Origin: Verrucomicrobiia bacterium | GTDB taxonomy: Bacteria; Verrucomicrobiota; Verrucomicrobiia; Limisphaerales; JAEYXS01 | Direction of reading: 5' to 3' | Length of the DNA: 64,000 bases | Assembly: GCA_036405135.1 (NCBI GenBank) | Contig: DASWYF010000020.1 | Span: 310,001 to 374,000 of the forward strand | Shown: piece by piece, positions 1 to 64,000 of the stretch | Layout of the letters: each line of letters opens with the position of its first letter | How positions within the stretch are numbered: position 1 is the stretch's first letter | Notes under the pieces: generated by a model | What the model saw: only the letters and a program-made list of their open reading frames with translations | Told to the model about the DNA's origin: nothing | The model's database searches: none | Made by a program: the position numbers and the translations under genes

Positions 1-94
1 CATGATGAAGTACCAGAAGGCTTACACGGCCTCAGCGAAGTTGATCACGACGATCGATGAGATGCTGGATACGATCATCGGCATGAAACGTTAG
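1..94 (+). CDS. flgK: Flagellar hook-associated protein FlgK, C-terminal end (partial)
   Basis: Only the last 30 residues and the TAG stop lie in the window; the gene begins to the left. The visible tail (MKYQKAYTASAKLITTIDEM, then LDTIIG) matches the amphipathic C-terminal helix shared by FlgK and other hook-filament junction proteins, where it packs with the N-terminal helix in the D0 domain. FlgK joins the hook to the filament outside the cell. The flgL gene follows on the same strand, the usual order, which supports the call. The 240-base spacer before flgL is longer than usual for this pair. Confidence 0.8.
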   Translation, partial: MMKYQKAYTASAKLITTIDEMLDTIIGMKR

Positions 95-251
95 GAATGG
101 GGATGAATTTTTCAGAAAATGATTTGCGGACAAAGGGTGTAGGCAATGCGGGCACCTTTCACCCCTTCGCTGGTCCAGCCAAAGACAGGGATGAACGGCG
201 TTTTTCGACGGCCGGTTTACTTTGCGAGTTCGGCGGTGAAGACCAATGTCA

Positions 252-273
252 GGGCAAAGCGGCAGCTTTGCCC
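252..273. repeat. Extragenic palindrome in the flgK-flgL spacer
   Basis: GGGCAAAGC and GCTTTGCCC form a perfect 9-bp stem around the tetraloop GGCA. The spacer (95-334) holds no convincing gene. A frame is open from 97 to the stop just before flgL, but its translation has no recognisable or protein-like pattern. The palindrome has no T-tract on either strand, so it is more like a REP-type element than a terminator. Confidence 0.5.
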
Positions 274-334
274 CACCATGAGCAGGAAACAGCGGGCGTT
301 CATTGCGTCACGAAATTTAATACACTGAACTGAT

Positions 335-1267
335 ATGCGCATCACTTTCAGCACTTTTCCGAATGCCTTGGTCCCGCAACTGGGAACATTGGCATCGCGT
401 CAGGCGAAGCTTCAGACTGAGGCGGCGACGGGGCAGCGCGTGCAGAACGCTTCTGATGATCCGGTGGCGATGCGGCGGGTGCTGGACCTGCAAGCTGAGG
501 CGCAGAGCATGGGGCAGTATCGGAAGAATGTGACGCGCTTGCAGGAGGTGGCCGGGGCTTCTTTCACGGCGATGCGTTCTTTGCAGAAGGTTTCAGATCG
601 CGCTTCTGAGATCGCGACGTTGGCAGATGGGCTCAAATCTCCCGAGGAGATGAAGATTTACGCGGCTGAAGTGAACCAACTCATCCAGCAGGCGGTGCAG
701 ACGGCGAATGCGAAGAACCGTGGAGATTATATTTTTGCAGGCACGAAGAACGATCTGCCGCCGTTCACGATGGCGCTGGATGCGAATGGGCAGGTCACGG
801 GGGTGACGTATCAGGGGAATGATTCGGTGGCGGAGAGCGAGATTGTGCCGGGACAGACGATCGCGGTGCAACCGCCGGGTGTGAACACGAGCGGCAGTGG
901 GCCGCAAGGGTTGCTGGGGGATTCGCGCAATGGCTCGGATCTGTTCGGACATCTTATCTCGCTGCGGGATAATCTGCTGGCGGGGAATGCAGCGGGCATA
1001 GTGGCGGATCACACGAATCTCGCTAAGGACGAGGACAACCTGATGCAGCAATATGGATTGAATGGGTCGATCCAGTCGCGTCTGGAAGTGACGGCGGCAC
1101 GGATCGGCGATCAATTGCTCTCGGTGGAATCGGTGGTGTCGCAGGAAGTGGATGCGGATCTGGCGGAGACGCTGGTGAAGCTGAATGAGACGCAGATGGC
1201 GTATCAGGCGGCGCTGCAGAGCGGGGCTTCTATCATGAAGATGTCGTTGATGGATTATCTCAGGTGA
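335..1267 (+). CDS. flgL: Flagellar hook-associated protein FlgL
   Basis: FlgL (310 aa) is the second hook-filament junction protein, exported through the flagellar type III apparatus and assembled between FlgK and flagellin. The N-terminal part has the flagellin-like heptads followed by NASDDPVAMRRVLDLQAE (the DDP motif of flagellin-family D0/D1 domains). The middle carries the GDYIFAGTKND segment typical of FlgL. The C-terminal helix LNETQMAYQAALQSGASI closes the D0 domain. Length is normal for the family (about 300 aa). The ATG lies two bases after an upstream stop and no strong Shine-Dalgarno is visible. It lies downstream of flgK. Confidence 0.93.
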   Translation: MRITFSTFPNALVPQLGTLASRQAKLQTEAATGQRVQNASDDPVAMRRVLDLQAEAQSMGQYRKNVTRLQEVAGASFTAMRSLQKVSDRASEIATLADGLKSPEEMKIYAAEVNQLIQQAVQTANAKNRGDYIFAGTKNDLPPFTMALDANGQVTGVTYQGNDSVAESEIVPGQTIAVQPPGVNTSGSGPQGLLGDSRNGSDLFGHLISLRDNLLAGNAAGIVADHTNLAKDEDNLMQQYGLNGSIQSRLEVTAARIGDQLLSVESVVSQEVDADLAETLVKLNETQMAYQAALQSGASIMKMSLMDYLR

Positions 1268-1326
1268 GTTTCTAGTTTCTGGTTTTGAGTTTCGGGTTGA
1301 TGAACCACGGATGCGCTGAGGGGGAA

Positions 1327-1363
1327 TTTTAGCCACAGATTGAACACAGATGGAACACGGATG
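1327..1363. repeat. Dispersed repeat, copy 1 (AGCCACAGAT type)
   Basis: A 37-base segment beginning TTTTAGCCACAGAT recurs in the same orientation at 15036-15072 with 34 of 37 bases identical, and the preceding TGAGGGGGAA is also shared. A related stretch rich in CCACGGAGACACGGAG follows at 1403-1418. The surrounding spacer 1268-1546 has no credible gene. The element is AC-rich rather than palindromic. I cannot say what it does. Confidence 0.75.
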
Positions 1364-1546
1364 GGGGTGGAAAATCTTGGGCTTCAGGTCGAAGGAAGAT
1401 TTACCACGGAGACACGGAGAGCGCGGAGGGGGGAGAGTTTTCAACCGAATGGGGTCAAGCGAATGAAGGGGTGATTTTTCGAATCAGGAGATGCGGGAAC
1501 TTGTTTGTCGCTTGCGTCAGGGTTCAGTTCTCGGAAAAGTGGCGGG

Positions 1547-2605
1547 GTGAAATCTACCCTGAAGTGCTGGCTGGTGGTGACGGTGTCGTTGTTGATCGGG
1601 AATCATCTGCGATTGGATGCGGCGGAGAGTAGCGTTGCGCTGACGAATATCGTGTTCGGGTCGTGCTTGAATAAGGTGGAGCATCCGATGCTGGATCGTA
1701 CGCTCGAGGTGCCGATGGATCTTTTCATTTTCATGGGGGATAACATTTACGGTGACACGACGAACATGACGGTGATGCGGGCGAAGTATGATGCGCTGAA
1801 GAACAGCCGTTTTTTCCAAGGATTGAAGAAGAAGGCGCCGTTTGTAGCGACGTGGGATGATCATGATTACGGGGTGAATGATGGTGGAGCGAACTTTGCT
1901 TTTAAGAAGGAATCGCAGGAGGAATTCTATAACTGGCTGGATGAGCCGCAGGATTCGCCACGGCGCAAGCAGGAGGGGGTTTACAGCTCGCACATTTATG
2001 GGCCGGAGGGGAAGCGGGTGCAGGTGATCCTTTTGGATACGCGGTATTTTCGGAGTCAATTGACGCGGGGGAATCATGGGATGGAGCCGAGCGGCGGGCC
2101 GTATATGCCATCGCCCTTCAAATCCACGACGATGCTGGGGGATACGCAGTGGGTGTGGCTGGCGGAGGAATTAAAGAAACCGGCGGAGGTGAGGTTGATG
2201 ATCTCGAGCATCCAGTTCGTGCCGGAGTTCTGCGGGTGCGAGGCGTGGGCAAATCTGCCGCATGAGAAGGAGCGGATGCTGGCGCTGATTCAGGAGACGA
2301 AGGCGAACGGAATCGTGTTCCTGAGCGGGGACCGGCATTGGTGCGAGCTGTCGCGCATGGACGGGCCGACGGGGTATCCGCTGTATGAATTGACGGCGAG
2401 TGCGATGACGCAGGTGCATCCGCGCGGCACGCCGACACCGAATGTGAACCGGCTGATCCCGAAGACATATCATGAGGCGAATGTGGGACAGTTGAGCATC
2501 GATTGGGGGAAGAAGGATACGGAGTTGCATTTGAAGATCATTGATGTGAGGGGTGAGGTGCAGATCGAGAAGAAGATCAAGGTGAGTGAGTTGCAGGGGA
2601 AGTGA
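1547..2605 (+). CDS. PhoD-like secreted metallophosphatase
   Basis: A member of the alkaline phosphatase D / PhoD-like phosphodiesterase family (about 352 aa). Metal-site motifs appear in family order: FGSC, FMGDNIYGDT, TWDDHDYGVND, and near the end LSGDRHWCEL. The GTG start at 1547 gives a clean signal peptide (KCWLVVTVSLLIG, cleavage after LDAAES), so the protein should act outside the cytoplasm. An in-frame TTG at 1505 would add 14 residues that spoil the signal peptide, so I prefer GTG. Probable role: release of phosphate from organic phosphoesters, fitting the nearby pst operon. The gene seems monocistronic and is flanked by repeats. Substrate cannot be told from sequence. Confidence 0.82.
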   Translation: MKSTLKCWLVVTVSLLIGNHLRLDAAESSVALTNIVFGSCLNKVEHPMLDRTLEVPMDLFIFMGDNIYGDTTNMTVMRAKYDALKNSRFFQGLKKKAPFVATWDDHDYGVNDGGANFAFKKESQEEFYNWLDEPQDSPRRKQEGVYSSHIYGPEGKRVQVILLDTRYFRSQLTRGNHGMEPSGGPYMPSPFKSTTMLGDTQWVWLAEELKKPAEVRLMISSIQFVPEFCGCEAWANLPHEKERMLALIQETKANGIVFLSGDRHWCELSRMDGPTGYPLYELTASAMTQVHPRGTPTPNVNRLIPKTYHEANVGQLSIDWGKKDTELHLKIIDVRGEVQIEKKIKVSELQGK

Positions 2606-2607
2606 TG

Positions 2608-2625
2608 CCGGTTGCACCGGCGGGC
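2608..2625. repeat. Short repeat GGTTGCACCGGCGGGC, copy 1
   Basis: The 16-mer GGTTGCACCGGCGGGC (2610-2625) recurs exactly at 15079-15094. Here it also forms a small palindrome, GCCGG-TTGCA-CCGGC. It starts three bases after the phosphatase stop codon. It lacks a T-tract, so it is listed as an extragenic repeat. Confidence 0.55.
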
Positions 2626-2682
2626 CATTATGGTTTGTGGCGCAGATGCTAATTTGTGGGTGATGAAATAGTTTAATGTTCT

Positions 2683-2743
2683 GCCGACTGCCAGTCGGCG
2701 ACATCACCGCAGTCGCGGGACAGGCAGCAGACTGACAGTCTGC
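2683..2743. repeat. Paired REP-like palindromes
   Basis: Two 17-base hairpins stand 27 bases apart: GCCGACT-GCC-AGTCGGC (2683-2699) and GCAGACT-GAC-AGTCTGC (2727-2743). They share stem length, a 3-base loop and most stem bases, which suggests a diverged pair as in bacterial BIME elements. The pair ends 13 bases before the rhomboid start, so it may also affect its mRNA 5' end. No transposase is seen nearby. Confidence 0.65.
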
Positions 2744-2756
2744 GCTACAGTTTAAG

Positions 2757-3629
2757 ATGACGAATGAGGCACCAGTTTTGATTCCGGTGAAGGATCGCAG
2801 GCAGGCGATGGACTGGAGCCTGGTGCTGGCGAGCCAGGGGATCGAGGTGGGCATCGCGCAGGTGGAGGGGGAGCGGTTCGCGTTGGAGGTGGCGGCGGTG
2901 GATTCCACGCGGGCGTTCCAAGTATTGAAGTTGTATCATAAGGAGACGCGCGGGTGGAACTGGTGGATGGCGCGGACGGAGGAGGGACCGCACTTGGAAA
3001 CATTGGCGATGTTCTGGGTGCTGGCGTTGATTTTCTGGCATGCGATGGCGGATAAGTGGCCGGGCATCGAGGCTGCCGGGGTGATGGATAGCCAGCGGTT
3101 TGCACTGGGGGACTGGTGGCGACTCTTTACGGCGGTGACGTTGCACAGCGATCTGGCGCATCTGGCGGCGAATTGTTCCATCGGCCTATTGTTTTTTTGT
3201 CTGGCGGGAGCGCGGTATGGATTGGGGATTTCGCTGCTGACGTCTTACCTGGCGGGTGTGCTGGGGAATGTGGCGGGATGGATGGTGTATGACGGGCCTT
3301 ACAATAGTCTCGGTGCTTCGGGGATGGTGATGGGGGCTGTGGGATTGATCATTGCGCGGCCGGTGATCGGACAGGCGCCGATGTTGAAGTGGAAGGGGCT
3401 GCTGGTGACGCTCAGCGCGGGGGCGATGTTATTCCTGCTGGTGGGTGCGAGCGGGAGTCCGGAGACGGATATGGTGGCGCATGTTGCGGGGTTTGTGGCG
3501 GGGCTGGTGTTTGGGTGGAGATTGCGCCGCTGGCCGCAGATGAAGGAGCCGCGCGTCCAAAATCGAGCGTTATCACTTTTTCTTTTCATGCTGTCTGTCC
3601 CGTGGTGTCTCGCCTTGGGACGCTCTTGA
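2757..3629 (+). CDS. Rhomboid family intramembrane serine protease
   Basis: A 290-aa membrane protein with a roughly 80-residue N-terminal cytoplasmic part, then about six or seven hydrophobic helices. Rhomboid signatures are present: the LHSDLAHLAAN motif at 129-139 (oxyanion-side His and Asn), the nucleophile in GASG with Ser188, and the catalytic His242 in VAHVAGFVAGL. These proteases cut transmembrane substrates inside the bilayer; the substrate here is unknown. The N-terminal segment includes VLASQGIEVGIAQVE, a small fold often seen before rhomboids in this phylum (family impression, not tested). It appears to be a single gene between the repeat pair and the pst operon. Confidence 0.88.
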   Translation: MTNEAPVLIPVKDRRQAMDWSLVLASQGIEVGIAQVEGERFALEVAAVDSTRAFQVLKLYHKETRGWNWWMARTEEGPHLETLAMFWVLALIFWHAMADKWPGIEAAGVMDSQRFALGDWWRLFTAVTLHSDLAHLAANCSIGLLFFCLAGARYGLGISLLTSYLAGVLGNVAGWMVYDGPYNSLGASGMVMGAVGLIIARPVIGQAPMLKWKGLLVTLSAGAMLFLLVGASGSPETDMVAHVAGFVAGLVFGWRLRRWPQMKEPRVQNRALSLFLFMLSVPWCLALGRS

Positions 3630-3653
3630 GGTGTGCTTTCGTAGCGAAGTGTC

Positions 3654-3671
3654 CTGTCACATTGCTGACAT
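3654..3671 (+). promoter_or_regulatory. Pho-box-like site upstream of pstS
   Basis: CTGTCAC-ATTG-CTGACAT has two 7-base half-sites spaced by 4 bases, the geometry of the PhoB box (CTGTCAT repeated every 11 bases). Each half differs from that consensus at one position. It lies 112 bases before the pstS start, where phosphate-starvation control is expected. The phoB/phoR genes are not in the window, so the regulator is inferred. Confidence 0.5.
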
Positions 3672-3741
3672 GGGAACGTTGCCGTTTCGTAGGGGGCTCA
3701 CCATTTTTCTGTAACATGGTTTCCCTAGAGTTTCGTTTCGC

Positions 3742-3763
3742 GACAGGAAAACCAATTCCTGTC
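3742..3763 (+). other. Inverted repeat in the pstS leader
   Basis: GACAGGAA and TTCCTGTC are separated by six bases and end 19 bases before the pstS ATG. The structure could be an mRNA hairpin or a protein-binding site. It has no T-tract. Confidence 0.4.
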
Positions 3764-3782
3764 AGTTCTTGGAACACACGAT

Positions 3783-5132
3783 ATGAAACGTACACTTTGG
3801 GCGTTAGCCCTTCTTCTTGCGGGCCAGTTCGCCGCGGTGGTGGCCGGTGAAGTCACCATCAAGGGTTCGGATACCATGGTCATCCTCGCGCAGCGGTGGG
3901 CGGAGACTTTCATGAAGCAGACGTCGGGTGTGAACATCCAGGTGACGGGTGGCGGATCGGGAACGGGCATCGCGGCACTGCGCAACAACTCGACGGATAT
4001 CGCCACGGCTTCCCGGGCGATGAAGCCGAAGGAGATGGCGGACCTCATCGCCACGCACGGGGCGAAGCCGCTGGAGATCAAGACCTCGCTGGATGGTCTC
4101 TCGGTGTATGTGCATGCGAGCAATCCCATGAAGGAGATCAGCTTTGCCCAGTTGGACCGCATCTTCCGCGGGCAGGCGCGCAACTGGAGCGAGTTCGGCG
4201 GGCCGGACAAACCGATCGTGATTTACAGCCGGGAGAACAATTCCGGCACGTATGCCTATTTCAAAGAACACGTGTTGAAGGAACAGGATTTTTCCGCGCG
4301 CGCCCTGACGATGGTGGGCACGGCGGCCTTGATCAATGCCGTCTCCAAAGACCCGGGCGCCATCGGTTACGGCGGCATCGGTTACGCGAGCGGGGTGAAA
4401 TCGCTCATGGTGAAGGAAAAGGATACGGATGAAGCGTGCCTGCCCACGGATGAGAATGTGATCTCCGGCAAGTATCCGCTTTCACGTTATCTGTTCTTCT
4501 ACCTCATGCCCGGCGGCATGAGCGGTGATGTGAAGAAGTTCGTCGATTGGGTGGTGACGCCGGCCGGGCAGGAAGTTGTGACGGCGGCGGGTTATATCCC
4601 GTTGCCGGCGGCCAAGCCGGCTCCAGCCGTTGCGGTCGCTACCACGGCCCCGGCGATGGTCGCCAAAGCTCCAGTGGCGGTTGCTTCACAGCCGGTGAGT
4701 GCCTTTGTGCCAGCACAAGCGGTTGCCGCCCCCTCTCCGCAAACGGTGCAGCCGGTGGTCGCGCAAGTCCAGCCGATGGCGGCCCAGCCGGTGCCGCAGC
4801 AGCATGTTTACCAACAACCGCAGGCTTATGTGGCGCAGCCTGCTTACAATCCGACCTCGGCCATCGAGTCGTTGCTCGAGCAATCGGCCGCTCTGGGCAA
4901 GCGCGAGGCGATGATGGCGGGGCGCGAGGAATCTTTCGCGTCGCGTGAAGCCAAACTGGCCGATCGTGAGGCGCGGTTGGTGGGCAAGGAATCCGAAGTG
5001 GGAGTGCGGGAAGCGGGGTTGGTCTCCAAGGAAAAGGAGCTCACCGCCAAGGAGAAGGAATTGATGCGGATTGAAGACGAGCTGAACAAAGGCCGCCGCG
5101 ATTCAAACCGTTCCAATCTGTTCCGCCGTTAG
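3783..5132 (+). CDS. pstS: PstS-like phosphate-binding protein with C-terminal coiled coil
   Basis: The first gene of the pst operon (449 aa). A signal peptide (residues 1-21, ending VVAG) precedes a PstS/PBP-like domain (about 22-270) with the diagnostic EVTIKGSDTM start, TGGGSGTGIAAL and YSRENNSGTYAYFKEHVL motifs that contact phosphate. It should hand phosphate to the PstCA channel in the periplasm. Beyond the binding domain it carries an Ala/Pro/Gln/Val-rich linker (about 275-355) and a charged heptad coiled coil (about 365-440: REAKLADREARL, KEKELTAKEKEL). Ordinary PstS ends near 330 aa, so this 170-residue tail is unusual. It could anchor the protein to the wall or to a partner. Confidence 0.88.
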   Translation: MKRTLWALALLLAGQFAAVVAGEVTIKGSDTMVILAQRWAETFMKQTSGVNIQVTGGGSGTGIAALRNNSTDIATASRAMKPKEMADLIATHGAKPLEIKTSLDGLSVYVHASNPMKEISFAQLDRIFRGQARNWSEFGGPDKPIVIYSRENNSGTYAYFKEHVLKEQDFSARALTMVGTAALINAVSKDPGAIGYGGIGYASGVKSLMVKEKDTDEACLPTDENVISGKYPLSRYLFFYLMPGGMSGDVKKFVDWVVTPAGQEVVTAAGYIPLPAAKPAPAVAVATTAPAMVAKAPVAVASQPVSAFVPAQAVAAPSPQTVQPVVAQVQPMAAQPVPQQHVYQQPQAYVAQPAYNPTSAIESLLEQSAALGKREAMMAGREESFASREAKLADREARLVGKESEVGVREAGLVSKEKELTAKEKELMRIEDELNKGRRDSNRSNLFRR

Positions 5133-5166
5133 TCACGAGACCTTGAACTTGAGCTGAGTAGTGAAC

Positions 5167-6408
5167 ATGCAGAAGCAAAATCAGAACGCCAACGGTACTG
5201 AACCGGCATGGAACCCGGTGCCGGAGCTGTGCGGCTACCGTGAGAGCATCTGGGTATGGCTCGTGGAGCGCGGCAGCGTGGCGGTGTCCGGACTGGTGAT
5301 CGCGTTGCTGGTGCTCATCTTCGTGTTCATGTTCAAGGAGTCCATGCCCATCATGCTGGGGCAGATGGACAACGCACGTTCAGGCAAGACGCTGACTTGG
5401 GCCGAAGTGCAGGCGCTAAAACCGGAGGAGCAGGCGGCATATCTGGGATTGAAACTGGAGAAGATACAGGGTTTTACACCGGACATCCTGCAATCCCTGG
5501 TGGAGCTTAAGGCGGAGGAGAAAAAGGCCAAGGCGAACCCGGATACGGCACTCAATACCACCTCGTGGATGATGATGCTGAAGCCTTATCAATGGACGGG
5601 CTACGAGGCGAAATCGTATGTGTGGCAGCCGAATTCCGAGGTGCAGAAGTATAATATCATTCCGCTCGCCGTGGGCAGTTTGAAGATCTCGATCGTCGCG
5701 ATTCTGGTCGCCGTGCCCCTGGCGGTGATCGCGGCGCTTTATCTTTCGCAAATGGCTCCGACGGCGGTCCGCGAGATCGTGAAGCCGGCCATCGAGATGC
5801 TGGCGGGCATTCCGACGGTGGTGCTGGGTTTCTTCGGCCTGATGATCATGGCCACGGTGATGCAGAACACGTTCGGCTATGAGTATCGCCTGAATGTGTT
5901 TGTGGCGGGAGTGGTCACGGCACTGGCGATCATCCCGATCGTGTTCACCGTTTCCGAGGACGCGCTGAGTGCGGTGCCGATCGCGCATCGGGACGCGGCT
6001 TACGCGATGGGTGCTTCACCCTGGTATGCTTCCATCTTCGTCGTGCTGCCCGCAGCGATGCCGGGTGTGGCGGCCGCGGTGTTGCTTGGTTTTGGCCGGG
6101 CCATCGGCGAGACGATGATCGCGTTGATGATCTCCGGCAATGCGTTCCTGATGGGACCGAGTTTTTTTGAACCGGGCCGCACGATTCCGGCCACGATCGG
6201 CTCGGAGCTGGCGGAGACGGCGTATCAGGGGCAGCACTACCGCATCCTCTTTCTCATCGGCACGCTGCTGTTCTGCTTCACCTTTGTGATGAACCTCATC
6301 GGCGACCAGATCATCCATCACCTGAAGGCGCGGCTGGAAGGTTCCGTGTCTCATGAGCATCACACGGTGGCGCAACCGGAAGCACCGAACGCAAATCTCA
6401 ATCTTTGA
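5167..6408 (+). CDS. pstC: Phosphate ABC transporter permease PstC
   Basis: Inner-membrane permease subunit (about 413 aa from ATG 5167; a GTG at 5161 is also in frame). After the first membrane helix (VAVSGLVIALLVLIFVF) lies a roughly 110-residue hydrophilic segment before the second helix, longer than in model PstC proteins. The rest has the family core: PAIEMLAGIPTVVLGFFGL, the EAA-type loop in DAAYAMGASPWYASIFVVLP, and GRAIGETMIALMISGNA. With PstA it forms the phosphate path powered by PstB. It follows pstS after 34 bases and precedes pstA by 15 bases. Confidence 0.9.
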   Translation: MQKQNQNANGTEPAWNPVPELCGYRESIWVWLVERGSVAVSGLVIALLVLIFVFMFKESMPIMLGQMDNARSGKTLTWAEVQALKPEEQAAYLGLKLEKIQGFTPDILQSLVELKAEEKKAKANPDTALNTTSWMMMLKPYQWTGYEAKSYVWQPNSEVQKYNIIPLAVGSLKISIVAILVAVPLAVIAALYLSQMAPTAVREIVKPAIEMLAGIPTVVLGFFGLMIMATVMQNTFGYEYRLNVFVAGVVTALAIIPIVFTVSEDALSAVPIAHRDAAYAMGASPWYASIFVVLPAAMPGVAAAVLLGFGRAIGETMIALMISGNAFLMGPSFFEPGRTIPATIGSELAETAYQGQHYRILFLIGTLLFCFTFVMNLIGDQIIHHLKARLEGSVSHEHHTVAQPEAPNANLNL

Positions 6409-6423
6409 TCACTGACTGACGCA

Positions 6424-7368
6424 ATGGACGCACTGGCTTATCTGCAAGAAGACCGCACGACGCGTGAACGCGCCGAGCATGGCTACATCTGGCTCATGTC
6501 CCTGGCGGCGCTGGCGATCGTGGGCATGGTGGTGTGGATCATCGGCGAGATCCTGCTCAAGGGGTATCACGGCCTGAATCCGGCATTCATCTTTGGCGGC
6601 ATCGAGGCGGGCATGTTCTCGGTGGAGAAGTCGGGCGTGTTCCCGATGCTGTTTGGAACGGTGGCGCTGGTGATGATCATGACGGTGATGGTGGTGCCTT
6701 TCGGTGTCATCACCGCCGTGTATCTGCATGAGTATGCGGACCAGCAGGCGTGGTGGACGCGGACGATCCGCCTGGCGGTGAACAATCTTGCCGGTGTGCC
6801 GGCGATCGTGTTCGGGCTCTTCGGCCTGGGCTTCTTCGTCTATTTCATCGGCGGCGGTTTTGACCGGCTGATGAACCATCCCACGCCGGTGTGGGGCAAG
6901 CCGGCCTTGATCTGGGCTTCCTTCACGATGGCGGTGCTGACTTTGCCGGTGGTGGTGGTCTCGACGGAAGAAGCGCTTCGTGCTGTGCCGCAATCCATCC
7001 GTGATGCGAGCATGGGATTGGGCGCGGGCAAGCTGGAGACGTTATGGCGACTGGTCATCCCGCAGGCGATGCCGGGCATCTTGACGGGGGCCATCCTGGC
7101 GATCAGCCGGGGCGCGGGTGAGGTGGCGCCCATCATGTTCACGGGGGCGGCGTATCTGGCGCCGTTGCCGGATTCATTGAACGACCAGTTCATGGAGCTG
7201 GGTTACCACATCCTCATCCTCGCGACGCAGTCGCCCGATGTGGAGGCGACGAAGCCGCTGCTCTTTGCCACGGTGCTGGTGCTGATCGCACTGACCTGTG
7301 CCTTGAACTTGCTGGCCATCCTGGGCCGCGCTTATCTGCGGCGCAAATACCGTCAACTGCATCACTAA
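6424..7368 (+). CDS. pstA: Phosphate ABC transporter permease PstA
   Basis: The partner permease (314 aa) with about six membrane helices. Recognisable family segments are GVITAVYLHEYA, NNLAGVPAIVFGLFGLGFF, the coupling loop DASMGLGAGKLETLWRLVIP that docks on PstB, and ISRGAGEVAPIMFTGAAYL. Length is normal for PstA. It lies between pstC and pstB with gaps of 15 and 13 bases and no terminator, so co-transcription is very likely. Confidence 0.92.
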   Translation: MDALAYLQEDRTTRERAEHGYIWLMSLAALAIVGMVVWIIGEILLKGYHGLNPAFIFGGIEAGMFSVEKSGVFPMLFGTVALVMIMTVMVVPFGVITAVYLHEYADQQAWWTRTIRLAVNNLAGVPAIVFGLFGLGFFVYFIGGGFDRLMNHPTPVWGKPALIWASFTMAVLTLPVVVVSTEEALRAVPQSIRDASMGLGAGKLETLWRLVIPQAMPGILTGAILAISRGAGEVAPIMFTGAAYLAPLPDSLNDQFMELGYHILILATQSPDVEATKPLLFATVLVLIALTCALNLLAILGRAYLRRKYRQLHH

Positions 7369-7381
7369 GATTTTAGGTTCT

Positions 7382-8368
<987 letters not shown>

Positions 8369-8403
8369 TCTTACCGGAACGGGGACATGGGGAGACACGA
8401 ATC

Positions 8404-9792
8404 ATGCAAACGAAATCCATACTGGCGCACGATCTGGTGGAGCACAGCACGGTGCTGGACGGGAACACCCGTGTCCGCGATCTGCTGGCATGGTTCAAGA
8501 CGAATGCCAATGTGCATTACGTGGCGGTCACGGACCAAGGCGGTCTCGGCGGCATCGTGGGTCGTGACCAGCTCAATGCGCGGCTGGCGGACAAGTATGG
8601 CTGGTCGGTGCTGGCGGACCGGCCGCTGACGACGATCATGAATCCCGCGCCAGTGATCGTGGAGGGGAGCATGGAGCTGCACTCCATCACGCACTTCCTG
8701 CTGAACACGCCGGCGGATGGCAGTGATTTTTACCAGGACATGGTGATCCTGAAGGATGGCCAATTCATCGGCCTGGCTTCCGTGAAGCGGCTGCTCTACA
8801 AGCAGATGGAGCAGATCCAGGTGCAGATGGCGGCGATCGAGCGGCAGGCGGAAACGCTGGCGTTGAAGAACCAGGAGCTGGTCTCGACCAGCTTGAAGCT
8901 GCAAGACAACGAGCAGGAGCTGCGACAATTCTTCGAGACCTGTTCGGTGCCGTTGCTGGAACTGGACGGCAGCAATCATTTTGTGCAGGCGAACCGGCGT
9001 TTTCTGAGGTTGCTCGGCTACAAGGCGGAGGAGCTGGGGCCGGAGATCGCGGATACGGGCCTGGTGCGTGGCGGGGTGGCGGAGCTGCAGGCGGCGGTGA
9101 TACGCAATGAACGCGCGATGGGCGAGAGCAAGTCCATCTACTTCATGGTTCTGCGGCACAAGAATGGATCGGAGATCGGTGTGGAGGCCTCGATGGATGT
9201 GGATGAGGTGCGGCGGCGGACGGTGTTGAGCGTGCTGCGGGTGGCGACGGAGGATGAGTTGCGCTTGCATCTGCGGCTGTTGCGCGAGGCGGAGGGCAAG
9301 GGTGCGCTGGCGCAGAACATCGTGAGTTCGATCATCGATCGCGGCAATGACACGACGCGGATGGTGAGGAAGGTGGAGTCCATGATCTCCGTGGCGGACA
9401 AGCTGGAGCACGCGGACCAGAGCAATACTTTCAACGGGGACATCGCGGATTTCAGTGTGACGGACCTGGCGCAGTTGCTGGTCATGGGGAGCAAGACGGG
9501 GCAATTGGGGATCCAGAGCGATGTGTTTTGGGGGATGGCGTATTTCGACCGGGGCCGCATAGTGCATGCGGAGACGGTGAACAAGAAGGGGGAGGCAGCG
9601 CTCTTCGCGATGGTGGGGGTGAAGAAGGGGACGTTTGTGTTCACTTATGACGAACGGGCACCGCAGGTGACGATCGATGAAGATCCCACGACGTTGCTCA
9701 TCCGTGTGTGTTCCGGGGTGGATGAGGGCCGGGGAGATTCGAACACTTACCGTTTGGATACTGAATCCAACTCGCTGACGGCGGTGGGTTGA
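8404..9792 (+). CDS. CBS-PAS-DUF4388 signalling protein of the pst operon
   Basis: A soluble protein of about 462 aa from ATG 8404 (preceded by GGGGAG; an in-frame TTG at 8365 overlaps pstB). The order I read is: a CBS-pair-like region (about 1-125, with MNPAPVIVEGSMELHSITHFL), a helical linker (about 135-180), a PAS-like domain (about 180-290, LLELDGSNHFVQANRRFLRLLGYK cut to its core), a second linker, and a C-terminal DUF4388 domain (about 360-450, LAQLLVMGSKTGQLGI). No kinase, cyclase or DNA-binding output is visible. It occupies the place where phoU often sits. I infer a role in sensing or relaying phosphate or nucleotide status. Confidence 0.72.
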   Translation: MQTKSILAHDLVEHSTVLDGNTRVRDLLAWFKTNANVHYVAVTDQGGLGGIVGRDQLNARLADKYGWSVLADRPLTTIMNPAPVIVEGSMELHSITHFLLNTPADGSDFYQDMVILKDGQFIGLASVKRLLYKQMEQIQVQMAAIERQAETLALKNQELVSTSLKLQDNEQELRQFFETCSVPLLELDGSNHFVQANRRFLRLLGYKAEELGPEIADTGLVRGGVAELQAAVIRNERAMGESKSIYFMVLRHKNGSEIGVEASMDVDEVRRRTVLSVLRVATEDELRLHLRLLREAEGKGALAQNIVSSIIDRGNDTTRMVRKVESMISVADKLEHADQSNTFNGDIADFSVTDLAQLLVMGSKTGQLGIQSDVFWGMAYFDRGRIVHAETVNKKGEAALFAMVGVKKGTFVFTYDERAPQVTIDEDPTTLLIRVCSGVDEGRGDSNTYRLDTESNSLTAVG

Positions 9793-10130
9793 GCGGTTTG
9801 CTCCGGTGTCCCGGCTGTGGCGGTAAATTTCAGGCCGATGATGCCGGCGATGATGAGGGCGATGCTGAGGAGGCGCAGCCAATCTTTGGATTCATTAAAG
9901 AGGATGATGCCCGCGATGGCTCCACCGGCGGCGCCGATGCCGGTCCAGATGGCGTAGGCGGTGCCCATGGGGATGGTTTTGATGGCGAGGGAGACGACGA
10001 ACATGCTGGCGATGAGGGCGAGCACGACGATGAGGCTGGGCCAGAAATTCCGGAAGCCGTTGGAGTATTTCATGGCGATCAACCAGACGATCTCAAGTGC
10101 CCCGCCGAGGAAAAGATAGAACCAAGCCAT
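9747..10130 (-). CDS. SMR-family exporter, SugE/Gdx type
   Basis: A four-helix small multidrug resistance protein (127 aa). The start MAWFYLFLGGALEIVWLIAMKY carries the conserved membrane-embedded Glu (shown in ALEIVW) and GTAYAIWTGIGA, features of the SugE/Gdx branch that exports guanidinium, rather than EmrE. These proteins work as inner-membrane dual-topology dimers coupled to protons. The family usually ends near residue 105; here about 20 polar residues follow. That tail is antisense to the end of the DUF4388 gene, giving a 46-base convergent overlap. I found no guanidine riboswitch upstream. Confidence 0.85.
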   Translation of the reverse strand: MAWFYLFLGGALEIVWLIAMKYSNGFRNFWPSLIVVLALIASMFVVSLAIKTIPMGTAYAIWTGIGAAGGAIAGIILFNESKDWLRLLSIALIIAGIIGLKFTATAGTPEQTAQPTAVSELDSVSKR

Positions 10131-10485
10131 GGTAAAATAATTGTTATTCTTTGAAAAGAGGAAGGGAGTGTCGGTGGATAAGGGGGAAATTTCAAGGTAT
10201 GGAAGGTGTGTGGGCGAAAAAAGGGGAGGAGAGGGTGTGTGAATACAATGTATTTACAAAAAGTTTTCCGGGCGCAGATGGGGTGAAACCCTAGGTATGA
10301 GGTTCATTTGGGCAAAGATTTGAGTTTGCGAGAAGTGATTGGGTGGGTGCTTGGTTCTTATGTATCTATTTGATTTTTAAGGTGTTAGGTATTTATTTTG
10401 AGGTGGAAAACGGGGTTTGGAAACTTGAGTAGATTGAATCCGGAGAAGTACGCAGAAATGTAACCTTAGGTGGTAAAAAAAGCCG
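10131..10485. other. Gene-free spacer
   Basis: This T/G-rich spacer between the divergent exporter and secreted-protein genes holds no credible frame on either strand. The segment CCTAGGGTTTCACCCC (minus strand, about 10290) recalls the first bases of ykkC RNAs, but the other conserved blocks are missing. Nothing else was recognised. Confidence 0.4.
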
Positions 10486-10514
10486 TTGACTTGAAGGTGA
10501 ATGTGAAGCAGACT
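10486..10514 (+). promoter_or_regulatory. Possible promoter of the secreted-protein gene
   Basis: TTGACT is followed after 17 bases by CAGACT. The -35 is good and the -10 weak (3 of 6 to TATAAT). The predicted transcript would start about 30 bases before the ATG at 10550. Confidence 0.3.
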
Positions 10515-10549
10515 GCACGCGCACACTAAATCAGGAAGTAAACTCTTAA

Positions 10550-11212
10550 ATGAAAACTAAAGCTCTCCTTCTCGCAGGACTGGTTTCGCTGGCTGGCGTA
10601 GCCGCGACGCAGGCGCAGACGGTTTATTCCGTGAACGTAGTTGGGTTTGTCAATGTTGACGTTCCCGCTGGTGGTTTTGTGTTGGTTGGCAATCCGCTGA
10701 ATACTTCGGGGAATACGCTGGATGCGATTTTGCCGAGTGTCCCTAATAACACAACGAAGGTATTCCGCTTTGATTCCGGTACGGGTGGTTACATTTTGCA
10801 TACCAAGCGCAGCACGGGTTGGCAGCCCGATGGTGCTACTACAGTAGTGGCGCCCGGTGAAGGCTTCTTTGTGCAGAACACTGCAGCAAGTGCCATCACG
10901 CTGACCTTCACGGGTGAGCTTCTGCAAAGCAGTGGATCCACTCCGATCACTCGCAACATTCCGCAGGGGTTTTCTTTGCTCTCCAGCTTTATCCCGTCGT
11001 CTGGTTTGGTTCAGACACAGTTGGGCTTGCCGGCCCAGAACGGGGATCGCGTGTATAAGTTCGTCAACGGTGGTTACGAATTGTATACGCGCCGCACAAG
11101 TTCTTGGAGTTCTCCGGGTGAGCCGACGATGAATGTGGCTGAAGGTTTCTTCTACCAGAATAATTCAGGTTCAGCGCAAACTTGGCAGCGCGTGTTCAGC
11201 GTGACTGAATAA
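10550..11212 (+). CDS. Secreted protein with two internal repeats (VYSVNVVGF type)
   Basis: A 220-aa exported protein of unknown function. The signal peptide (1-22) ends with ATQA, after which the mature N-terminus reads QTVYSVNVVGFVNV, a hallmark of an abundant family in Verrucomicrobia. The body is a tandem duplication: residues about 35-118 and 135-216 share the pattern VFRF...GGYILHTKR...W...GEGFFVQN and VYKF...GGYELYTRR...W...AEGFFYQN. Predicted beta-rich, with no catalytic motif. A PEP-CTERM gene follows 27 bases later and shares its terminator, so the two are probably co-expressed at the cell surface. Confidence 0.8.
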   Translation: MKTKALLLAGLVSLAGVAATQAQTVYSVNVVGFVNVDVPAGGFVLVGNPLNTSGNTLDAILPSVPNNTTKVFRFDSGTGGYILHTKRSTGWQPDGATTVVAPGEGFFVQNTAASAITLTFTGELLQSSGSTPITRNIPQGFSLLSSFIPSSGLVQTQLGLPAQNGDRVYKFVNGGYELYTRRTSSWSSPGEPTMNVAEGFFYQNNSGSAQTWQRVFSVTE

Positions 11213-11239
11213 TAATCATCAACCAAAGCTTCGTTTTAT

Positions 11240-11773
11240 ATGAAAAAATTTATTCAAGCTATCGCACTGGCAGTTTTGATGACGGCGTCATCTGCTTTCG
11301 CGCAGACTGGTCCGGTGTTGCTGAATAACTACGACAGCAACAATGCAATCTTTGCTCCGGGTGGCTCCTTGGCGTCCGGCAGTGTGTTTGTGCAGTTGTT
11401 TGCGGGCACGGATGCTGGCAATTTGGTATTGGTGAGTAACAGCGGCGGTCAAAACACGTTCTCCTTGTTGGAGCCGGGCTTTTTTGACAGCGGCTTTGGC
11501 TACACGGGCTTGCCGAACAATAGCAGCGGTTACTTCCGTTTAGTTGCTTGGAGTGGTGGCTCTACTTTTGACACAGCTCAAATCCGCGGCAGTGTGGATT
11601 GGACGCAGACTGTGGGCAACCAAAACCCTGGTAGCCCGTTGCTGCCGCCACCGACCTCGGCTGTTTTGAACAACCCTGTCTTGAACATGGCTGTTGTTCC
11701 CGAGCCGACGACAATCGCTCTTGGTGTGTTGGGTGGTTTGGGTTTGCTGGCCCGCCGCCGCAAGAATGCTTAA
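11240..11773 (+). CDS. PEP-CTERM sorting-domain protein
   Basis: A 177-aa exported protein. Signal peptide residues 1-21 end in SSAFAQ. The C-terminus is a complete PEP-CTERM tag: VPEPTTIA, a hydrophobic helix (LGVLGGLGLLA) and the basic tail RRRKNA. The tag is recognised by an exosortase, which cuts near PEP and releases or anchors the protein at the surface; no exosortase gene is in the window. The central region is Ser/Gly/Asn-rich and beta-like, with no enzyme motif. It sits directly downstream of the repeat protein and directly before a strong terminator. Confidence 0.88.
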   Translation: MKKFIQAIALAVLMTASSAFAQTGPVLLNNYDSNNAIFAPGGSLASGSVFVQLFAGTDAGNLVLVSNSGGQNTFSLLEPGFFDSGFGYTGLPNNSSGYFRLVAWSGGSTFDTAQIRGSVDWTQTVGNQNPGSPLLPPPTSAVLNNPVLNMAVVPEPTTIALGVLGGLGLLARRRKNA

Positions 11774-11803
11774 GAGTTAGTTACTTTAGTTAGTGTGCAA
11801 ATT

Positions 11804-11830
11804 AAACCCCGGCTTCGGCCGGGGTTTTTG
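11804..11830 (+). terminator. Rho-independent terminator after the PEP-CTERM gene
   Basis: AAACCCCGGC and GCCGGGGTTT form a 10-bp stem around TTCG, followed by T residues and TTTTGCTTTT. It ends the two-gene secreted-protein unit. Confidence 0.9.
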
Positions 11831-11859
11831 CTTTTCCGGATTTGCCTGAAACGGAAAAA

Positions 11860-11897
11860 GAAAAAGGGCTCAATCAATGGATGCCATTGATTGAGCC
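11860..11897 (-). terminator. Terminator of the PfpI-family gene
   Basis: GGCTCAATCAATGG and CCATTGATTGAGCC form a perfect 14-bp stem around three bases (11867-11897). On the minus strand the stem is followed by CTTTTTCTTTTTC, a good U-tract for the leftward gene ending at 11931. Confidence 0.85.
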
Positions 11898-11930
11898 GAA
11901 TTTGAAATCGCGCTGGCGATCGAAATCAAA

Positions 11931-12446
11931 CTAGCCGGAGCGGCGGAGCCATTTCACCATTTCATTGGCGAAAGCAGGCAGGTCCTTTGGTGTGCGGCTA
12001 GAAATCAGATTGCCATCGACTACGGCGGCCTCATCCACCCAGATGGCGCCAGCATTAATCAAATCGTCTTTGATGCCAAGGGATCCAGTGGCTTTCTTAC
12101 CTTTCAGGATTTTGGCGGAGATGGGAATCCAGCCGCCGTGGCAGATGAAGGCGACCAAGTTGCCGCGTTCATGAAAATCCTTCACCAGTGAAAGCACTTT
12201 GGGATCGCGACGCAACTTGTCTGGCATGAAGCCACCCGGAATCAGCAGGCCGCAGTAATCCATGGTGCGGATGCGGCTGATCTCAATTTCTGTTTCTGCG
12301 GGATAGCCGTGCTTGCCCTTGTAAACTTTGATCTCTTCGCCAGCGAGTTTGGTGTCGTAGCCGGCCTCTTCGAGGCGCAGTTTGGGATACCACAATTCCA
12401 AGTCCTCGTAGATATCGTCCACCAGAGCGAGCAGCTTCTTTTGCAT
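11931..12446 (-). CDS. DJ-1/PfpI family protein
   Basis: A 171-aa single-domain protein of the DJ-1/PfpI superfamily (class I glutamine-amidotransferase-like fold). The nucleophile elbow is AFICHGGW with Cys102 and His103, and the conserved acidic residue lies in LRLEEAGYD. GLLIPGGFMPD is the family loop before it. Close relatives (PfpI, YhbO, YraA) have been described as proteases, chaperones or glyoxalase/deglycases, so the exact reaction is open. Length is typical. It is a single gene with its own terminator. Confidence 0.85.
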   Translation of the reverse strand: MQKKLLALVDDIYEDLELWYPKLRLEEAGYDTKLAGEEIKVYKGKHGYPAETEIEISRIRTMDYCGLLIPGGFMPDKLRRDPKVLSLVKDFHERGNLVAFICHGGWIPISAKILKGKKATGSLGIKDDLINAGAIWVDEAAVVDGNLISSRTPKDLPAFANEMVKWLRRSG

Positions 12447-12506
12447 AGGCCAATTTTTGCAAAGAGTGCCTGAACTCTATCTGCAAGGGAAGAAACAACT
12501 GAGCCT

Positions 12507-12535
12507 TTGACAGTTCATTTGCCTGGCGTCATCTT
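12507..12535 (+). promoter_or_regulatory. Promoter of the hicB-like gene
   Basis: TTGACA (12507-12512), 17 bases, then CATCTT. The -35 is perfect. The predicted start of transcription, about 7 bases past the -10, falls on or next to the ATG at 12542, which implies a leaderless or nearly leaderless mRNA. Confidence 0.4.
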
Positions 12536-12541
12536 GAAAGC

Positions 12542-12754
12542 ATGAGTTCGGAAATCATTTTTGAAGTCACAGAAGCGGAAGAGGGGGGGTATTGTGCTTC
12601 TGCATTGGGTTTCGGGATCAATACCCAGGGTGACACGTTGGAAGAACTCAGGACTATGGTTCGCGATGCTGTGGATTGCTATTTTGATGATGCGGAAAAA
12701 GCGCCCAAAGTCATCAGATTGCATTTTGTCCGTGATGAAGTTTTGAGTCGATGA
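12542..12754 (+). CDS. hicB: HicB-family antitoxin (orphan)
   Basis: A 70-aa protein of the small HicB type: IFEVTEAEEGGYCASALGFG, then QGDTLEELRTMVRDAVDCYF, the partial RNase-H-like fold that blocks HicA. Intact relatives are followed by a HicA mRNA-interferase gene overlapping by ATGA. That overlap is present here (12751-12754), but the downstream frame is cut short. The antitoxin therefore seems to have lost its toxin and may now be neutral, act only as a repressor, or counter HicA proteins coded elsewhere. No DNA-binding domain is attached at this length. Confidence 0.75.
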   Translation: MSSEIIFEVTEAEEGGYCASALGFGINTQGDTLEELRTMVRDAVDCYFDDAEKAPKVIRLHFVRDEVLSR

Positions 12755-12831
12755 AGACTCCAAGGGATTTAACAGGATTGGAGTTAGCCCGGGCCTTGGG
12801 CACCGCCGAAGCAGACAATACAGCCAGTTAA
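12751..12831 (+). pseudogene. hicA: Truncated hicA remnant
   Basis: This frame begins MKTPRDLTGLELARALG, which matches the start of HicA toxins (K-x-PRDL-SG-EL-x-KAL). After residue 17 the match stops and the frame ends within ten codons. The normal continuation (GY.V.RQ.GSH), with the catalytic His, is missing. The break is followed eight bases after the stop by a CCCTCACCCCGGCCCTCTCC palindromic repeat, which could mark the deletion or insertion. Functional HicA is about 60-80 aa, so this product cannot be an active mRNase. Confidence 0.65.
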
Positions 12832-12838
12832 AGACGGG

Positions 12839-12885
12839 CACCCCTCACCCCGGCCCTCTCCCCTCCGAGGGGCGAGGGGGATGGA
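12839..12885. repeat. C-rich extragenic palindrome, copy 1
   Basis: CCCTCTCCCCT and AGGGGCGAGGG pair around CCG with one mismatch (12854-12878), preceded by CACCCCTCACCCCGG. The same family occurs at 15524-15580 (CTCCCCGTGCCCTCTCC plus hairpin, then GATGGGAGCGATGGG). It abuts the hicA remnant. Confidence 0.65.
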
Positions 12886-13004
12886 GCGTTGTCCTGCATC
12901 TCTTGTCTATCTGCTTTTCGAAGCAGTGTTTGGGCTGTTCCAAACATCATCAAATCAGCACGGCAGAATTGCTAGAGCGGTTGGATTTGTGACACCCTGT
13001 CCTC

Positions 13005-15026
13005 ATGTCGCGTGAGTATGTGCTGAATCAGTTCCGGGCGCCGGTCAATCTGCAGATTGATTACGCGGCGGAATTGAATGAGCAGCAATACGCGGCGGTC
13101 ACGGCTGCGCCCGGACCTTCACTGGTCATCGCCGGAGCGGGCTCGGGCAAGACACGCACGCTGACTTATCGAGTCGCGTTTCTTTTGGAGCAAGGCATCC
13201 CGGCGGATCGCATCCTGTTGCTCACGTTCACGAACAAAGCATCGAAGGAGATGATGCGGCGTGTGAATGATCTGCTGGGCTCGGAACTCAGTTCACTTTG
13301 GGGCGGGACGTTCCACTCGATAGGTCATCGCATCTTGCGGCGTAACGCGGAAAAGATCGGTTACCGCAAGGATTTCACGATCATGGATGCGGAGGATGCG
13401 AAGGATCTCATCGGTACGGTTCTCGGCGAATCTGACATCGATGTGAAGGAGACGCGTTTTCCGAAGGCGGACAATCTTGGCTCCATGTTCTCGATGGCGG
13501 TGAACACGCGCAAAAGCATCGGTGAAACGCTGAGCCAATATTACGAGCATTTCAGTCATCTCGCACCGCTCATCTCGGGATTGCAGGTGAAATATCAGGA
13601 ACGCAAGCGCACGGCGAACATGATGGATTACGACGATCTGCTCGTGCTGTGGCTGAAGCTGCTGCAAGAGCATGAGGATGTGCGCACGCATTATCAGCGC
13701 CAGTTCCAGTTCATCTTGGTGGACGAGTATCAGGACACGAATCTGATCCAGGGCGAGATCATCGACGCGCTGGCTGGTCAGCATAAAAACGTGATGGCGG
13801 TGGGTGATGATTCGCAAAGCATCTATTCCTGGCGCGGTGCGAATTTCCGCAACATCCTGGATTTTCCAAAGCGTTATCCGGGGGCGAGTGTCTATAAGAT
13901 CGAGGTGAATTACCGCAGCACGCCGGAGATCCTTCAACTAGCGAATGCTGCGATCAAGGCGAACACAGAACAATTTGAGAAGCAGCTCGAACCAGCGCGC
14001 AAATCCGGCATCAAGCCGGTGCTCGTGACCTGCGGTGATGCGAGTGAGCAGGCGCGATTCGTGGCGCAGCGTGCGCTCGAATTGCGCGAGGAAGGCGTGA
14101 GTCTGAAGGACATGTGCGTGCTGTATCGCTCGCACTTCCATGTGATGGAACTGCAGATGGAGCTGACGCAGCGGAACATCCCTTATAGCATCACGAGCGG
14201 TATCCGTTTCTTCGAGCAGGCGCACATCAAGGATGTCTCGTGCTGGTTGCGGCTCATCGCGAATCCGCAGGATGAGCTGGCTTTCAAACGGCTCGTGGTG
14301 TTCCTGCCGGGTGTGGGCGGCAAGGCGGCGGACAAGCTATGGCGTAATTTTCAGGCGAACTATCAGGCATTGTTGCCGGGCACGAAACTCCCGCTCGCCA
14401 CAGCCTTGCAGCAGACGGCGAAAGATGTGCCGAAGAAAGGGGCGGTGGATTGGGTGCAGTTCGTCGCCACGGTTTCGCAGTTGGAGGTCGAGCCGATCCG
14501 CGAGCAGCCATCGAACATGATCCGGCTCGTGTTGCAGGCAGGCTATGAAGATCACTTGAAGCGTGAGTATGCGAACTTCAAGCAACGGCTGGAAGAGGTG
14601 GAGCAGTTCGCGACGTTCGCTTTGCAGTTCGAGAACACGACGGAATTTCTCTCGCAGCTTTCTTTGCTCACGAATGTGGAAGCGGAGAGCGCGAAAACGG
14701 ATGATGACGATGAGGATCGTCTGAAGCTCTCGACCATTCATCAGGCGAAGGGATTGGAGTTCGATGTGGTGTTTCTGATCATGTTGTGCGATGGGCTTTT
14801 CCCGAGCGCGCGTTCGCTGGATCGGCCGGAGGCGGAGGAGGAAGAGCGTCGACTTTTCTATGTGGCAGTGACGCGGGCGAAGAATGAACTGTACTTGAGT
14901 TATCCGCTCATCCGCATGGCGCAGGGGTATGGGGAATCGATGCAGCAGCCGTCACGGTTTTTGAATGAGTTGCCGAAGGAGTTGCGTGATGAGTGGACGC
15001 TGCGGTCGTATAGCAGTTATTATTGA
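13005..15026 (+). CDS. UvrD/Rep/PcrA-type ATP-dependent DNA helicase
   Basis: A superfamily 1A 3'-5' DNA helicase of 673 aa. Motifs in order: Q-motif LNEQQYAAV, Walker A AGAGSGKT (43-50), Ia LLTFTNKASKEM, Walker B LVDEYQDTN, motif III VGDDSQSIYSWRGA, motif IV NYRSTPEIL, motif V LSTIHQAKGLEFDVVF and motif VI RRLFYVAVTRAKNELYL. These proteins unwind DNA in nucleotide excision repair, mismatch repair or replication restart. It is shorter than full UvrD (about 720 aa) and lacks the long C-terminal RNAP-binding tail, so a Rep/PcrA-like role is possible. Single gene; no exonuclease domain. Confidence 0.92.
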   Translation: MSREYVLNQFRAPVNLQIDYAAELNEQQYAAVTAAPGPSLVIAGAGSGKTRTLTYRVAFLLEQGIPADRILLLTFTNKASKEMMRRVNDLLGSELSSLWGGTFHSIGHRILRRNAEKIGYRKDFTIMDAEDAKDLIGTVLGESDIDVKETRFPKADNLGSMFSMAVNTRKSIGETLSQYYEHFSHLAPLISGLQVKYQERKRTANMMDYDDLLVLWLKLLQEHEDVRTHYQRQFQFILVDEYQDTNLIQGEIIDALAGQHKNVMAVGDDSQSIYSWRGANFRNILDFPKRYPGASVYKIEVNYRSTPEILQLANAAIKANTEQFEKQLEPARKSGIKPVLVTCGDASEQARFVAQRALELREEGVSLKDMCVLYRSHFHVMELQMELTQRNIPYSITSGIRFFEQAHIKDVSCWLRLIANPQDELAFKRLVVFLPGVGGKAADKLWRNFQANYQALLPGTKLPLATALQQTAKDVPKKGAVDWVQFVATVSQLEVEPIREQPSNMIRLVLQAGYEDHLKREYANFKQRLEEVEQFATFALQFENTTEFLSQLSLLTNVEAESAKTDDDDEDRLKLSTIHQAKGLEFDVVFLIMLCDGLFPSARSLDRPEAEEEERRLFYVAVTRAKNELYLSYPLIRMAQGYGESMQQPSRFLNELPKELRDEWTLRSYSSYY

Positions 15027-15035
15027 GGGGGAAAT

Positions 15036-15072
15036 TTTTAGCCACAGATCAAACACAGACGGAACACGGATG
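15036..15072. repeat. Dispersed repeat, copy 2 (AGCCACAGAT type)
   Basis: Same orientation as 1327-1363, with three mismatches in 37 bases. It follows the helicase stop codon by nine bases. Confidence 0.75.
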
Positions 15073-15532
15073 CAGGCAGGTTGCACCGGCGGGCTTATTT
15101 GGGAAAAGGTGATGGGTCTTATAGGGCTGATTCTTTGACCTAGTAAATTTTCGATGAGGTCGGCGAAGGTGGATTTGGATGAAAAAGCGGAAATCTTGGA
15201 TTGGAATTATCTCTGTTTGAATGGGTTGGGAGAAATGTCGCTGTGGGATAACAGATTACGGTGGTTTGAGTAGTTGAGAAGGTGGATAGTGGGATTGCTG
15301 ACAACTCGTTGTCGGTAAAGGACGGGTGAGAACGGAGGTTGGGCTCGATCAGAGCGACAGGCAGCTTCCGGAGAAATCCCAGAGTCATCAACACAGGATG
15401 GAGCATTGTGTATGCGTGTGAAGTTGTGTGCCTGCGTTGGCGGGGAGGTGACGAGTCCTTATGGAATCATCAGGGCCGAAGTTTGGCTTCCTAAATAGGG
15501 AAGTGAGAGGTGTAGTGCCTCCTCTCCCCGTG

Positions 15533-15564
15533 CCCTCTCCTCCAGCTACTGCTGGAGGAGAGGG
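15533..15564. repeat. C-rich extragenic palindrome, copy 2
   Basis: Perfect 14-bp stem around TACT. Flanks match the copy at 12839-12885 (CCCTCTCC before, GATGG...AGCG after). No T-tract follows. Confidence 0.7.
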
Positions 15565-15757
15565 TGATGGGAGCGATGGGCTTCGGCGGTGGTGGGGTGT
15601 GGTTATCACGGTGCCTTGACGAAAAGAGTTAGGGCTCGTCGGGAGCCTCGCCCTACCGGGCTAGTAGGATCTGTGGGTGTATCGGGCGTGTGGATTGGGG
15701 CTCGTAAGCTGGAGGGGGAAAGGGACGTCGGTCGAGAATGGGACCGGGGAATCCTGA

Positions 15758-15777
15758 AGTCGGACTAAAGTCCGACT
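15758..15777. repeat. Short perfect palindrome
   Basis: AGTCGGACT-AA-AGTCCGACT, a 9-bp stem with a 2-base spacer. The stem resembles GCCGACT/AGTCGGC at 2683-2699. Confidence 0.6.
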
Positions 15778-16331
15778 ATCGTACTCACTGCGGAACCAGC
15801 CGGGCCTTGACCACGTGCGAGGGGCGAAATGCGAAGGTCGAAGATTGGCTTTCGAGAGGTTTGACCGATCAATTGACTTCTTTGATTAGGAGGGTTGGTC
15901 GCGATACGGCACAGGGGTCGGGTAGTTTCATTGCTCTTTGACATAGTTCCCCAGTGGGGAAATGCGAGGTGAGAAGTGCGAGGTCCGAATCGGGAAATCG
16001 CAGTTCGGTAGCTTTGGGCATTTTCCTAGCTGATGGTCGTGGAAGACTTCGAGGCGTCAAGCCGCCTTGGGCGGAAAGCGGAGTCAAGCCTCCGCACTCC
16101 AAAGTCGTGGTTCGAGGACGACGACGAGGACGAAGGACGAGCACGATTGATTGGCGTTGGGGTTGCCGGCGAGGATTGGATTCGGGAGGTGTGGACTAGT
16201 TGCTAGAGTGCCGCAGAGCAGGATGCAACTGAGAAGAGGGAACACTGAACGGACGAGATGGGAAGGCGACTCACAGGGAATGTAGAATTAAGAATGGTGA
16301 ATGAAGAAAAGGGGAGTTGGAAAAAGCCAAA

Positions 16332-16358
16332 GGGCTGCTGAAGTTTTTTCAGCAGCCC
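16332..16358 (-). terminator. Terminator of the metal-type ABC operon
   Basis: GGGCTGCTGAA and TTCAGCAGCCC form an 11-bp stem around GTTTT. On the minus strand it is followed by TTTGGCTTTTTCC. It lies 43 bases past the DUF3299 gene. Confidence 0.7.
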
Positions 16359-16401
16359 AGAATTTCGATAGTTTGTACTAACTGATGGTGGTGGCGACAG
16401 C

Positions 16402-17148
16402 TTACAGATCTAGCGGGCCAGCCATGCTGTCGCCGTCCATCTCGTAGATACCGACGAGGTAGCCGTTCTCGCGGATCTCGCCGACTTTCAGAGTGCCGTA
16501 GATGGTCACGGCCTGGTCCATGATGGGCTTCACGCCTTTGCTGGTCATCTTGACGCTGACCCATTCGTTGATCTTGGGCACAGCACCGTAGCAGCACATG
16601 GATTGATCACGCATCACGAGGAGTTCGGTGATGAGGCCGCCTTCGACTTTCAGAGGCAGCATGAAACCTTTGAGGGCGATGCGCTGGTTGTTCAGCGATC
16701 GCACGGGTTTTGGGATCTGGTCTTTCGGGGTTTCCGCAGTAGCGGTTTTGTTCGTGCTGCTTTCATCGGGCATCGCGTATTCGAAGCCGGAGAGGTAATC
16801 GAATCCGACGGTGAAATACTGGCGGCCTTCGCCGACGGTGATTTTCTCCAACTTGGAGATATCCAGGTTGGCGGCGGAGTTGGTCGATACCGCGGGGACA
16901 GCGTTGGTGTTGGCAGCAGTGGTCGCCGGATTGGCGTTGGCAGCGACGGCATTGGTCGGAGCAACTGGTGCCACGGGGTCACTGATCTTGGTGCCGCGAA
17001 TCTCTGTGGCCGGTTGTGTGACGGGGGCAGCGACGGGAGACTGACGCACTTTGAAGCCCCACATCATGAAACCGGCTGCCGAGCCGAGCACGATCAGGCA
17101 CAGTACGACGAGGAGGGCGTTGCCGCGTGGTTGATTGGCCATTCGCAT
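16402..17148 (-). CDS. Membrane-anchored DUF3299 protein
   Basis: Last gene of the four-gene ABC operon (248 aa). An N-terminal membrane anchor (LLVVLCLIVLGSAAGFMMWG) is followed by an Ala/Asn/Thr-rich linker (about 35-95) and a C-terminal DUF3299 domain: QRIALKGFMLPLKVEGG, then SMCCYGAVPKINEWVSV with a Cys-Cys pair, then VTIYGTLKVGE. The domain should face the periplasm. The family has no proven function. In gammaproteobacteria DUF3299 genes accompany zinc-regulated ABC transporter genes (Zrg type), and the Cys pair could bind metal; both points are inference here. Confidence 0.72.
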   Translation of the reverse strand: MRMANQPRGNALLVVLCLIVLGSAAGFMMWGFKVRQSPVAAPVTQPATEIRGTKISDPVAPVAPTNAVAANANPATTAANTNAVPAVSTNSAANLDISKLEKITVGEGRQYFTVGFDYLSGFEYAMPDESSTNKTATAETPKDQIPKPVRSLNNQRIALKGFMLPLKVEGGLITELLVMRDQSMCCYGAVPKINEWVSVKMTSKGVKPIMDQAVTIYGTLKVGEIRENGYLVGIYEMDGDSMAGPLDL

Positions 17149-17174
17149 ATCAAATCAATTCAAGTTGTGCGCGC

Positions 17175-17684
17175 TCAGTTTCCTTTGGGGAAATTGAAAG
17201 CGACACCACTAAATACCTTACCCTTGATGTCGAGCTGCTTCAAGGTGCCATCGAAGGTGTCGGTGGTCTTGAGCCAGTCGGCTTCCGCCTCGAAGAGCGA
17301 GGTGTTGCCGACGGTCTCGCCGGTGGCGGTGTTGGCGACGGCTTTGAAGGTGAGGGTCTTTTCTTCGCCACCGACTTTGGCGGTGACATCGAAGGACTCG
17401 GCCTTCACGCGCGAATAACCGCTCATGTGAGGCGCGAGGATCCAGGCCTTCATCTTGCCAGTGGCAGCATCGCGCAGGAATTCGATGTGGGCTTCTTCAT
17501 CGCCGAGCGTGATGCCGGTGCCGCCATTAGGCGGATCGTGGTGATGATGATGGGCCTTATCACCGTGGGCGTGATCGTGGCCGTCATCCTTTTTATCGCC
17601 GCCTTTGCAGGCGCTCAGGGAAATGAGGACGCAGACGCCGAGAAGCGTCGCCAGCAGATTGCAGAACGTCTTTTTCATTTTCAA
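17175..17684 (-). CDS. His-rich periplasmic lipoprotein
   Basis: A 169-aa lipoprotein with a type II signal peptide; the lipobox is LSAC with Cys26. Directly after it comes a His/Asp cluster (residues 36-50, GHDHAHGDKAHHHHHD), of the kind found in zinc or copper capture proteins. The remainder (about 55-169) is a beta-rich domain containing EEAHIEFLRD and AWILAPHMSGYSRV. It lies nine bases after the permease gene and 26 bases before the DUF3299 gene, so it is probably the substrate-capturing part of that transporter. I do not recognise a named family for the domain. Confidence 0.72.
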   Translation of the reverse strand: MKMKKTFCNLLATLLGVCVLISLSACKGGDKKDDGHDHAHGDKAHHHHHDPPNGGTGITLGDEEAHIEFLRDAATGKMKAWILAPHMSGYSRVKAESFDVTAKVGGEEKTLTFKAVANTATGETVGNTSLFEAEADWLKTTDTFDGTLKQLDIKGKVFSGVAFNFPKGN

Positions 17685-17693
17685 ATCAATAGC

Positions 17694-18905
17694 TTACGAG
17701 ACGGGAACGAGATTGTCGGCAACATTCGTGCGATAGGCTTTCAAGGCCGGAACGACACCGCACAAGGCGCTGAGGACGATGAGGCCCAAGGGTGCCCCGA
17801 TCATCATGGGGTTAAACGCGGTAGCGTCGAGCACCACACCAGTCTGGGCGCGGATGACTTGGGCCGCGGCCAAGGTGATAACCCCATACACCGCGAGGCC
17901 CGCAACGGCTCCGATGGCTCCGATACTCGCGGCTTCCAACACGACGGCGCTGAAGATCGTGCCTTTCCGAGCGCCCAAGGCGCGCAGGATGGCGATGTCA
18001 CGACGGCGCTCGTTCATGGAATTGTAGATGCTCGCGAGCACAGAACCGGCGGCAACGACAGCGACGAGAACTGCAACAGCGGCGAGCACGCGATCAAACC
18101 ACGCGATCTTGTTGAAGAGCTGCGCTACGATCATGGCGATGGGCCAGGCGAAGGTGAGCTTGTCACCTTGCTTGTTATACATCTGTTCGAGTTGCCGGCC
18201 GATGAGCGGGCTGCCGGCCTTGAACTTGATGAGCACGGCGCTGAGTTGATCGGCAGACGCGGCGGTGTGACCGCTCATCTTCTGCAGACCGGCGAGGGGA
18301 ATCCAGATGACGCGATCAGCGGGTGTATTGGACGGCTCCATGATGCCGACGACCACATACGTTTCCGCATGTTGATCGTTCTCGTTGAAGATGAGGCCGT
18401 GGTAAGGCTGGAATTTATCACCGTATTTCAAGCCAAGCTGTTCGGCGACGTAACTGCCGACGACGGCTTCGCGATACTCCTGATCGAAGATGCGTCCGCC
18501 ACTACGAACAGTGAATTTCCTGCCGGGGACGTATTCCACATCACTGAAGAGGTTCGTGGTGGTGCCGACGAGACGGTATCCGTGGTAGTTATCACCGACG
18601 GCGATGGGAATGGCGGCCTGGATGTTCGGGTTCTTCTTGATCGTCTCGTAATGCTCCCATGCGATATTGCCCGGAGATTCTTCGAGATGGAAAATGGAGT
18701 TGAGGACGAGTTGGAGCTTGCTGCCGCGTGCGCCGAGGACGGCATCGAAGCCGCAGTTCACGCTGGTGAAAGCGTTGTTGGACTGCACTTTGATCGTCCA
18801 GACGGACATCAGCAGGCCAGTCGCAAGCGCGATAGAGAGCGCAGTGATGAAGGTGGAGAGCGCGTGCTGGCGCAAGCTGCGCCGGATGATGAGCCACAAG
18901 GTCAT
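17694..18905 (-). CDS. FtsX/MacB-like ABC permease
   Basis: A 403-aa inner-membrane protein with the MacB/LolC/FtsX layout: one N-terminal helix (LSTFITALSIALATGLLM), a large periplasmic domain of about 220 residues, then three C-terminal helices, including VLAAVAVLVAVVAAGSVLAS and ERRRDIAILRALGA, the FtsX coupling motif. Such permeases usually act by mechanotransmission on periplasmic partners rather than by moving a solute through a channel. Its start overlaps the ATPase stop by ATGA, so translation is coupled. The attached His-rich lipoprotein suggests the partner or cargo is metal-related. Confidence 0.85.
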   Translation of the reverse strand: MTLWLIIRRSLRQHALSTFITALSIALATGLLMSVWTIKVQSNNAFTSVNCGFDAVLGARGSKLQLVLNSIFHLEESPGNIAWEHYETIKKNPNIQAAIPIAVGDNYHGYRLVGTTTNLFSDVEYVPGRKFTVRSGGRIFDQEYREAVVGSYVAEQLGLKYGDKFQPYHGLIFNENDQHAETYVVVGIMEPSNTPADRVIWIPLAGLQKMSGHTAASADQLSAVLIKFKAGSPLIGRQLEQMYNKQGDKLTFAWPIAMIVAQLFNKIAWFDRVLAAVAVLVAVVAAGSVLASIYNSMNERRRDIAILRALGARKGTIFSAVVLEAASIGAIGAVAGLAVYGVITLAAAQVIRAQTGVVLDATAFNPMMIGAPLGLIVLSALCGVVPALKAYRTNVADNLVPVS

Positions 18906-19585
18906 GATACCACCTCCTGCACGGCAGCGCGGTTGATCTCGGTGAGCTTGCGGGCGACTTCAAACTGCGCGAGCACATGGGGATCGTGGCTTACGAGCAA
19001 GAGAGCGGCGCTGTTCTCGCCGCAAGCTTCGCGGATGAGTGCGAGGGCTTCGCGGGCGTTCTTGCCATCGAGATTGCCCGTGGGCTCATCGGCGAGGACG
19101 AGCTTGGGGCGATTCGCCAAGGCACGGGCAACGGCGACACGTTGCTGCTGACCGGTGGAGAGCTGGCGCGGATAGTGATCGAGGCGGTTGCCGAGGCCCA
19201 CGCGCTTGAGCAGTTCGGTGGCGTGAGCGCGATCCGCTCCAGGGCCGAAAGACATGCCGAGCAGGACATTCTCCAAACAGGTGAAGCCTTGGAGGAGATT
19301 AAAGGTCTGAAAGATGTAACCGATGCTCGTAGCGCGTAGGCGGTCGCGAGCGCTCTCGCCAAGCGTGGACATCTCGGTGCCCGCCAGCTTGATGCTGCCG
19401 GAATCGGGCTTCAGAATACCCGCGATGAGGTTGAGGAACGTGGTCTTGCCGGAACCGCTTTCGCCGGCGAGGGCTTCTTGCACCTTCGGTTCCAGCGCGA
19501 AGGCAGGCACATGCACCACGAGATGCGTGCCGCCATCGGGCGTGGCGTAGGCTTTCTTCAGGTCTTTTATTTCCAGCAACGGCAT
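18902..19585 (-). CDS. ABC transporter ATP-binding protein, LolD/MacB type
   Basis: A 227-aa ATPase from the ATG at 19585; a TTG at 19615 would add ten unlikely residues. Walker A is GESGSGKTTFLNL, the Q-loop is GYIFQTFNLLQGF, the signature reads LSTGQQQRVAVARAL (T replaces G of LSGGQ), Walker B is KLVLADEPTGNLD and the switch is LLVSHDPHVL. The FQTFNLL/DEPTGNLD combination marks the MacB/LolD subfamily. It drives the FtsX-like permease encoded immediately downstream. It heads the operon and is transcribed away from rbsK. Confidence 0.9.
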   Translation of the reverse strand: MPLLEIKDLKKAYATPDGGTHLVVHVPAFALEPKVQEALAGESGSGKTTFLNLIAGILKPDSGSIKLAGTEMSTLGESARDRLRATSIGYIFQTFNLLQGFTCLENVLLGMSFGPGADRAHATELLKRVGLGNRLDHYPRQLSTGQQQRVAVARALANRPKLVLADEPTGNLDGKNAREALALIREACGENSAALLLVSHDPHVLAQFEVARKLTEINRAAVQEVVS

Positions 19586-19701
19586 GAGATTCAGGTGCGT
19601 TGTATCATCGCCCAAGAAGCTTTAGAAGCAAATGAATGGCAATGACTTGAATTGGACGGCTCAAGCTTGTTTTTGTTCAGAATTTTCCCTTACTTGGAAA
19701 C

Positions 19702-20589
19702 ATGAGTTCTCCGCGCAAACAGGTCGTCGTCATCGGCAGTGCGAATATGGATCTGGTCACGCGGGTGAGGGAGTTTCCGCGACCGGGTGAAACGATAGCG
19801 GGTTCGGCCTTGGAACAGCATCCGGGTGGGAAAGGCGCGAATCAGGCGGTGGCGGCGGCAAGGGCGGGTGCGAAGGTGAGTTTCATCGGGAATATCGGGC
19901 GGGGGGCGATTGGTGATGCGCTGGTGGCTGGGTTGAAGAAGGAACGGATTGATCTGATGCATCTGGAGCGCAGCCGAGAATTGCCCGCGGGAACGGCGGT
20001 CATCCTTCTGAACCAGCGCGGCGAGAATCAGATCGTGGTGACACGCAGCTCCAATGACTTGGTGAGTGTAGACCAAGTGCACGAGGCAAAGAAAACGATT
20101 CAGCAAGCGGGGATGGTACTGTTGCAGTTGGAAGTTCCCTTGGCCGCAGTTCGTGAAGCGGTGGCCATTGCCCACAAGAGTGGCGTTCCAGTGATGCTGA
20201 ATCCGGCTCCCATTGCTGAAGCATTACCGGAAGTCTTGCTGGAAAAAGTCGATTGGCTCACGCCGAATGAGCGTGAACTGACGGTGTTGGCGAAAACGAA
20301 GGTGAGCACGAAAGCAGAGATCGAAACAGCAGCGCGAAAACTTTTACGTACCGGCGTGAAGAACGTTGTAGTGACGTGTGGAGCGAGAGGAGCGTGCTGG
20401 GTTTCACTCACGGGCACGCAATGGATTCCTGCGAAGAGGGTGAAAGCAGTGGATACGGTAGGAGCAGGGGATTGCTTCTCAGGCACGCTGGCGGCAGCTT
20501 TAGTCCATGGGGATGAACCCGCTGGAGCGATCCGTTATGCAGTGGACGCGGCTACCGTAAAGGTGACCCAAAAGGGAGCGCGAGGGTAA
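19702..20589 (+). CDS. rbsK: Ribokinase
   Basis: PfkB-family sugar kinase (295 aa). The ribokinase signature is complete: VIGSANMDLVTRV at the N-terminus, HPGGKGANQAVAAARAG (PfkB motif 1), and DTVGAGDCFSGTLAAAL near the C-terminus, where the Asp is the catalytic base and GAG forms the anion hole. It phosphorylates ribose at O5 with ATP and feeds the pentose phosphate pathway. No ribose transporter or repressor is adjacent; rpiB is found about 40 kb away in this window. Expressed alone. Confidence 0.88.
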   Translation: MSSPRKQVVVIGSANMDLVTRVREFPRPGETIAGSALEQHPGGKGANQAVAAARAGAKVSFIGNIGRGAIGDALVAGLKKERIDLMHLERSRELPAGTAVILLNQRGENQIVVTRSSNDLVSVDQVHEAKKTIQQAGMVLLQLEVPLAAVREAVAIAHKSGVPVMLNPAPIAEALPEVLLEKVDWLTPNERELTVLAKTKVSTKAEIETAARKLLRTGVKNVVVTCGARGACWVSLTGTQWIPAKRVKAVDTVGAGDCFSGTLAAALVHGDEPAGAIRYAVDAATVKVTQKGARG

Positions 20590-20733
20590 GCTTTCTAGCC
20601 TGTACGGAGAATATTCCCTGAATACTTTCAGAAGTTTTTTCTGCCTCAGACCGAGACACTTTAAAGGTCCGTAACTTGTTGGTTTGCATGCGCAAGGACG
20701 ACCTGGGTGCCCCATTTTAAATCGCAAGTAGGA

Positions 20734-20772
20734 GCCAGTAATTGCAGTGTCACGGGCAATTACTGCTACAGT
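20734..20772. other. Hairpin in the chemoreceptor leader
   Basis: CAGTAATTG and CAATTACTG form a 9-bp stem around twelve bases, some 65 bases before the chemoreceptor ATG. No T-tract follows; could be a repeat or leader structure. The rest of 20590-20837 shows nothing else. Confidence 0.35.
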
Positions 20773-20837
20773 CAGATTTCTAATCTGCCGATGGGCTTGT
20801 TGAACCGTGTCCCCGGTTCGTTAAAGCCAAAATCGGT

Positions 20838-22562
20838 ATGAAACTTGGAAATAAGATAACGGTTGCTGCGATAATTGCAGTGACACTGGCAGTCGCCACC
20901 GGCCTGTTGGTCCAACGTCACATCATCCACCAGCAAGGTGTGGATTTGACTCGTGACACGATGCGAGCAGCCGTAGTGGAAGCCGAGAATGTGCGGGAAA
21001 GCATTGCCCGTCTGGGACGCAGCGGTGCCTTTGATACGCAGAAGCTCATCGCCGAATACAAGGAAACCAAGGACCTGCGCGGTTCAGCCATCTATCGCAC
21101 CATACCTGTGGTGGCGGCGTGGGAGGCCATCGATGAAGTGGCCAAGAAGGAGAATTTTGAGTTTCGTGTGCCCAAGCACGATGCGCGTAACCCCAAGAAT
21201 ACTCCGACGCCTGAAGAGGAGGCTATCCTCAGGATACTTGAGAAGGGTGATGTCGAAGAATATTTCATCGAAGACAAGGCCAATAACAAGCTGGTGTTCG
21301 CCCGGCCCATCAAGCTCTCGAACGATTGCCTCGCCTGCCACGGTGATCCTGCCAAAAGCAAGACTGGTGACGGGAAAGACATTTTGGGTTTTCCGATGGA
21401 AAATTGGAAAGCGGGCGAGGTGCACGGGGCGTTCGTCCTCAAGGCTGACATGGAGCGCGTGGACAAAGTCGTGATGGCAGGCATGATGGACACTTTCCTT
21501 TTTATCATTCCTTTGACCGTAATAATTGCGATCGCCTTCGCCTGGTTGAATCGCCGGATGATCGTCCGACCCATGACTGCCGCGATTGATGGCATCAATG
21601 TAGCGAGCGAGGAAACTGCTGCCGCTTCGCATCAGATCGCCCTGGCCAGCCAGAATCTGGCGGAAGGCGCGAGCGAGCAAGCGGCGAGTCTGGAAGAAAC
21701 CGGTGCGAGCCTGGAGGAAATGTCTTCCATGACACGACGCAATGCAGAACATGCGACGAAGGCCAAGGAACTGGCCAGCCAGACGCGTGAAGTGGCGGAG
21801 ATAGGTGCCAAGGACATGACGCAGATGACGGAAGCGATGAACGCGATCCGTGGTGCGTCTGATAACATCAGCGCCATCATCAAGACCATCGATGAGATCG
21901 CTTTCCAGACCAATATCCTTGCTCTGAACGCAGCGGTGGAAGCCGCACGTGCGGGTGAAGCAGGCATGGGATTCGCCGTGGTCGCCGATGAAGTGCGCAA
22001 CCTTGCCCAACGTAGTGCGGTGGCCGCCCGGGAGAGCAGCGCCAAAATCGCCGATGCCGTGCAGAAGAGCCAGCAAGGTTCGGAACTCAGTTTGAAGGTC
22101 TCCGGGAGTCTGGGGCAGATCGTGACGCGTGTCCGCCAGATGGACGAACTGGTGGCCGAGATCGCGAGCGCCTCACGCGAGCAGAGCACAGGCATCGGCC
22201 AGATCAATGATGCCGTCACCCAGATGGATAAAGTCACGCAAGGCAACGCTGCCAATGCCGAGGAAAGCGCCGCGGCGTCGGAAGAATTGCAAGCGCAAGC
22301 CGGGGCATTGAAAGATTCGATCAAGCAACTCGTGGGGATGATGGAAGGTGTGAAGGCAGACGTGGCTGAATCTGAGAGGATCGAAATAACCGACACCCAT
22401 AAGCCGATGAGTTCCAAATCACGTGCGAAGGTAGTGGTGGAAAAAGCGGCTGGAACGAAAATCATCAGCCCTTTAAACGCGCCCAAGCGGAATAATCTTC
22501 CGGCCACGAATGGCAATGGTCACGGTCATCATGGAGTGGATGATAGTTTTAAGGACTTCTGA
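20838..22562 (+). CDS. Methyl-accepting chemotaxis protein with haem-binding periplasmic domain
   Basis: A 574-aa chemoreceptor. Layout: membrane helix about 8-25; periplasmic DUF3365/Tll0287-like domain about 35-210 containing the c-type haem motif C164-L-A-C167-H168; second helix about 213-233; cytoplasmic signalling coiled coil about 250-510 with the conserved hairpin tip [20 protein letters not shown]. The Cys-x-x-Cys-His motif sits in a domain known to bind haem c, so redox or gas sensing is likely. No clear HAMP domain is seen. The C-terminal pentapeptide tether for CheR is absent. A strong terminator follows. It fits with the flagellar genes at the window start. Confidence 0.88.
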
Positions 22563-22594
22563 GGTGGAGTGGGATTTCCTCCGGGAACGTAGTG

Positions 22595-22625
22595 ACGGCT
22601 TCATCGAAGGATGAGGCCGTTTTCT
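22595..22625 (+). terminator. Terminator of the chemoreceptor gene
   Basis: ACGGCTTCATC and GATGAGGCCGT pair over 11 bp (one G-U) around GAAG, followed by TTTCTGTT. It also separates the gene from the convergent seven-gene operon. Confidence 0.8.
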
Positions 22626-22631
22626 GTTCCA

Positions 22632-24005
22632 TCAATCATCAGACCACGGATTGTCTTTCCGCAGAAAGCCGCTTTCCTCTAGCGCCTGTGCACGATCCAG
22701 ATTGAATTGAAACCGCCGCACCCATGCGGTCTTGAGATTCACCTGGCCGAAGTTCCGGTTCTTGCCGGACACGGAGCCTTTGCTCCATTGATCGATGGTA
22801 AAGGTCACGCTGCCGCCGCCGGCAAAAATGGCACGCACTTCGCCGGAAACCACATTTGTCATTGGTTTGCCGGGGCGCATATAGATGTCCGTGATGCGTT
22901 CCACCGGTACCTTGAGCGTGGCGAATTCAGTTTGCAGATTCGCGCGACCTGCTTCCACGCTCAGCAGTTTGCCTTCGGCCTGATCGTTGTTGGCCAGATA
23001 CAATACCTGTATGCCGTCCGGCTTGGCCTCCGGCAGTTGCGAATCATCGCGGCCATCCCATTCCGAGATGCGCACGTTGCTCAGTTTCATCATCGGCCCC
23101 ATGCGCTGGGAGAAGAAGCAAATGCCTGTGCCCTTTGCCACAAAACCACCCTGGTCGCGCCATTGCGTGATGAATTGACCATCCACATACAACGCCACCG
23201 TGGCTGTTTCACGGTTCACGCGTAACTCCATCCGCACGGAATTTTTTTCGCGCATCGCCGGCACTTGCGCCTGGCCGATGTGCGTGGTCCCCACACCCGT
23301 TTGCACCCGCTGGATGTTCACGTATCCTGGCCCGATGTAGAACATGTAGGACGATGCTCCGAAATCGAACCGTTCAACGGATTCTGTGTAGATCGCCATG
23401 GCCACACTGAGCTGCCCCGTCCACGCCATGTCAAAGGCGATCCGCGCTTTCCCGGGTAACTTCATATCACGCCCCAATGACCCGACGGCAGTGGAGTAAA
23501 ACGCGCCATCCTCAAAACGCCAGACATCCTTGCCCGGTGAGATCGCCCATCCATCTGGTGTGGACGGTCCCTCATAAGACGCTGTGAATCCCTTCCACAA
23601 AAACCGGAGCGACTGCACCGAAGAACGCGGTGCTTTCAAAATCCCGGCGAAAGCCGTGTCTAACACCACAGTGTCCGCGCTCATGCTGATCAGGTTGCCG
23701 AACACTTCGTCGCCGTTATCGAACATCAACCGGCATGTCATATTGCCACCAGCAGGAGGTTTCTCGGCTTTGCCGAAACGGATCTGGCGCAAGTTATCCG
23801 GCTTCAACTGCAATGGCGCATTCGCCGCCGGATGCTTCCAGTTCACTGTCTTGCCCGGCTCCATCGTGTCCATCTCGCCGTGCAGGATCGAGCCATCAAG
23901 CAGTTGCAGGATATCGTCCGCCTTTGCAGTCCTGTTGGTAAGCAACAAACAGAGCGTGGCCAGCAACGCAAGCGGTCTAAATAAGTTGTTTCTTTCACCG
24001 CTCAT
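22632..24005 (-). CDS. Secreted protein with LamG-like domain, end of MoxR operon
   Basis: A 457-aa exported protein, last of seven co-directed genes. The N-terminus has a signal peptide ending RTAKADD. Residues about 30-110 contain SH3-like beta segments (LLDGSILHGEMDTM and LMFDNGDEVFGNLISM, two similar repeats); a third similar segment is VLYLANNDQAEGKLLSV near 330. The middle (about 125-310) looks like a LamG/DUF1080-type jelly roll (WRFEDGAFYS, VALYVDGQFITQW). No catalytic residues recognised. Its ATG overlaps the previous gene's stop by 11 bases. Likely role: binding to envelope polymers, by inference only. Confidence 0.65.
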   Translation of the reverse strand: MSGERNNLFRPLALLATLCLLLTNRTAKADDILQLLDGSILHGEMDTMEPGKTVNWKHPAANAPLQLKPDNLRQIRFGKAEKPPAGGNMTCRLMFDNGDEVFGNLISMSADTVVLDTAFAGILKAPRSSVQSLRFLWKGFTASYEGPSTPDGWAISPGKDVWRFEDGAFYSTAVGSLGRDMKLPGKARIAFDMAWTGQLSVAMAIYTESVERFDFGASSYMFYIGPGYVNIQRVQTGVGTTHIGQAQVPAMREKNSVRMELRVNRETATVALYVDGQFITQWRDQGGFVAKGTGICFFSQRMGPMMKLSNVRISEWDGRDDSQLPEAKPDGIQVLYLANNDQAEGKLLSVEAGRANLQTEFATLKVPVERITDIYMRPGKPMTNVVSGEVRAIFAGGGSVTFTIDQWSKGSVSGKNRNFGQVNLKTAWVRRFQFNLDRAQALEESGFLRKDNPWSDD

Positions 24006-24987
24006 AGATCGGCAGATAACGATAGTTCAATGCCAGCGAAAGCAAAGAGGCCGCAGTGGTGAAAGTCGTGCCAAACTGGCCGTTCCAGCTTCCGTCCTCA
24101 TTCTGGGTTGCTCCCAGTGTCTTGATGTTCTTGCGATTCCACGCGTCCCACTCCGTTGGCGAGGCATGAAAAAATGCCTGCGATGCATAGTAGAGATAGT
24201 AGTGGTGATAGTGCGCTTCACCCGGAGCCGTTTTTAAGAAAGTGTAGGCTTGTTGATAGACGGGCGAGTTCTTCGATTTCGAGAGCGAGAACACAAGACA
24301 ACCGATCGCCGTGCGCGCACCGTTCGGGCCGACTGCCGATGTGTAGCCAAAGCCGCCTTCCGGTGTCTGGCACTTCTTGAAATAATCGAGCGCTTTCTGG
24401 ATCGCCTCTTCCGGCACTGACATACCAGCATTACGCGCGGCGAAAAGGGCGACTACCTGCGCACCGCTCACCGTCGTATCCGCATCCAAGCTCTCCGGTG
24501 AATAACGCCAGGCACCAAAGCTGTTCGCCTTTTGGGAGGAGATGATTAGGTTGATCGCCTTCTGCATGGCTGGCCCGAGACGATCATCTTCCACCACCCC
24601 GTAAGCTTCTGCGAGAGCGAGCGTGGCAAAACCATGATTATACATCGAGCGACCGATGTAGCCCGTGTCCTTGTTCATCTGGCTGAGGATGAAATCCAAT
24701 CCTTTACGGATGGCGACACTGTAGGGGCCTACATTCGGATCATCGCCATGCGCGAGCATCGCCACCACCGCCAGGCCACACACACCCGGTTCGCCACCGT
24801 AAGGTTGATCAGCCCAACGTCCCTCAGGAGCTTGATTCTTCAAAAGATACTGAAGCCCTTTCACATAGATGCCATCCACTTCCGTGGAAGCCAGATCGGT
24901 GCGCTCCATGAATAACTGCTGTGCATGAATGTGCGGAGCCGCTAACAGCGCGACCAACAGCAAAAGCGTATGTAACGGTTTAATCAT
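23995..24987 (-). CDS. Secreted alpha/alpha toroid (prenyltransferase/squalene-oxidase repeat) protein
   Basis: A 330-aa exported protein; I start it at ATG 24987 because this gives a good signal peptide (MIKPLHTLLLLVALLAAPHI) and an 8-base overlap with the upstream stop. It consists of repeated helical hairpins of the terpenoid cyclase/prenyltransferase toroid: YLLKNQAPEGRW, FILSQMNKDTGYIG, KKCQTPEGGFGY and LGATQNEDGSWNG. The DxDD cyclase motif is not present, so it is probably not a cyclase; secreted toroids of this kind are common in Planctomycetes and Verrucomicrobia MoxR operons. Function unknown. Confidence 0.72.
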   Translation of the reverse strand: MIKPLHTLLLLVALLAAPHIHAQQLFMERTDLASTEVDGIYVKGLQYLLKNQAPEGRWADQPYGGEPGVCGLAVVAMLAHGDDPNVGPYSVAIRKGLDFILSQMNKDTGYIGRSMYNHGFATLALAEAYGVVEDDRLGPAMQKAINLIISSQKANSFGAWRYSPESLDADTTVSGAQVVALFAARNAGMSVPEEAIQKALDYFKKCQTPEGGFGYTSAVGPNGARTAIGCLVFSLSKSKNSPVYQQAYTFLKTAPGEAHYHHYYLYYASQAFFHASPTEWDAWNRKNIKTLGATQNEDGSWNGQFGTTFTTAASLLSLALNYRYLPIYER

Positions 24988-27900
24988 CGAGCTTCTCAAT
25001 CGCTTTGAAATAACTCTCCAGCGCATCGCGGAACTCAACCGGCACGGGTTGCGTTGTGCCCGTGGTGCGCCCAGTCGTGCGTGCATTATCCCGATTTCCA
25101 CGCCCGTCTCCTGTGGCGGCCTGATTGGCGCGATCTGTGTCGCCGCCGTTCTGGTTCATGCCAGGATTCATGCCCTGTTGTGTACCTGTCATCGGGGCTT
25201 GAGGCTGTGCCGCCATCTGCATGAGGAAGGCCATCTCCTGTTCCGCCTGCGATGGGCTGCTGCTCTGATTCTGTTTTTTCTGTTGTTCATTCAGCAGATT
25301 GATCATGTCAGAGAGGTTCTCCACCACTTTCAGCTCACTGTCTTGCGCCAGCATGTCCGTCCTCGGTTTGCCCAGCACCCCTTCAGTATCGCGCATGGAT
25401 TGGAAGGTGTCTTCCAAAGGTTTGTCGAGCTCAGGCGTATCGTTCTCGAACTGAATGTCTAAAATCTGCCTGCGAGAAAGGAACTGTGATTCCGCGAGCT
25501 TCTTTGCGTTCTGCGCATAATGCGGGTCTGTGTCTTTCCGCTGTTCCAGAAGTTTCGTGCGGTCTATCAAGCCGTACTGCGCTTCTCGCATCCGCAAAAA
25601 GCTCATGAGCAGCTTGATCAAGTTATCCTGTGGCGTTTGCCCGCTGCCTTGTCCTTCACCACCGCCATCGGATTTGGAATCTTTCTTGGGCTCCAGCTTG
25701 TCCGCCCAATCATTGAACTGCTTCGTCCATATGCCGAGGTTTTGCAGGGATTGCATGGAGACATTCGCCAGCATGGTCTGTCGCAGCTTGTCGAGTTGCG
25801 GGATCGTCTCCTGGTCCTTCATATCCTTGCTCACCTCGCCGTAGACCGCTTTTTGTGTGCGCTCGAAGAAACGTCCCATCTCATCCTGCACCGTCTGCGC
25901 ATCTTTCTTCGCCTTTGCTTGTGAAATGGAAAGATCGTTGATGGTGCTTAGATAACGGCTAGGCAATTCATTGGGGAGCAAACCGATCGTGTCTGGCACA
26001 ATGGTCTGCAGATACTCCGAGATCTTCTGCTCATCCTTGGAGATCTGCCGCATACGCTGCGCAAGCGTCTGTGCCTGCAAACGGTCCAGCCCTTGATTCA
26101 CATTCTGCTGCATCTTTTCCAAGGCGCGTGCCGCTTCTTCTTCGGAGGTTTGCGCCTTGGCCAATTGATCTTTGCGTTCACCGGCATTCTGCTGCGCCTG
26201 TTGCAAGGAGTTCGCCGCATCCTTCATCTCCTTTTTGGAAAGCTGCTGCATGGATTGCAACGTCTTTGCCCAATCACGCAACGTCTCTTCGTTGAATGTC
26301 GGATTGCGCAGCGCTTCGCGCAATGTCTCCGTACCAGCGCGAGCGGCATCCTGCAACTGTCGTGCCACCGCTTCCTGTTGCTTGGCCAGTTCATCCGCCT
26401 TCGCCGCCGCGGCTTCAGTATTCAGCTTCTCATCGGATTGCTGTTTAAGATCGCGCGTGGCATTGGCAATCGCTTCTTCCTTACGCGTCACTTCCTCCAG
26501 CTTGGCGAACATCTGCTCGAACTGTTGCCGGATCATCTCCGCGTGTTTCACATGGCCGATGACATGCACGCGGAAACGGGCCGTCTCGGAAGCCACGCGA
26601 TTCGGCAGGAAATCCGTGGCCAGTGCCCTGACTTCAACAGTGGTATCAGCGGGCACATTCAAAACCGAAGGGCTGAAAACAAAAGTCTCACCGAACTGAC
26701 GCGTGATGGTGTTCGTGGTCTGGCGACGAAGTAATTGGTTGCCGGGCGAATTTGTGATCGCGGGGCCGGAGACTTGTTCCCAAGCAAGAGTGAGGTCACG
26801 CACGCCAAAGTCATCGCGTGACTGTGTGTTGATGCGTAACACCTCATCTTCGAGAATAACCACATCCATCGCTAAGTCTGCGAGTTCCACTGTCGGAGCA
26901 GCATCGATTGTGGCTTCGATGCCAAGCAACCACGGAGCGCGATTGGTCAGGCCCAGATCGTCCGTCCAGCCGAACGTGGCGCGTTGAGCATCCGCTAGGT
27001 TCAGTGGAGCGCTGACGAACTGGCTGCCCTTCACTTCGAGCGCGATGGGCTTGTGGCGATCCAGTTGCACCCAAGCCTGTTTGAGACTGCGGCTCGCATT
27101 CCCCGTAAGAACGACTTTCGTTTCCGTGAGCACTCGCAGCTTGCCGCTCATCGCGGATTCTTCGAGCGGCGGTTGTTGCAGATAGGCAGGCAGATCGATT
27201 CTCGCGGTGAGTTGGCGCAAAGCCGGGCGATGTTCCGGACGGATACGCAAGGTGCTAGTGGCATCGCCTACTTTTAGCTTCAAATCCGTAGCCACAGTTT
27301 GCGGTGGAAGATCAAATTTCACCGTGTCTGCTTCAACGGCAGCCTTCGACTCATGTTGTCCAATGCTCGCGAACGCTTCCTGCGGGCGCCAAAAGGATTG
27401 ATACGCGACCCGTGCTTCGAAGCGGAATGCTTCACCGTGCGGCACCACGATCTCTTCCGGCACGTCATTCCATTTCACGAACGTGTAACGCGGCGCTTCC
27501 GAAGCAGGCATGAACCAGCGTTTTAGGGAATTGCCCACCGCCATCGGCGCGATGAGCGCGAGCAGCACAATGATGGAAGCTGCGATGCCTGCGCCCATCA
27601 CCAGCTTGCGGGCTGGGCGGAAATCCACCGCTTCCGTGAAGTCCATCTTCGCTGCATCTTCCGTCACCTGACGGATGGCCGCACGACACAAGGCGGCGGA
27701 CATGCCCTCTGGCAATTCCGTCTGCTCGGCGAGTTCCACCACACCCAAGAGCCGGTCACCCAACCGCCGATGGTGCTTCTGCACGATCTTGGAGAAAGCA
27801 CGCAGATCGCGTCGCCGCCAATACCAGAGCGACCACCAACGCTGCACGAGCCAGCCACCCAAGCCGATGCCACCCAACGTCAGCACCAGTCGTATGGCGC

Positions 27901-28069
27901 GGGGCGTATCCCAGATGCGATCCGAGATGAACAACACCAGCATGGAAACCAGCAAAGTCACGCCAGCCGCCGCGAGAGCGACCGTTGTTTCCTTACGCCA
28001 AAGCGCCCGCTCCAGCGTCGCGAATTGCGCGCGCAGGGAATCAGGCAGATTTGTCGGTTTTGATTCCAT
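24980..28069 (-). CDS. Large DUF4175-like membrane protein with coiled coil
   Basis: A 1029-aa protein with two N-terminal membrane helices (about 27-48 and 60-78) and a third near 157-180 (GAGIAASIIVLLALIAPMAV). A large periplasmic region with Ig-like beta segments follows (about 190-520). Then comes a long charged coiled coil (about 530-720, rich in Gln, Lys, Glu and Ala) and a low-complexity Gln/Asn/Gly/Thr tail containing MTGTQQGMNPGMNQNGGD. The architecture resembles the DUF4175 family. No enzyme motif seen. It lies between the vWA protein and the toroid protein in the MoxR operon and may be a scaffold spanning the periplasm. Confidence 0.65.
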   Translation of the reverse strand: MESKPTNLPDSLRAQFATLERALWRKETTVALAAAGVTLLVSMLVLFISDRIWDTPRAIRLVLTLGGIGLGGWLVQRWWSLWYWRRRDLRAFSKIVQKHHRRLGDRLLGVVELAEQTELPEGMSAALCRAAIRQVTEDAAKMDFTEAVDFRPARKLVMGAGIAASIIVLLALIAPMAVGNSLKRWFMPASEAPRYTFVKWNDVPEEIVVPHGEAFRFEARVAYQSFWRPQEAFASIGQHESKAAVEADTVKFDLPPQTVATDLKLKVGDATSTLRIRPEHRPALRQLTARIDLPAYLQQPPLEESAMSGKLRVLTETKVVLTGNASRSLKQAWVQLDRHKPIALEVKGSQFVSAPLNLADAQRATFGWTDDLGLTNRAPWLLGIEATIDAAPTVELADLAMDVVILEDEVLRINTQSRDDFGVRDLTLAWEQVSGPAITNSPGNQLLRRQTTNTITRQFGETFVFSPSVLNVPADTTVEVRALATDFLPNRVASETARFRVHVIGHVKHAEMIRQQFEQMFAKLEEVTRKEEAIANATRDLKQQSDEKLNTEAAAAKADELAKQQEAVARQLQDAARAGTETLREALRNPTFNEETLRDWAKTLQSMQQLSKKEMKDAANSLQQAQQNAGERKDQLAKAQTSEEEAARALEKMQQNVNQGLDRLQAQTLAQRMRQISKDEQKISEYLQTIVPDTIGLLPNELPSRYLSTINDLSISQAKAKKDAQTVQDEMGRFFERTQKAVYGEVSKDMKDQETIPQLDKLRQTMLANVSMQSLQNLGIWTKQFNDWADKLEPKKDSKSDGGGEGQGSGQTPQDNLIKLLMSFLRMREAQYGLIDRTKLLEQRKDTDPHYAQNAKKLAESQFLSRRQILDIQFENDTPELDKPLEDTFQSMRDTEGVLGKPRTDMLAQDSELKVVENLSDMINLLNEQQKKQNQSSSPSQAEQEMAFLMQMAAQPQAPMTGTQQGMNPGMNQNGGDTDRANQAATGDGRGNRDNARTTGRTTGTTQPVPVEFRDALESYFKAIEKLDD

Positions 28070-28081
28070 CTGTGTGACTCT

Positions 28082-30268
28082 TTATACCATGCCCGCGAGT
28101 TTACGGGCCGTCCAATAAATCCCGAGCAGGAGCAGGATGAATCCACCCCATAGCGGCTCCGCCCAAAGGCGCGTCCGCCGTTCCAACGGCTTCGGTTCTG
28201 GCAACAACGAGATCTGCTGTACCAAGGTCTCCAGTTCATTCACCGAGACATTGATGCCTTGGGTCAACGCGGCCAGTTCGCGCAAGACACGCGCATTCGC
28301 GGGCTGCCCCAGTTTCTCACGCTCAGGACGTTTGACGGCAATGGTCGTCGTCAGCTCCCGGCCATGTTCGGGTGAATTGATCTGCAACTTATAGTTCCCG
28401 CCCTCCGTCGGACGATAGCTGCCTTTGAATACGCCCCAGCCGCCGTCCACAGCGGCAAACGAAAGTCGTTCGCTCCGTCCTGAAGGCGTGGTGACCGTGG
28501 CGACTACGGAACCTTTCTCCGCCGGGAAACCTTCGCGATTCAATATGCTGGCTTGGAAGAAAACCGTTTCACCTACGCCGGGTGCTTCCGGGCTGTAGGT
28601 CAGTCGCACGCCTTCCTTCTCGGAGAGATGCCGCTGATGCGCCATCCAGCGCACCACACCGCTCCAGAAGCGGTAGTGATAGCGATCTTCCACGCCGCGC
28701 CGCCAGCGCCACGCACTGTCCGTGCCCATGAAGAGGACCTTGCCGCTGCCGTAAGGCCGGGTGACTACGATGGGCACGCGTCCCCATTTGTTCCGCAGCG
28801 AAGAATGCACTGCGAGCACCTCCGCCCCCGGACGGCTCTTCTCAATGGCCGCGCTCCAGAAGAAGCCAGGGAGATTTTTCCACACGAACGCATTGCGTGA
28901 ATCATCCGCCTCGAAGCGCATCAGGAAATGGTCCGTGCCATCGTTCGATAATTGAAAGTTCGCTTCATTCTGCAAAGCGATACCGTTCGGTTTGGTGATA
29001 TCCCAGACCACCGGCATCAAATCCTCCACCGGCGATTTGACCAAAGAAAGCTGTCGTCCACGCCGTCCCGGCAAGAACACCAGCCCGCTCGATTGTTGCT
29101 CCACCAAGCCGCGCAAGAGTTCCAAGTCGGACTCCTTCAACTCACCCTCACCCACGCCGACATCGCCCAGAAATACGACGTCATATTTCGCAAGCTGTTC
29201 CTTCGTGCCAGGGAAGGAAGGCAGGTAATCATTCCCACCGCCCATGCCGATGTCGGGATGGAACAGCACGCAACTTAACTCCACACCGGGATCCCGCGCG
29301 AGGGCGTTACGCAAATAGCGATACTCCCAGCGCGGTTGTGAATCTACGACGAGCACTTTCAACGATTCCGAACGCACGGCGATGCGGATGCTTTGCTCAT
29401 TGTTCTTCGGCAACGCCTCATCTGCTTCCACCGGCACTTGCAGCTTCAACGAAAAATCTCCGATGATACGTGGTGACCAGATGATGCTATCCTGCAAATC
29501 ACCAAGAGCAGGAATCGTGATGGGCCGTTTGATCTCATCGCCATTTTCCTCACGCAGGACCAAAGTCGTTTTCACTTCACGCGGCAAATGGCTCTTGATG
29601 CGGAAGGGAATGGAAATTTGTTCACCCACAAGCCCATAAGCAGGCGGTTTCACTTGTTCCAGCACGAGGTCGGGCAAGGGCGTATCACGACCCACGGTGA
29701 CGGAGAAAACGGGGACGCCTTGTTCGCGATAGCGCGCGGCAGCGGTGAGCGGAGATTTGCCAGCGGTCCAATCACCATCGGTAAGCAGGATGACGGTCTT
29801 GAGATTTTTCCGCTGATTGATCGTGCCTTCCAGAGCGGCGTTCAGGTCTGTGCCGGGATCAGCAGCGTTGGCATCGGCTGGTGGAGCGGCAAATGCTTCA
29901 AATGACACACGCGCATCTTTCTCCAATGGCTTCCAAAACTCGCGCTTCTGCTGGGCTTCCAGCCAGTCGCGGCGGGTGAGGACGTTGGTGCCTTGCTGCA
30001 GATCGCGCGTCTCCATGCTCGCGGATGCATCCGCCATGATGACGATTTCAGGTGTCTCGGTGCGCTCGATGCGTTGCACGCGCTCCGGCTTCATCAAGGT
30101 GATGAGCAGCAGCGTGATGATGACAAAGCGCAAGCTTTCCAGCCAGAAGGTTGGCCCGTGACCGGGACGCCGCCGCCAATGGATGAAACCAAAAGCGCCA
30201 GCAGCCAACCATGCCACCAAGCCCAGCAGCATCCACGGACCTGAAACTGTGAATGACCAGTCAGTCAT
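28082..30268 (-). CDS. Membrane vWA / glutamine-amidotransferase-like protein
   Basis: A 728-aa inner-membrane protein. Two helices lie at the N-terminus (about 10-30 and 45-60) and one at the C-terminus (LWGGFILLLLGIYWTARKLA). A von Willebrand A domain occupies about 70-220 with an intact MIDAS (DASAS, then LLTDGDW). Next comes a GATase1-like domain (about 305-420, LKVLVVDSQPRWEYRYLRNAL) lacking the catalytic Cys, then beta-rich segments. Such proteins occur in MoxR operons of Planctomycetes and Verrucomicrobia, where they are thought to assemble with BatA-type partners. It shares one base with the preceding stop codon (TGATG), suggesting coupled translation. Confidence 0.75.
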   Translation of the reverse strand: MTDWSFTVSGPWMLLGLVAWLAAGAFGFIHWRRRPGHGPTFWLESLRFVIITLLLITLMKPERVQRIERTETPEIVIMADASASMETRDLQQGTNVLTRRDWLEAQQKREFWKPLEKDARVSFEAFAAPPADANAADPGTDLNAALEGTINQRKNLKTVILLTDGDWTAGKSPLTAAARYREQGVPVFSVTVGRDTPLPDLVLEQVKPPAYGLVGEQISIPFRIKSHLPREVKTTLVLREENGDEIKRPITIPALGDLQDSIIWSPRIIGDFSLKLQVPVEADEALPKNNEQSIRIAVRSESLKVLVVDSQPRWEYRYLRNALARDPGVELSCVLFHPDIGMGGGNDYLPSFPGTKEQLAKYDVVFLGDVGVGEGELKESDLELLRGLVEQQSSGLVFLPGRRGRQLSLVKSPVEDLMPVVWDITKPNGIALQNEANFQLSNDGTDHFLMRFEADDSRNAFVWKNLPGFFWSAAIEKSRPGAEVLAVHSSLRNKWGRVPIVVTRPYGSGKVLFMGTDSAWRWRRGVEDRYHYRFWSGVVRWMAHQRHLSEKEGVRLTYSPEAPGVGETVFFQASILNREGFPAEKGSVVATVTTPSGRSERLSFAAVDGGWGVFKGSYRPTEGGNYKLQINSPEHGRELTTTIAVKRPEREKLGQPANARVLRELAALTQGINVSVNELETLVQQISLLPEPKPLERRTRLWAEPLWGGFILLLLGIYWTARKLAGMV

Positions 30269-32283
30269 CAGGAAACCACCTCCGCAGATGTATTACGTTG
30301 AGGTTTCACTGACTTGCCCGTAAGCGTGTCGGTCTTCACCGTCTTCGTGGGCAATACGAGGAAGCTCTCGATGAGCAGGAATAGCAACATGGCTGTGACG
30401 AAGAGACGCCAGACTTCACCTTGTAAACGATCTTCACCTTGGCCGGTTTCCTCGAACCATTGCAGATTGATACCCGACAATGCGCCAGTGACTTCTTCAC
30501 GCGTAGCGGCTTCCGTCGAATCTTCGCCACTAGCACGGTTCATCGCGGTGAGGCGTTCACCTGCGCGATAGATACCCGCTTCCAGTTGTGGATTTGCGCC
30601 ACCACCTTCGACCGGTTGCCACGGCAGCGCTTGATCTACCGCTGTAAGATCCCCGCACTGCATCAAGCTCGCTTGCGTGAGGCGACGGCTGCCGCTCTGC
30701 AAGAGACGTTGCGTGACGGGCACCAGCACGGGGCCGCTGCCGAGCGTGGACCAATCACGCAAGGGCAGTGACGCGAGGAAATAGACCTGACCGCGACCAA
30801 TCGTCTGGCGCGTGAGGAAGATGCTGCCATCCGCAAAGCTCGCGAGTGCGGGGACATTGCCATTGATGCGCTGGCGCTGGAGAATAGATGCTTGATTCAA
30901 AGGCAGGCTGAAGCCTTCTTCCGTTTTGGCCAGCGGACCTTCTTTCTCTTCCCAGCGCTCGACCTGATAGCTCTGGTTCTCCGCGACTTTCTCCACCGCA
31001 CCCCAACCTTGCCCGGCGAACTGGCCACTATCAGCTTTGCCCGTCGGTAAAAAGACCAGCGCACCACCGCTCTGCACAAAGGCATCGAGCTTGACCGCGA
31101 CATCGCTTGTGGGCAACGCAGCGTGCCAGAAGATGAGGACATCGCCATCAAACGTTTGCCCCGCCGCATCTGCCGTGGAGAGCACGCGTGCTTCGCGTTG
31201 CGTGCCCGGTGGAGATGCTGAGCTGGCCGCAGCGAGCCAACGACCCAAGCGTCCTTCTTCCGTCACAATGGTCGTGCGCAGCTTGGCCGGCGGTCCGTAA
31301 ACAAACCACGCACGGTTGTTGTGCAGATTGGCATCAGCAGGCACTTCGACATAACCCCAACCGCTTCCACGTTGCGCACCGAGCGCGAGCCGTTGCCGCC
31401 AGCGTAGGTTACCACCTTCCACGGCCACTTCGAATTGCGACGGCGTGCCGTTCAGATTCACCGTCACGGGAATCGTGGTGGATTGATTGCTGCTGCGCTG
31501 GATGTCCGCGGTGAGCAGCAGTTCCGCTTTGTCATCGCGATCTGTGCGCAGGGCATCTTGCAGTGTCACAGTGGTATCCGCATCACTCTCGCCGCTGACG
31601 GCCAGCACGCGCAGGCGCACACGTTGTTGCAAGCTGTTGAGTTGAGCTTGAATGGCCTGCCAGCGCTCGTCATCCGCTTTCCAATTCGTCTTTTGAAAAT
31701 CAGAGGTGACCCAGAGTTCAGCGGTCCCGGTTTGATTCTCTTCCAGCCATGTGAGCGCAGCTTGAAAGAGTCCGGGAAAATCCGTGGTCGTGTCTGTTGC
31801 GGCGGTGGTTGGTAAATCTTTCAGATCGGAGGGCCGGGCTAAAGGTTGGGCGCGGCGTAAGGCACTATCAATCACCACCAGCTGGCTGCGACCGGCGAAA
31901 GGCTCGGCGGCTTTTGCCAACGAGCTCAATGCTTGTTCGCGTCGCGTGGTAGTGGAACCGGTGAGCTTGCTCTCCATACTCACTGAACGATCGAGCAAGA
32001 TGACGATGGCATCAGGTGCCGAGTTTACCGACCAGCCCAGCCAGCCACCTGCTAGTGGGCGACCGAGGAACAAGATGAGCATCAGCACGGCGAGTGTGCG
32101 GAAGAGCAGGATGAGCCATTGCTTCAACTTCGCCTGGCTGGTGGAGCTTTGCGTGGCGGCGACGAGGAAGCGCATCGCGGCCCATGGCTGTGGCCGGTGC
32201 CGCAGGCGGTTGATCAAATGGATGATGATCGGCAGCAGCACCAGTGGCAACGCCCACAAAATCTCTGGCTGTAAAAATGTCAT
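30268..32283 (-). CDS. BatA-type membrane protein with vWA domain
   Basis: A 671-aa protein that starts with the aerotolerance-regulator N-terminal (BatA) domain: MTFLQPEILWALPLVLLPII followed by LINRLRHRPQPWAAMRFL, then a second helix at about 60-80. A vWA domain follows (about 92-240) with first MIDAS motif DRSVS. The later TDG motif is replaced by TSD. The rest is periplasmic and beta-rich, with a further helix near 640 (LFVTAMLLFLLIESFLVLP). In Bacteroides Bat proteins affect oxygen tolerance; in Verrucomicrobia the role is not established. Lies between the DUF58 gene and the vWA/GATase gene. Confidence 0.8.
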   Translation of the reverse strand: MTFLQPEILWALPLVLLPIIIHLINRLRHRPQPWAAMRFLVAATQSSTSQAKLKQWLILLFRTLAVLMLILFLGRPLAGGWLGWSVNSAPDAIVILLDRSVSMESKLTGSTTTRREQALSSLAKAAEPFAGRSQLVVIDSALRRAQPLARPSDLKDLPTTAATDTTTDFPGLFQAALTWLEENQTGTAELWVTSDFQKTNWKADDERWQAIQAQLNSLQQRVRLRVLAVSGESDADTTVTLQDALRTDRDDKAELLLTADIQRSSNQSTTIPVTVNLNGTPSQFEVAVEGGNLRWRQRLALGAQRGSGWGYVEVPADANLHNNRAWFVYGPPAKLRTTIVTEEGRLGRWLAAASSASPPGTQREARVLSTADAAGQTFDGDVLIFWHAALPTSDVAVKLDAFVQSGGALVFLPTGKADSGQFAGQGWGAVEKVAENQSYQVERWEEKEGPLAKTEEGFSLPLNQASILQRQRINGNVPALASFADGSIFLTRQTIGRGQVYFLASLPLRDWSTLGSGPVLVPVTQRLLQSGSRRLTQASLMQCGDLTAVDQALPWQPVEGGGANPQLEAGIYRAGERLTAMNRASGEDSTEAATREEVTGALSGINLQWFEETGQGEDRLQGEVWRLFVTAMLLFLLIESFLVLPTKTVKTDTLTGKSVKPQRNTSAEVVS

Positions 32284-32300
32284 TCAGTACGGCCGTTTGC

Positions 32301-33212
32301 CTACCCTCTCGCAGATGCCGTTCCCGCTCGCTCGCTCAGGAAATCAGCGAGCAGTTTTTCGTAATCCTGATCCGTGATCGCCAGCCGGTAATCCGCATTG
32401 AACTGGTGGCAGCCTTGCTTGAGCTTGGCCAGATGCTTGTGCAGTTGCGCTAGATATTCATCACGGATGCTGTTCGGCTCAGCCACGATGTTGAAGGAGC
32501 TTTCCAGATCGTTGAAGCGCACGGGCCGCTCGAAACGGAACTCCATCTCCATGCGATCCAGCAATTGGAACAGCACCAGATCATGCTTTTGAAAACGTAG
32601 ATGCTGGAAGCAGTTCAGCAACGCATCCGCGTCATCAAAGGCATCCGTCAGCACGATGATGATCGCGCGGCGACGCACCTTCTCCGCCAGATCGTGCAAC
32701 GCTTGCACGATGTTCGTCGTCCCCTTGGCTTCGACCTGTTCCAAGGTGTCGTAAATCAATTGTAGATGTGCCGGGTTGCGCTTTGCCGGAATATCCAACG
32801 TCTTCTTTTCACCCACACACAGCAATCCCGCCGCATCCCCTTGCTGGATGGTGAGGTAAGCGAAGCTCGCGGCAATCTTGCGTGCGTAATCGAGACGGCT
32901 TTCGTGCCTGCCTTTGAAACTCATCGAGGCGCTCGTATCCAACACGATGTAGCAACGGAGATTCGTATCCGCCTCGAACTCCTTCATGTAGAAGCGATCG
33001 GAGCGACCAAACACGCGCCAATCCAGACGACGCAGATCATCACCCGGCACGTAGTTCCGATACTCCGCGAACTCCACGCTGGAGCCGCGATGCGGGCTCT
33101 TGTGATGGCCGGACACCATGCCCTCCATGGGAAAACGCGTCACCAGTTGCTGGCGCATCAGGCGCGCCAGTACGGCGGGATCGAGAAAGGCTCTGGGGCG
33201 TTCTTCAGCCAC
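32301..33212 (-). CDS. DUF58 domain protein
   Basis: A 303-aa soluble protein of the DUF58 family, the usual partner of MoxR ATPases. It has the family opening HRGSSVEFAEYRNYVPGDDL followed by RRLDWRVFGRSD, and a vWA-like fold with a partial MIDAS (LDTSASM, later VLTDAFDD). MoxR is thought to act as a chaperone that inserts cofactors or remodels the vWA partners. It follows moxR after 11 bases and precedes the BatA-type gene by 17 bases. Confidence 0.88.
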   Translation of the reverse strand: MAEERPRAFLDPAVLARLMRQQLVTRFPMEGMVSGHHKSPHRGSSVEFAEYRNYVPGDDLRRLDWRVFGRSDRFYMKEFEADTNLRCYIVLDTSASMSFKGRHESRLDYARKIAASFAYLTIQQGDAAGLLCVGEKKTLDIPAKRNPAHLQLIYDTLEQVEAKGTTNIVQALHDLAEKVRRRAIIIVLTDAFDDADALLNCFQHLRFQKHDLVLFQLLDRMEMEFRFERPVRFNDLESSFNIVAEPNSIRDEYLAQLHKHLAKLKQGCHQFNADYRLAITDQDYEKLLADFLSERAGTASARG

Positions 33213-33223
33213 GAGAGATCAGG

Positions 33224-34255
33224 TTAAGGCTTCTCGTTACGCAACGTCTCCACCAACCGCCCGATGATATGCGGGCTGGTGACGCCTTCTGACTGCGCCT
33301 GGAAGTTCGTGAGGATGCGATGAGTGAGTACGGGCTTCGCGACGGCTTCGATATCTTCCGTGCGCACGAGGTAGCTGCCGTGCAGAACGGCATGGGCCTT
33401 CGCACCGCGGATGAGATATTGCACTGCGCGCGGACCAGCCCCCCAAGTGACCCATTTGCGGACCCAATCCGGCACACCCGGTGAATTCGGTCGCGTCATG
33501 CGCACGAGATCCACGGCGAGGTCGTAGATGTGATCCGGCACCGGCACGCGCTCGACGAGTTGTTGAAAGGCGAGAACTTGTTCACCCGTGATGAGCTTGC
33601 TTGGAGGAGATGATTTCGCACCGGTCGTCTCCCGCGCGATGCGGCGCTCTTCCAAGAGCGTCGGGTAATCCACGTGGATGAAAAACATGAAACGATCGAG
33701 CTGCGCTTCCGGGAGAGAATACGTGCCTTCTTGCTCGATCGGATTCTGCGTGGCCAAAACAAAGAACGGTGAGGGCAGCGGGAAGACACGACCTGCCGCC
33801 GTGACCTTATGCTCCTGCATCGCTTCGAGGAGAGCGGATTGCGTCTTGGGCGGCGTGCGGTTGATCTCATCTGCCAGCACGATATTCGCGAAGATGGGAC
33901 CTTTCACGAACACGAACGCGCGTCGCCCTGGTTGATCCGTCTCCTGCAAAATGTCCGTGCCGGTGATGTCCGAGGGCATCAAGTCCGGCGTGAACTGGAT
34001 GCGGTTAAAGCCCAGCGACATCACATCCGCCAGCGCATGCACCATCGTGGTCTTCGCCAGACCGGGCACACCCATGAGCAGCGCATGGCCGCGCGCGAGG
34101 ATGGCGATGAGCAGTTGTTCGATGACCTGTTCCTGGCCGATGATGACCTTGCCGACCTCCTTACCCATCTGTTGGTAAAGTTCGCGCAATTCATCGATAG
34201 CGGCGACATCGCGATCCGAAGTGCCGGACAAGGGTGCGTGGGAGACTTGGCTCAT
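33224..34255 (-). CDS. MoxR-family AAA+ ATPase
   Basis: First gene of the seven-gene operon (343 aa). Walker A is GVPGLAKT (62-69), Walker B LADEINRTPPKTQSALLEAM, and sensor 1 FFVLATQNPIEQEGTY; these are the standard MoxR signatures. The C-terminal lid domain contains GAGPRAVQYLIRGAKAHA. MoxR proteins form hexamers that help assemble or activate vWA-domain complexes. The following genes supply three vWA-type proteins, which fits. The upstream region (34256-34467) contains no gene and presumably holds the operon promoter, though I could not pick a clear one. Confidence 0.93.
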   Translation of the reverse strand: MSQVSHAPLSGTSDRDVAAIDELRELYQQMGKEVGKVIIGQEQVIEQLLIAILARGHALLMGVPGLAKTTMVHALADVMSLGFNRIQFTPDLMPSDITGTDILQETDQPGRRAFVFVKGPIFANIVLADEINRTPPKTQSALLEAMQEHKVTAAGRVFPLPSPFFVLATQNPIEQEGTYSLPEAQLDRFMFFIHVDYPTLLEERRIARETTGAKSSPPSKLITGEQVLAFQQLVERVPVPDHIYDLAVDLVRMTRPNSPGVPDWVRKWVTWGAGPRAVQYLIRGAKAHAVLHGSYLVRTEDIEAVAKPVLTHRILTNFQAQSEGVTSPHIIGRLVETLRNEKP

Positions 34256-34467
34256 GATTCGTAAGTTCAGACGTTAAAAACGAGCGGGTGTTCAACCTCC
34301 ATTTGACTGATCAGCTTCCATTCCAACTCGGTCACAGCCAGACACATGCGTCCTGTCCAGGGCGATATGCATGATGGGGCTTTAAACATGGGCACAACCT
34401 AACCCCGGTCTGGCTGTAAGTAAACGAATGAACGACAAGGTAGTCGGGTCGCTATCGCCTTAAATAA

Positions 34468-34809
34468 TTAGCCTATCCCCTCTACTCGATCCAAATACAC
34501 GTTCACTAGCTTATGGTTTTTCAAAAGGCTTTCAATTTGAGGCCAGAGCCGTGCCAAAACCGCATGAAATTGAACTTTACGCATATTGCCAAATCGTAAA
34601 TGAACCACCCAAGGTGGAGGCGATCTGATGATGATGCGGTCTGAAAAATCGGCATCCTTTGTGACTATCACCCATTCACGCTGACGCGCTTCATTCCATA
34701 CGCTAGTATCATCAGGGCTTGCTCCCAATTCGGACGTGAAATGAACTGGTAGACTGGGAGAAAAAGTAAGTCTTGAAGGCAGATTTTCGTCGAAGAAGAA
34801 ACCCTTCAT
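34468..34809 (-). CDS. DUF5615 PIN-like toxin (VapC45-like)
   Basis: A 113-aa protein starting MKGFFFDENLPSRLT at ATG 34809, the typical DUF5615 opening in which the Asp-Glu-Asn is an active-site element of a Mut7-C/PIN-like nuclease. Later acidic motifs are TKDADFSDR and the basic-hydrophobic VVHLRFGN. A longer frame from 34866 exists, but the shorter start overlaps the DUF433 stop by ATGA and matches the family length. Expected to act as an RNase toxin held by the upstream DUF433 protein. Base composition is AT-richer than neighbours, as is common for mobile toxin-antitoxin loci. Confidence 0.8.
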   Translation of the reverse strand: MKGFFFDENLPSRLTFSPSLPVHFTSELGASPDDTSVWNEARQREWVIVTKDADFSDRIIIRSPPPWVVHLRFGNMRKVQFHAVLARLWPQIESLLKNHKLVNVYLDRVEGIG

Positions 34810-35030
34810 GCCGCTGTAACCACAGTGTAGTGATTGGCCATCAATTTGGAAGCATAGTTGAGGCAAGCCTGAATGTCTTCTTTGCTCAAAGATGGATATT
34901 CTTCCAACACTTCCTCAGGTGAATCACCGGCTGCCAAAAACTCCAATACCGTCTGGACAGCAATGCGGGTTCCGCTAACTACCGGCTTCCCATTGCAAAT
35001 ATCTGGATTGATGGAGATTCGCTCTGCCAT
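34806..35030 (-). CDS. DUF433 antitoxin (VapB45-like)
   Basis: A 74-aa protein with the DUF433 pattern: RISINPDICNGKPVVSGTRI, VLEFLAAGDSPEEVLEEYP and LSKEDIQACLNYAS. This winged helix-turn-helix-like fold is the antitoxin and probable autorepressor of VapBC45-type pairs. It precedes the DUF5615 toxin gene with a 4-base overlap, the usual order. The pair lies between the MoxR and leuA units, both on the same strand, without obvious mobility genes. Confidence 0.85.
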   Translation of the reverse strand: MAERISINPDICNGKPVVSGTRIAVQTVLEFLAAGDSPEEVLEEYPSLSKEDIQACLNYASKLMANHYTVVTAA

Positions 35031-35075
35031 AATCTTACTCTAACACAATCCGTCCTTTGTCCAAGCTGGAATTGA

Positions 35076-35099
35076 CAGGGATGACAAGTGCCATCCCTG
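35076..35099. repeat. Palindrome between DUF433 and leuA
   Basis: CAGGGATG and CATCCCTG pair around eight bases. It lies 12 bases past the leuA stop on the minus strand. No T-tract, so it may be an extragenic repeat or a weak transcription barrier. Confidence 0.45.
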
Positions 35100-35111
35100 C
35101 CACGAAAGACA

Positions 35112-36767
35112 TCAGATCCGGTTCAGCGCACTGATGATCGCCTTAATGGACGCGAGTTCGATATTCGTATCCACCCCAGCACCCCAGCGGGTCTTGCCAT
35201 CGGGCAGCTTGATCTGGATGTAGGCGATGGCGGAGGCGGAATCGCCCGCGCCCAGAGCGTGCTCTTTGTAGTAGCCCACTTGGAACTTCGGCGCACCGGC
35301 TTGTGTGAGCGAGTTCACGAAGGCCGCGATCGGACCATTGCCCTCACCTGTCAAAGCGAGTTCCTGGCCATCACGGAAGACGGTGGCGCGGCTGCGGAAG
35401 GTGCCTTCCAGGCCATCGGCGTGGAAGTGGTTCAGCTTCCACGGGGTATCGCGCTCGATGTATTCCTTCCAGAACATCGCTTTCAATTCCTCGGCCTTCA
35501 CTTCGCGGCCCAAGGCATCGACGAGATCGTTCGCGATGGGACCGAACTCGCGCTGCATGTCCTTCGGCAATTCGATGCCGAATTCCGTTTCGAGCAGGTA
35601 AGCCACACCGCCCTTGCCGGACTGGCTGTTCACGCGAATGACCTCGTGATATTCGCGGCTGATATCCGTGGGATCGATGGTCAAGTAAGGCACGTCCCAG
35701 CTCGGGCGATCGCCCTTGGTCCATTCGGCCAAGCCTTTCTTGATGGCGTCCTGATGCGAACCGCTGAAGGCGGTGAACACCAATTCGCCGGAGTAAGGAT
35801 GGCGCGGCGGCACGGTCATGCCGGTGCAGCGTTCATAGACTTCGCGGATGGCGTTCAAGTCCGTGAAATCCAACTTCGGGTCGATGCCGTGCATGTACAG
35901 GTTCATCGCCACGATGATGATATCGAGATTGCCCGTTCGCTCGCCGTTGCCGAAGAGCGTGCCTTCCACGCGATCCGCGCCCGCGAGCAAGCCCAACTCC
36001 GTGGCGGCTACACCCGTGCTGCGGTCATTGTGCGTGTGCAGGCTGATGATCAAGGACTCGCGATTCTTGATGTTCGTGCACATCCACTCGATCTGGTCGG
36101 CGTGCACATTCGGCATCGCGACCTCCACGGTGTCCGGCAGATTCAAGATCATCTTGTTCTGCGGCGTGGGCTGCCAGACATCCATCACGGCCTCGGAGAT
36201 TTCCTTGGCGAACTCCACTTCTGTGGCCGAGAAGCTCTCGGGCGAATATTGCAAGGTGACTTCCGTGCCTTGCAAGCGGTGCAAGCGTTCCTTGATCCAC
36301 TTCGCGCCTTGTACGGCGATGGCCTTGATCTCGTCCTTCGACTTGCCGAAGACGACGCGACGTTGCGCGGGCGAGGTGGAATTGTAGAGATGGATGATGA
36401 CCTTCTTCGCGCCGATCAACGATTCGACGGTGCGTTCGATCAAGTCCTCGCGCGCCTGCACGAGCACCTGGATGGCGACGTCAGCGGGGATGTGCCCCTT
36501 CTCGATGAGCAGGCGGTTGAAGGCGAACTCGGTGTTCGAAGCAGACGGAAAACCGACCTCGATCTGCTTGAAGCCGCACTTCACCAAAGCCTGAAAAAGC
36601 TCCAGCTTCTGGGCCACGTTCATGGGCACGGCGAGAGCCTGATTGCCATCGCGCAGATCCACGCTGCACCAGATGGGGGCTTGCGTGAGGACACGGGAGG
36701 GCCACTGCCGGTTCGGTAATTGAACCGGCGGGAACGGACGGTACTTCGTTGCTGGGTTCTTTAACAT
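35112..36767 (-). CDS. leuA: 2-isopropylmalate synthase
   Basis: First committed enzyme of leucine synthesis: acetyl-CoA plus 2-oxoisovalerate gives 2-isopropylmalate. At 551 aa it is of the LeuA type 2 (actinobacterial/yeast-like) form. The HMGL-like TIM barrel carries CSVDLRDGNQAL (metal and substrate Asp/Arg), GFKQIEVGFPSAS and SLHTHNDRSTGVAAT (metal-binding HxH). The C-terminal allosteric domain (about 425-551) contains the leucine-sensing region ending IKAIISALNRI. A leader peptide with seven leucines and a terminator lie just upstream, so expression should respond to leucyl-tRNA. No leuBCD genes are adjacent. Confidence 0.95.
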   Translation of the reverse strand: MLKNPATKYRPFPPVQLPNRQWPSRVLTQAPIWCSVDLRDGNQALAVPMNVAQKLELFQALVKCGFKQIEVGFPSASNTEFAFNRLLIEKGHIPADVAIQVLVQAREDLIERTVESLIGAKKVIIHLYNSTSPAQRRVVFGKSKDEIKAIAVQGAKWIKERLHRLQGTEVTLQYSPESFSATEVEFAKEISEAVMDVWQPTPQNKMILNLPDTVEVAMPNVHADQIEWMCTNIKNRESLIISLHTHNDRSTGVAATELGLLAGADRVEGTLFGNGERTGNLDIIIVAMNLYMHGIDPKLDFTDLNAIREVYERCTGMTVPPRHPYSGELVFTAFSGSHQDAIKKGLAEWTKGDRPSWDVPYLTIDPTDISREYHEVIRVNSQSGKGGVAYLLETEFGIELPKDMQREFGPIANDLVDALGREVKAEELKAMFWKEYIERDTPWKLNHFHADGLEGTFRSRATVFRDGQELALTGEGNGPIAAFVNSLTQAGAPKFQVGYYKEHALGAGDSASAIAYIQIKLPDGKTRWGAGVDTNIELASIKAIISALNRI

Positions 36768-36819
36768 GTTCTCTGTTCTTTCTTACTTTCGCCCATTTCG
36801 CGCCATCCCGGCAGTGCGG

Positions 36820-36856
36820 AAAAACAAAACCCCCACCGCCGAGGCGGCGGTGGGGG
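36820..36856 (-). terminator. leuA attenuator (terminator)
   Basis: CCCCCACCGCC and GGCGGTGGGGG form a perfect 11-bp GC stem with five loop bases, followed on the minus strand by TTTTGTTTTT. It lies between the leucine leader stop (36875) and the leuA ATG (36767), so it terminates transcription before leuA unless an alternative structure forms. Confidence 0.82.
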
Positions 36857-36874
36857 CGAAATCTTGTTATGATT

Positions 36875-36949
36875 CTACCAAACCCCGACCGCCGCGCGGC
36901 TAAGCAGCAGCGCGTTCAGCGACAGTCGAAGGTTCAGTGAATAGTTCAC
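36875..36949 (-). CDS. Leucine leader peptide of leuA
   Basis: A 24-codon frame from GTG 36949: MNYSLNLRLSLNALLLSR followed by AAVGVW and TAG. Seven of 24 codons are Leu (CTG five times, CTT twice), including three in a row, which is far more than chance. It ends 18 bases before the attenuator stem on the same strand. Slow translation at the Leu codons when leucyl-tRNA is low should prevent the terminator from forming. The start codon is uncertain: no Shine-Dalgarno stands at normal distance and the predicted transcript starts at or next to the GTG. Confidence 0.72.
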   Translation of the reverse strand: MNYSLNLRLSLNALLLSRAAVGVW

Positions 36950-36956
36950 GATAAGA

Positions 36957-36985
36957 GGGATAGCCTTGGAGAGCGGGACCGTCAA
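36957..36985 (-). promoter_or_regulatory. Probable leuA leader promoter
   Basis: On the minus strand TTGACG (36980-36985), 17 bases, then TATCCC (36957-36962). Seven bases further lies the GTG of the leader peptide. Confidence 0.45.
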
Positions 36986-37008
36986 CCGGTTTTTATGGGG
37001 TTCGCCGA

Positions 37009-37045
37009 AGCACGAACGCTCGTGCTGCCGGATTCCAGCCGGCAG
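37009..37045. repeat. Double palindrome, left copy
   Basis: AGCACGA-ACGC-TCGTGCT (37009-37026) overlaps by two bases a second hairpin, CTGCCGG-ATTCCAG-CCGGCAG (37025-37045). The second hairpin recurs as its reverse complement at 37169-37189. Confidence 0.7.
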
Positions 37046-37168
37046 TTGAGCGGGTACGCCGTAGCATTGGATGGCTTGTTTTCCAGATGCTGAAGAAGGA
37101 GGCGGCCTGACGGAGAGTGATTTGCCGGATTTAATTTTTATCAACCGAGTGCTACTTGATCCCCCTTA

Positions 37169-37189
37169 CTGCCGGCTGGAATCCGGCAG
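37169..37189. repeat. Palindrome, right copy (inverted)
   Basis: CTGCCGG-CTGGAAT-CCGGCAG, the exact reverse complement of 37025-37045 over all 21 bases and over 25 with flanks (GTG before, T after). The 123 bases between contain no gene. Stands 12 bases downstream of folC on the minus strand. Confidence 0.7.
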
Positions 37190-37200
37190 CACATTGCGGG

Positions 37201-38475
37201 TTAACGCTTCGCGCCCCATTCGTTCAAAGCCCGCTCATCACGGGAAGGAATGGCGGCGATGCCCAGCTTTTCCATCGCTTCACCGACCAGATAGAGAGAA
37301 CCGGTGATGAGGCGGAAGGGTTTTTGGCTGGTGGCAGCGAGCGCTTGGGAGAGCGTTTCGTAGACGTGGATCATCACGCAGGGATTGATCCGCTGGCAGA
37401 CTTCAGCCAACTCGGAAGGCGTCGCGGTGCGTTGGCTGGAGACGGGCACGAGATGAATCTCTGCGACCATGGGAGCGATCAAAGTACACATCTGCCGCCA
37501 ATCCTTGTCCTCCAGAGCGCCCATGATGAGTACTGGTTTTTCTGAGGCAAAGGTGGTCTGCAATGTCTGCCGCAACAGGGTCATCCCATCCTCATTATGC
37601 GCGCCGTCGATAAGAATACGCTGGCCGTTCGCGAGCGTGACGAGCTGCAAACGTCCCGGCCAATGGACGTTGGCCAAGCCTTGGGTGATGGCGGGTTTGT
37701 TGACGGGAAGCTGTTCCTGCAATTCCTGCACGACGGCCAAGGCGAGTGCGGCGTTTTGCTTCTGATGTTCGCCTAAAAGGGAGAGGGGATAGGTGAAGGC
37801 CGAAATCTCGGCAGCTCCGATGATGTGCAGAGGGGCTTGTTTTTGCGCGGCGGTTTCGCGGATGACATTCACTGCTTCCGGCGCATCCGCAGCGGTGAGC
37901 ACAGGCAGGTTTGGTTTGATGATTCCTGCCTTTTCACCCGCTATCTTTGCGAGCGTATCGCCGAGCCATTGCGTGTGGTCGAAGGCGATGTTCGTGATGA
38001 CGCTGGCGAGCGGCGTGACGATGTTCGTGGCGTCCAAGCGTCCGCCCAGGCCCGTTTCCCAGATGACGAGATCGCACTTTTGTTCAGCGAAATAGAGCAG
38101 GGCCAACACGGTGACGAACTCGAACAGCGTGGGATGCTGGTCGGTGGGCAATTCCTTGAGCTTCGCCTGCATGTGCGTGACGAGGCGCACGAGATCCGCT
38201 TCCGAAATCATCTGTCGATTGATCTGGATGCGTTCACCGAAAGCAACGAGATGCGGCGAAGTGAAGAGGCCTACACGCAACCCCGCATGGCGATAGATGC
38301 TCTCTAGCATCGCGCAAACGGAGCCTTTACCATTCGTCCCTGCGACGTGGATGAAACGGAGTTGCTCATCCGGCGCTCCGCACAAATTCGCGAGCGCACG
38401 GGTGTTTTCCAAGCCCAGCTTGGTGCCGAACCATTGGAGGCCGTAGAGATACTGGATGGCTTCGGCGTAGGTCAT
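37201..38475 (-). CDS. folC: Bifunctional folylpolyglutamate/dihydrofolate synthase
   Basis: Mur-ligase family enzyme (424 aa) that adds Glu to dihydropteroate and to folates. The P-loop is HVAGTNGKGSVCAML, followed by GLFTSPHLVAFGERIQIN, both diagnostic of FolC. The central domain has VIWETGLGGRLDATN and NIAFDHTQWLGDTLA, and the C-terminal domain includes ILIDGAHNEDGM. Length is typical. It lies downstream of pyrG on the same strand, with 34 bases between, so the two may be co-transcribed. accD, a common neighbour elsewhere, is not here. Confidence 0.93.
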   Translation of the reverse strand: MTYAEAIQYLYGLQWFGTKLGLENTRALANLCGAPDEQLRFIHVAGTNGKGSVCAMLESIYRHAGLRVGLFTSPHLVAFGERIQINRQMISEADLVRLVTHMQAKLKELPTDQHPTLFEFVTVLALLYFAEQKCDLVIWETGLGGRLDATNIVTPLASVITNIAFDHTQWLGDTLAKIAGEKAGIIKPNLPVLTAADAPEAVNVIRETAAQKQAPLHIIGAAEISAFTYPLSLLGEHQKQNAALALAVVQELQEQLPVNKPAITQGLANVHWPGRLQLVTLANGQRILIDGAHNEDGMTLLRQTLQTTFASEKPVLIMGALEDKDWRQMCTLIAPMVAEIHLVPVSSQRTATPSELAEVCQRINPCVMIHVYETLSQALAATSQKPFRLITGSLYLVGEAMEKLGIAAIPSRDERALNEWGAKR

Positions 38476-38509
38476 GACGTTACGTCTATTCTACGCTGAC
38501 CGATCCGTC

Positions 38510-40123
38510 TTACAGCGGCTTGTGGTGCATGTGCTGATGCACGGCGGCGATGAAGCCTTGGAAGAGCGGGTGCGGCATGTTCGGCTTGCTCTGGAATTCC
38601 GGGTGGAACTGGCTCGCCACGTAGAACGGGTGGTCCTTCAACTCGATCACTTCCACCAGCTTGCCATCGGGCGAGGTGCCGCTGAATGAAAAGCCCTTGT
38701 CCTCATACTGCTGGCGGTAGGCGTTGTTAAACTCATACCGGTGACGATGACGCTCATGGATCACATTGGACTTGTAGAGCGCGGCCGCCTTGGAGCCTTC
38801 GGCCAGGTGGCAGGCTTGTGAGCCCAGGCGCATCGTGCCGCCCTTGGTCGTCACTTTCTTCTGCTCATCCATGAGGCAGATGACGGGATTCGAGGTCTGT
38901 GCGTCAAACTCAGTGGAGTGTGCGCCCGCATGGCCCAGCACGTTGCGGGCGAATTCGATGCACGCGATCTGCATGCCGAGGCACAGGCCGAGATAAGGCA
39001 CTTTGTTCTCACGGGCATAGCGCGCGGCCATGATCTTGCCTTCGATACCGCGTTCGCCGAAGCCGCCGGGGACCAAGATGCCGCCGAGGCCTTTCAAAAT
39101 CTTCTCGGCACCGAACTTCTCGATATCTTCGGCGTCCACCTTTTCGATCTCGATGCCGCAATCATTCGCCACGCCGCCGTGGATAACGGCTTCGTAGACG
39201 GATTTATAGGCGTCGTTCAGTTCGATGTATTTGCCGACCACACCGATGCGCACGCGATGTTGCGGCGCGATGAGCTTGCGGATGATGTCCTGCCAATGCG
39301 CCATGTTCGGCGCGGGCGTCTCGAGATGGAGAAGCTTGCAGACAAGTTCATCCATGCGCTCGCGTTGGAGCATCAGTGGCACTTCGTAGATGCTGTGGTC
39401 CACGTCCTTCTCTTCGATCACTGCTTCGTAAGGCACATTGCAGAACATCGAGATTTTCTGGCGCAATTCCTTGTCCAACGGCTTCTCGCAACGGCAGACG
39501 AGGATGTGCGGCGCGATACCGATCTCGCGCAGTTTGGCGACGGATTGCTGAGTCGGCTTGGTCTTCAATTCACCCGCCGCCTTGATGAACGGAACATAGG
39601 TGACATGGAGAAAGACGACGTTGTTATAACCGACTTCCAGAGCGAATTCACGGATGGCCTCAAGGAAGGGCAGCCCTTCGATGTCACCGGTGGTGCCGCC
39701 CAGTTCGGTGATGACCACGTCCACCTTTGATTGCTCGGCGATCTGGGTGATGCGGAGCTGGATCTCATCCGTCACATGGGGGATCACCTGCACAGTTTTG
39801 CCGAGGTATTCGCCCTTGCGTTCCTTGTCTAATACGCGGGCATACACCTGACCGCTGGTCAGGTTGTTCATGCGGGTGAGCTTCACGTTGGTGAAGCGCT
39901 CGTAGTGGCCGAGATCAAGGTCTGTTTCAGCACCGTCATCCAGCACATACACTTCGCCGTGCTGGTAGGGGCTCATGGTGCCCGGATCGAGATTCAGATA
40001 GGGATCAAATTTCTGAAGCGCGACTTTCAGACCGCGATTCTCCAACAGCGTGCCGAGAGCGGCCGCCGTCAGACCCTTACCCAAAGAACTCACCACGCCG
40101 CCTGTGACGAAAATGTATTTCAT
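38510..40123 (-). CDS. pyrG: CTP synthase
   Basis: Catalyses UTP + ATP + Gln to CTP (537 aa, normal length). The N-terminal synthase domain begins [20 protein letters not shown], the hallmark P-loop, with [16 protein letters not shown] and [12 protein letters not shown]. The C-terminal glutamine amidotransferase domain (from about 290) has the oxyanion strand [12 protein letters not shown], the nucleophile in YLGLCLGMQ and the catalytic His/Glu pair in QFHPEFQS. It heads a pyrG-folC unit. A 9-bp palindrome lies directly upstream (40137-40160). Confidence 0.97.
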
Positions 40124-40136
40124 GGTCCAAAATGGT

Positions 40137-40160
40137 AAGGACGGCTGTGACGCCGTCCTT
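40137..40160. repeat. Palindrome upstream of pyrG
   Basis: AAGGACGGC and GCCGTCCTT form a 9-bp stem around TGTGAC, 14 bases before the pyrG ATG. It could shape the pyrG mRNA 5' end, where pyrG is regulated in some bacteria, or be one more extragenic palindrome. Confidence 0.45.
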
Positions 40161-40389
40161 TGTTACCGGCTATTAAACCCAACCTAGGGGCGGCTGTAAA
40201 GTAGCGGACGAAAGAACCTTTTCACCAAAATCTGAGAGTGGCTGGAAATCAGGCTTTTGAGAGGTTTCAAACTCTTGCATTAGATGCTTCCTGTAATGCA
40301 TTAGCCCCACTAACCAACGCAGTGATACCCGGGATAGGGAGGATGTGGACGCTGAAAATGTGTTCGTGTTTTTCTGTGGCCTAAAACCG
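40161..40389. other. Gene-free spacer between pyrG and gltA
   Basis: The spacer between the divergent pyrG and gltA genes contains no credible frame. The gltA promoter lies at its right end; nothing else was recognised. Confidence 0.4.
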
Positions 40390-40418
40390 TTGACGCTACT
40401 GGAAGCCTCCCCTAGATT
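40390..40418 (+). promoter_or_regulatory. Promoter of citrate synthase gene
   Basis: TTGACG (40390-40395), 17 bases, TAGATT (4 of 6 to TATAAT). The predicted 5' leader is about 40 bases. Confidence 0.55.
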
Positions 40419-40465
40419 GGCCCTGCATTTTACATAAAAACCACCCAAAACATTGAATTTCTGAC

Positions 40466-41599
40466 ATGAGCAACCCCTCGGCAGTGGCAAAAGGTTTGGA
40501 AGGTATCGTAGCGGCTAAAACGCGTCTGAGCGATGTGCGGGGCGACGTCGGGCAGCTCATTTACTGCGGCTATGACATCAATGAGCTCGCAGGCAAGGTA
40601 AGCTACGAAGAAGTAGTTCATCTTTTGCACCACGGTTCTCTCCCTACAGCGAAGGAATTGGCCGAGATGAAGGCCACGCTGGCCGGTTTCCGCGAACTTC
40701 CGAAAGGCGTCATCGACATTATCCAGAAGCTGCCGAAGGACACACCGCCGATGCATGTCTTGCGCACGGGCGTTTCCGCTTTAGGCTGCTTCGATACCGC
40801 TGCGGAAGATGATTCCATGCACGCGCAGCGTCGCAAGGCGCTCCGCCTGATTGCGCAAATCCCGGTGGTAACGGCTTATTTCCATCGCCATCGCCAAGGT
40901 CTGCCGCTCGTGCATCCGGATGCGTCCCTCGGTGAAGCCGCGAACTTCCTCTACATGATGGATGGCGTGAAGCCTTCCGCAGAGAAGGAAAGCACGATGG
41001 ACATGTGCTACGTGCTGCACGCGGATCACGGCATGAACGCCTCCACGTTCAGCGCCCGTGTGACCATCGCGACCTTGAGCGACATCTACTCCGCCATCAC
41101 CACGGCGATCGGCACCTTGAAGGGGCCGCTCCACGGTGGTGCGAACGAAGGCGTCATCAAGATGCTCCAAGAGATCGGTTCTCTGGCCAAGGTGGATGCC
41201 TACGTGGAAGACTGCCTGGCGCAGAAGAAGAAGATCATGGGTATCGGCCATCGTGTTTATAAGGTGCTCGACCCGCGCGCGCCGCATCTCAAGCGCATGG
41301 CGCAGATCCTGAGCTCCAAGCTGGGCGAGCCGAAATGGATCCAGATGTCCGAGCGCATCGCCGAACTGATGCTGCAACGCAAAGACCTGCACGCGAACGT
41401 GGATTTTTATTCCGCCACCGTCTATTACTCCCTGGACATCCCGACGGACCTGTTCACGCCGATCTTCGCGATCGCGCGCACCTCAGGCTGGACGGCGCAC
41501 ATTCTCGAGCAATTAGCGGATAATCGTTTGATCCGTCCGCAGAGCGAGTATATCGGACCTGCTGTAGGATTGACGGTTGTGCCGGTCGAGAAGCGGTAA
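40466..41599 (+). CDS. gltA: Citrate synthase
   Basis: Condenses acetyl-CoA with oxaloacetate at the entry of the TCA cycle (377 aa). The catalytic set is present: His in LHGGANEGVIKML, His in GIGHRVYKVLDPRAP, and Asp in VDFYSATVYYSLDIPTDLF. The short length and the N-terminus (GLEGIVAAKTRLSDVRGDVG, GYDINELA) are of the compact citrate/2-methylcitrate synthase type of Gram-positives rather than the large allosteric enterobacterial type. A 2-methylcitrate role cannot be excluded, but sucC and sucD follow, which favours the TCA cycle. It has its own promoter and terminator. Confidence 0.92.
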   Translation: MSNPSAVAKGLEGIVAAKTRLSDVRGDVGQLIYCGYDINELAGKVSYEEVVHLLHHGSLPTAKELAEMKATLAGFRELPKGVIDIIQKLPKDTPPMHVLRTGVSALGCFDTAAEDDSMHAQRRKALRLIAQIPVVTAYFHRHRQGLPLVHPDASLGEAANFLYMMDGVKPSAEKESTMDMCYVLHADHGMNASTFSARVTIATLSDIYSAITTAIGTLKGPLHGGANEGVIKMLQEIGSLAKVDAYVEDCLAQKKKIMGIGHRVYKVLDPRAPHLKRMAQILSSKLGEPKWIQMSERIAELMLQRKDLHANVDFYSATVYYSLDIPTDLFTPIFAIARTSGWTAHILEQLADNRLIRPQSEYIGPAVGLTVVPVEKR

Positions 41600-41613
41600 T
41601 CAAATTTAAAATC

Positions 41614-41642
41614 AAAAGGGCGGACGAAAGTCCGCCCTTTCT
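41614..41642 (+). terminator. Terminator after gltA
   Basis: AAAGGGCGGAC and GTCCGCCCTTT pair perfectly over 11 bp around GAAA, followed by TCTCTCATT. Confidence 0.85.
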
Positions 41643-41668
41643 CTCATTCAATTTCTTAATTTAATACG

Positions 41669-42871
41669 ATGAATATTCATGAATATCAGGCCAAGCAGTT
41701 GCTGGCCCAATACGGTGTGGCTGTGCCGCAAGGGCAGCCTTGCAAAACAGTAGCTGAAGCCAAGACTGCTGCTGAACAAATCTTCGCTGCGGGGCACAAG
41801 CTCGCGGTGATCAAGTCCCAGATCCACGCTGGTGGTCGTGGCAAGGGAACCTTCAAGCATGGGTTCAAGGGCGGTGTGAAGCTCGCGAAGTCGGTTGAAG
41901 AGACGGTGAGCGTCGCGGAGAACATGCTCGGTAAAGTGCTGGTGACGAAGCAAACGGGTGAAGAAGGTCGCTTGGTTAGCACAATCCTCGTGGCTAGCGC
42001 CGAGACGATCAAAAAGGAATTTTATCTGGCTGTGTTGCTGGATCGCAACAACTCCCGTCCGCTCATCATGGCGAGCACGGAAGGTGGCGTGGAAATCGAA
42101 GAAGTAGCCGAACACAGCCCTGAAAAGATTCTCAAGGAATGGATCGATCCCGCTGTGGGCATCCAGCCGTATCAGGCGCGCAAGCTCGCTTCCGGCCTTG
42201 GCTTGAAGGGTGATGCGTTCAACAGCGGCGTGAAGCTCATCATGGGTGTTTACAAGACTTGGTGGGAATGCGATGCCGCGATGGTGGAGATCAATCCGTT
42301 GTGCATCGTCGAGACCCCGGATGGCAAAGAAGCGCTCTCTGCGGTGGATGCAAAGATCAGCCTCGATGACAACGCGCTCTATCGCCACAAGAACATCCAG
42401 GACATGCGCGACCTCGCGGAAGAATCTCCGTTGGAGATCGAGGCGAGCAAGTTCGCGCTGAATTATATCAAGCTCGATGGCAGCATCGCGTGCCTCGTGA
42501 ATGGTGCCGGTCTGGCGATGTCCACGATGGATATCATCCAGCACTACGGTGGTAGCCCGGCAAACTTCCTGGACGTTGGGGGTGGGGCAACAAAGGATCA
42601 GGTCACCGCGGCGTTCAAGATCATCTTGAGCGATGCCGCTGTGAAGGCGATTTTCGTGAACATCTTCGGTGGCATCATGGATTGCAACGTAATCGCGACG
42701 GGCATCGTGGCCGCTGTGAAGGAAACCGGCTTGAAGCTGCCCTTGGTTGTGCGTCTCGAAGGCAACAACGTGGAAGCGGGCAAGAAGACCCTGGCTGAAT
42801 CCGGCCTCACCATCATCAGTGGCGACACGATGGCGGATGCGGCGCAAAAGGTGGTCGCAACCATCAAGTAA
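41669..42871 (+). CDS. sucC: Succinyl-CoA ligase, beta subunit
   Basis: ATP-grasp subunit of succinyl-CoA synthetase (400 aa), which converts succinyl-CoA to succinate with formation of ATP or GTP. It begins [20 protein letters not shown], the universal SucC start, and has [33 protein letters not shown] and the [15 protein letters not shown] segment of the CoA-ligase domain. Length is close to normal (about 390). sucD lies downstream, but a VOC gene is inserted between them with short spacers (16 and 27 bases), so a single mRNA is likely. Confidence 0.96.
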
Positions 42872-42887
42872 GCCAACAGCGTTCAGC

Positions 42888-43265
42888 ATGATCCGCGTCA
42901 CAGAAATAGCTTTCACTGGTTACCCGGTCTCTGATGTTGCCCGGGCCCGAAACTTTTATGAAAAGGTTTTGGGCCTGAAGAATACGATGGCACATGAGAT
43001 CCAGCCGGGTGTCTGGTGGCTGGAGTATGAGATCGCGGGTGCGGCGCTGGCGGTCACCAATGCATGGGCGCCCACTGGCAACAGTGGTCCCACCATCGCG
43101 TTGGAGGTCGCTGATCTGGATGAAGCACTGGCCCATTTGAAGGCCAATAATGTGCCGGTCACCTATGGTCCGATGGATTCACCCGTCTGCCGTTTCTTCG
43201 GGGTCAAAGACCCGGATGGCAACGATGTGGCGATCCATCAACGCCGCGCGGAATGCGCTCATTGA
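42888..43265 (+). CDS. VOC-family (glyoxalase/dioxygenase fold) protein
   Basis: A 125-aa single-domain protein of the vicinal-oxygen-chelate superfamily, starting at ATG 42888, 16 bases after sucC. Paired beta-alpha-beta-beta-beta modules are visible: TEIAFTGYPVSDVARARNFY at the start, and SGPTIALEVADLDEALAHLK then FFGVKDPDGNDVAIHQ in the second half. The first module has no obvious metal His, so activity and substrate are uncertain; some small VOC proteins of this type are not enzymes. It sits between sucC and sucD, which is unusual. Confidence 0.8.
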   Translation: MIRVTEIAFTGYPVSDVARARNFYEKVLGLKNTMAHEIQPGVWWLEYEIAGAALAVTNAWAPTGNSGPTIALEVADLDEALAHLKANNVPVTYGPMDSPVCRFFGVKDPDGNDVAIHQRRAECAH

Positions 43266-43292
43266 ACTAAAATTTAAAAACGACTCTTTACT

Positions 43293-44186
43293 ATGTCCAT
43301 TATCGTCAAACCCGATACGAAAGTCTTGATCCAAGGCATCACCGGTTCCTTCGGTGCCAAGCACGCCCAATTGTCCCTCGCTTACGGCACGAATGTCGTG
43401 GCGGGTGTGACGCCCGGTAAGGGCGGCCAGTTGTTCGAGGGCAAAGTGCCCATCTTCGACACCGTTGCCGAAGCCGTGAAGGCCACGGGCGCTACGGCTT
43501 CCGCCGTGTTCGTGCCGCCGCCGTTCGCCGCGGACGCGATCCTTGAAGGCGTTGATGCCGGACTCGATCTGGTTGTCGCCATCACGGAAGGCATTCCGGT
43601 ACGCGATATGATTTCCGTAAAGCGCGCGATGGGCGGCAGCAAGACGCGCCTGATCGGCCCGAACTGCCCTGGCATCGTGACGCCGGGTGAAGGTCCGAAT
43701 TCTTCTGGCGGTTGCCGTATCGGTATCGCACCCGGCTACATCCATAAGAAGGGTAACATCGGTGTCGTCAGCCGCTCTGGCACGTTGACGTATGAAGCGG
43801 TGTGGCAGTTGACCAGCCGTGGCGTGGGCCAATCCACTTGCGTCGGTATCGGTGGCGATCCGGTGAACGGTACGTCGCACTTGGATGTCATCAAGATGTT
43901 CATGGCCGATCCGGAAACGCACGGTATCATCATGATCGGCGAGATCGGTGGCAGCGCGGAAGAAGAAGCGGCTGCGTGGATCAAGCAATACGGCACGAAG
44001 CCGGTCGCTGGTTTCATCGCCGGTTCCACGGCTCCTCCGGGACGCCGCATGGGTCACGCTGGTGCGATCGTCAGCGGTGGCAAGGGTACGGCGGCAGCGA
44101 AGTTCGAAGCGTTCCGCGAAGCCGGCATCGGCGTCGCCGCGACGCCGAGCGAAATGGCTGACACGCTGCTCAAGATGATGAAGTAA
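43293..44186 (+). CDS. sucD: Succinyl-CoA ligase, alpha subunit
   Basis: CoA-binding and phospho-histidine subunit (297 aa). The N-terminal CoA-binding fold starts [20 protein letters not shown], and it carries [46 protein letters not shown] and the phosphorylated His in [17 protein letters not shown]. All are family signatures and the length is typical. Partner of SucC, 27 bases downstream of the VOC gene. Confidence 0.97.
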
Positions 44187-44242
44187 ACGGCAGGCGGTGG
44201 CGTCTGTTCCACTACGGCACAGCGACCACGCACCGTTCACGG

Positions 44243-45106
44243 ATGGACCTGATCCATTTCATTCTCAATGCGGCCGCCATGCTCCTCTGGTTGAGCTGGC
44301 GGTCGTATCGTTTTGTCCCGGCGAATGATTTCCGCGGGGGCACGCTGCTTTCCACGCTCAAGAAGACGGAACGCGGTCAATTCAATCGCAAGACTCTGCT
44401 CACCTCGCTCATCACGTTGCTGGGATTGCGGGCGATCTTTTACTGGCACATCGGTTCCGGGGTGGACTGGGCGCCGCGCATGGATTTCATCGTGCTCAGC
44501 ATCCCTTTCCGCTGCGACTATTTTGACCGGATGCTGTTATATTCTGTGCTGAGCTTTTTCGCGTGGGTGGGTGTGTTCTACCTTTGGCTTATCACACTGC
44601 AAATCATCAACGATCGTGGAGCAGATGCAAATCCGTGGCATGCGATCGTGAAGCGGCATCTCGGTTGGCTGGCGGTTTTACCGGCATGGATGAGAGTGCT
44701 TATACCTGCGGTAATCGCCTATGTGGCATGGCTGATTCTCAGCAAATATTTCGGTTATCTTCGCATCCTGCCTGATGCGCGCAATGCGACTGCATGGCTG
44801 ACCCAAGGTTTGGTCGTTTCGTTATCAATCTATCTGCTGATCAAACTGCTCGTCTACGCGGTGATGGCGCTCTACATCTTGAACAGCTTTGTTTACCTGG
44901 GTAATCACGCATTTCTGGCGTATATGAACACTACTGCCCAGCGCATGCTCAAGATCGTCCGCTGGCTGCCATTACGGGCGGGCAAATTTGATTTCGCGCC
45001 GTTCCTGATGATCGGCTTGGTATTCCTGTTGGATTTCCTGCTGCAACGCGGCTTTGGAGCGGAACAGAAATACGGATTGATCTGGTTGTTCCAACAGGCG
45101 TCGTAA
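44243..45106 (+). CDS. YggT-like integral membrane protein
   Basis: A 287-aa protein with about six hydrophobic helices. The C-terminal part (QRMLKIVRWLPLRAGKFDFA followed by PFLMIGLVFLLDFLL) resembles the YggT repeat, in which a helix pair flanks a loop of the form P.R..P..G..DFSP. An earlier segment (about 70-130) may be a second, diverged copy. YggT proteins are poorly understood and linked to ion homeostasis or cell division in some bacteria. It starts 56 bases after sucD and ends nine bases before the convergent TatD gene. The family call is moderate. Confidence 0.6.
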   Translation: MDLIHFILNAAAMLLWLSWRSYRFVPANDFRGGTLLSTLKKTERGQFNRKTLLTSLITLLGLRAIFYWHIGSGVDWAPRMDFIVLSIPFRCDYFDRMLLYSVLSFFAWVGVFYLWLITLQIINDRGADANPWHAIVKRHLGWLAVLPAWMRVLIPAVIAYVAWLILSKYFGYLRILPDARNATAWLTQGLVVSLSIYLLIKLLVYAVMALYILNSFVYLGNHAFLAYMNTTAQRMLKIVRWLPLRAGKFDFAPFLMIGLVFLLDFLLQRGFGAEQKYGLIWLFQQAS

Positions 45107-45115
45107 CAGAAATGC

Positions 45116-45928
45116 TTACTTCAGACGGAAGAAGAATTTCTTGGCCGTCTCACACGTGGCTGCACTCAATTCTTCCAATGAACAGTTCTTCACTTTGGCC
45201 GCCGCTTCGGTGATCTCTTTCACGTAAGCGGGCTCACAGCGTTTGCCTCGATATGGCACCGGGGCGAGAAATGGCGAATCGGTCTCGAACATGAAACTGC
45301 CCATCGGCGTGGCAGCCAAGGTATCGCGGATGATTTGGGCGTTTTTGAAGGTAAGGATGCCGGTGAAACTGACGATGGAGTTCATCGCGAGCACGCGCTG
45401 CATGCACGCAGCATCATTCACAAAGCAGTGAAACACACCGCGCACTTTCGGCGTGAACGGTTTCATGATGTCTAGCGTTTGCTCGAAGCACTCACCGCGT
45501 GTGTGAATGACGACGTTGAGACCGGTTTCATCCGCCACTTCCAATTGTTGCTGAAAAATCTGCGCCTGCTTTTGCTTCAACACTTCATCCTCAGCAACCG
45601 TTCCACCATTGGCGCTGGGAAGGCGGTAATAGTCTAAACCTGTTTCCCCGATGGCGACGACTTTCGGATGTTGAGCGAGTTCACGCAATTCACTGCGAAT
45701 ATCTGCGGGTGCATTCAAAGCATCATTCGGATGCCAGCCCACAACGGCATAAACGGCGGGGAATTTCTCTGCAATAGCGATTGCCTGACGGCTGCTATCC
45801 AGGTCGGTGCCGATGGAGATGAGGCGTTCAATTCCGGCATCTGTTGCGCGTTGAACCACAGCGGGTAATTCCGCCGTGAAATCAGGGAAATCCAGATGTG
45901 CGTGTGTGTCGTAAAAAACAGCCGACAT
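45116..45928 (-). CDS. TatD-family metal-dependent deoxyribonuclease
   Basis: A 270-aa TIM-barrel hydrolase starting at ATG 45928 (MSAVFYDTHAHLDFPDF). Metal ligands appear as DTHAHLDF (HxH), ETGLDYY (Glu), the VVIHTRGE strand (His), GVFHCFVND (His) and FMFETDSPFLAPVPYRGKRC (Asp). TatD enzymes are 3'-5' exonucleases or endonucleases used in DNA repair or turnover and act in the cytoplasm. A 23-residue upstream extension to 45997 is open but overlaps the terminator of the next gene, so I reject it. Confidence 0.92.
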   Translation of the reverse strand: MSAVFYDTHAHLDFPDFTAELPAVVQRATDAGIERLISIGTDLDSSRQAIAIAEKFPAVYAVVGWHPNDALNAPADIRSELRELAQHPKVVAIGETGLDYYRLPSANGGTVAEDEVLKQKQAQIFQQQLEVADETGLNVVIHTRGECFEQTLDIMKPFTPKVRGVFHCFVNDAACMQRVLAMNSIVSFTGILTFKNAQIIRDTLAATPMGSFMFETDSPFLAPVPYRGKRCEPAYVKEITEAAAKVKNCSLEELSAATCETAKKFFFRLK

Positions 45929-45970
45929 GCTGGAAAGATAGAAGCGAAGCGGTTGAACAGCCAGTGCCAA

Positions 45971-46010
45971 AAAGAAAAGCCGCGCCAAGCCAACCACAGT
46001 CCGGCGCGGC
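45971..46010 (-). terminator. Terminator of the Gly-rich anchored protein gene
   Basis: GCCGCGCC and GGCGCGGC form an 8-bp stem around 16 bases (45979-46010), followed on the minus strand by TTTTCTTTTTGG. Confidence 0.65.
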
Positions 46011-46028
46011 GTGCCCTATACCAACAAA

Positions 46029-47408
46029 TCAGTTATTACCGCCACGGCGACTGCCTCCGCCGTTGTTACCACCGCCGAAGAAAGCATCAAAGCCCCGACG
46101 ACGGTTATCATTGTTATCACCAGCTTGCGGGTTGGCTTTGCGTTGCAGGCCCTGAATAGTGTTTTCCTGCATGCGTTGCATGCGTTCATCCGTGAACTGC
46201 AAAGATTGCACTAATTGGATGCGGCTCTGGATCACTTCCGGCGTGAGCGTGCCATCATTCAGGCGGCCCAACGCCATGAAACGCATCATGCCGGCTTCCT
46301 CGTTGCCCATGATGTCACGGAACATCTGGTCAGAAGTGGCGTTCATGCCCACGTAATTCAGTGCAGAAGAGGCGATCGCAACACGGTCGAAATTGTTCGT
46401 GACGCGCGCATCATTATACATCGCATAAAGGATAGTGGGGGATTGCTCTTTCAATGTGCCCGTCAGGTAGCTGAGCGCATTGCGATCCAGGCGGCCATCG
46501 GCCCCTATGGCCAATTGCTGTGCTGTTGATACGAACGTGGCATCCTGGAATTTACGCAGGATGGCGTAGAGATACATCTTGGACAGTTCATCCAAGCGGG
46601 TGGGGTTTTCCACCGTGAGAGGATTTGAGAGAAGCTCCTTGGCCGCTGCCACTGCTAGCGCAACGTATTTGTTAGGAGCCATTTCTTCCAGCAATTGCGT
46701 TAGGTGCGCCACTTCCACGCCGCGACCGGTGGTTTGCAAGGCTTCGGACAGGATCACTTCCGCTTGAGGCCCGCCGATCTTCTTCACCACATCGAAAAGG
46801 CCGATTCGCAACGAGTAAGGATAATAATCTTCTGTGCGCGGAAGTTCGGTGTTGTTGCCGTTGTTCGCCCACGGGGGAGGACCGCCACCAAAGCCGCCTG
46901 GGCCGCGATCTCCACCACGATCTCCGCCACCTTGGCCAGGTCCGCCTCCCGGACCACCTGCGGTCTGTACTTGCCCGTTTTCACTATTCTGCTGGCGTTC
47001 GCGTTCGTAGGAGACATCCATGTTCTCCTTGAGGAATGTACGTATTGTCGGTAGCGCGCCTGGTCCTATCTCAGCGAGGCTCTCCAGATGGAAAATGATT
47101 TCGCGGATGCTGGTATAGCGGGCATTGCCTGCACCCGGTTTGATGGTCAGCAATTTATCGAGGACTTCCTTGGGCGTCTTCTGAACGGTCTTCACCACTT
47201 CCACGGTTTCCGTGACCTGCTCCACGCGTCCCGTGCGGGACTTCGCGCTTTTCAGATCGCGATCCAAACGGTCCTTCGCGTCGCCCCACTGGCTTTCCAG
47301 CGCGGCTTTTTCTTTTTGAAATTCTGCCGTCTTCTCGTTCGAGACGTAGACATAGGCCGCACCGAAACCGACTCCGGCTGCTGCGATGCTCGCTAAAATG
47401 ATTTTCAT
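46029..47408 (-). CDS. Membrane-anchored protein with helical repeats and Gly-rich segments
   Basis: A 459-aa protein of unknown function starting at ATG 47408 (MKIILASIAAAGVGFGAAYV, an uncleaved N-terminal anchor). A coiled-coil stretch follows (about 25-60), then a helical segment (KEVLDKLLTIKPGAGNARYT), a low-complexity linker made almost wholly of Gly, Gln, Asp, Arg and Pro (about 145-185), a larger all-helical region (about 190-410) resembling HEAT-like solenoids, and a second Gly/Asn/Arg tail (about 430-459). No catalytic motif is seen. Most of it should be periplasmic. Single gene with its own terminator. Confidence 0.6.
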   Translation of the reverse strand: MKIILASIAAAGVGFGAAYVYVSNEKTAEFQKEKAALESQWGDAKDRLDRDLKSAKSRTGRVEQVTETVEVVKTVQKTPKEVLDKLLTIKPGAGNARYTSIREIIFHLESLAEIGPGALPTIRTFLKENMDVSYERERQQNSENGQVQTAGGPGGGPGQGGGDRGGDRGPGGFGGGPPPWANNGNNTELPRTEDYYPYSLRIGLFDVVKKIGGPQAEVILSEALQTTGRGVEVAHLTQLLEEMAPNKYVALAVAAAKELLSNPLTVENPTRLDELSKMYLYAILRKFQDATFVSTAQQLAIGADGRLDRNALSYLTGTLKEQSPTILYAMYNDARVTNNFDRVAIASSALNYVGMNATSDQMFRDIMGNEEAGMMRFMALGRLNDGTLTPEVIQSRIQLVQSLQFTDERMQRMQENTIQGLQRKANPQAGDNNDNRRRGFDAFFGGGNNGGGSRRGGNN

Positions 47409-47518
47409 AGTCGTATAGGGTACGCCTTTTATTAAATCACCAGAGGTGAGGAATAGTTGCGGATTATTCCCCAAGACGCTGCATTACGGAAGGGAAACTT
47501 TTACGTCCTTGCGAAGTC

Positions 47519-48712
47519 TCACGCTGCCAACGCGCTGCCTGCTTTTTTAGTGGAGGCAATGGGGCTGGCGGCGCGAAGTTTGGCGATGATGTCAGGGAGA
47601 ATATCGAGCACGTAATCCACCTCTTCCTCGGTATTGTAGATGCCAAGGCTAAACCGCACGCAACTCCTTGCCCGCTTGGCACTTAAGCCCATGGCGGTAA
47701 GCACATGAGAGGGGGTAAGTGAACCAGTCGTGCAAGCGGAACCGCTGGAGGCGCAAACACCGGCTTGATCCAAGAGGCTGAGGATGGCTTCCGCCTCCAC
47801 ACCTTCGAAGGAAATGTTTGAGGTATTTGGCAGGCGCGGTTCACGCGCGCCATTGCGCGAAGTACGCGGGATGTTCTTGAGGATACCTTGCTCGAACTTA
47901 TCGCGCAGCTTGCGGCCCTTGGTGTTCTCGTATTCCACGTGGCCTGCGGCCAGTTCAGCCGCTTTACCGAAGCCGATGATGTAAGGGACGTTTTCCGTGC
48001 CGCCACGACGCCCCTTTTCCTGTCCGCCACCGATGACGTACGGCACATATTTCGTGCGCTTTCGCACGTAGAGCATGCCGATGCCCTTGGGCGCGTTTAA
48101 CTTATGCGCGGAGAGGGACATCATGTCGACGTCGAGTTCTTTGACGTCGATGGCCAGTTTGCCGGGCGTTTGCACGGCATCCGTATGGAAAATCACATCG
48201 CGGCTGCGGCAGAGCGCGCCGATTTCTTCGATGGGAAACAGCACGCCGGTCTCGTTATTCGCCCACATCACCGAGACGATGGCGGTATCCGGGCGGATGG
48301 CCAGTTCCAAGCGGTGCAGATCCAACGTGCCATCGGGTTCGACAGGAAGGAGTGTGACGTTGTAGCCCTGCTGGGTGAGGTGTTTGGCGAATTTGATATT
48401 TGCCGAGTGCTCCACCGCTGTGGTCACCACATGCTTTTTATCGGGTTGCGTGAGCAGGGCGCTTTGGATGGCAGAATTATTACTTTCCGTGCCGCAACTC
48501 GTGAAAATGATCTCCTTTGGATCAGCATTGATCAGCGCGGCGAGCTGTTCCCGGGCGATGTCGATGTCCTTAACCACTTGATTGCCGAAACGATACGCAC
48601 TGGAAGGATTGCCCCAATGCTCGGTCAAAAAGGGCAGCATGGCATCTACGACCTCCGGAGCAATCCGGGTTGTCGCGTTGTTATCGAAATACACTAATTT
48701 CCGCTGGCTCAT
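47519..48712 (-). CDS. Cysteine desulfurase (NifS/IscS type)
   Basis: PLP enzyme (397 aa from ATG 48712; an in-frame ATG at 48760 adds 16 residues) that takes sulfur from Cys for Fe-S clusters and other uses. Signatures: VYFDNNATTR at the start, TSCGTESNN, HTDAVQTPGKL, the PLP Lys in SLSAHKLNAPKGIG, and the active Cys in CASSGSACTTGS. The Cys loop is of the IscS/NifS class. No iscU, iscR or suf genes are adjacent. It is divergent from the sulfite reductase gene, which fits a sulfur-related neighbourhood. Confidence 0.92.
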   Translation of the reverse strand: MSQRKLVYFDNNATTRIAPEVVDAMLPFLTEHWGNPSSAYRFGNQVVKDIDIAREQLAALINADPKEIIFTSCGTESNNSAIQSALLTQPDKKHVVTTAVEHSANIKFAKHLTQQGYNVTLLPVEPDGTLDLHRLELAIRPDTAIVSVMWANNETGVLFPIEEIGALCRSRDVIFHTDAVQTPGKLAIDVKELDVDMMSLSAHKLNAPKGIGMLYVRKRTKYVPYVIGGGQEKGRRGGTENVPYIIGFGKAAELAAGHVEYENTKGRKLRDKFEQGILKNIPRTSRNGAREPRLPNTSNISFEGVEAEAILSLLDQAGVCASSGSACTTGSLTPSHVLTAMGLSAKRARSCVRFSLGIYNTEEEVDYVLDILPDIIAKLRAASPIASTKKAGSALAA

Positions 48713-48857
48713 GCTGCCGACTTTGCTAAATTTACTGTCTTGCTTGGACATTTGGTCCATTTAACCGGCCAAGCAAGCAAAAGATTTAACGGCCTACGGG
48801 CTGGTACGGTAAAGTAATTTTTGGGCATTTTAGAACGGATTGAACCTGTTTAGCCCA

Positions 48858-48886
48858 TTGACAGATGACGGTGGATGTGAAATCAT
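48858..48886 (+). promoter_or_regulatory. Promoter of the sulfite reductase gene
   Basis: TTGACA (48858-48863), 17 bases, AATCAT (4 of 6 to TATAAT). The predicted leader is about 16 bases. It is the best -35 in the window together with that of hicB. Confidence 0.5.
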
Positions 48887-48908
48887 TACTATTATTAGTA
48901 GTTTACTT

Positions 48909-50633
48909 ATGATTACAGATAAAGCGGTTGCCCCCGCACCTACGGAAGAAAAGAAGCTGACCCATAACGAGGGTCTGAAGACGGCTATCCCTACCCTCGC
49001 GGGCAATATCGCCGCCACGCTCAACGACGCTAACACTCTGTGCTTCAGCACGGATGACGAGCAGTTCCTGAAATTCCACGGCATCTATCAGCAGGATGAC
49101 CGCGACAAGCGCAAGACCGGCAAGCTCTACATCTGGATGATTCGCGGTCGCATCCCAGGTGGTGTGCTCTCCGGCAAGCAATACCTCGTATATGATCGTC
49201 TCGCGACGAACTACGGCAATAACACGTTGCGCATCACGTCGCGCCAAAGCTTCCAGTTCCACGGCGTGGTGAAGGCCGGCCTCGGACCGCTGATGAAGGA
49301 ATTGAACGAAGCGATGATGGACACGATCGCCGCGTGCGGTGACGTGAACCGTAACGTCATGTCGCCCGTCGTTCCGGCGCGCAACGAAGTGCACAAGCAA
49401 TTGCTCGTGGACGCCACGCGCGTGAGCGAAGCGCTCATGCCGAAGACGAAGGCTTATCACTCCATCTGGGTGGATGGCGTGCAGCTCAATCTCGACGCGC
49501 AGGAGAACAAAGATTTCGTGGACCCGCTCTACGGCAAGACCTACCTGCCGCGCAAGTTCAAGACCGCATTCGCCCTCGGCCCCGTCAATGACGTGGACGT
49601 GCTGACTAACTGCCTCGGCTTCATCGCCATTGAGGAGAACGGCAAGCTCGCTGGTTACAATCTCAGCGTGGGTGGCGGTCTCGGCCGCAGCCATGGTAAT
49701 GCAGAAACGTATCCGCGCATCGCGGACGTGATCGGCTTCCTCACGCCGGAACAATTGATCGATGTCTCGAAGGGTGTGCTGACGATCCACCGTGATTTCG
49801 GTGATCGTACGAACCGCAAGCATGCGCGCTTGAAATACGTGCTCGAAGAGAAGGGTGCTGCCTGGTTCCGTCAGGAACTCGAAACGCGTCTCGGCTACAA
49901 GCTCGCTGATGCGAAGCCGTTCAAGTTCGAGAAACAGGGCGACCACTTCGGCTGGGACACGGCTGCGGATGGCAGCAAGTTCCTCGGCCTCTATGTGGAG
50001 ACGGGTCGTATCAAGGACAAGGAAGGCTATCGCCTGAAGACGGCCTTGAAGGAGATCGCAGAGAAGTTCGCGCCGGAGTATCGTTTGACGCCGTCGCAGA
50101 ACATCGTGCTCTCGAACATCAAGCCCGCTGACGAAGCGGCGATCACGCAGATCTTGGCGAACCACGGTGTGCCGGTAGACAACCAGACGAGCGCACTGCG
50201 TCGCGCGTCGATGGCTTGCCCGTCCATGCCCACGTGCGGCCTCGGCCTCGCGGAGAGCGAACGTTATCTGCCCGGCTTGATGGGCCAGATCGAAGGCGTG
50301 TTGAAAGAGATCGGCCTCGGCGATCAGGAGATCATCATCCGCATGACGGGTTGCCCGAATGGTTGCGCCCGTCCGTATATGTCCGAGATCGGTTTCGTGG
50401 GCAAAGGCCCGGGCCGTTATCAGATGTATCTTGGTGGCAACGAAGCGTGCACACGCTTGAACAAGATCCATAAAGATCTGATCAAAGACCCGGAGATCAT
50501 CCCCGAGTTGCGCGGCCTGTTCACCCGCTATGCGGCAGAACGTGTTGGCTCTGAACGCTTCGGTGACTGGGTGGAACGCGTGCTCTGGAAGGAACAGGCA
50601 GCGGCCGCTCCGGCTGCGGTGGCGGCGAACTAA
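48909..50633 (+). CDS. Sulfite reductase hemoprotein (nitrite/sulfite reductase family)
   Basis: A 574-aa sirohaem/4Fe-4S enzyme from ATG 48909; 23 extra codons are open upstream to 48840 but lie over the promoter. It has the paired ferrodoxin-like domains, with the 4Fe-4S/sirohaem cysteines in MACPSMPTCGLGLAESERYL and MTGCPNGCARPYMSEIGFVG. The DYG-type arginines of the substrate pocket fall in LRITSRQSFQFHGVVK. NADPH-type flavoprotein partner genes (cysJ) are not nearby, so ferredoxin or another donor is possible. The neighbouring cysH/cysD/cysN genes argue for assimilatory sulfite rather than nitrite reduction. Confidence 0.9.
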   Translation: MITDKAVAPAPTEEKKLTHNEGLKTAIPTLAGNIAATLNDANTLCFSTDDEQFLKFHGIYQQDDRDKRKTGKLYIWMIRGRIPGGVLSGKQYLVYDRLATNYGNNTLRITSRQSFQFHGVVKAGLGPLMKELNEAMMDTIAACGDVNRNVMSPVVPARNEVHKQLLVDATRVSEALMPKTKAYHSIWVDGVQLNLDAQENKDFVDPLYGKTYLPRKFKTAFALGPVNDVDVLTNCLGFIAIEENGKLAGYNLSVGGGLGRSHGNAETYPRIADVIGFLTPEQLIDVSKGVLTIHRDFGDRTNRKHARLKYVLEEKGAAWFRQELETRLGYKLADAKPFKFEKQGDHFGWDTAADGSKFLGLYVETGRIKDKEGYRLKTALKEIAEKFAPEYRLTPSQNIVLSNIKPADEAAITQILANHGVPVDNQTSALRRASMACPSMPTCGLGLAESERYLPGLMGQIEGVLKEIGLGDQEIIIRMTGCPNGCARPYMSEIGFVGKGPGRYQMYLGGNEACTRLNKIHKDLIKDPEIIPELRGLFTRYAAERVGSERFGDWVERVLWKEQAAAAPAAVAAN

Positions 50634-50668
50634 AAATATCAATGGTTCTCTAACTTGGCATCGGCGAT

Positions 50669-50890
50669 ATGAACGAAACGACCAAACCGAAGAAGCATGC
50701 TGCTTATCAGGTTTTTGGTGCCCGGACGTTCGTGGAGGCTGATGCCGAGTTGAGGGCTTATTGGTGGTCTCGCACACCCGCTGAACGGATGGAGGCACTG
50801 GAAGAGTTGCGAATCAGAAACTATGGAGAAGAGGCAGTTAACGCCCGAATTCCGCGAGTTTTTGGAGTGTCTGAACCGCGCCGGAGTTGA
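50669..50890 (+). CDS. Small protein paired with a nucleotidyltransferase
   Basis: A 73-aa protein containing YWWSRTPAERMEALEELRIR, a pattern seen in small proteins encoded just before DUF6036/MNT-type nucleotidyltransferases. Its last 68 bases overlap the following gene in another frame, so translation should be coupled. Likely partner or antitoxin-like component, but without direct evidence. It stands 35 bases after the sulfite reductase stop and has the lower GC of the following gene. Confidence 0.6.
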   Translation: MNETTKPKKHAAYQVFGARTFVEADAELRAYWWSRTPAERMEALEELRIRNYGEEAVNARIPRVFGVSEPRRS

Positions 50891-51272
50891 ATATCTTCTG
50901 GTGGGCGGGTTTGCTGTTAATTTCTACGGCTACCATCGCTTCACAGGAGATATTGATTTTTGGATAGCGGTATCTGATGCGAATTACGACCGGTTTCTGG
51001 AAGCTGTCCGTCTCTTTTTCGAAGGTGATCTGCAGGGCCTCGATAAAGCTTTTCTGCGAAATAATGAAACGATCTTTTTCGGCTATGTGCCTAACAAGAT
51101 TGAAGTCATTCAAAATGCGTCCGGTGTAGATTTTTCAGCTGCGTATGCCAGACGGCAACAAGCTGAGATTGATGGTGTGCCAGTGAGCATGATTGCGCTG
51201 GAAGACTTGAAGGTGAACAAGCGGGCTAGTGGTCGGTCGAAAGATTTGGCGGATTTAGAAAATCTGCCCTGA
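50823..51272 (+). CDS. Nucleotidyltransferase (MNT/DUF6036-like)
   Basis: A 149-aa protein of the polymerase-beta nucleotidyltransferase superfamily. The core is YLLVGGFAVNFYGYHRFTGD, then IDFWIAV; the paired acidic residues in GDIDFW are the metal ligands, and VGGFAV is the GG/S motif. MIALEDLKVNKRASGRSKDLAD is the C-terminal helix with a basic pattern. Relatives include AbiEii-type and MNT toxins/antitoxins, and also harmless enzymes. The small upstream gene, the overlap and lower GC than the sulfur genes suggest a transferred two-gene module. Confidence 0.78.
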   Translation: MEKRQLTPEFREFLECLNRAGVEYLLVGGFAVNFYGYHRFTGDIDFWIAVSDANYDRFLEAVRLFFEGDLQGLDKAFLRNNETIFFGYVPNKIEVIQNASGVDFSAAYARRQQAEIDGVPVSMIALEDLKVNKRASGRSKDLADLENLP

Positions 51273-51303
51273 CGGTTGATGCAACAAAACAGTTCAACGA
51301 GGG

Positions 51304-51338
51304 ATAAAAAAGAAAGGCTGGCTTCATTGAAGCCAGCC
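51304..51338 (-). terminator. Terminator of the peroxiredoxin gene
   Basis: GGCTGGCTTC and GAAGCCAGCC form a 10-bp stem around ATT (51316-51338); on the minus strand it is followed by TTTCTTTTTTATCC. Confidence 0.85.
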
Positions 51339-51365
51339 CGTTCGCGTTTTGTTAAGTCACGTGAT

Positions 51366-51977
51366 TTAGCTGTGCAACGCCGCGTGGACGTTACCGACCA
51401 TACTGGCGCTGGGTTTGAGCGTCTTGCTGCCCTTGCGCCACTTGGCGGGGCAGGCCTCGTCTTGGTGGGACATCAGGTAAACGTTGGCCTCCATCTTGCG
51501 CACGAGTTCATCAGCGTCCCGGCCCACGTTATAGAAGTTGATCTCGGAAGAGATCAGGGTGCCGGTCGGGTTGATGATGAACGTGCCGCGCAGGGCCAGA
51601 CCGGTCTTGGCATCGAACACGCCAAAGATGCGGCTCACGTTGCCCGTCGGGTCCGCCGCCATCGTGTAGCTCACTTTTTCCAAAAGCTTCTCGGAGTTAC
51701 GCCACGCGAGGTGCGAGAACTTCGTGTCCGTGGAAACGGAGATGACCTTGGCACCGAGCTCTTCGAGCTTGGCGGTCTTCTCGGCGAGGTCAGCGAGTTC
51801 CGTGGGGCAGACGAAGGTGAAGTCAGCCGGGTAGAAGACCAGGATGGTCCACTTGCCTTGGGCCTTCAGGTCGGCGAGGGAAACCTTGCCGAAGCCGCGG
51901 TCCATGGGTTCGTAGGTTTCCATTTCGAAGTCGGGCACTTGCGCGCCGACACGGATGGGGTTGATTTCAGACGTCAT
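51366..51977 (-). CDS. 2-Cys peroxiredoxin (AhpC/Prx1 type)
   Basis: A 203-aa thiol peroxidase. The peroxidatic Cys57 is in YPADFTFVCPTE, and the resolving Cys176 in DEACPAKW, the typical 2-Cys arrangement in which both cysteines form an intersubunit disulfide. The DPTGNVSRIFGVFD and LRGTFIINPTGTL strands are family features. It reduces hydrogen peroxide and alkyl hydroperoxides in the cytoplasm. No AhpF is adjacent, so thioredoxin or another reductase is probable. It runs against the sulfur genes, from its own promoter. Confidence 0.93.
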   Translation of the reverse strand: MTSEINPIRVGAQVPDFEMETYEPMDRGFGKVSLADLKAQGKWTILVFYPADFTFVCPTELADLAEKTAKLEELGAKVISVSTDTKFSHLAWRNSEKLLEKVSYTMAADPTGNVSRIFGVFDAKTGLALRGTFIINPTGTLISSEINFYNVGRDADELVRKMEANVYLMSHQDEACPAKWRKGSKTLKPSASMVGNVHAALHS

Positions 51978-52107
51978 AGTTTCAGTTCCAGTGTTCAGAT
52001 TTGCTCACCCGTTACAGCGGCGAGCCAATTTTCAAAGGCAGCAAAGAAAATGCCTAAGGCTGAAATCGTCAAGCGTTCGGCTGGTTTTTCTTTTTAGAAT
52101 TTTTGCC

Positions 52108-52872
52108 ATGCCCTATTCCCACCCACAACCGATCGACAAGCAAAGTGTGATGCGGACCATCCGCCACATGCTGCCTGGTGCGGTCGCCTTGGCGGCAGCG
52201 GCGGGCTATATCAATTCAGTCTCGCTTGGCTTTTTCCACACACCTGTCAGTCACATGACGGGTGCCGTATCGCGCATGGGGTTGGATGCGGTGGAAGGGC
52301 GCTGGCGCGATTCACTCGCGGCAGTCGCCATTATCGCCGGTTTTTTGGTGGGAGCAATTCTGGCAGGCATCATCGTGGGTGCTTGGAAGCTGGTGCCGGG
52401 ACGGAGTTATGGCATCGCTTTGATCATTGAGGGATTGCTGCTTTCCTTGGCTTGCGCACTGTTGCTCTTCCACAGCCGTTGGGCGTTGCCAGCTATCGCC
52501 ATGGCGTGCGGTCTGCAGAATGCGACGACTAGCAGCTACTGCGGCCTCATCATCCGCACGACACATGTGACCGGATTGGTCACAGACATCGGCGTGATGC
52601 TGGGCCATTGGTTGCGGCATCGTCAGGTGCAAGGGTGGAAGATCCGCTTTCTGGCCATCGTGTTCTTGGGGTTTGCGGTAGGTGGTATCATCGGAGCCAT
52701 TGCCGATCTGCGTTATGGTCCGGTTTGTCTAGTGGTGCCCGCCGTGATGACTTTGCTGGCCGGGATCATCTATTGGGGCATGCATCATTACGGTCTGGTG
52801 CAAGCCATACAGGATGCTTCACCGCAGACGCCGATGACCGGTTCATTCCCGAATTTTAACAAAGACGCTTAA
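52108..52872 (+). CDS. YoaK/DUF1275 family membrane protein
   Basis: A 254-aa protein with about six helices, starting at ATG 52108 (a longer frame from 51955 runs over the peroxiredoxin start). The DUF1275 pattern is recognised from LPGAVALAAAAGYINSVSLG and the VSHMTGAVSRMGLDAVEGR region near the start, and the central QNATTSSYCGLIIRTTHVTG loop. Function of the family is unknown; it is often called YoaK. It ends two bases before the cysH ATG, so it may share the sulfate-assimilation transcript. Confidence 0.85.
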   Translation: MPYSHPQPIDKQSVMRTIRHMLPGAVALAAAAGYINSVSLGFFHTPVSHMTGAVSRMGLDAVEGRWRDSLAAVAIIAGFLVGAILAGIIVGAWKLVPGRSYGIALIIEGLLLSLACALLLFHSRWALPAIAMACGLQNATTSSYCGLIIRTTHVTGLVTDIGVMLGHWLRHRQVQGWKIRFLAIVFLGFAVGGIIGAIADLRYGPVCLVVPAVMTLLAGIIYWGMHHYGLVQAIQDASPQTPMTGSFPNFNKDA

Positions 52873-52874
52873 AC

Positions 52875-53534
52875 ATGACTGCTGAACAAATCGCACAAGC
52901 CAATGCCGAGCTGCGCGGAAAGTCGCCGCTCGAGATCGTGAAATGGGCCATCAGCCAGGGTAAAGGCCGCGCCATCGTCTCCACGAATTTCCGTCCGTTT
53001 GAAGCGGTCGTCTTGCATCTCTGCGTGCAAGTGCAGCCGGATATCGAAGTGCTCTGGGTGGATCACGGCTACAATCGCCCGGCCACTTACAAGCACGCGG
53101 AGCAGTTGCGTAAGCAACTCGGCCTGAACATCAAGGCGTTCATCCCGAAGATGACCGTGGCGCATCGCGATGCCGTGTATGGCCCGATCCCCGACACGAA
53201 CGACGAAGAAGGTCTGAAGCATTTCAGTGCGGTGATGAAATTAGAACCGTTCCAGCGCGGCATGAAGGAACTCGCCCCGAGCGTGTGGATCACGGCTCTG
53301 CGCAAGGTGCAAAACCCAAATCGTGCCGGCTTGGACATCGTCTCGCCGGATCCGAATTTCGGTTCGCTCAAGCTCAGCCCTGTATTCTACTGGAGCGATG
53401 CCGAGATGGAAGCGTACCTGAAGCAGCACAACCTGCCGAACGAGTGGGATTATTTCGACCCAGCTAAAGCTGATGAAAAACGCGAGTGCGGTTTGCACGC
53501 CACTTGGGGCGGTGCCGCAGTGAAGAAAGCTTAA
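52875..53534 (+). CDS. cysH: Phosphoadenylyl-sulfate reductase
   Basis: A 219-aa enzyme that reduces PAPS (or APS) to sulfite with thioredoxin. PP-ATPase-like fold: ISQGKGRAIVSTNFRPFEAV, VLWVDHGYNRPAT; the catalytic Cys lies in the C-terminal KRECGLH. The paired Cys-Cys motifs that hold the 4Fe-4S cluster in APS reductases are absent (only two Cys in all). By family rules that predicts a PAPS reductase, yet no APS kinase (cysC) is in the window and CysN is not fused to it. First of cysH-cysD-(bro)-cysN; cysD follows after 12 bases. Confidence 0.88.
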   Translation: MTAEQIAQANAELRGKSPLEIVKWAISQGKGRAIVSTNFRPFEAVVLHLCVQVQPDIEVLWVDHGYNRPATYKHAEQLRKQLGLNIKAFIPKMTVAHRDAVYGPIPDTNDEEGLKHFSAVMKLEPFQRGMKELAPSVWITALRKVQNPNRAGLDIVSPDPNFGSLKLSPVFYWSDAEMEAYLKQHNLPNEWDYFDPAKADEKRECGLHATWGGAAVKKA

Positions 53535-53546
53535 GAAAAGATTTAG

Positions 53547-54482
53547 ATGAAAAGTTACCATCTGGACCATTTGCAGTATTTGGAAACGGAAGCGATTCAC
53601 GTGATGCGTGAAGTCGCGGCGGAGTTCGAGCGCCCGGCTTTGTTGTTCTCCGGCGGCAAGGACTCCATCTGTCTCCTCCGTCTTGCGGAGAAGGCATTCC
53701 GCCCATCGGATATCCCGATGCCGTTCCTGAACGTCGAGACCGGCCACGAGTTTCCTGAGTTGCTGGAATTCCGTGATCGCCGCGCCAAGGAACTCGGAGC
53801 GAAATTGATCGTCCGCACGGTGGATCAAGCGGTCGCCAACGGCACCGCTGTCCTGACGAAAGCGGAGATCAGCCGTAACAAATTGCAGATCCCCGTGCTG
53901 CTCGGTGCCATCGAAGAGTACCGTTTCGATTGCTGCATCGGTGGTGCTCGCCGTGATGAAGAGAAGGCGCGTGCGAAGGAACGCTTCTTCAGCTTCCGCG
54001 ATGGCTTCGGCCAGTGGGATCCGAAGAACCAGCGTCCGGAATTGTGGAATCTCTACAACGCGCGCCTGAACCCGGGCGAGAACATGCGCGTGTTCCCGCT
54101 CTCCAACTGGACGGAGATGGATGTGTGGGAATACATCAAGCGCGAGAAGCTCGAAGTGCCGAACATCTACTTCAGCCACACGCGCGAGTGCTTCCGCCGT
54201 GCCGGTCAATGGTTACCAGTGCCGCCGCCGCATACCGATCCAAATACACCCGATCCATTTGCGGGTGCGCGTCCGGGCAACGAGCCGCGCAAGACGATGG
54301 TCTGCCGCGTGCGCACGATCGCAGACATGATCAGCACTGGCATGCTGGAATCCCCGGCCACGACCATTGATGACATCATCGGTGAGATCTCCGCCGCTCG
54401 CGTGACGGAACGCGGTTCCCGCGCCGATGACAAGGCTTCCGAAGCCGCGATGGAAGACCGCAAGAAGCAGGGGTATTTCTAA
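53547..54482 (+). CDS. cysD: Sulfate adenylyltransferase subunit 2
   Basis: The small catalytic subunit of ATP sulfurylase (311 aa), making APS from ATP and sulfate. It carries the PP-loop LLFSGGKDSICLLRLA (Ser-Gly-Gly-Lys-Asp at 35-40), the CCIGGARRDEEKARAKERF segment and the VFPLSNWTEMDVWEYI motif, all typical of CysD. Its partner CysN (a GTPase) is coded 929 bases downstream rather than next to it, because a BRO-N gene lies between. Confidence 0.96.
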   Translation: MKSYHLDHLQYLETEAIHVMREVAAEFERPALLFSGGKDSICLLRLAEKAFRPSDIPMPFLNVETGHEFPELLEFRDRRAKELGAKLIVRTVDQAVANGTAVLTKAEISRNKLQIPVLLGAIEEYRFDCCIGGARRDEEKARAKERFFSFRDGFGQWDPKNQRPELWNLYNARLNPGENMRVFPLSNWTEMDVWEYIKREKLEVPNIYFSHTRECFRRAGQWLPVPPPHTDPNTPDPFAGARPGNEPRKTMVCRVRTIADMISTGMLESPATTIDDIIGEISAARVTERGSRADDKASEAAMEDRKKQGYF

Positions 54483-54488
54483 GATTCC

Positions 54489-55346
54489 GTGAGCGAATCC
54501 CCATTAAATCCTGAGAATCGCATCGCGCTTTTTCAAAAGCGCGAGATTCGTCGTGTCATTCACGAGGGGGAATGGTGGTTTGTCATTGCTGACGTTATTG
54601 CTGTTTTAACCGATTCAGTAGATCCCTCTGGCTATCTGAAAGATATGCGTCGAAGGGATCCTGAAATCAGCAAAGGGTGGGGGCAAATTGCCACCCCCCT
54701 TTTGGTTGATACAACAGGTGGGCAGCAAAAGCTTAACTGTGCCAATACTGAGGGTGTTTTCCGTCTGATTCAAAGCATTCCTAGCCCCAAAGCTGAACCG
54801 TTCAAGCGTTGGTTGGCCAAAGTGGGTTATGAACGCATTCAAGAGATTGAGAATCCCGAACTCGCCAGCAAGCGTGTGCGTGCTATCTACAAGTCTAAAG
54901 GCTATTCAGAGGACTGGATCGAGAAACGGATGCGTTCCATTGCCATTCGTGATGAACTGACGGATGAATGGAAAAAACGGGGAGTCAAGGAACAGCGCGA
55001 GTATGCCATTCTGACCGCAGAGATATCCAAAGCGACGTTTGGCCTGACACCGACGGAATATACAGAATTGAAAAACCTTAAGCGTGAGAACCTTCGTGAT
55101 CACATGACGGATCTCGAGCTTATTTTCTCAATGCTGGGTGAAGCATCAACCACCGAGATAGCGAGAAACAAAGATGCTCAAGGCTTTCCACAAAATAAAA
55201 AAGCTGCTTTAGAAGGTGGCGCAGTAGCAGGCAATGCTCGACGGGAGTTGGAGCAACGGAGCGGACGCAAGGTGGTCACCTCTGAAAATTATCTTTCGTT
55301 AACCCAGTCAGTTAAAAAAGCTAAACGTGTGAAAGGGAAATCATGA
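54489..55346 (+). CDS. BRO-N domain protein, DinD-like
   Basis: A 285-aa protein beginning with GTG six bases after cysD. The N-terminal half is a BRO-N (phage antirepressor type) domain: REIRRVIHEGEWWFVIADVI, a central GVFRLIQSIPSPKAEPFKRW and a RIQEIENPEL boundary. The C-terminal half has the DinD-like block LKRENLRDHMTDLELIF and KAALEGGAVAGNARRELE. Such proteins are found as single genes in many bacteria and in phages, with DNA-damage links for DinD. It splits the cysD-cysN pair and is clearly AT-richer than both, so it looks like an acquired insertion. Confidence 0.82.
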   Translation: MSESPLNPENRIALFQKREIRRVIHEGEWWFVIADVIAVLTDSVDPSGYLKDMRRRDPEISKGWGQIATPLLVDTTGGQQKLNCANTEGVFRLIQSIPSPKAEPFKRWLAKVGYERIQEIENPELASKRVRAIYKSKGYSEDWIEKRMRSIAIRDELTDEWKKRGVKEQREYAILTAEISKATFGLTPTEYTELKNLKRENLRDHMTDLELIFSMLGEASTTEIARNKDAQGFPQNKKAALEGGAVAGNARRELEQRSGRKVVTSENYLSLTQSVKKAKRVKGKS

Positions 55347-55410
55347 CGGCGGAGTTGAATTTGAATGCATGATCCGATTTACACTTTGAATTGATTAAGA
55401 TTTTTATCCC

Positions 55411-56724
55411 ATGAGTCAGCATCCTATCGAAATTCTCCGGTTCAACACGTGCGGCAGCGTGGATGACGGCAAGTCCACGCTCATCGGCCGTCTGCTCTAC
55501 GATTCGAAGTCGTTGATGGAAGACCAGCTTGAGGCGTTGCAGCGCTCGGCGGACATCACCGGTGGTGGTCAGGTGAATCTGGCCAACCTCACAGATGGTC
55601 TGCGTGCGGAACGCGAACAAGGCATCACGATCGATGTGGCCTATCGCTACTTCGCTACGCCGAAGCGCAAGTTCATCGTGGCCGATACTCCGGGGCACGT
55701 GCAGTACACGCGCAACATGGTAACGGGCGCCTCCACGGCGAACCTCTCCGTAGTGCTCGTCGATGCCCGTCTCGGCGTCATCGAACAGACCCGCCGTCAC
55801 TCCTACATCGCCGCGTTGCTAGGCATTCCGCACGTGGTGTTCGCGATCAACAAGATGGACCTCGTGGATTGGAGCGAAGAGCGCTTCCTTGAGATCCGCG
55901 ACGAGATCGAAGGTTTCTTGCCGCGCCTCGATGTGTTGAAGGATGTGAAGTTCATCCCCATCAGCGCATTGAACGGTGACAACGTGGTGGAGCCGTCCAA
56001 GCATACGCCGTGGTATCAAGGCCCCGCGTTGCTCGGTCATTTGGAGACGGTGCATATCGCGAGCGATTGGAACATGGGCGCTTTCCGCCTGCCGGTGCAA
56101 TGGGTGAACCGCCCGAACAATCCGCGTGACCAGAAGTTGCACGACTTCCGCGGCCTGAGCGGCCAGATCGCTGGCGGCATCGTGAAGGTCGGCCAAGAAG
56201 TGCGCGTGCTGCCCGGAGGCCAGAAGAGCAAGGTGAAACAGATCTGGACCTACGATGGTGAGATTGAAGAAGCCTTCTGCCCGCAATCCGTCACGGTCGT
56301 GTTGGAGCACGACATCGACATCAGCCGTGGTGACATCCTGATCGGTCAGGAAAACTTGCCGGGCAAGAGTTCGGAACTGCATGCTCGCATCTGCTGGATG
56401 CATGACCGTCCGCTGGCAAGCGGGAAGAAATACTTCCTTAAGCACGGCACACAAACCGTGCAAGCAATCGTCACGGCCATCGAGCATAAGATCAATATCC
56501 AGACGTATGATGTGGAACCCGCGCCAGCCGCGCTTGCGATGAACGACATCGGCGAGATCCGCGTGCGCGTTTCCAAGCCGCTCATCTATGACGGCTACTC
56601 CACGAACCGCCTCATGGGCTCCTTCATCCTCATCGAGCAAGGAACGAACCTTACGGTCGGTGCAGGCATGCTCCACGCACCGTTGGAACCTGTGAAGCCG
56701 GAATACGACGACTTCGCGATCTAA
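55411..56724 (+). CDS. cysN: Sulfate adenylyltransferase subunit 1
   Basis: The GTPase subunit of ATP sulfurylase (437 aa), whose GTP hydrolysis drives APS formation by CysD. G motifs are FNTCGSVDDGKSTLIGRLLY (G1 at 15-23), GITIDVAYRYF, VADTPGH and FAINKMDLVDW. The C-terminal beta-barrels match EF-Tu-like CysN. It stops at about 437 aa without a fused APS kinase domain (CysC), unlike the fused CysNC. It begins 64 bases after the BRO-N gene and is followed by a strong terminator. Confidence 0.96.
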   Translation: MSQHPIEILRFNTCGSVDDGKSTLIGRLLYDSKSLMEDQLEALQRSADITGGGQVNLANLTDGLRAEREQGITIDVAYRYFATPKRKFIVADTPGHVQYTRNMVTGASTANLSVVLVDARLGVIEQTRRHSYIAALLGIPHVVFAINKMDLVDWSEERFLEIRDEIEGFLPRLDVLKDVKFIPISALNGDNVVEPSKHTPWYQGPALLGHLETVHIASDWNMGAFRLPVQWVNRPNNPRDQKLHDFRGLSGQIAGGIVKVGQEVRVLPGGQKSKVKQIWTYDGEIEEAFCPQSVTVVLEHDIDISRGDILIGQENLPGKSSELHARICWMHDRPLASGKKYFLKHGTQTVQAIVTAIEHKINIQTYDVEPAPAALAMNDIGEIRVRVSKPLIYDGYSTNRLMGSFILIEQGTNLTVGAGMLHAPLEPVKPEYDDFAI

Positions 56725-56743
56725 GCGAAACGCTTAAAAATTC

Positions 56744-56779
56744 AAACCCGATGAAGCGCAATGCCTCATCGGGTTTTTC
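56744..56779 (+). terminator. Terminator after cysN
   Basis: AAACCCGATGA and TCATCGGGTTT form an 11-bp stem around eleven bases, followed by TTCA. A smaller hairpin AAGCG-AAA-CGCTT lies just after the stop codon. Confidence 0.85.
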
Positions 56780-56813
56780 ATTTGCCGACTTACAAACGGT
56801 GCGCGACTGAAAT

Positions 56814-56999
56814 CTACTCTCCCCAGAAAGATTCCAGCCAGCGTCCCGCGTGATGGCGAAAACGTCGGTGCCAGGGGGCTTGTGCTTCGGGTGCAGGTGG
56901 AGCTTCGCGCAACCGGATTTGGAGCCGCAGCATGCCGTGATCATTCACGCCCAGGCGCACGCGGCGGAAGTGTGTGTCATTGGTGAAGGACGTATTCAT
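56814..56999 (-). CDS. Small Arg/His-rich protein (uncertain)
   Basis: A possible 61-aa protein, divergent from the hydrolase gene: MNTSFTNDTHFRRVRLGVND at the start, then LRLQIRLREAPPAPEAQAPW, ending RWLESFWGE. It fills the only empty spot (about 230 bases) between the cysN terminator and the hydrolase. Its reading looks protein-like (regular amphipathic Arg/Leu pattern) but I recognise no family; it could be a chance frame. An ATG at 57011 adds four residues. Confidence 0.35.
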   Translation of the reverse strand: MNTSFTNDTHFRRVRLGVNDHGMLRLQIRLREAPPAPEAQAPWHRRFRHHAGRWLESFWGE

Positions 57000-57051
57000 G
57001 GGTGCCTGCACTTGCTATTAGCACAGGCGATGCCATCGTCATTCCTGCTGC

Positions 57052-57816
57052 ATGAAGCTGCATTTCGAACGTCACGGTGAAGGCCCGCCCATGGTCATCC
57101 TGCACGGTCTGCTGGGCAGTGGAGACAACTGGCATGGTATGGCAAAAATCTGGGCACAAAACTTTACAATTCTTGTCCCTGATCTGCGGAACCACGGTCG
57201 CTCACCGCATGCGAATGAAGCGGGCTTCGCTGCGATGGCGGATGATGTGCGCGAATTGATGGATGGTGACGGTCTCTCGCAAGTGACTGTGCTGGGCCAC
57301 TCTCTAGGTGGAAAGGTGGCGATGCAACTGGCGATGGATTATTCCGAGCTGGTGAAGCGCCTGATTGTCGTGGACATCGCGCCAAAAAGTTATCCGCCCG
57401 CGCACAAAGCTTTGCTAGACGCGCTTTTAGCCGTGGATTTGTCCAAGTTCACGACACGCAGTGAAATCGATGCCGTGCTGGCTGGCTCTATTCCACAACC
57501 AGCCATTCGCCAATGGTTGCTGAAAAACTTGGGCCGCCTCAACGAAGGCGCCTTTTATTGGAAACCAAATCTGCGAGTGTTGCATGAAAAATTGGCGGAA
57601 CTCTCCGGCGATTTTGCAGAAATGCGAGCGTTCCACGGGCCGACACTTTTTGTGGCCGGTGGGAATTCCAATTACATCCGCTCGGAGGATGAGCCGCGCA
57701 TCCGAGAATATTTCCCGCAAGCGCGCTTGGAGACGATTGCAGGGGCAGGACACTGGGTGCATGTGGATGCGCCGGGAAAACTGATTGAACTGGTCCAGCA
57801 ATTTGCCGGAGAATAG
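57052..57816 (+). CDS. Alpha/beta hydrolase (YbfF-like esterase)
   Basis: A 254-aa cytoplasmic hydrolase. The nucleophile elbow is VTVLGHSLGGKVAM with Ser84; the oxyanion strand is MVILHGLLGSGDNW; the acid residue region follows GPTLFVAGGNSNYI and the His lies in GAGHWVHVDAP near the C-terminus. NHGRSPHA after the second strand matches the YbfF/thioesterase-like group. Substrate cannot be told. It is followed by the CpXC gene after nine bases, so both may form one unit. Confidence 0.85.
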   Translation: MKLHFERHGEGPPMVILHGLLGSGDNWHGMAKIWAQNFTILVPDLRNHGRSPHANEAGFAAMADDVRELMDGDGLSQVTVLGHSLGGKVAMQLAMDYSELVKRLIVVDIAPKSYPPAHKALLDALLAVDLSKFTTRSEIDAVLAGSIPQPAIRQWLLKNLGRLNEGAFYWKPNLRVLHEKLAELSGDFAEMRAFHGPTLFVAGGNSNYIRSEDEPRIREYFPQARLETIAGAGHWVHVDAPGKLIELVQQFAGE

Positions 57817-57825
57817 GGGCACCAG

Positions 57826-58491
57826 ATGAGTTCCAGTATTGAGCAATCCATTACCTGTCCGAAGTGCGGGCAGAAGCAATCGTGCACTTTGTGGGAGAGC
57901 GTGAATGTCACGTTGAACCCGGAGTTGAAGCAGCGGGTGTTGCAACGTGAACTGAACCAGTTCACCTGCACGGGTTGCGGTCATGGGGCCAGCATCGCCA
58001 CAAATCTGCTCTATCACGACATGGAGCGAAAGCTGATGCTCTGGCTCGTTCCTCAAGCTGATGGACAGGCTCCGCACAATCTGGAGATCGATCCGAAACT
58101 TCAGGTGCTTTCCGAATCCTACAAACTGCGCCTGCTCGGCAGTTACAATGCGTTGCTGGAAAAGATCCGCATCTTCGATGATGGCCAGAATGATTGTTTC
58201 GTAGAACTACTGAAACTCGTCGTGGAGGCGCAAGGCCAGAATCCTGGTAACAAGCGTCTACTCTATGGCGGCTTACGCGAGATCGGTGATGTAGATCCAG
58301 AGTATCAGATCCTTTTTTTGGAACTGGTGAAGGATGGGCCACCGATGGAATACGCGCTGCCACTCGGTGAGATGAAGGAACTTTTGTGGGAGCGTTTCCC
58401 GGATGATGTGTTCCAGCCCATCAGCAGCGGGCAATGGCCCGTGGTGGATCGCAAGTATGCGGCGAAGTGTTTTGAGGAAGCGGAGCCTTGA
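57826..58491 (+). CDS. CpXC-domain protein
   Basis: A 221-aa protein with a zinc-ribbon-like N-terminus: two Cys pairs, ITCPKCGQKQSCTLWESVNV (Cys11, Cys14) and FTCTGCGHGA (Cys48, Cys51). The intervening VTLNPELKQRVLQRELNQF and the downstream LYHDMERKLMLWLVP match the CpXC family. The remainder (about 95-221) is a helical domain. CpXC proteins have no proven function. It starts nine bases after the hydrolase gene. Confidence 0.8.
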   Translation: MSSSIEQSITCPKCGQKQSCTLWESVNVTLNPELKQRVLQRELNQFTCTGCGHGASIATNLLYHDMERKLMLWLVPQADGQAPHNLEIDPKLQVLSESYKLRLLGSYNALLEKIRIFDDGQNDCFVELLKLVVEAQGQNPGNKRLLYGGLREIGDVDPEYQILFLELVKDGPPMEYALPLGEMKELLWERFPDDVFQPISSGQWPVVDRKYAAKCFEEAEP

Positions 58492-58504
58492 GTCGTATTG
58501 GATC

Positions 58505-58632
58505 GCGGCTGTGTCCTGCATAGCGGGATCAGCCGCAGCAGGTGAAACAAGCCAGATTTGCCTCGAAATATTTCAGCCTCTCTCTGTTTTCGCACCCGCT
58601 GCGGCTGGTTCTCTTGAGGAGAACACAGCCGC
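58505..58632. repeat. Two hairpins with a shared GCGGCTG/CAGCCGC stem
   Basis: 58505-58536 and 58601-58632 both begin GCGGCTG and end CAGCCGC. The second extends to 13 bp with GTTCTC/GAGAAC and one bulge. They lie in the convergent gap between the CpXC and hydroquinone-reductase genes and may act as transcription barriers or be extragenic repeats. Confidence 0.5.
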
Positions 58633-58645
58633 GGTCCAAAGACGC

Positions 58646-59587
58646 TTACTTTCCTTCGCGCCCATGTGGCGCTTTGAAATCCTGTGCGGGACCGATGGGC
58701 ACGATGCGGGTCGGATTGATGTCTTCGTGCGTGATGTAGTAGTGGCGCTTGATGTGATCCAGATTCACGGTATCCGCAATGCCCGGCTGTTGATACAGGT
58801 CGAGCAGATAACCATGTAAATTCGGATAATCCACGATGCGACGCACGTTGCATTTGAAGTGGCCGTGATAAACGGCGTCGAAACGGACGAGTGTGCAGAA
58901 TAACCGCCAGTCTGCTTCTACGATTCGCTTGCCGAAAAGATAACGCTGTGAGGCCAGACGTTTCTCCAACTCATCCAAGGCATTGAACAGTTCGCGGCAG
59001 GGTTTCTCGTATTCACTTTGGCTAGAGGCGAAGCCGGCTTTGTAAACGCCGTTGTTCACGTGATCATAGATGAACTCGGAAAGCTGCGCGTGTTCTTGCT
59101 CGATATCCTTAGGGAAAAGATCGACTGACTTGTCACTGAATGCGGCGAAAGCGTCATTAAACATCCGGCAGATGTCGTCTTCGGAATTGTTCACGATGCG
59201 ACGCGTTTCCTTGTCCCACAACACGGGTACGGTGACGCGGCCTTTGAAATCAGGATCAGTGAGTGCGTAGGCTTCGCTTAGAAATCTGAAGCCGTTGATG
59301 GGATCACGCGTGTGTCCGGGGCCATCGGAGAAGGACCAGCCGCGTTCATCGCGCACAGGATCGGTGACGGTCACGCCAATGACGTCCTGCAATCCTTTCA
59401 GATTACGGACGATGAGCGTGCGCGAGGCCCAAGGGCACGCGAGCGAAATGTAGAGGTGATAGCGCCCCGCGACAGCCGGGTAAGCCGTGGAGCCATCCGC
59501 TGAAACCCACTCGCGAAAGGCGTCTTCCTGTCTTTGGAAACCGCCGGACTCGCTTTGTTCGGAAGAGAACTGTGACTTCGCGCTCAT
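58646..59587 (-). CDS. Glutathionyl-hydroquinone reductase (Xi-class GST)
   Basis: A 313-aa enzyme of the YqjG/PcpF type that strips glutathione from glutathionyl-hydroquinones. The N-terminal thioredoxin-like domain carries the catalytic Cys51 in SLACPWASRTL, and the family blocks FRFLSEAYALTDPDFKGRVT, TVPVLWDKETRRIVNNSE and, in the helical domain, RIVEADWRLFCTLVRFDAVY. Length matches (about 310-330 aa). It acts in the cytoplasm in quinone detoxification. Expressed alone, leftwards. Confidence 0.93.
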   Translation of the reverse strand: MSAKSQFSSEQSESGGFQRQEDAFREWVSADGSTAYPAVAGRYHLYISLACPWASRTLIVRNLKGLQDVIGVTVTDPVRDERGWSFSDGPGHTRDPINGFRFLSEAYALTDPDFKGRVTVPVLWDKETRRIVNNSEDDICRMFNDAFAAFSDKSVDLFPKDIEQEHAQLSEFIYDHVNNGVYKAGFASSQSEYEKPCRELFNALDELEKRLASQRYLFGKRIVEADWRLFCTLVRFDAVYHGHFKCNVRRIVDYPNLHGYLLDLYQQPGIADTVNLDHIKRHYYITHEDINPTRIVPIGPAQDFKAPHGREGK

Positions 59588-59635
59588 GGCAAAAGATACG
59601 TCGACACTTCTGCCTGTCGAGGGAGTGGACGCTGG

Positions 59636-60067
59636 TTAAGCGTCGATTGCCTTGATGCGGCGTTCGTGGCGGCCACCACCGAAGGGCGTATTGAGAAAGG
59701 CGTTCACAATCGCAATCGCCGTTTCTTCGGTGACCATGCGTTGGCCGATGGAGATGATGTTCGCGTTGTTATGCTCGCGCGTGAGTTGCGCAGACTCCAC
59801 GTTCCAGCACAGGCCACAACGGATGCCTTTGACGCGATTGGCCACGATGGCTTCGCCATTGCCGGAACCGCCGAGGACGATGCCGCGCTCGAATTCACCA
59901 GCGGCCACACGCTCTGCAACAGGACGGATATACTGCGGGTAATCGACGGCAGGTGTTTCCGTGTAGGGACCCAAATCATGCACATCATGGCCCAAAGATT
60001 TCAGGTATCGGCCGATGATCTCTTTGTAACGGACACCGGCGTGGTCGCTGCCCAAGGCAATCTTCAT
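59636..60067 (-). CDS. rpiB: Ribose-5-phosphate isomerase B, Glu type
   Basis: A 143-aa isomerase interconverting ribulose-5-P and ribose-5-P, starting at ATG 60067 (MKIALGSDHAGVRYKEII); a longer frame to 60163 runs into the kinase gene. The site loop reads LGGSGNGEAIVANRV with Glu72. The usual catalytic Cys of E. coli RpiB is missing, as in the mycobacterial form, in which a Glu serves as base. HNNANIISIGQRMVTEETA is the C-terminal family block. It lies 11 bases after the REC-kinase gene, an unusual partner. Confidence 0.93.
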   Translation of the reverse strand: MKIALGSDHAGVRYKEIIGRYLKSLGHDVHDLGPYTETPAVDYPQYIRPVAERVAAGEFERGIVLGGSGNGEAIVANRVKGIRCGLCWNVESAQLTREHNNANIISIGQRMVTEETAIAIVNAFLNTPFGGGRHERRIKAIDA

Positions 60068-60078
60068 AATAAAATGAG

Positions 60079-61215
60079 TTACTGAACGGGCGGGATGGTG
60101 CCTTTGGCGCATGGAAGTGAAAAGTAAAACGTAGCACCTTCGCCGACTTTGCCTTCCGCCCACGTCTTGCCGCCATGACGGGCGATGATGCGACGTACGT
60201 TCGCCAAACCTACGCCGACGCCTTCGAATTCCTCTTTGCGGTGCAAGCGCTGGAAAACGCCGAAGAGCTTGTCCGCATACTTCATGTCGAAGCCCACGCC
60301 GTTGTCTTTCACGAAGATGGTGGCCTCTGTATCGTTCGCTGAAGCCCCAATTTCGATCACCGCAGGATTGCGTGGTTTGCTATATTTGATGGCGTTGAGG
60401 ATCAGATTGCTCAAGACGTGCCGAAGGAGAAAGGGATCAGCTTGTACGTTGGGCAAATCTGCGATATTCCATTCTATGTTCCGGTCTTTCGTCTCGGGCT
60501 TGAGCTGCTGGATGATCTCTTCCACCAGTGCTTTCAGTTCCACCTCGGTCTGCCACATCTCCGTGCGGCTCATGCGGGAGAATTCGAGCAGATCATCGAT
60601 CATCTGGCCCATCTGTTTGGCGGAACTGGCGATGAGACCTAGGTAGTTGCGCTCCTCATCGGTGAAATGCGAATCGGAATCTTTGAGGAAATCTATAAAG
60701 CCATTGATATGCCGCAACGGAGTGCGCAGATCGTGGGAAACCGAATAGGAAAAAGCTTCGAGTTCTTTGTTCGCCTCTTCGAGTTGCACCGTGCGTTCGC
60801 GAACGCTTTGACCCAAGGCGATGTTTTCGAGGCGCAAACGCCGTATCGACATGGCTCGAGATAGCACGGGGAGAACGACGCTCAGTTTGAATGGTTTCAG
60901 GATATAATCCAACGCGCCGGACTTCATCGCTTCCACGGCGGTGGCAATGGTGCCTTCACCGGTCATGATGATCCCGACAAGATCGGGATCTTTCTCCAAG
61001 GCTCCTTGGAGCAAATTGATACCGTTCATCTCCGGCATCATGAGGTCGGTGAGCAGCAGATCGTATTCAGATTTCCTCAGGCTTTCGAGCGCCGCTTTGG
61101 CGGAGGAGAAGCCGACCGTGTCGTAGCCGTGATCCTTGAGCGTGTTGCACAGCGCCTTCATCTGGGCGCTTTCGTCGTCGACGATCAGGATTCTTGGCGC
61201 TGGAGTATCGGCCAT
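60079..61215 (-). CDS. Response-regulator/histidine-kinase protein (REC-HisKA-HATPase)
   Basis: A 378-aa soluble kinase from ATG 61215 (13 more codons are open to 61254). A REC domain (about 8-125) has the phospho-acceptor Asp in LLLTDLMMPEMNG, then a helical linker and HisKA with the phosphorylated His in SYSVSHDLRTPLRHINGF, and an HATPase domain with LSNLILNAIKYSK, VKDNGVGFDMKY and GVGVGLANVRRII. No membrane segment. This layout is used for signals passed from another kinase to the REC domain, here perhaps the hybrid kinase coded upstream. It is followed by rpiB. Confidence 0.9.
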   Translation of the reverse strand: MADTPAPRILIVDDESAQMKALCNTLKDHGYDTVGFSSAKAALESLRKSEYDLLLTDLMMPEMNGINLLQGALEKDPDLVGIIMTGEGTIATAVEAMKSGALDYILKPFKLSVVLPVLSRAMSIRRLRLENIALGQSVRERTVQLEEANKELEAFSYSVSHDLRTPLRHINGFIDFLKDSDSHFTDEERNYLGLIASSAKQMGQMIDDLLEFSRMSRTEMWQTEVELKALVEEIIQQLKPETKDRNIEWNIADLPNVQADPFLLRHVLSNLILNAIKYSKPRNPAVIEIGASANDTEATIFVKDNGVGFDMKYADKLFGVFQRLHRKEEFEGVGVGLANVRRIIARHGGKTWAEGKVGEGATFYFSLPCAKGTIPPVQ

Positions 61216-61328
61216 AGGCTTAAGGTTTGCCTGTCCAGGCTGGCTGGTTCGCATGAGCTTGTCTCAGGCGGCAGGGCTGGCGGACAGTTTCACAATGTTC
61301 CGCGATTTATGCAAATGTCCAAATCCTG

Positions 61329-63794
61329 TCATGGATTTTTTTGTGTCAATTGCGCCAGGGCTTCGCGCATTTCCCGTAATTTTGGCGGTTTGTTCAATAC
61401 TTTGTCCACATGCGGCGGGATGTCCCCTTCTGCCACGAGCCGCTGGCCCCAGCCGGTGAGCATGATCACGGGTGTGTTTTCAGAAATGCTCTTGATGGCA
61501 GCGGCGACTTTGCGGCCATCCACGTAAGGCATTCCCAAATCGGTGATGACGGCAGAAAATCGTTCACCACTGTCGTGCGTCTTGCGGAAGGTGTCGATGC
61601 CTTCCTGACCGCCATTGGCAGAGACGATGGCATGACCATCACCGGCAAGGGTGTCAGAGAGAGATTTGATCAGGAGCGGGTCGTCATCAACGATCAAAAT
61701 GCGGAGACGGCTGGGGATCACGAAAGCCTCGGCCGCCGGGCCGATGTGTCCATTGGTGGTGACGGGCACAGGGAAGCCGATCCGCATGGTGGTACCTTTG
61801 CCAGTTGCGCTGTCGATCTCGATCTCGGCATTGTGACGGCGCACGATGCCGTAAACCATCGCCAGACCGAGGCCGGTGCCGCGTTCGCCTTTGGTGGTGA
61901 AGAATGGTTCGAGGCAACGCCGCCGCGTGCTTTCATCCATGCCCACCCCTGTATCGCTGACTTCGATGTGAACGAGTTTGGAAGGTGGTTGGGATGTTTT
62001 GGTGCGCAGCGTCAATGTGCCGCCTTCAGGCATGGCATCGACGGCGTTGAAGATGAGGTTTACCAGGGCTTCACGGATCTCGCTTTCCACACCCATTACT
62101 GGAGGCAGTTCTGGAGCGAGATCGGTTTCCAGTTTGATGAAGATGCCTCGTTGTTGCGGCATGTCGCTCCAGCGGGCGCGCGCGAGGTCGATGACCTGTT
62201 GCACAAGCTGGTTCAGCTTCACCGGCAGCAAAGTGAGCTCCGTTTCGCGCTGGCGGTAGAATTCACGCATGCGTGCGACGGTGTGGGAAACATCCTCGAT
62301 CGCGTGTTGGATGGTGGTCAGGTAATCGCGGGCGCGCTCACTGAGGTTCGGTTCCCGTTCCAGCAAGGATTCGGTGTAAAGCGCGACGGGTGAGATGGCG
62401 TTGTTGATGTCGTGGGCGATGCCGCTGGCCATCTGTCCGAGGGCCTTCAGGCGTTCTTGCTGCATGATGGCCTGCTGGGTTTGGCGCAGGTCATCGTACG
62501 CTTTTTGCAGTGCTTCGTAGAGATTTGCCTGATGCGCGGCGAGGGCGACGTGTTCGCTCAATTGCCGGAGAAACTCGCATTCGCCACTGCTGAAACTGTT
62601 AACTGTTTTCCTGGCGGCTACCAGCACGCCGAAGACTTTGCTTTCGACGAGCAAGGGAGCGGCGACGAAGGAGCGCAGGCCGCCTTTGGCTAGACGTTGC
62701 GGGAAAGGGAACTTGGCCTCGCTTATATCCGGCTCGTAGACGAGCTGGCCGCGTACACAACGGGAAAGGCCGTTTTGATCGATTTCGACCTTGGCCTGAT
62801 TTGTCATGGCGAGATCCGTGGCCAAGGTCTGGCATTGCACACCCACATTGGCCACGGTGAGCATGTTCGCCGAGGGGTCGTAGAGGCAGATGCAGATGAA
62901 GTCGATGGGCAGGCGCTCTTCCAAGGTTCGGACGACCACCTGGAATATGCTGGGCAGGTCGAGGCGTTCGCCGATGGCGCGCGTGATGCGATGCAGGAGT
63001 TCGAGGCGCGCCAGTTGGGATTGTGTGCGGATGTCTGCTTCATTGCGTTGAGCGACTTCCTCTTTCAAAGACTCATTGGCTTTGCGCAGCGCCGCATCGC
63101 GTTCATCGATGCCCCTAAGGAATAGATTGAAGGCATCGGTCAACGCGCCGACTTCATTTTTTCCATTAGGCGGGACGCGTACGGAGTAGTCTTTCTTCTC
63201 GGCGATGGTTTTGACCGTTTCCGTCAATGCCAGCAAAGGCTGGGAGATCGGCTTTTGCAATGGCTTGGCCACAACAAAGGCGATGAGGACTGAACCGAGC
63301 ACGACGAGCAGGCCGATGAACAGGGAAACACCCAAACGCTGGAACAGGCCTTTCAGGTCGCTTTGGAGATAGAGCGTGCCGATGCGTTTCCCGTCCAGAT
63401 CGATAGGGCGGTAGAGTTTCAAATTACCTGCGGCATAACGATGGCCGTCCTTGCCCGGGTGGTCGGGGAAATCGATGACGTTCCCCTCGCGTTTGTAATC
63501 GGCAAAGGGTTCACCTTTGGCATTGTAAACACGGGCGGCGATGATGTGGGGCTCGGATTGCAACGCCTGCAGCACTTGCGCCGCTGCCTCGTTATCCTGA
63601 AAGGAGAGGGCAGCGCGGGTGTTTTGGGCGAGCACGTCCGCCAGCACAGTCGTGCTCCGCGCCATGGTGATCCGATAATCGAAGAACTGGTAAATGGCGA
63701 GCAGGCCGCAGGCTAGGAGAAGGACGACTACGCAGGTAAGCTGGATGACCAACGTCACTTTCCGCTTCAGGGGAAGGTCATTGAGCCATTTCAT
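61329..63794 (-). CDS. CHASE8 hybrid sensor histidine kinase
   Basis: An 821-aa inner-membrane hybrid kinase from ATG 63794. Layout: helix about 12-36; periplasmic CHASE8-like sensor about 45-155 (LADVLAQNTRAALSFQDNEA); helix about 160-180; HAMP about 180-235; coiled coil; GAF about 270-420; HisKA with GIAHDINNAISPVALYTESL; HATPase with NLIFNAVDAMPEGG and GTGLGLAMVYGIVRRH; C-terminal REC about 700-821 with Asp in AVITDLGMPYVDG. CHASE8 is the sensor of YfiN-type diguanylate cyclases, here joined to a kinase. It starts one base after the stop of a YfiR-like gene. Confidence 0.88.
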   Translation of the reverse strand: MKWLNDLPLKRKVTLVIQLTCVVVLLLACGLLAIYQFFDYRITMARSTTVLADVLAQNTRAALSFQDNEAAAQVLQALQSEPHIIAARVYNAKGEPFADYKREGNVIDFPDHPGKDGHRYAAGNLKLYRPIDLDGKRIGTLYLQSDLKGLFQRLGVSLFIGLLVVLGSVLIAFVVAKPLQKPISQPLLALTETVKTIAEKKDYSVRVPPNGKNEVGALTDAFNLFLRGIDERDAALRKANESLKEEVAQRNEADIRTQSQLARLELLHRITRAIGERLDLPSIFQVVVRTLEERLPIDFICICLYDPSANMLTVANVGVQCQTLATDLAMTNQAKVEIDQNGLSRCVRGQLVYEPDISEAKFPFPQRLAKGGLRSFVAAPLLVESKVFGVLVAARKTVNSFSSGECEFLRQLSEHVALAAHQANLYEALQKAYDDLRQTQQAIMQQERLKALGQMASGIAHDINNAISPVALYTESLLEREPNLSERARDYLTTIQHAIEDVSHTVARMREFYRQRETELTLLPVKLNQLVQQVIDLARARWSDMPQQRGIFIKLETDLAPELPPVMGVESEIREALVNLIFNAVDAMPEGGTLTLRTKTSQPPSKLVHIEVSDTGVGMDESTRRRCLEPFFTTKGERGTGLGLAMVYGIVRRHNAEIEIDSATGKGTTMRIGFPVPVTTNGHIGPAAEAFVIPSRLRILIVDDDPLLIKSLSDTLAGDGHAIVSANGGQEGIDTFRKTHDSGERFSAVITDLGMPYVDGRKVAAAIKSISENTPVIMLTGWGQRLVAEGDIPPHVDKVLNKPPKLREMREALAQLTQKNP

Positions 63795-63795
63795 G

Positions 63796-64000
63796 CTATT
63801 TGCCCCCCTTTCCCTCGACGATTTTTCCAAGGCTCAGGAGATCGGAGCGGATCTTGAGGCCGCAACGCTGGGCGGCGGCCGGATTTATCTCAAAGCGGAT
63901 CTTGGTTTTTTCCGGATAAAAGCCGATATGCCCGCCACCGGTGCAGAATCCGTCCGTTTCCCCCACTACGAGTATCGGACGGGTGGCGGCATCGGCCACT
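63796..64000 (-). CDS. YfiR/DUF4154 family protein, C-terminal part
   Basis: The last 67 residues of a gene that begins beyond the right edge. The sequence VLVVGETDGFCTGGGHIGFY (the GFC...GG.I.F block) and IRFEINPAAAQRCGLKIRSD followed by LLSLGKIV is the C-terminal signature of the DUF4154/YfiR family, small periplasmic regulators. In Pseudomonas, YfiR binds the CHASE8 domain of the cyclase YfiN and keeps it off. Here the stop codon lies one base before the ATG of a CHASE8 hybrid kinase, so the pair is probably translated together. Confidence 0.8.
   Translation of the reverse strand, partial: VADAATRPILVVGETDGFCTGGGHIGFYPEKTKIRFEINPAAAQRCGLKIRSDLLSLGKIVEGKGGK

Follow-up and report, generated by a model that had tools for sequence, protein, structure and literature searches.

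In enterobacteria, the leu operon is preceded by a leader comprising a Leu-codon leader peptide, an antiterminator and an intrinsic terminator, all ahead of leuA. Leu-rich leaders before leuA are also described in actinobacteria, as leuL or the LEU element (PMC1262725, Seliverstov 2005; PMC8079986, both in their available sections). According to the accessible part of one report, LeuL1 of Streptomyces lividans is transcribed leaderless and is without a typical intrinsic terminator, and LeuL2, a leaderless Leu leader of 12 residues with 3 Leu, is followed by a hairpin and a U stretch (PMC8079986). In Staphylococcus aureus, as far as the available text goes, an ilv-leu attenuator combines a leucine-rich leader peptide with a terminator, and its leucine response is backed by reporter data (PMC5794164). 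For a three-hairpin model, the closest case in the text available is ilvBNC of Corynebacterium glutamicum (PMC11857589).

The element described here lies upstream of leuA in a stretch of 64,000 nucleotides from a Verrucomicrobiia bacterium (the window), and is very probably a leucine-responsive, ribosome-mediated transcription attenuator of that gene. It resembles the enterobacterial leader in its Leu-codon peptide, antiterminator and intrinsic terminator before leuA, but its antiterminator strand lies inside the last leader codons, its leader mRNA is probably leaderless, and good support is limited to a single short antiterminator helix. As the identity of the element, the known Rfam leader RF00512 (Leu_leader) was rejected, its score in the window being 18.5 bits against a gathering threshold of 50. 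Unlike the actinobacterial leuA elements, the window element has a covarying intrinsic terminator, and its leader sequence differs from the actinobacterial MRFGLLLLSCRGEGL given in the accessible sections (PMC1262725, PMC8079986). It also shares features with LeuL2, which in the same partial source stands ahead of leuS rather than leuA (PMC8079986), and with the S. aureus attenuator, which belongs to the Firmicutes, lies before ilvD and has an antiterminator that pairs with the U tail (PMC5794164, available sections).

An initial sequence-only reading of this locus held that such attenuators are described mainly in proteobacteria and actinobacteria, a list that is incomplete given the leucine-rich attenuator peptide of S. 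aureus (PMC5794164, in the part available). It also knew of no example in this phylum, which agrees with our searches of open-licence papers on leader peptides and attenuation in Verrucomicrobia: no description was found. PMC8632094 has no mention of Verrucomicrobia, and PMC11683593 was rejected as a prior report, as the leader-peptide passage in its accessible text concerns ErmB.

A leader peptide and terminator upstream of leuA

The sequence itself shows the open reading frame (ORF) and the terminator, how the promoter is spaced, where the Leu codons lie, and that the element is conserved, with covariation in both helices. The features, in the order of transcription, are as follows.

36957-36985, minus strand: predicted promoter, with -35 TTGACG (36985-36980), a 17-nt spacer and -10 TATCCC (36962-36957)
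36949-36875, minus strand: leader peptide ORF, GTG start, encoding VNYSLNLRLSLNALLLSRAAVGVW*, probably leaderless, with homologues forming a set of 62 distinct leaders; codons GTG AAC TAT TCA CTG AAC CTT CGA CTG TCG CTG AAC GCG CTG CTG CTT AGC CGC GCG GCG GTC GGG GTT TGG TAG
36917-36937, minus strand: first Leu codon block, CTG AAC CTT CGA CTG TCG CTG, also candidate region 1
36902-36910, minus strand: second Leu codon block, CTG CTG CTT, the putative main control codons
36883-36893, minus strand: region 2, GGCGGTCGGGG, in the last leader codons, antiterminator partner of region 3
36845-36857, minus strand: region 3, 5′ arm of the terminator, common to the antiterminator
36829-36841, minus strand: region 4, 3′ arm of the terminator, a near copy of region 2
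36820-36828, minus strand: U tract of the intrinsic terminator, TTTGTTTTT
35112-36767, minus strand: leuA, 2-isopropylmalate synthase, 551 aa, the putative regulated gene; NCBIfam TIGR00970 (leuA_yeast), 727.9 bits with a cut-off of 697.4

The promoter-like pair ends 7 nt ahead of the leader GTG. The leader has 24 codons, seven of them for Leu with CTG CTG CTT adjacent, just as the sequence-only reading had described on the leuA strand. That reading also placed a perfect 11-bp GC hairpin with a U-tract 18 bases beyond the frame; the strong terminator, its U tract and the close spacing stand, but with boundaries drawn slightly differently the stem (36857-36829) has 13 pairs, 12 of them Watson-Crick and the terminal one G-U, around a loop of 3 and followed by the tail TTTGTTTTT, and its first pair lies 17 nt from the leader stop. 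A further 61 nt separate the stem from the leuA start (36767, minus strand). The transcript 36820-36948 folds at -64.8 kcal/mol (z -6.5). When the finder used in the shuffle test below was run over the whole window on both strands, one other place emerged among 19 terminator-like clusters, a frame of 15-28 codons at about 11803 on the plus strand. No T-box or other Rfam riboswitch family reached threshold within the window, and Rfam searches of ten relatives gave tRNA and SRP matches only.

Since folC (37201-38475, minus strand; NCBIfam TIGR01499) ends upstream on the same strand, the hairpin could in principle be its ordinary terminator, with a Leu-rich frame alongside by chance. When the 200 nt preceding the stem were dinucleotide-shuffled 3000 times, no shuffle had a short ORF that ended close to the stem with as many Leu codons as the real sequence (the observed maximum in this test is 10 Leu, because longer in-frame starts were also allowed), and both the helices and the codon positions are conserved. 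Moreover, folC adjoins leuA only in the genome of the window (tblastn over loci L009-L036 and L039-L118 matched L009 alone), whereas the leader stays with leuA. We therefore reject a folC terminator, which this conservation contradicts and to which we attach practically no probability.

Two further observations concern the flanking DNA. A 25-bp perfect inverted repeat (37022-37046 and 37168-37192) lies just upstream of the leader promoter, its arms within a dispersed family: searched with a 401-base query from here, the genome gave 53 matches, almost all of them covering that stretch. Downstream of leuA, a 132-aa frame on the minus strand (34468-34866) has no NCBIfam match.

Relatives carrying the leader

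Window-type LeuA was found in 28 of the 58 genomes searched (by our own reading of the result table), and all 27 such loci with upstream DNA have leader and terminator. The finder that chose leaders for alignment required a terminator, at least 15% Leu and a promoter-like score; each of the 27 passed. Its 73 hits were reduced to 64 by merging nine duplicates, and to 62 distinct leaders by dropping L094 and L101 as chance hits, because these are located in loci of a terminator-less group. A named search contributed 80 loci, of which two had no upstream DNA; the finder assigned 24 of the 78 usable loci to the terminator type and 54 not, although one of the latter (L082), with a short upstream sequence, still has a terminator. 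Among the record titles in the terminator group are Limisphaerales, Pedosphaera and Verrucomicrobia subdivision 3, and from these titles the order was taken as Limisphaerales. Three records titled Klebsiella pneumoniae or Akkermansia muciniphila (L041, L042 and L044) carry window-type LeuA and the leader, yet these are probably wrong names for environmental Verrucomicrobiota.

At E ≤ 0.01, the covariance model found a match in 305 of the 320 order genomes. By hand count, 240 of the 320 matched at E ≤ 1e-8, 65 were weaker and 15 had no match; many of the weaker matches could be nothing more than terminators. Of 387 genomes sampled across the phylum, two matched at 1e-5, both within the order, and the non-matching genomes may themselves include order members. 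Among the weak-hit genomes examined, the leader was not seen by eye in L219, L220, L221, L225 or L226, and it was likewise not seen in L043; in our own reading, L223, L224 and L227 have divergent leaders, and the only match in L228 and L229 was a citramalate-synthase-like one. Part of the order thus has no leader or only a very weak one, and several lineages lack it.

Codon placement and two competing helices

Leucine makes up 27.9% of residues across the 62 leaders, and its position follows a marked pattern. Leu frequency is 0.58, 0.81 and 0.74 at 8, 9 and 10 codons before the stop (the place of the second codon block), 0.21 and 0.11 at 11 and 12, and 0.39-0.69 at 13-18 (with the first codon block at 14-18). 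No leader has Leu 6 or 7 codons before the stop, and nearer to it Leu is rare (0-0.02, but 0.13 at the last codon). A stall model, in which the ribosome was placed on each codon in turn while the polymerase had just cleared region 3, predicted pairing of region 2 with region 3 in none of 62 leaders with the ribosome at the stop and in all 62 with the ribosome on some Leu codon, with a switch point 7-8 codons before the stop. In this model, the Leu codons are mainly at positions from which a stalled ribosome would not block region 2.

Both helices covary. Over the 62 leaders, 97.0% of terminator cells are paired and 25 are changed on both sides, compared with 3.8 in shuffles (0/500); for the antiterminator, 86.4% are paired, with 35 both-side changes compared with 14.3 (0/500), and slid antiterminator registers pair only 34-59%. 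Region 2 usually has C or T where the terminator 3′ arm has G, and the antiterminator is slightly weaker than the terminator (mean -21.0 vs -24.1 kcal/mol). The ribosome-mediated layout seen by the sequence-only reading, which had proposed a search for a competing antiterminator fold and for Leu codons conserved in related leuA leaders, therefore gains support from this alignment: the fold is present and covaries, and the codons are conserved in position.

Codon permutation points the same way. The 2:3 energy of the window, -27.4 kcal/mol, was reached by 0/200 permutations (mean -9.2), and over the 62 leaders the mean was -20.9 vs -9.0 kcal/mol when codon-permuted, with 58/62 at ≤10/200. Synonymous recoding of region 2 kept much of the pairing (mean -17.7; 4/62 at ≤10/200), and hence the conserved C-terminal residues themselves fix much of 2:3. 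A strong textbook 1:2 hairpin was not supported as a general feature: 11/62 leaders beat codon permutation (≤10/200), the window being one of them (2 of 200), and RNAalifold on the ORF columns returned only a 4-bp helix. Without a ribosome, the model predicts 2:3 in 35/62 leaders, window included, so that a classical 1:2 protector is not generally supported; together with the weak 1:2 helix, this makes the untranslated state uncertain.

A probably leaderless leader mRNA

In an unrestricted search of the 150 nt before the leader start in 62 relatives, 58 of the 66 TTGAC 5-mers found lay 34-39 nt before the start codon, where the chance total was 8.9. This -35 spacing fits 58/62 leaders, 44 of the 62 starting with GTG, and would place the transcription start at about the first codon; the leader mRNA is thus probably leaderless, as judged from spacing. 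Shine-Dalgarno-like 4-mers precede 3/62 leader starts, a scarcity that says little because only 6/42 leuA starts have them. The conserved spacing suggests that a leaderless leader mRNA is integral to the device, in line with reports from actinobacteria.

Leaders of ilvB and of other Verrucomicrobiota

The window genome contains a second full-length, weak match to the covariance model before ilvB, with the leader MTVSVQVLVVVAGVVSPAAGPCRF; this locus, at G000:C16:63357-63486 (L169), lies outside the window and has a Val-codon leader (VLVVV..VV) and a terminator. Of 30 ilvB loci, 28 were examined, L217 and L218 being omitted as fragments or distant relatives, and in all 28, L169 included, the leader is rich in Val (17-35%), a terminator is present and TTGAC lies 34-43 nt upstream. 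A rough test of the ilvB antiterminator placed 16/28 at ≤6 of 100 codon permutations, by our own count. In the his and trp operons of the window genome, no leader was seen upstream of hisG or of two TrpE-like genes.

These leaders bear on whether another sensor, a protein or small RNA, might pick between the hairpins, with the peptide incidental. Such a sensor is allowed for by the fact that the need for translation is inferred here from sequence, and by leader-codon mutations in Streptomyces that, in the available part of the source, did not behave as in classical attenuation (PMC1262725). It would leave the placement of the Leu codons unexplained, these lying where a stall exposes region 2 and being rare where a stall would hide it. 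The ilvB leaders of the same genomes count against it too, because codon sensing predicts their Val codons, as does the want of any Rfam family at threshold in the window. We consider another sensor very unlikely, and codon sensing by the ribosome remains the preferred reading.

Outside the order, a CGACTT-like motif occurs near leuA in 44/54 named loci, mostly inside short leaders like MTTTATALLLLSLRLTQG, without a terminator. These 54 terminator-less loci fall within L045-L118, and the short Leu leaders are found in Verrucomicrobiaceae, Chthoniobacter and Opitutaceae. The string CT[TGC]CGACT is present in 23/62 order leaders, which hints, at the level of sequence, at a shared ancestry with the terminator-less Verrucomicrobiota leaders. 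In L223, a member of the order, a leader with LNLRLTNAR, like that of the terminator-less sister group, is followed by a terminator-like hairpin; L223 is a possible intermediate.

The terminator-less leuA leaders lend some plausibility to a translational or Rho-dependent device in the window, like the actinobacterial leuA leaders, which do without an intrinsic terminator, share the richness in Leu and, according to the accessible sections of PMC8079986, are leaderless in S. lividans. Against this, the terminator of the order is strong and intrinsic, and its U tract and covarying stem are conserved, which makes such a device extremely improbable here compared with attenuation of transcription.

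One leader ahead of two LeuA families

Window-type LeuA was missing from 30 of the 58 genomes, and 24 of these were examined. The same leader lies ahead of a different LeuA at 20/20 loci, plus 3/3 by eye; the 24th genome, L227, has a divergent frame and a terminator. One tested member of this second family matched NCBIfam TIGR00973, and the members listed share about 27-32% identity with the LeuA of the window. In G101 and G133 (L176, L177, L181 and L182), both LeuA types are present, each with its own attenuator copy, and in G018 leaders also lie ahead of both types. No leader was seen upstream of the second, citramalate-synthase-like gene of the window genome (C10:82191-83699).

We lean, with modest confidence, towards the view that the attenuator is handed down as a regulatory cassette and changes less than the gene under its control. 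Within this one order of Verrucomicrobiota, one and the same Leu leader, probably leaderless, and its terminator precede LeuA of either family, the two families being about 30% identical, and both genes, each with its own copy, are present in some genomes.

Proposed mechanism and significance

Transcription start, stalling, readthrough and the leucine response are what we infer from these features. The 5′ end of the transcript would coincide with the first leader codon or differ from it by no more than one or two nucleotides, and the first ribosome would therefore load directly on the nascent 5′ end. When Leu-tRNA is plentiful, the ribosome would reach the stop codon and cover region 2, so that the 3:4 terminator forms and leuA is off. 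When Leu-tRNA is scarce, it would stall on Leu codons in the stretch from 18 to 8 codons before the stop; region 2 would stay free and pair with region 3 ahead of the synthesis of region 4, and the polymerase would continue into leuA.

The mechanism itself is textbook, and leaderless leucine leaders have already been published in Streptomyces. What is new is the phylum, as far as the literature searches reach, the breadth, and the retention of the leader across two LeuA families. Strong comparative support places ribosome-mediated attenuation, at leuA as well as at ilvB, in a phylum from which our searches turned up no description of it. A new Rfam family could be started from the covariance model and the alignment of 62 sequences. 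Finally, with a single leader kept on two LeuA families, it becomes possible to ask if a regulator may outlast its target gene.

Follow-up and report, generated by a model that had tools for sequence, protein, structure and literature searches.

A conserved operon of a TonB-dependent receptor, a YfiR-like protein and a CHASE8 histidine kinase as a candidate signalling route from the outer membrane

The operon that enters a 64,000-nucleotide stretch of contig DASWYF010000020.1 from a Verrucomicrobiia bacterium (hereafter the window, meaning the whole stretch analysed) has a core unit of three genes, coding for a TonB-dependent receptor, a YfiR-like protein (yfiR, DUF4154) and a histidine kinase with a CHASE8 sensor. 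This operon is real and well conserved; the same arrangement is found widely among bacteria and has been catalogued before. As the most likely reading, to which we give slightly better than even chances, the operon carries a signal from the outer-membrane receptor via the periplasmic YfiR to the CHASE8 histidine kinase. The coupling of YfiR to a kinase has already been published by itself, and the role of the receptor is the part that is worth testing. The features of the window to which the text refers are the following:

63796..64000 (-): 3' part of the yfiR-like gene (DUF4154), which runs on beyond the window to G000:C20:374347 (L003:10348)
61329..63794 (-): CHASE8 hybrid histidine kinase of 821 aa, assigned by its Pfam domains, ATG at 63794
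63366..63668 (-): CHASE8 periplasmic sensor domain of the kinase, residues 43-143 (PF17152, 74 bits, cut-off 27)
63600..63614 (-): AALSF motif in CHASE8, at the same site as AAVVF of YfiN
63114..63251 (-): HAMP domain, residues 182-227 (PF00672, 38.5 bits)
62538..62960 (-): GAF domain, residues 279-419 (PF13185 and PF01590, 49.4 bits each)
61767..62441 (-): kinase core with HisKA, residues 452-516 (PF00512, 38.1 bits), and HATPase, residues 569-676 (PF02518, 75.7 bits)
61356..61700 (-): receiver (REC) domain, residues 699-813 (PF00072, 59.4 bits)
60079..61254 (-): REC-HisKA-HATPase protein, the next downstream gene, with Pfam matches above cut-off
59636..60067 (-): rpiB, ribose-5-phosphate isomerase B (PF02502, 183.7 bits), 11 bases after the stop of the REC-kinase gene

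The three genes are tightly packed. The stop codon of yfiR (63796-63798) is separated from the kinase ATG by a single base (63795), exactly as the original prediction had described, and the receptor gene, which lies outside the window immediately upstream, ends 7 bases before the yfiR ATG. Read as a whole on the contig, the yfiR-like gene matches DUF4154 with 152.8 bits over positions 1-142 of the 143 of the profile and is thus a full-length member of this family, as had been proposed from its C-terminus. The assignment of the kinase sensor to CHASE8 and of the output to HisKA-HATPase-REC with a GAF domain has likewise been confirmed by Pfam, which gives the domain order CHASE8-HAMP-GAF-HisKA-HATPase-REC; with HisKA, HATPase and receiver in a single chain, all above the Pfam cut-offs, the protein is a hybrid histidine kinase. 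Neither of the two refuting outcomes named in the original prediction, a sensor region without a CHASE8 match and a neighbour outside DUF4154, has thus occurred. An AlphaFold model of its N-terminal region (46 sequences) reached a pLDDT of 92.9 for the sensor region of the kinase, and structure comparison relates this region, with modest scores, to periplasmic sensors of the PAS-like kind, among them CitA and WalK. Single-sequence searches of the PDB have returned no meaningful match, neither for this sensor region nor for the YfiR-like protein alone, and the crystal structures of Pseudomonas aeruginosa YfiR have been found by an alignment profile of 40 relatives.

The trio is covered by three consecutive models of NCBIfam (release 20.0), i.e., NF053590 (TOL_0244 family TonB-dependent receptor), NF053591 (TOL_0243 family YfiR-like protein) and NF053592 ("sensor histidine kinase, YfiR-like protein-associated", HK_near_YfiR_like), which name families and state no mechanism. 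All three proteins of the operon exceed the respective cut-offs, the receptor with a score of 766.7 (cut-off 645), the YfiR-like protein with 151.2 (125) and the kinase N-terminus with 211.3 (194), and no difference has been seen at the family level. With the narrower model sequest_YfiR, the YfiR-like protein scores 42.1, under the cut-off of 85. The same genome contains two DUF4154 matches and two receptors above the NF053590 cut-off, and these receptors are exactly the ones that adjoin the two yfiR genes. The second receptor-yfiR pair, located on contig C27, is followed by a CHASE8 hybrid kinase of 1308 residues with PAS and Hpt domains, and its YfiR remains slightly under the NF053591 cut-off of 125 with a score of 117.5. 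For two more CHASE8 proteins of the genome, no YfiR was found within the flanking stretches that were read.

The REC-kinase gene and rpiB follow the operon on the same strand, again as predicted. The former is a possible phosphorelay partner of the CHASE8 kinase; among 155 comparable cassettes, the gene after the kinase codes for a REC-HK protein in 18 and for a REC-only protein in 45. The rpiB gene is probably only co-transcribed with the signalling operon. A REC-GAF-HisKA-HATPase gene in the opposite orientation has been observed upstream of these genes (L003:13578-15245, +).

The exchange of the cyclase for a kinase in YfiR systems was published in 2012. Malone et al. (2012) describe divergent YfiN proteins in which sensor kinases, HPT domains or GGDEF-EAL pairs take the place of GGDEF, and the corresponding divergent YfiNR systems, which include Thauera sp. 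MZ1T, are nearly all without YfiB (PMC3375315). These systems share with our operon the YfiR, the sensor-kinase output and mostly the lack of YfiB, whereas the TonB-dependent receptor, present here, is not mentioned in the passages of the paper considered. The YfiR-kinase pairing put forward in the original prediction is correct, but in view of that work and of NCBIfam it is not new, and the receptor makes the unit a three-gene one. With the known YfiBNR system of P. aeruginosa the operon has in common the periplasmic DUF4154 protein, the CHASE8-HAMP membrane protein and the contact residues between them; it differs in the output (GGDEF in YfiN, GAF-HisKA-HATPase-REC here), in the outer-membrane component (YfiB there, a TonB-dependent receptor and no visible YfiB here) and in the disulfide pairs of YfiR, which are broken here.

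In P. aeruginosa, the outer-membrane protein YfiB takes YfiR away from YfiN, and the YfiR surface that it binds includes the residues in contact with YfiN (PMC4655355). This finding counts in favour of signalling by the trio and provides the template for the mechanism that we propose. The kinase would be equivalent to YfiN and the receptor to YfiB, as the receptor is the conserved outer-membrane partner in this operon. YfiR would bind the CHASE8 domain and hold the kinase in one state, and the amount of YfiR free to act on the kinase would change when the receptor binds its ligand or is moved by TonB. Probably, a part of the receptor that faces the periplasm would compete for the same surface of YfiR, in the manner of the P. 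aeruginosa YfiB. In consequence, the flow of phosphate from the kinase to the receiver in its own chain, and perhaps also to the downstream REC-kinase, would change. With a CHASE8 kinase as the partner of the YfiR-type protein, phosphotransfer is to be expected as the output in place of c-di-GMP, and in this respect the earlier idea of YfiR-type sensing feeding a phosphorelay has stood. Its envelope-sensing part in the manner of YfiB has not, as a YfiB-like (OmpA-like lipoprotein) gene was not seen in the ORFs that flank the cassette, the conserved outer-membrane neighbour being the TonB-dependent receptor; neither has its redox part, discussed below.

Several lines of evidence argue for this signalling by the trio, beginning with the spacing of 7 bases and 1 base between the genes and with the second complete cassette of the genome. 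The residues reported for the YfiR-YfiN contact are conserved in the alignments on both sides: the AAVVF motif of YfiN is a reported YfiR contact (PMC3375315), the Phe of the corresponding AALSF motif is kept in 94% of 63 CHASE8 domains, and the contact positions 160, 162 and 183 (P. aeruginosa YfiR numbering) are occupied in the YfiR-like protein by the hydrophobic residues I, F and L. These kept residues count for the trio together with the tree distances of YfiR and CHASE8, which correlate in 96 trios with 0.59, where the largest value from 999 permutations was 0.363 and species relatedness is ignored in all values.

The genomic distribution points in the same direction. DUF4154 was detected in 43 of 388 genomes of the phylum Verrucomicrobiota, with 72 matches listed. 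Under distance limits for immediate neighbours that were chosen by us at one setting, the immediate 5' neighbour is a receptor gene for 50 of these 72 yfiR genes and the immediate 3' neighbour a CHASE8 gene for 59, with 55 of these CHASE8 frames also containing a kinase domain; a GGDEF partner was found for none of the 72. Neighbours were labelled with profiles seeded with genes of this genome on stop-to-stop frames and, for GGDEF and EAL, with simple motifs. A further set of 80 named loci, picked by similarity to the receptors of this genome and thus biased towards the trio, contains 72 loci with room downstream; in 59 of them YfiR comes next, and in 52 of these 59 it is followed by a CHASE8 kinase. 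The trio occurs in named loci from about ten phyla. Both the adjacency in the phylum and this spread have been counted for signalling by the trio.

The output, in turn, is exchangeable. Among 86 YfiR from a Gammaproteobacteria sample and three plasmid loci, 30 stand in the order receptor, YfiR, CHASE8 kinase and 8 in the order receptor, YfiR, CHASE8 GGDEF/EAL; kinase outputs amount to 46 and GGDEF/EAL outputs to 15, a count in which canonical YfiR may be under-represented, as the Gammaproteobacteria neighbourhoods stem from 80 loci with mainly the lowest-scoring matches omitted. A kinase output is accordingly commoner than GGDEF/EAL in both the phylum and the Gammaproteobacteria samples. The kinase and the GGDEF/EAL versions both appear in two annotated records, Sphingobium indicum pSRL1 and Pseudoalteromonas pPBSW1. 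In a Desulfuromonadales locus (L185:6746-11581, +) the receptor-YfiR pair is followed by CHASE8-GGDEF and on a Pseudoalteromonas plasmid (L204:3859-8482, +) by CHASE8-GGDEF-EAL, so that judged from their domains these two loci are predicted to place a c-di-GMP output behind the same receptor-YfiR input. That the pair is kept while the output switches from kinase to GGDEF/EAL counts for signalling by the trio. In a betaproteobacterium (L162) the order differs, the receptor being followed first by the CHASE8 kinase and only then by YfiR, and some genomes carry many YfiR genes, with 10 matches in one of the phylum of the window (G321) and 9 in a gammaproteobacterium (G423).

YfiR can also be fused to a kinase. 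Six such fusions, four from the phylum sample and two from the Gammaproteobacteria, have no detected CHASE8 (L101:4343-7573, -; also L071, L102, L104, L284 and L285), and the four inspected consist of YfiR, roughly 200 coiled-coil-like residues, one membrane helix and the kinase. One of them (L101) still has a receptor upstream, which we count for signalling by the trio as well.

The main rival takes the receptor for a transport gene only, which is controlled by or co-expressed with YfiR and the kinase, while the imported ligand is sensed in the periplasm by YfiR/CHASE8; we regard this as rather unlikely. It is favoured by the tree distances of the same 96 trios, in which the receptor-YfiR correlation is weak (0.294, largest permuted value 0.28) and the receptor-CHASE8 correlation of 0.224 falls within the permuted range (maximum 0.278). 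The correlations as a whole support direct partnership, short of proof because species relatedness is uncorrected, with the YfiR-CHASE8 link as the firmest and that of the receptor as weak. The weak receptor correlations count against signalling by the receptor, as do the 22 of 72 yfiR genes without a receptor immediately upstream and the occurrence of receptor relatives that have no adjoining YfiR, the former also counting for the transport reading. When YfiR and CHASE8 of a relative were modelled in a single read-through chain, with Gly in place of the stop (10 sequences), the pTM was 0.46 and no confident interface between the domains was obtained; an interface is therefore not claimed, and this result weighs against the model of signalling by the trio. 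The best structural matches of the read-through model are the YfiR crystal structures, and it also matches, more weakly than YfiR, substrate-binding proteins such as 6k1x and 5z6v, a resemblance in line with ligand sensing by YfiR. Against a receptor for transport alone stands that its adjacency to YfiR persists with a GGDEF/EAL output and also where no CHASE8 gene was detected beside yfiR, and that a receptor is kept beside one YfiR-kinase fusion; this fits direct signalling and is no proof of it. As a possible YfiR-binding peptide of the receptor, a conserved LSLEEL-like segment that lies after the signal peptide and ahead of the plug has been considered and rejected, as it goes with the receptor family more than with adjacency to YfiR: the strict pattern is found in 64/155 receptors beside YfiR vs 15/49 not beside YfiR, and a pattern loosened after viewing the sequences in 139/155 vs 39/49.

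A second alternative, which had been part of the original prediction, sees in YfiR a sensor of redox state or disulfide stress that frees the kinase under reducing conditions. A response to DTT and two pairs of cysteines are indeed known from the YfiR of P. aeruginosa (PMC3375315, PMC4655355). In the YfiR-like protein, however, Cys is aligned at 110 and 145 and Gly at their partner positions 71 and 152, so that neither of the known YfiR disulfides can form, and each pair (71-110 and 145-152) is complete in just 1 of 72 YfiR sequences. With the cysteine partners missing, the redox reading has been rejected as improbable; a different disulfide among the remaining cysteines may form. That the receptor works in the FecA manner, with its STN domain acting on an anti-sigma factor and the kinase as an unrelated neighbour, would suit a signalling operon headed by a TonB-dependent receptor and is nevertheless rejected as extremely improbable, as Pfam finds Plug and barrel only and no STN, the defining domain, in both receptors of the genome and no sigma/anti-sigma pair was noticed beside either of them.

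To our knowledge, few ways are described by which TonB-dependent receptors signal inwards, and the FecA type of surface signalling is the main one. If signalling by the trio is true, receptor-YfiR-CHASE8 would constitute a second, modular inward route in about ten phyla with two kinds of output. In this broader form, an STN-less TonB-dependent receptor would signal by capturing or releasing YfiR, which acts on a CHASE8-kinase or a CHASE8-cyclase/phosphodiesterase; the route would be widespread and possibly the missing step from alkane receptors such as OmpS to the cytoplasm, a generalization that we offer tentatively and at somewhat less than even chances. No description of such a route and no published test of how the receptor-YfiR-kinase operon works were found in the literature, and a search for YfiR together with TonB-dependent receptors gave nothing relevant in open-access papers, most subscription papers being outside its reach. 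The namesake of the receptor family, TOL_0244 of Thalassolituus oleivorans, adjoins by locus tag the YfiR-like TOL_0243. A sevenfold rise on n-C28 has been reported for TOL_0244, and a protein with 40.3% similarity to it, OmpS of Alcanivorax dieselolei, is described as an alkane sensor (PMC6304351). The alkane connection of the receptor family is a lead only; if the proposed mechanism is true, the trio would be a concrete candidate for the signal relay from receptors such as OmpS.

Elsewhere in the window, a gene of the phage-type BRO family (Bro-N, 57.6 bits; 54489-55346, +) was found to sit between the cysD-like (53547-54482) and cysN-like (55411-56724) sulfate-activation genes.
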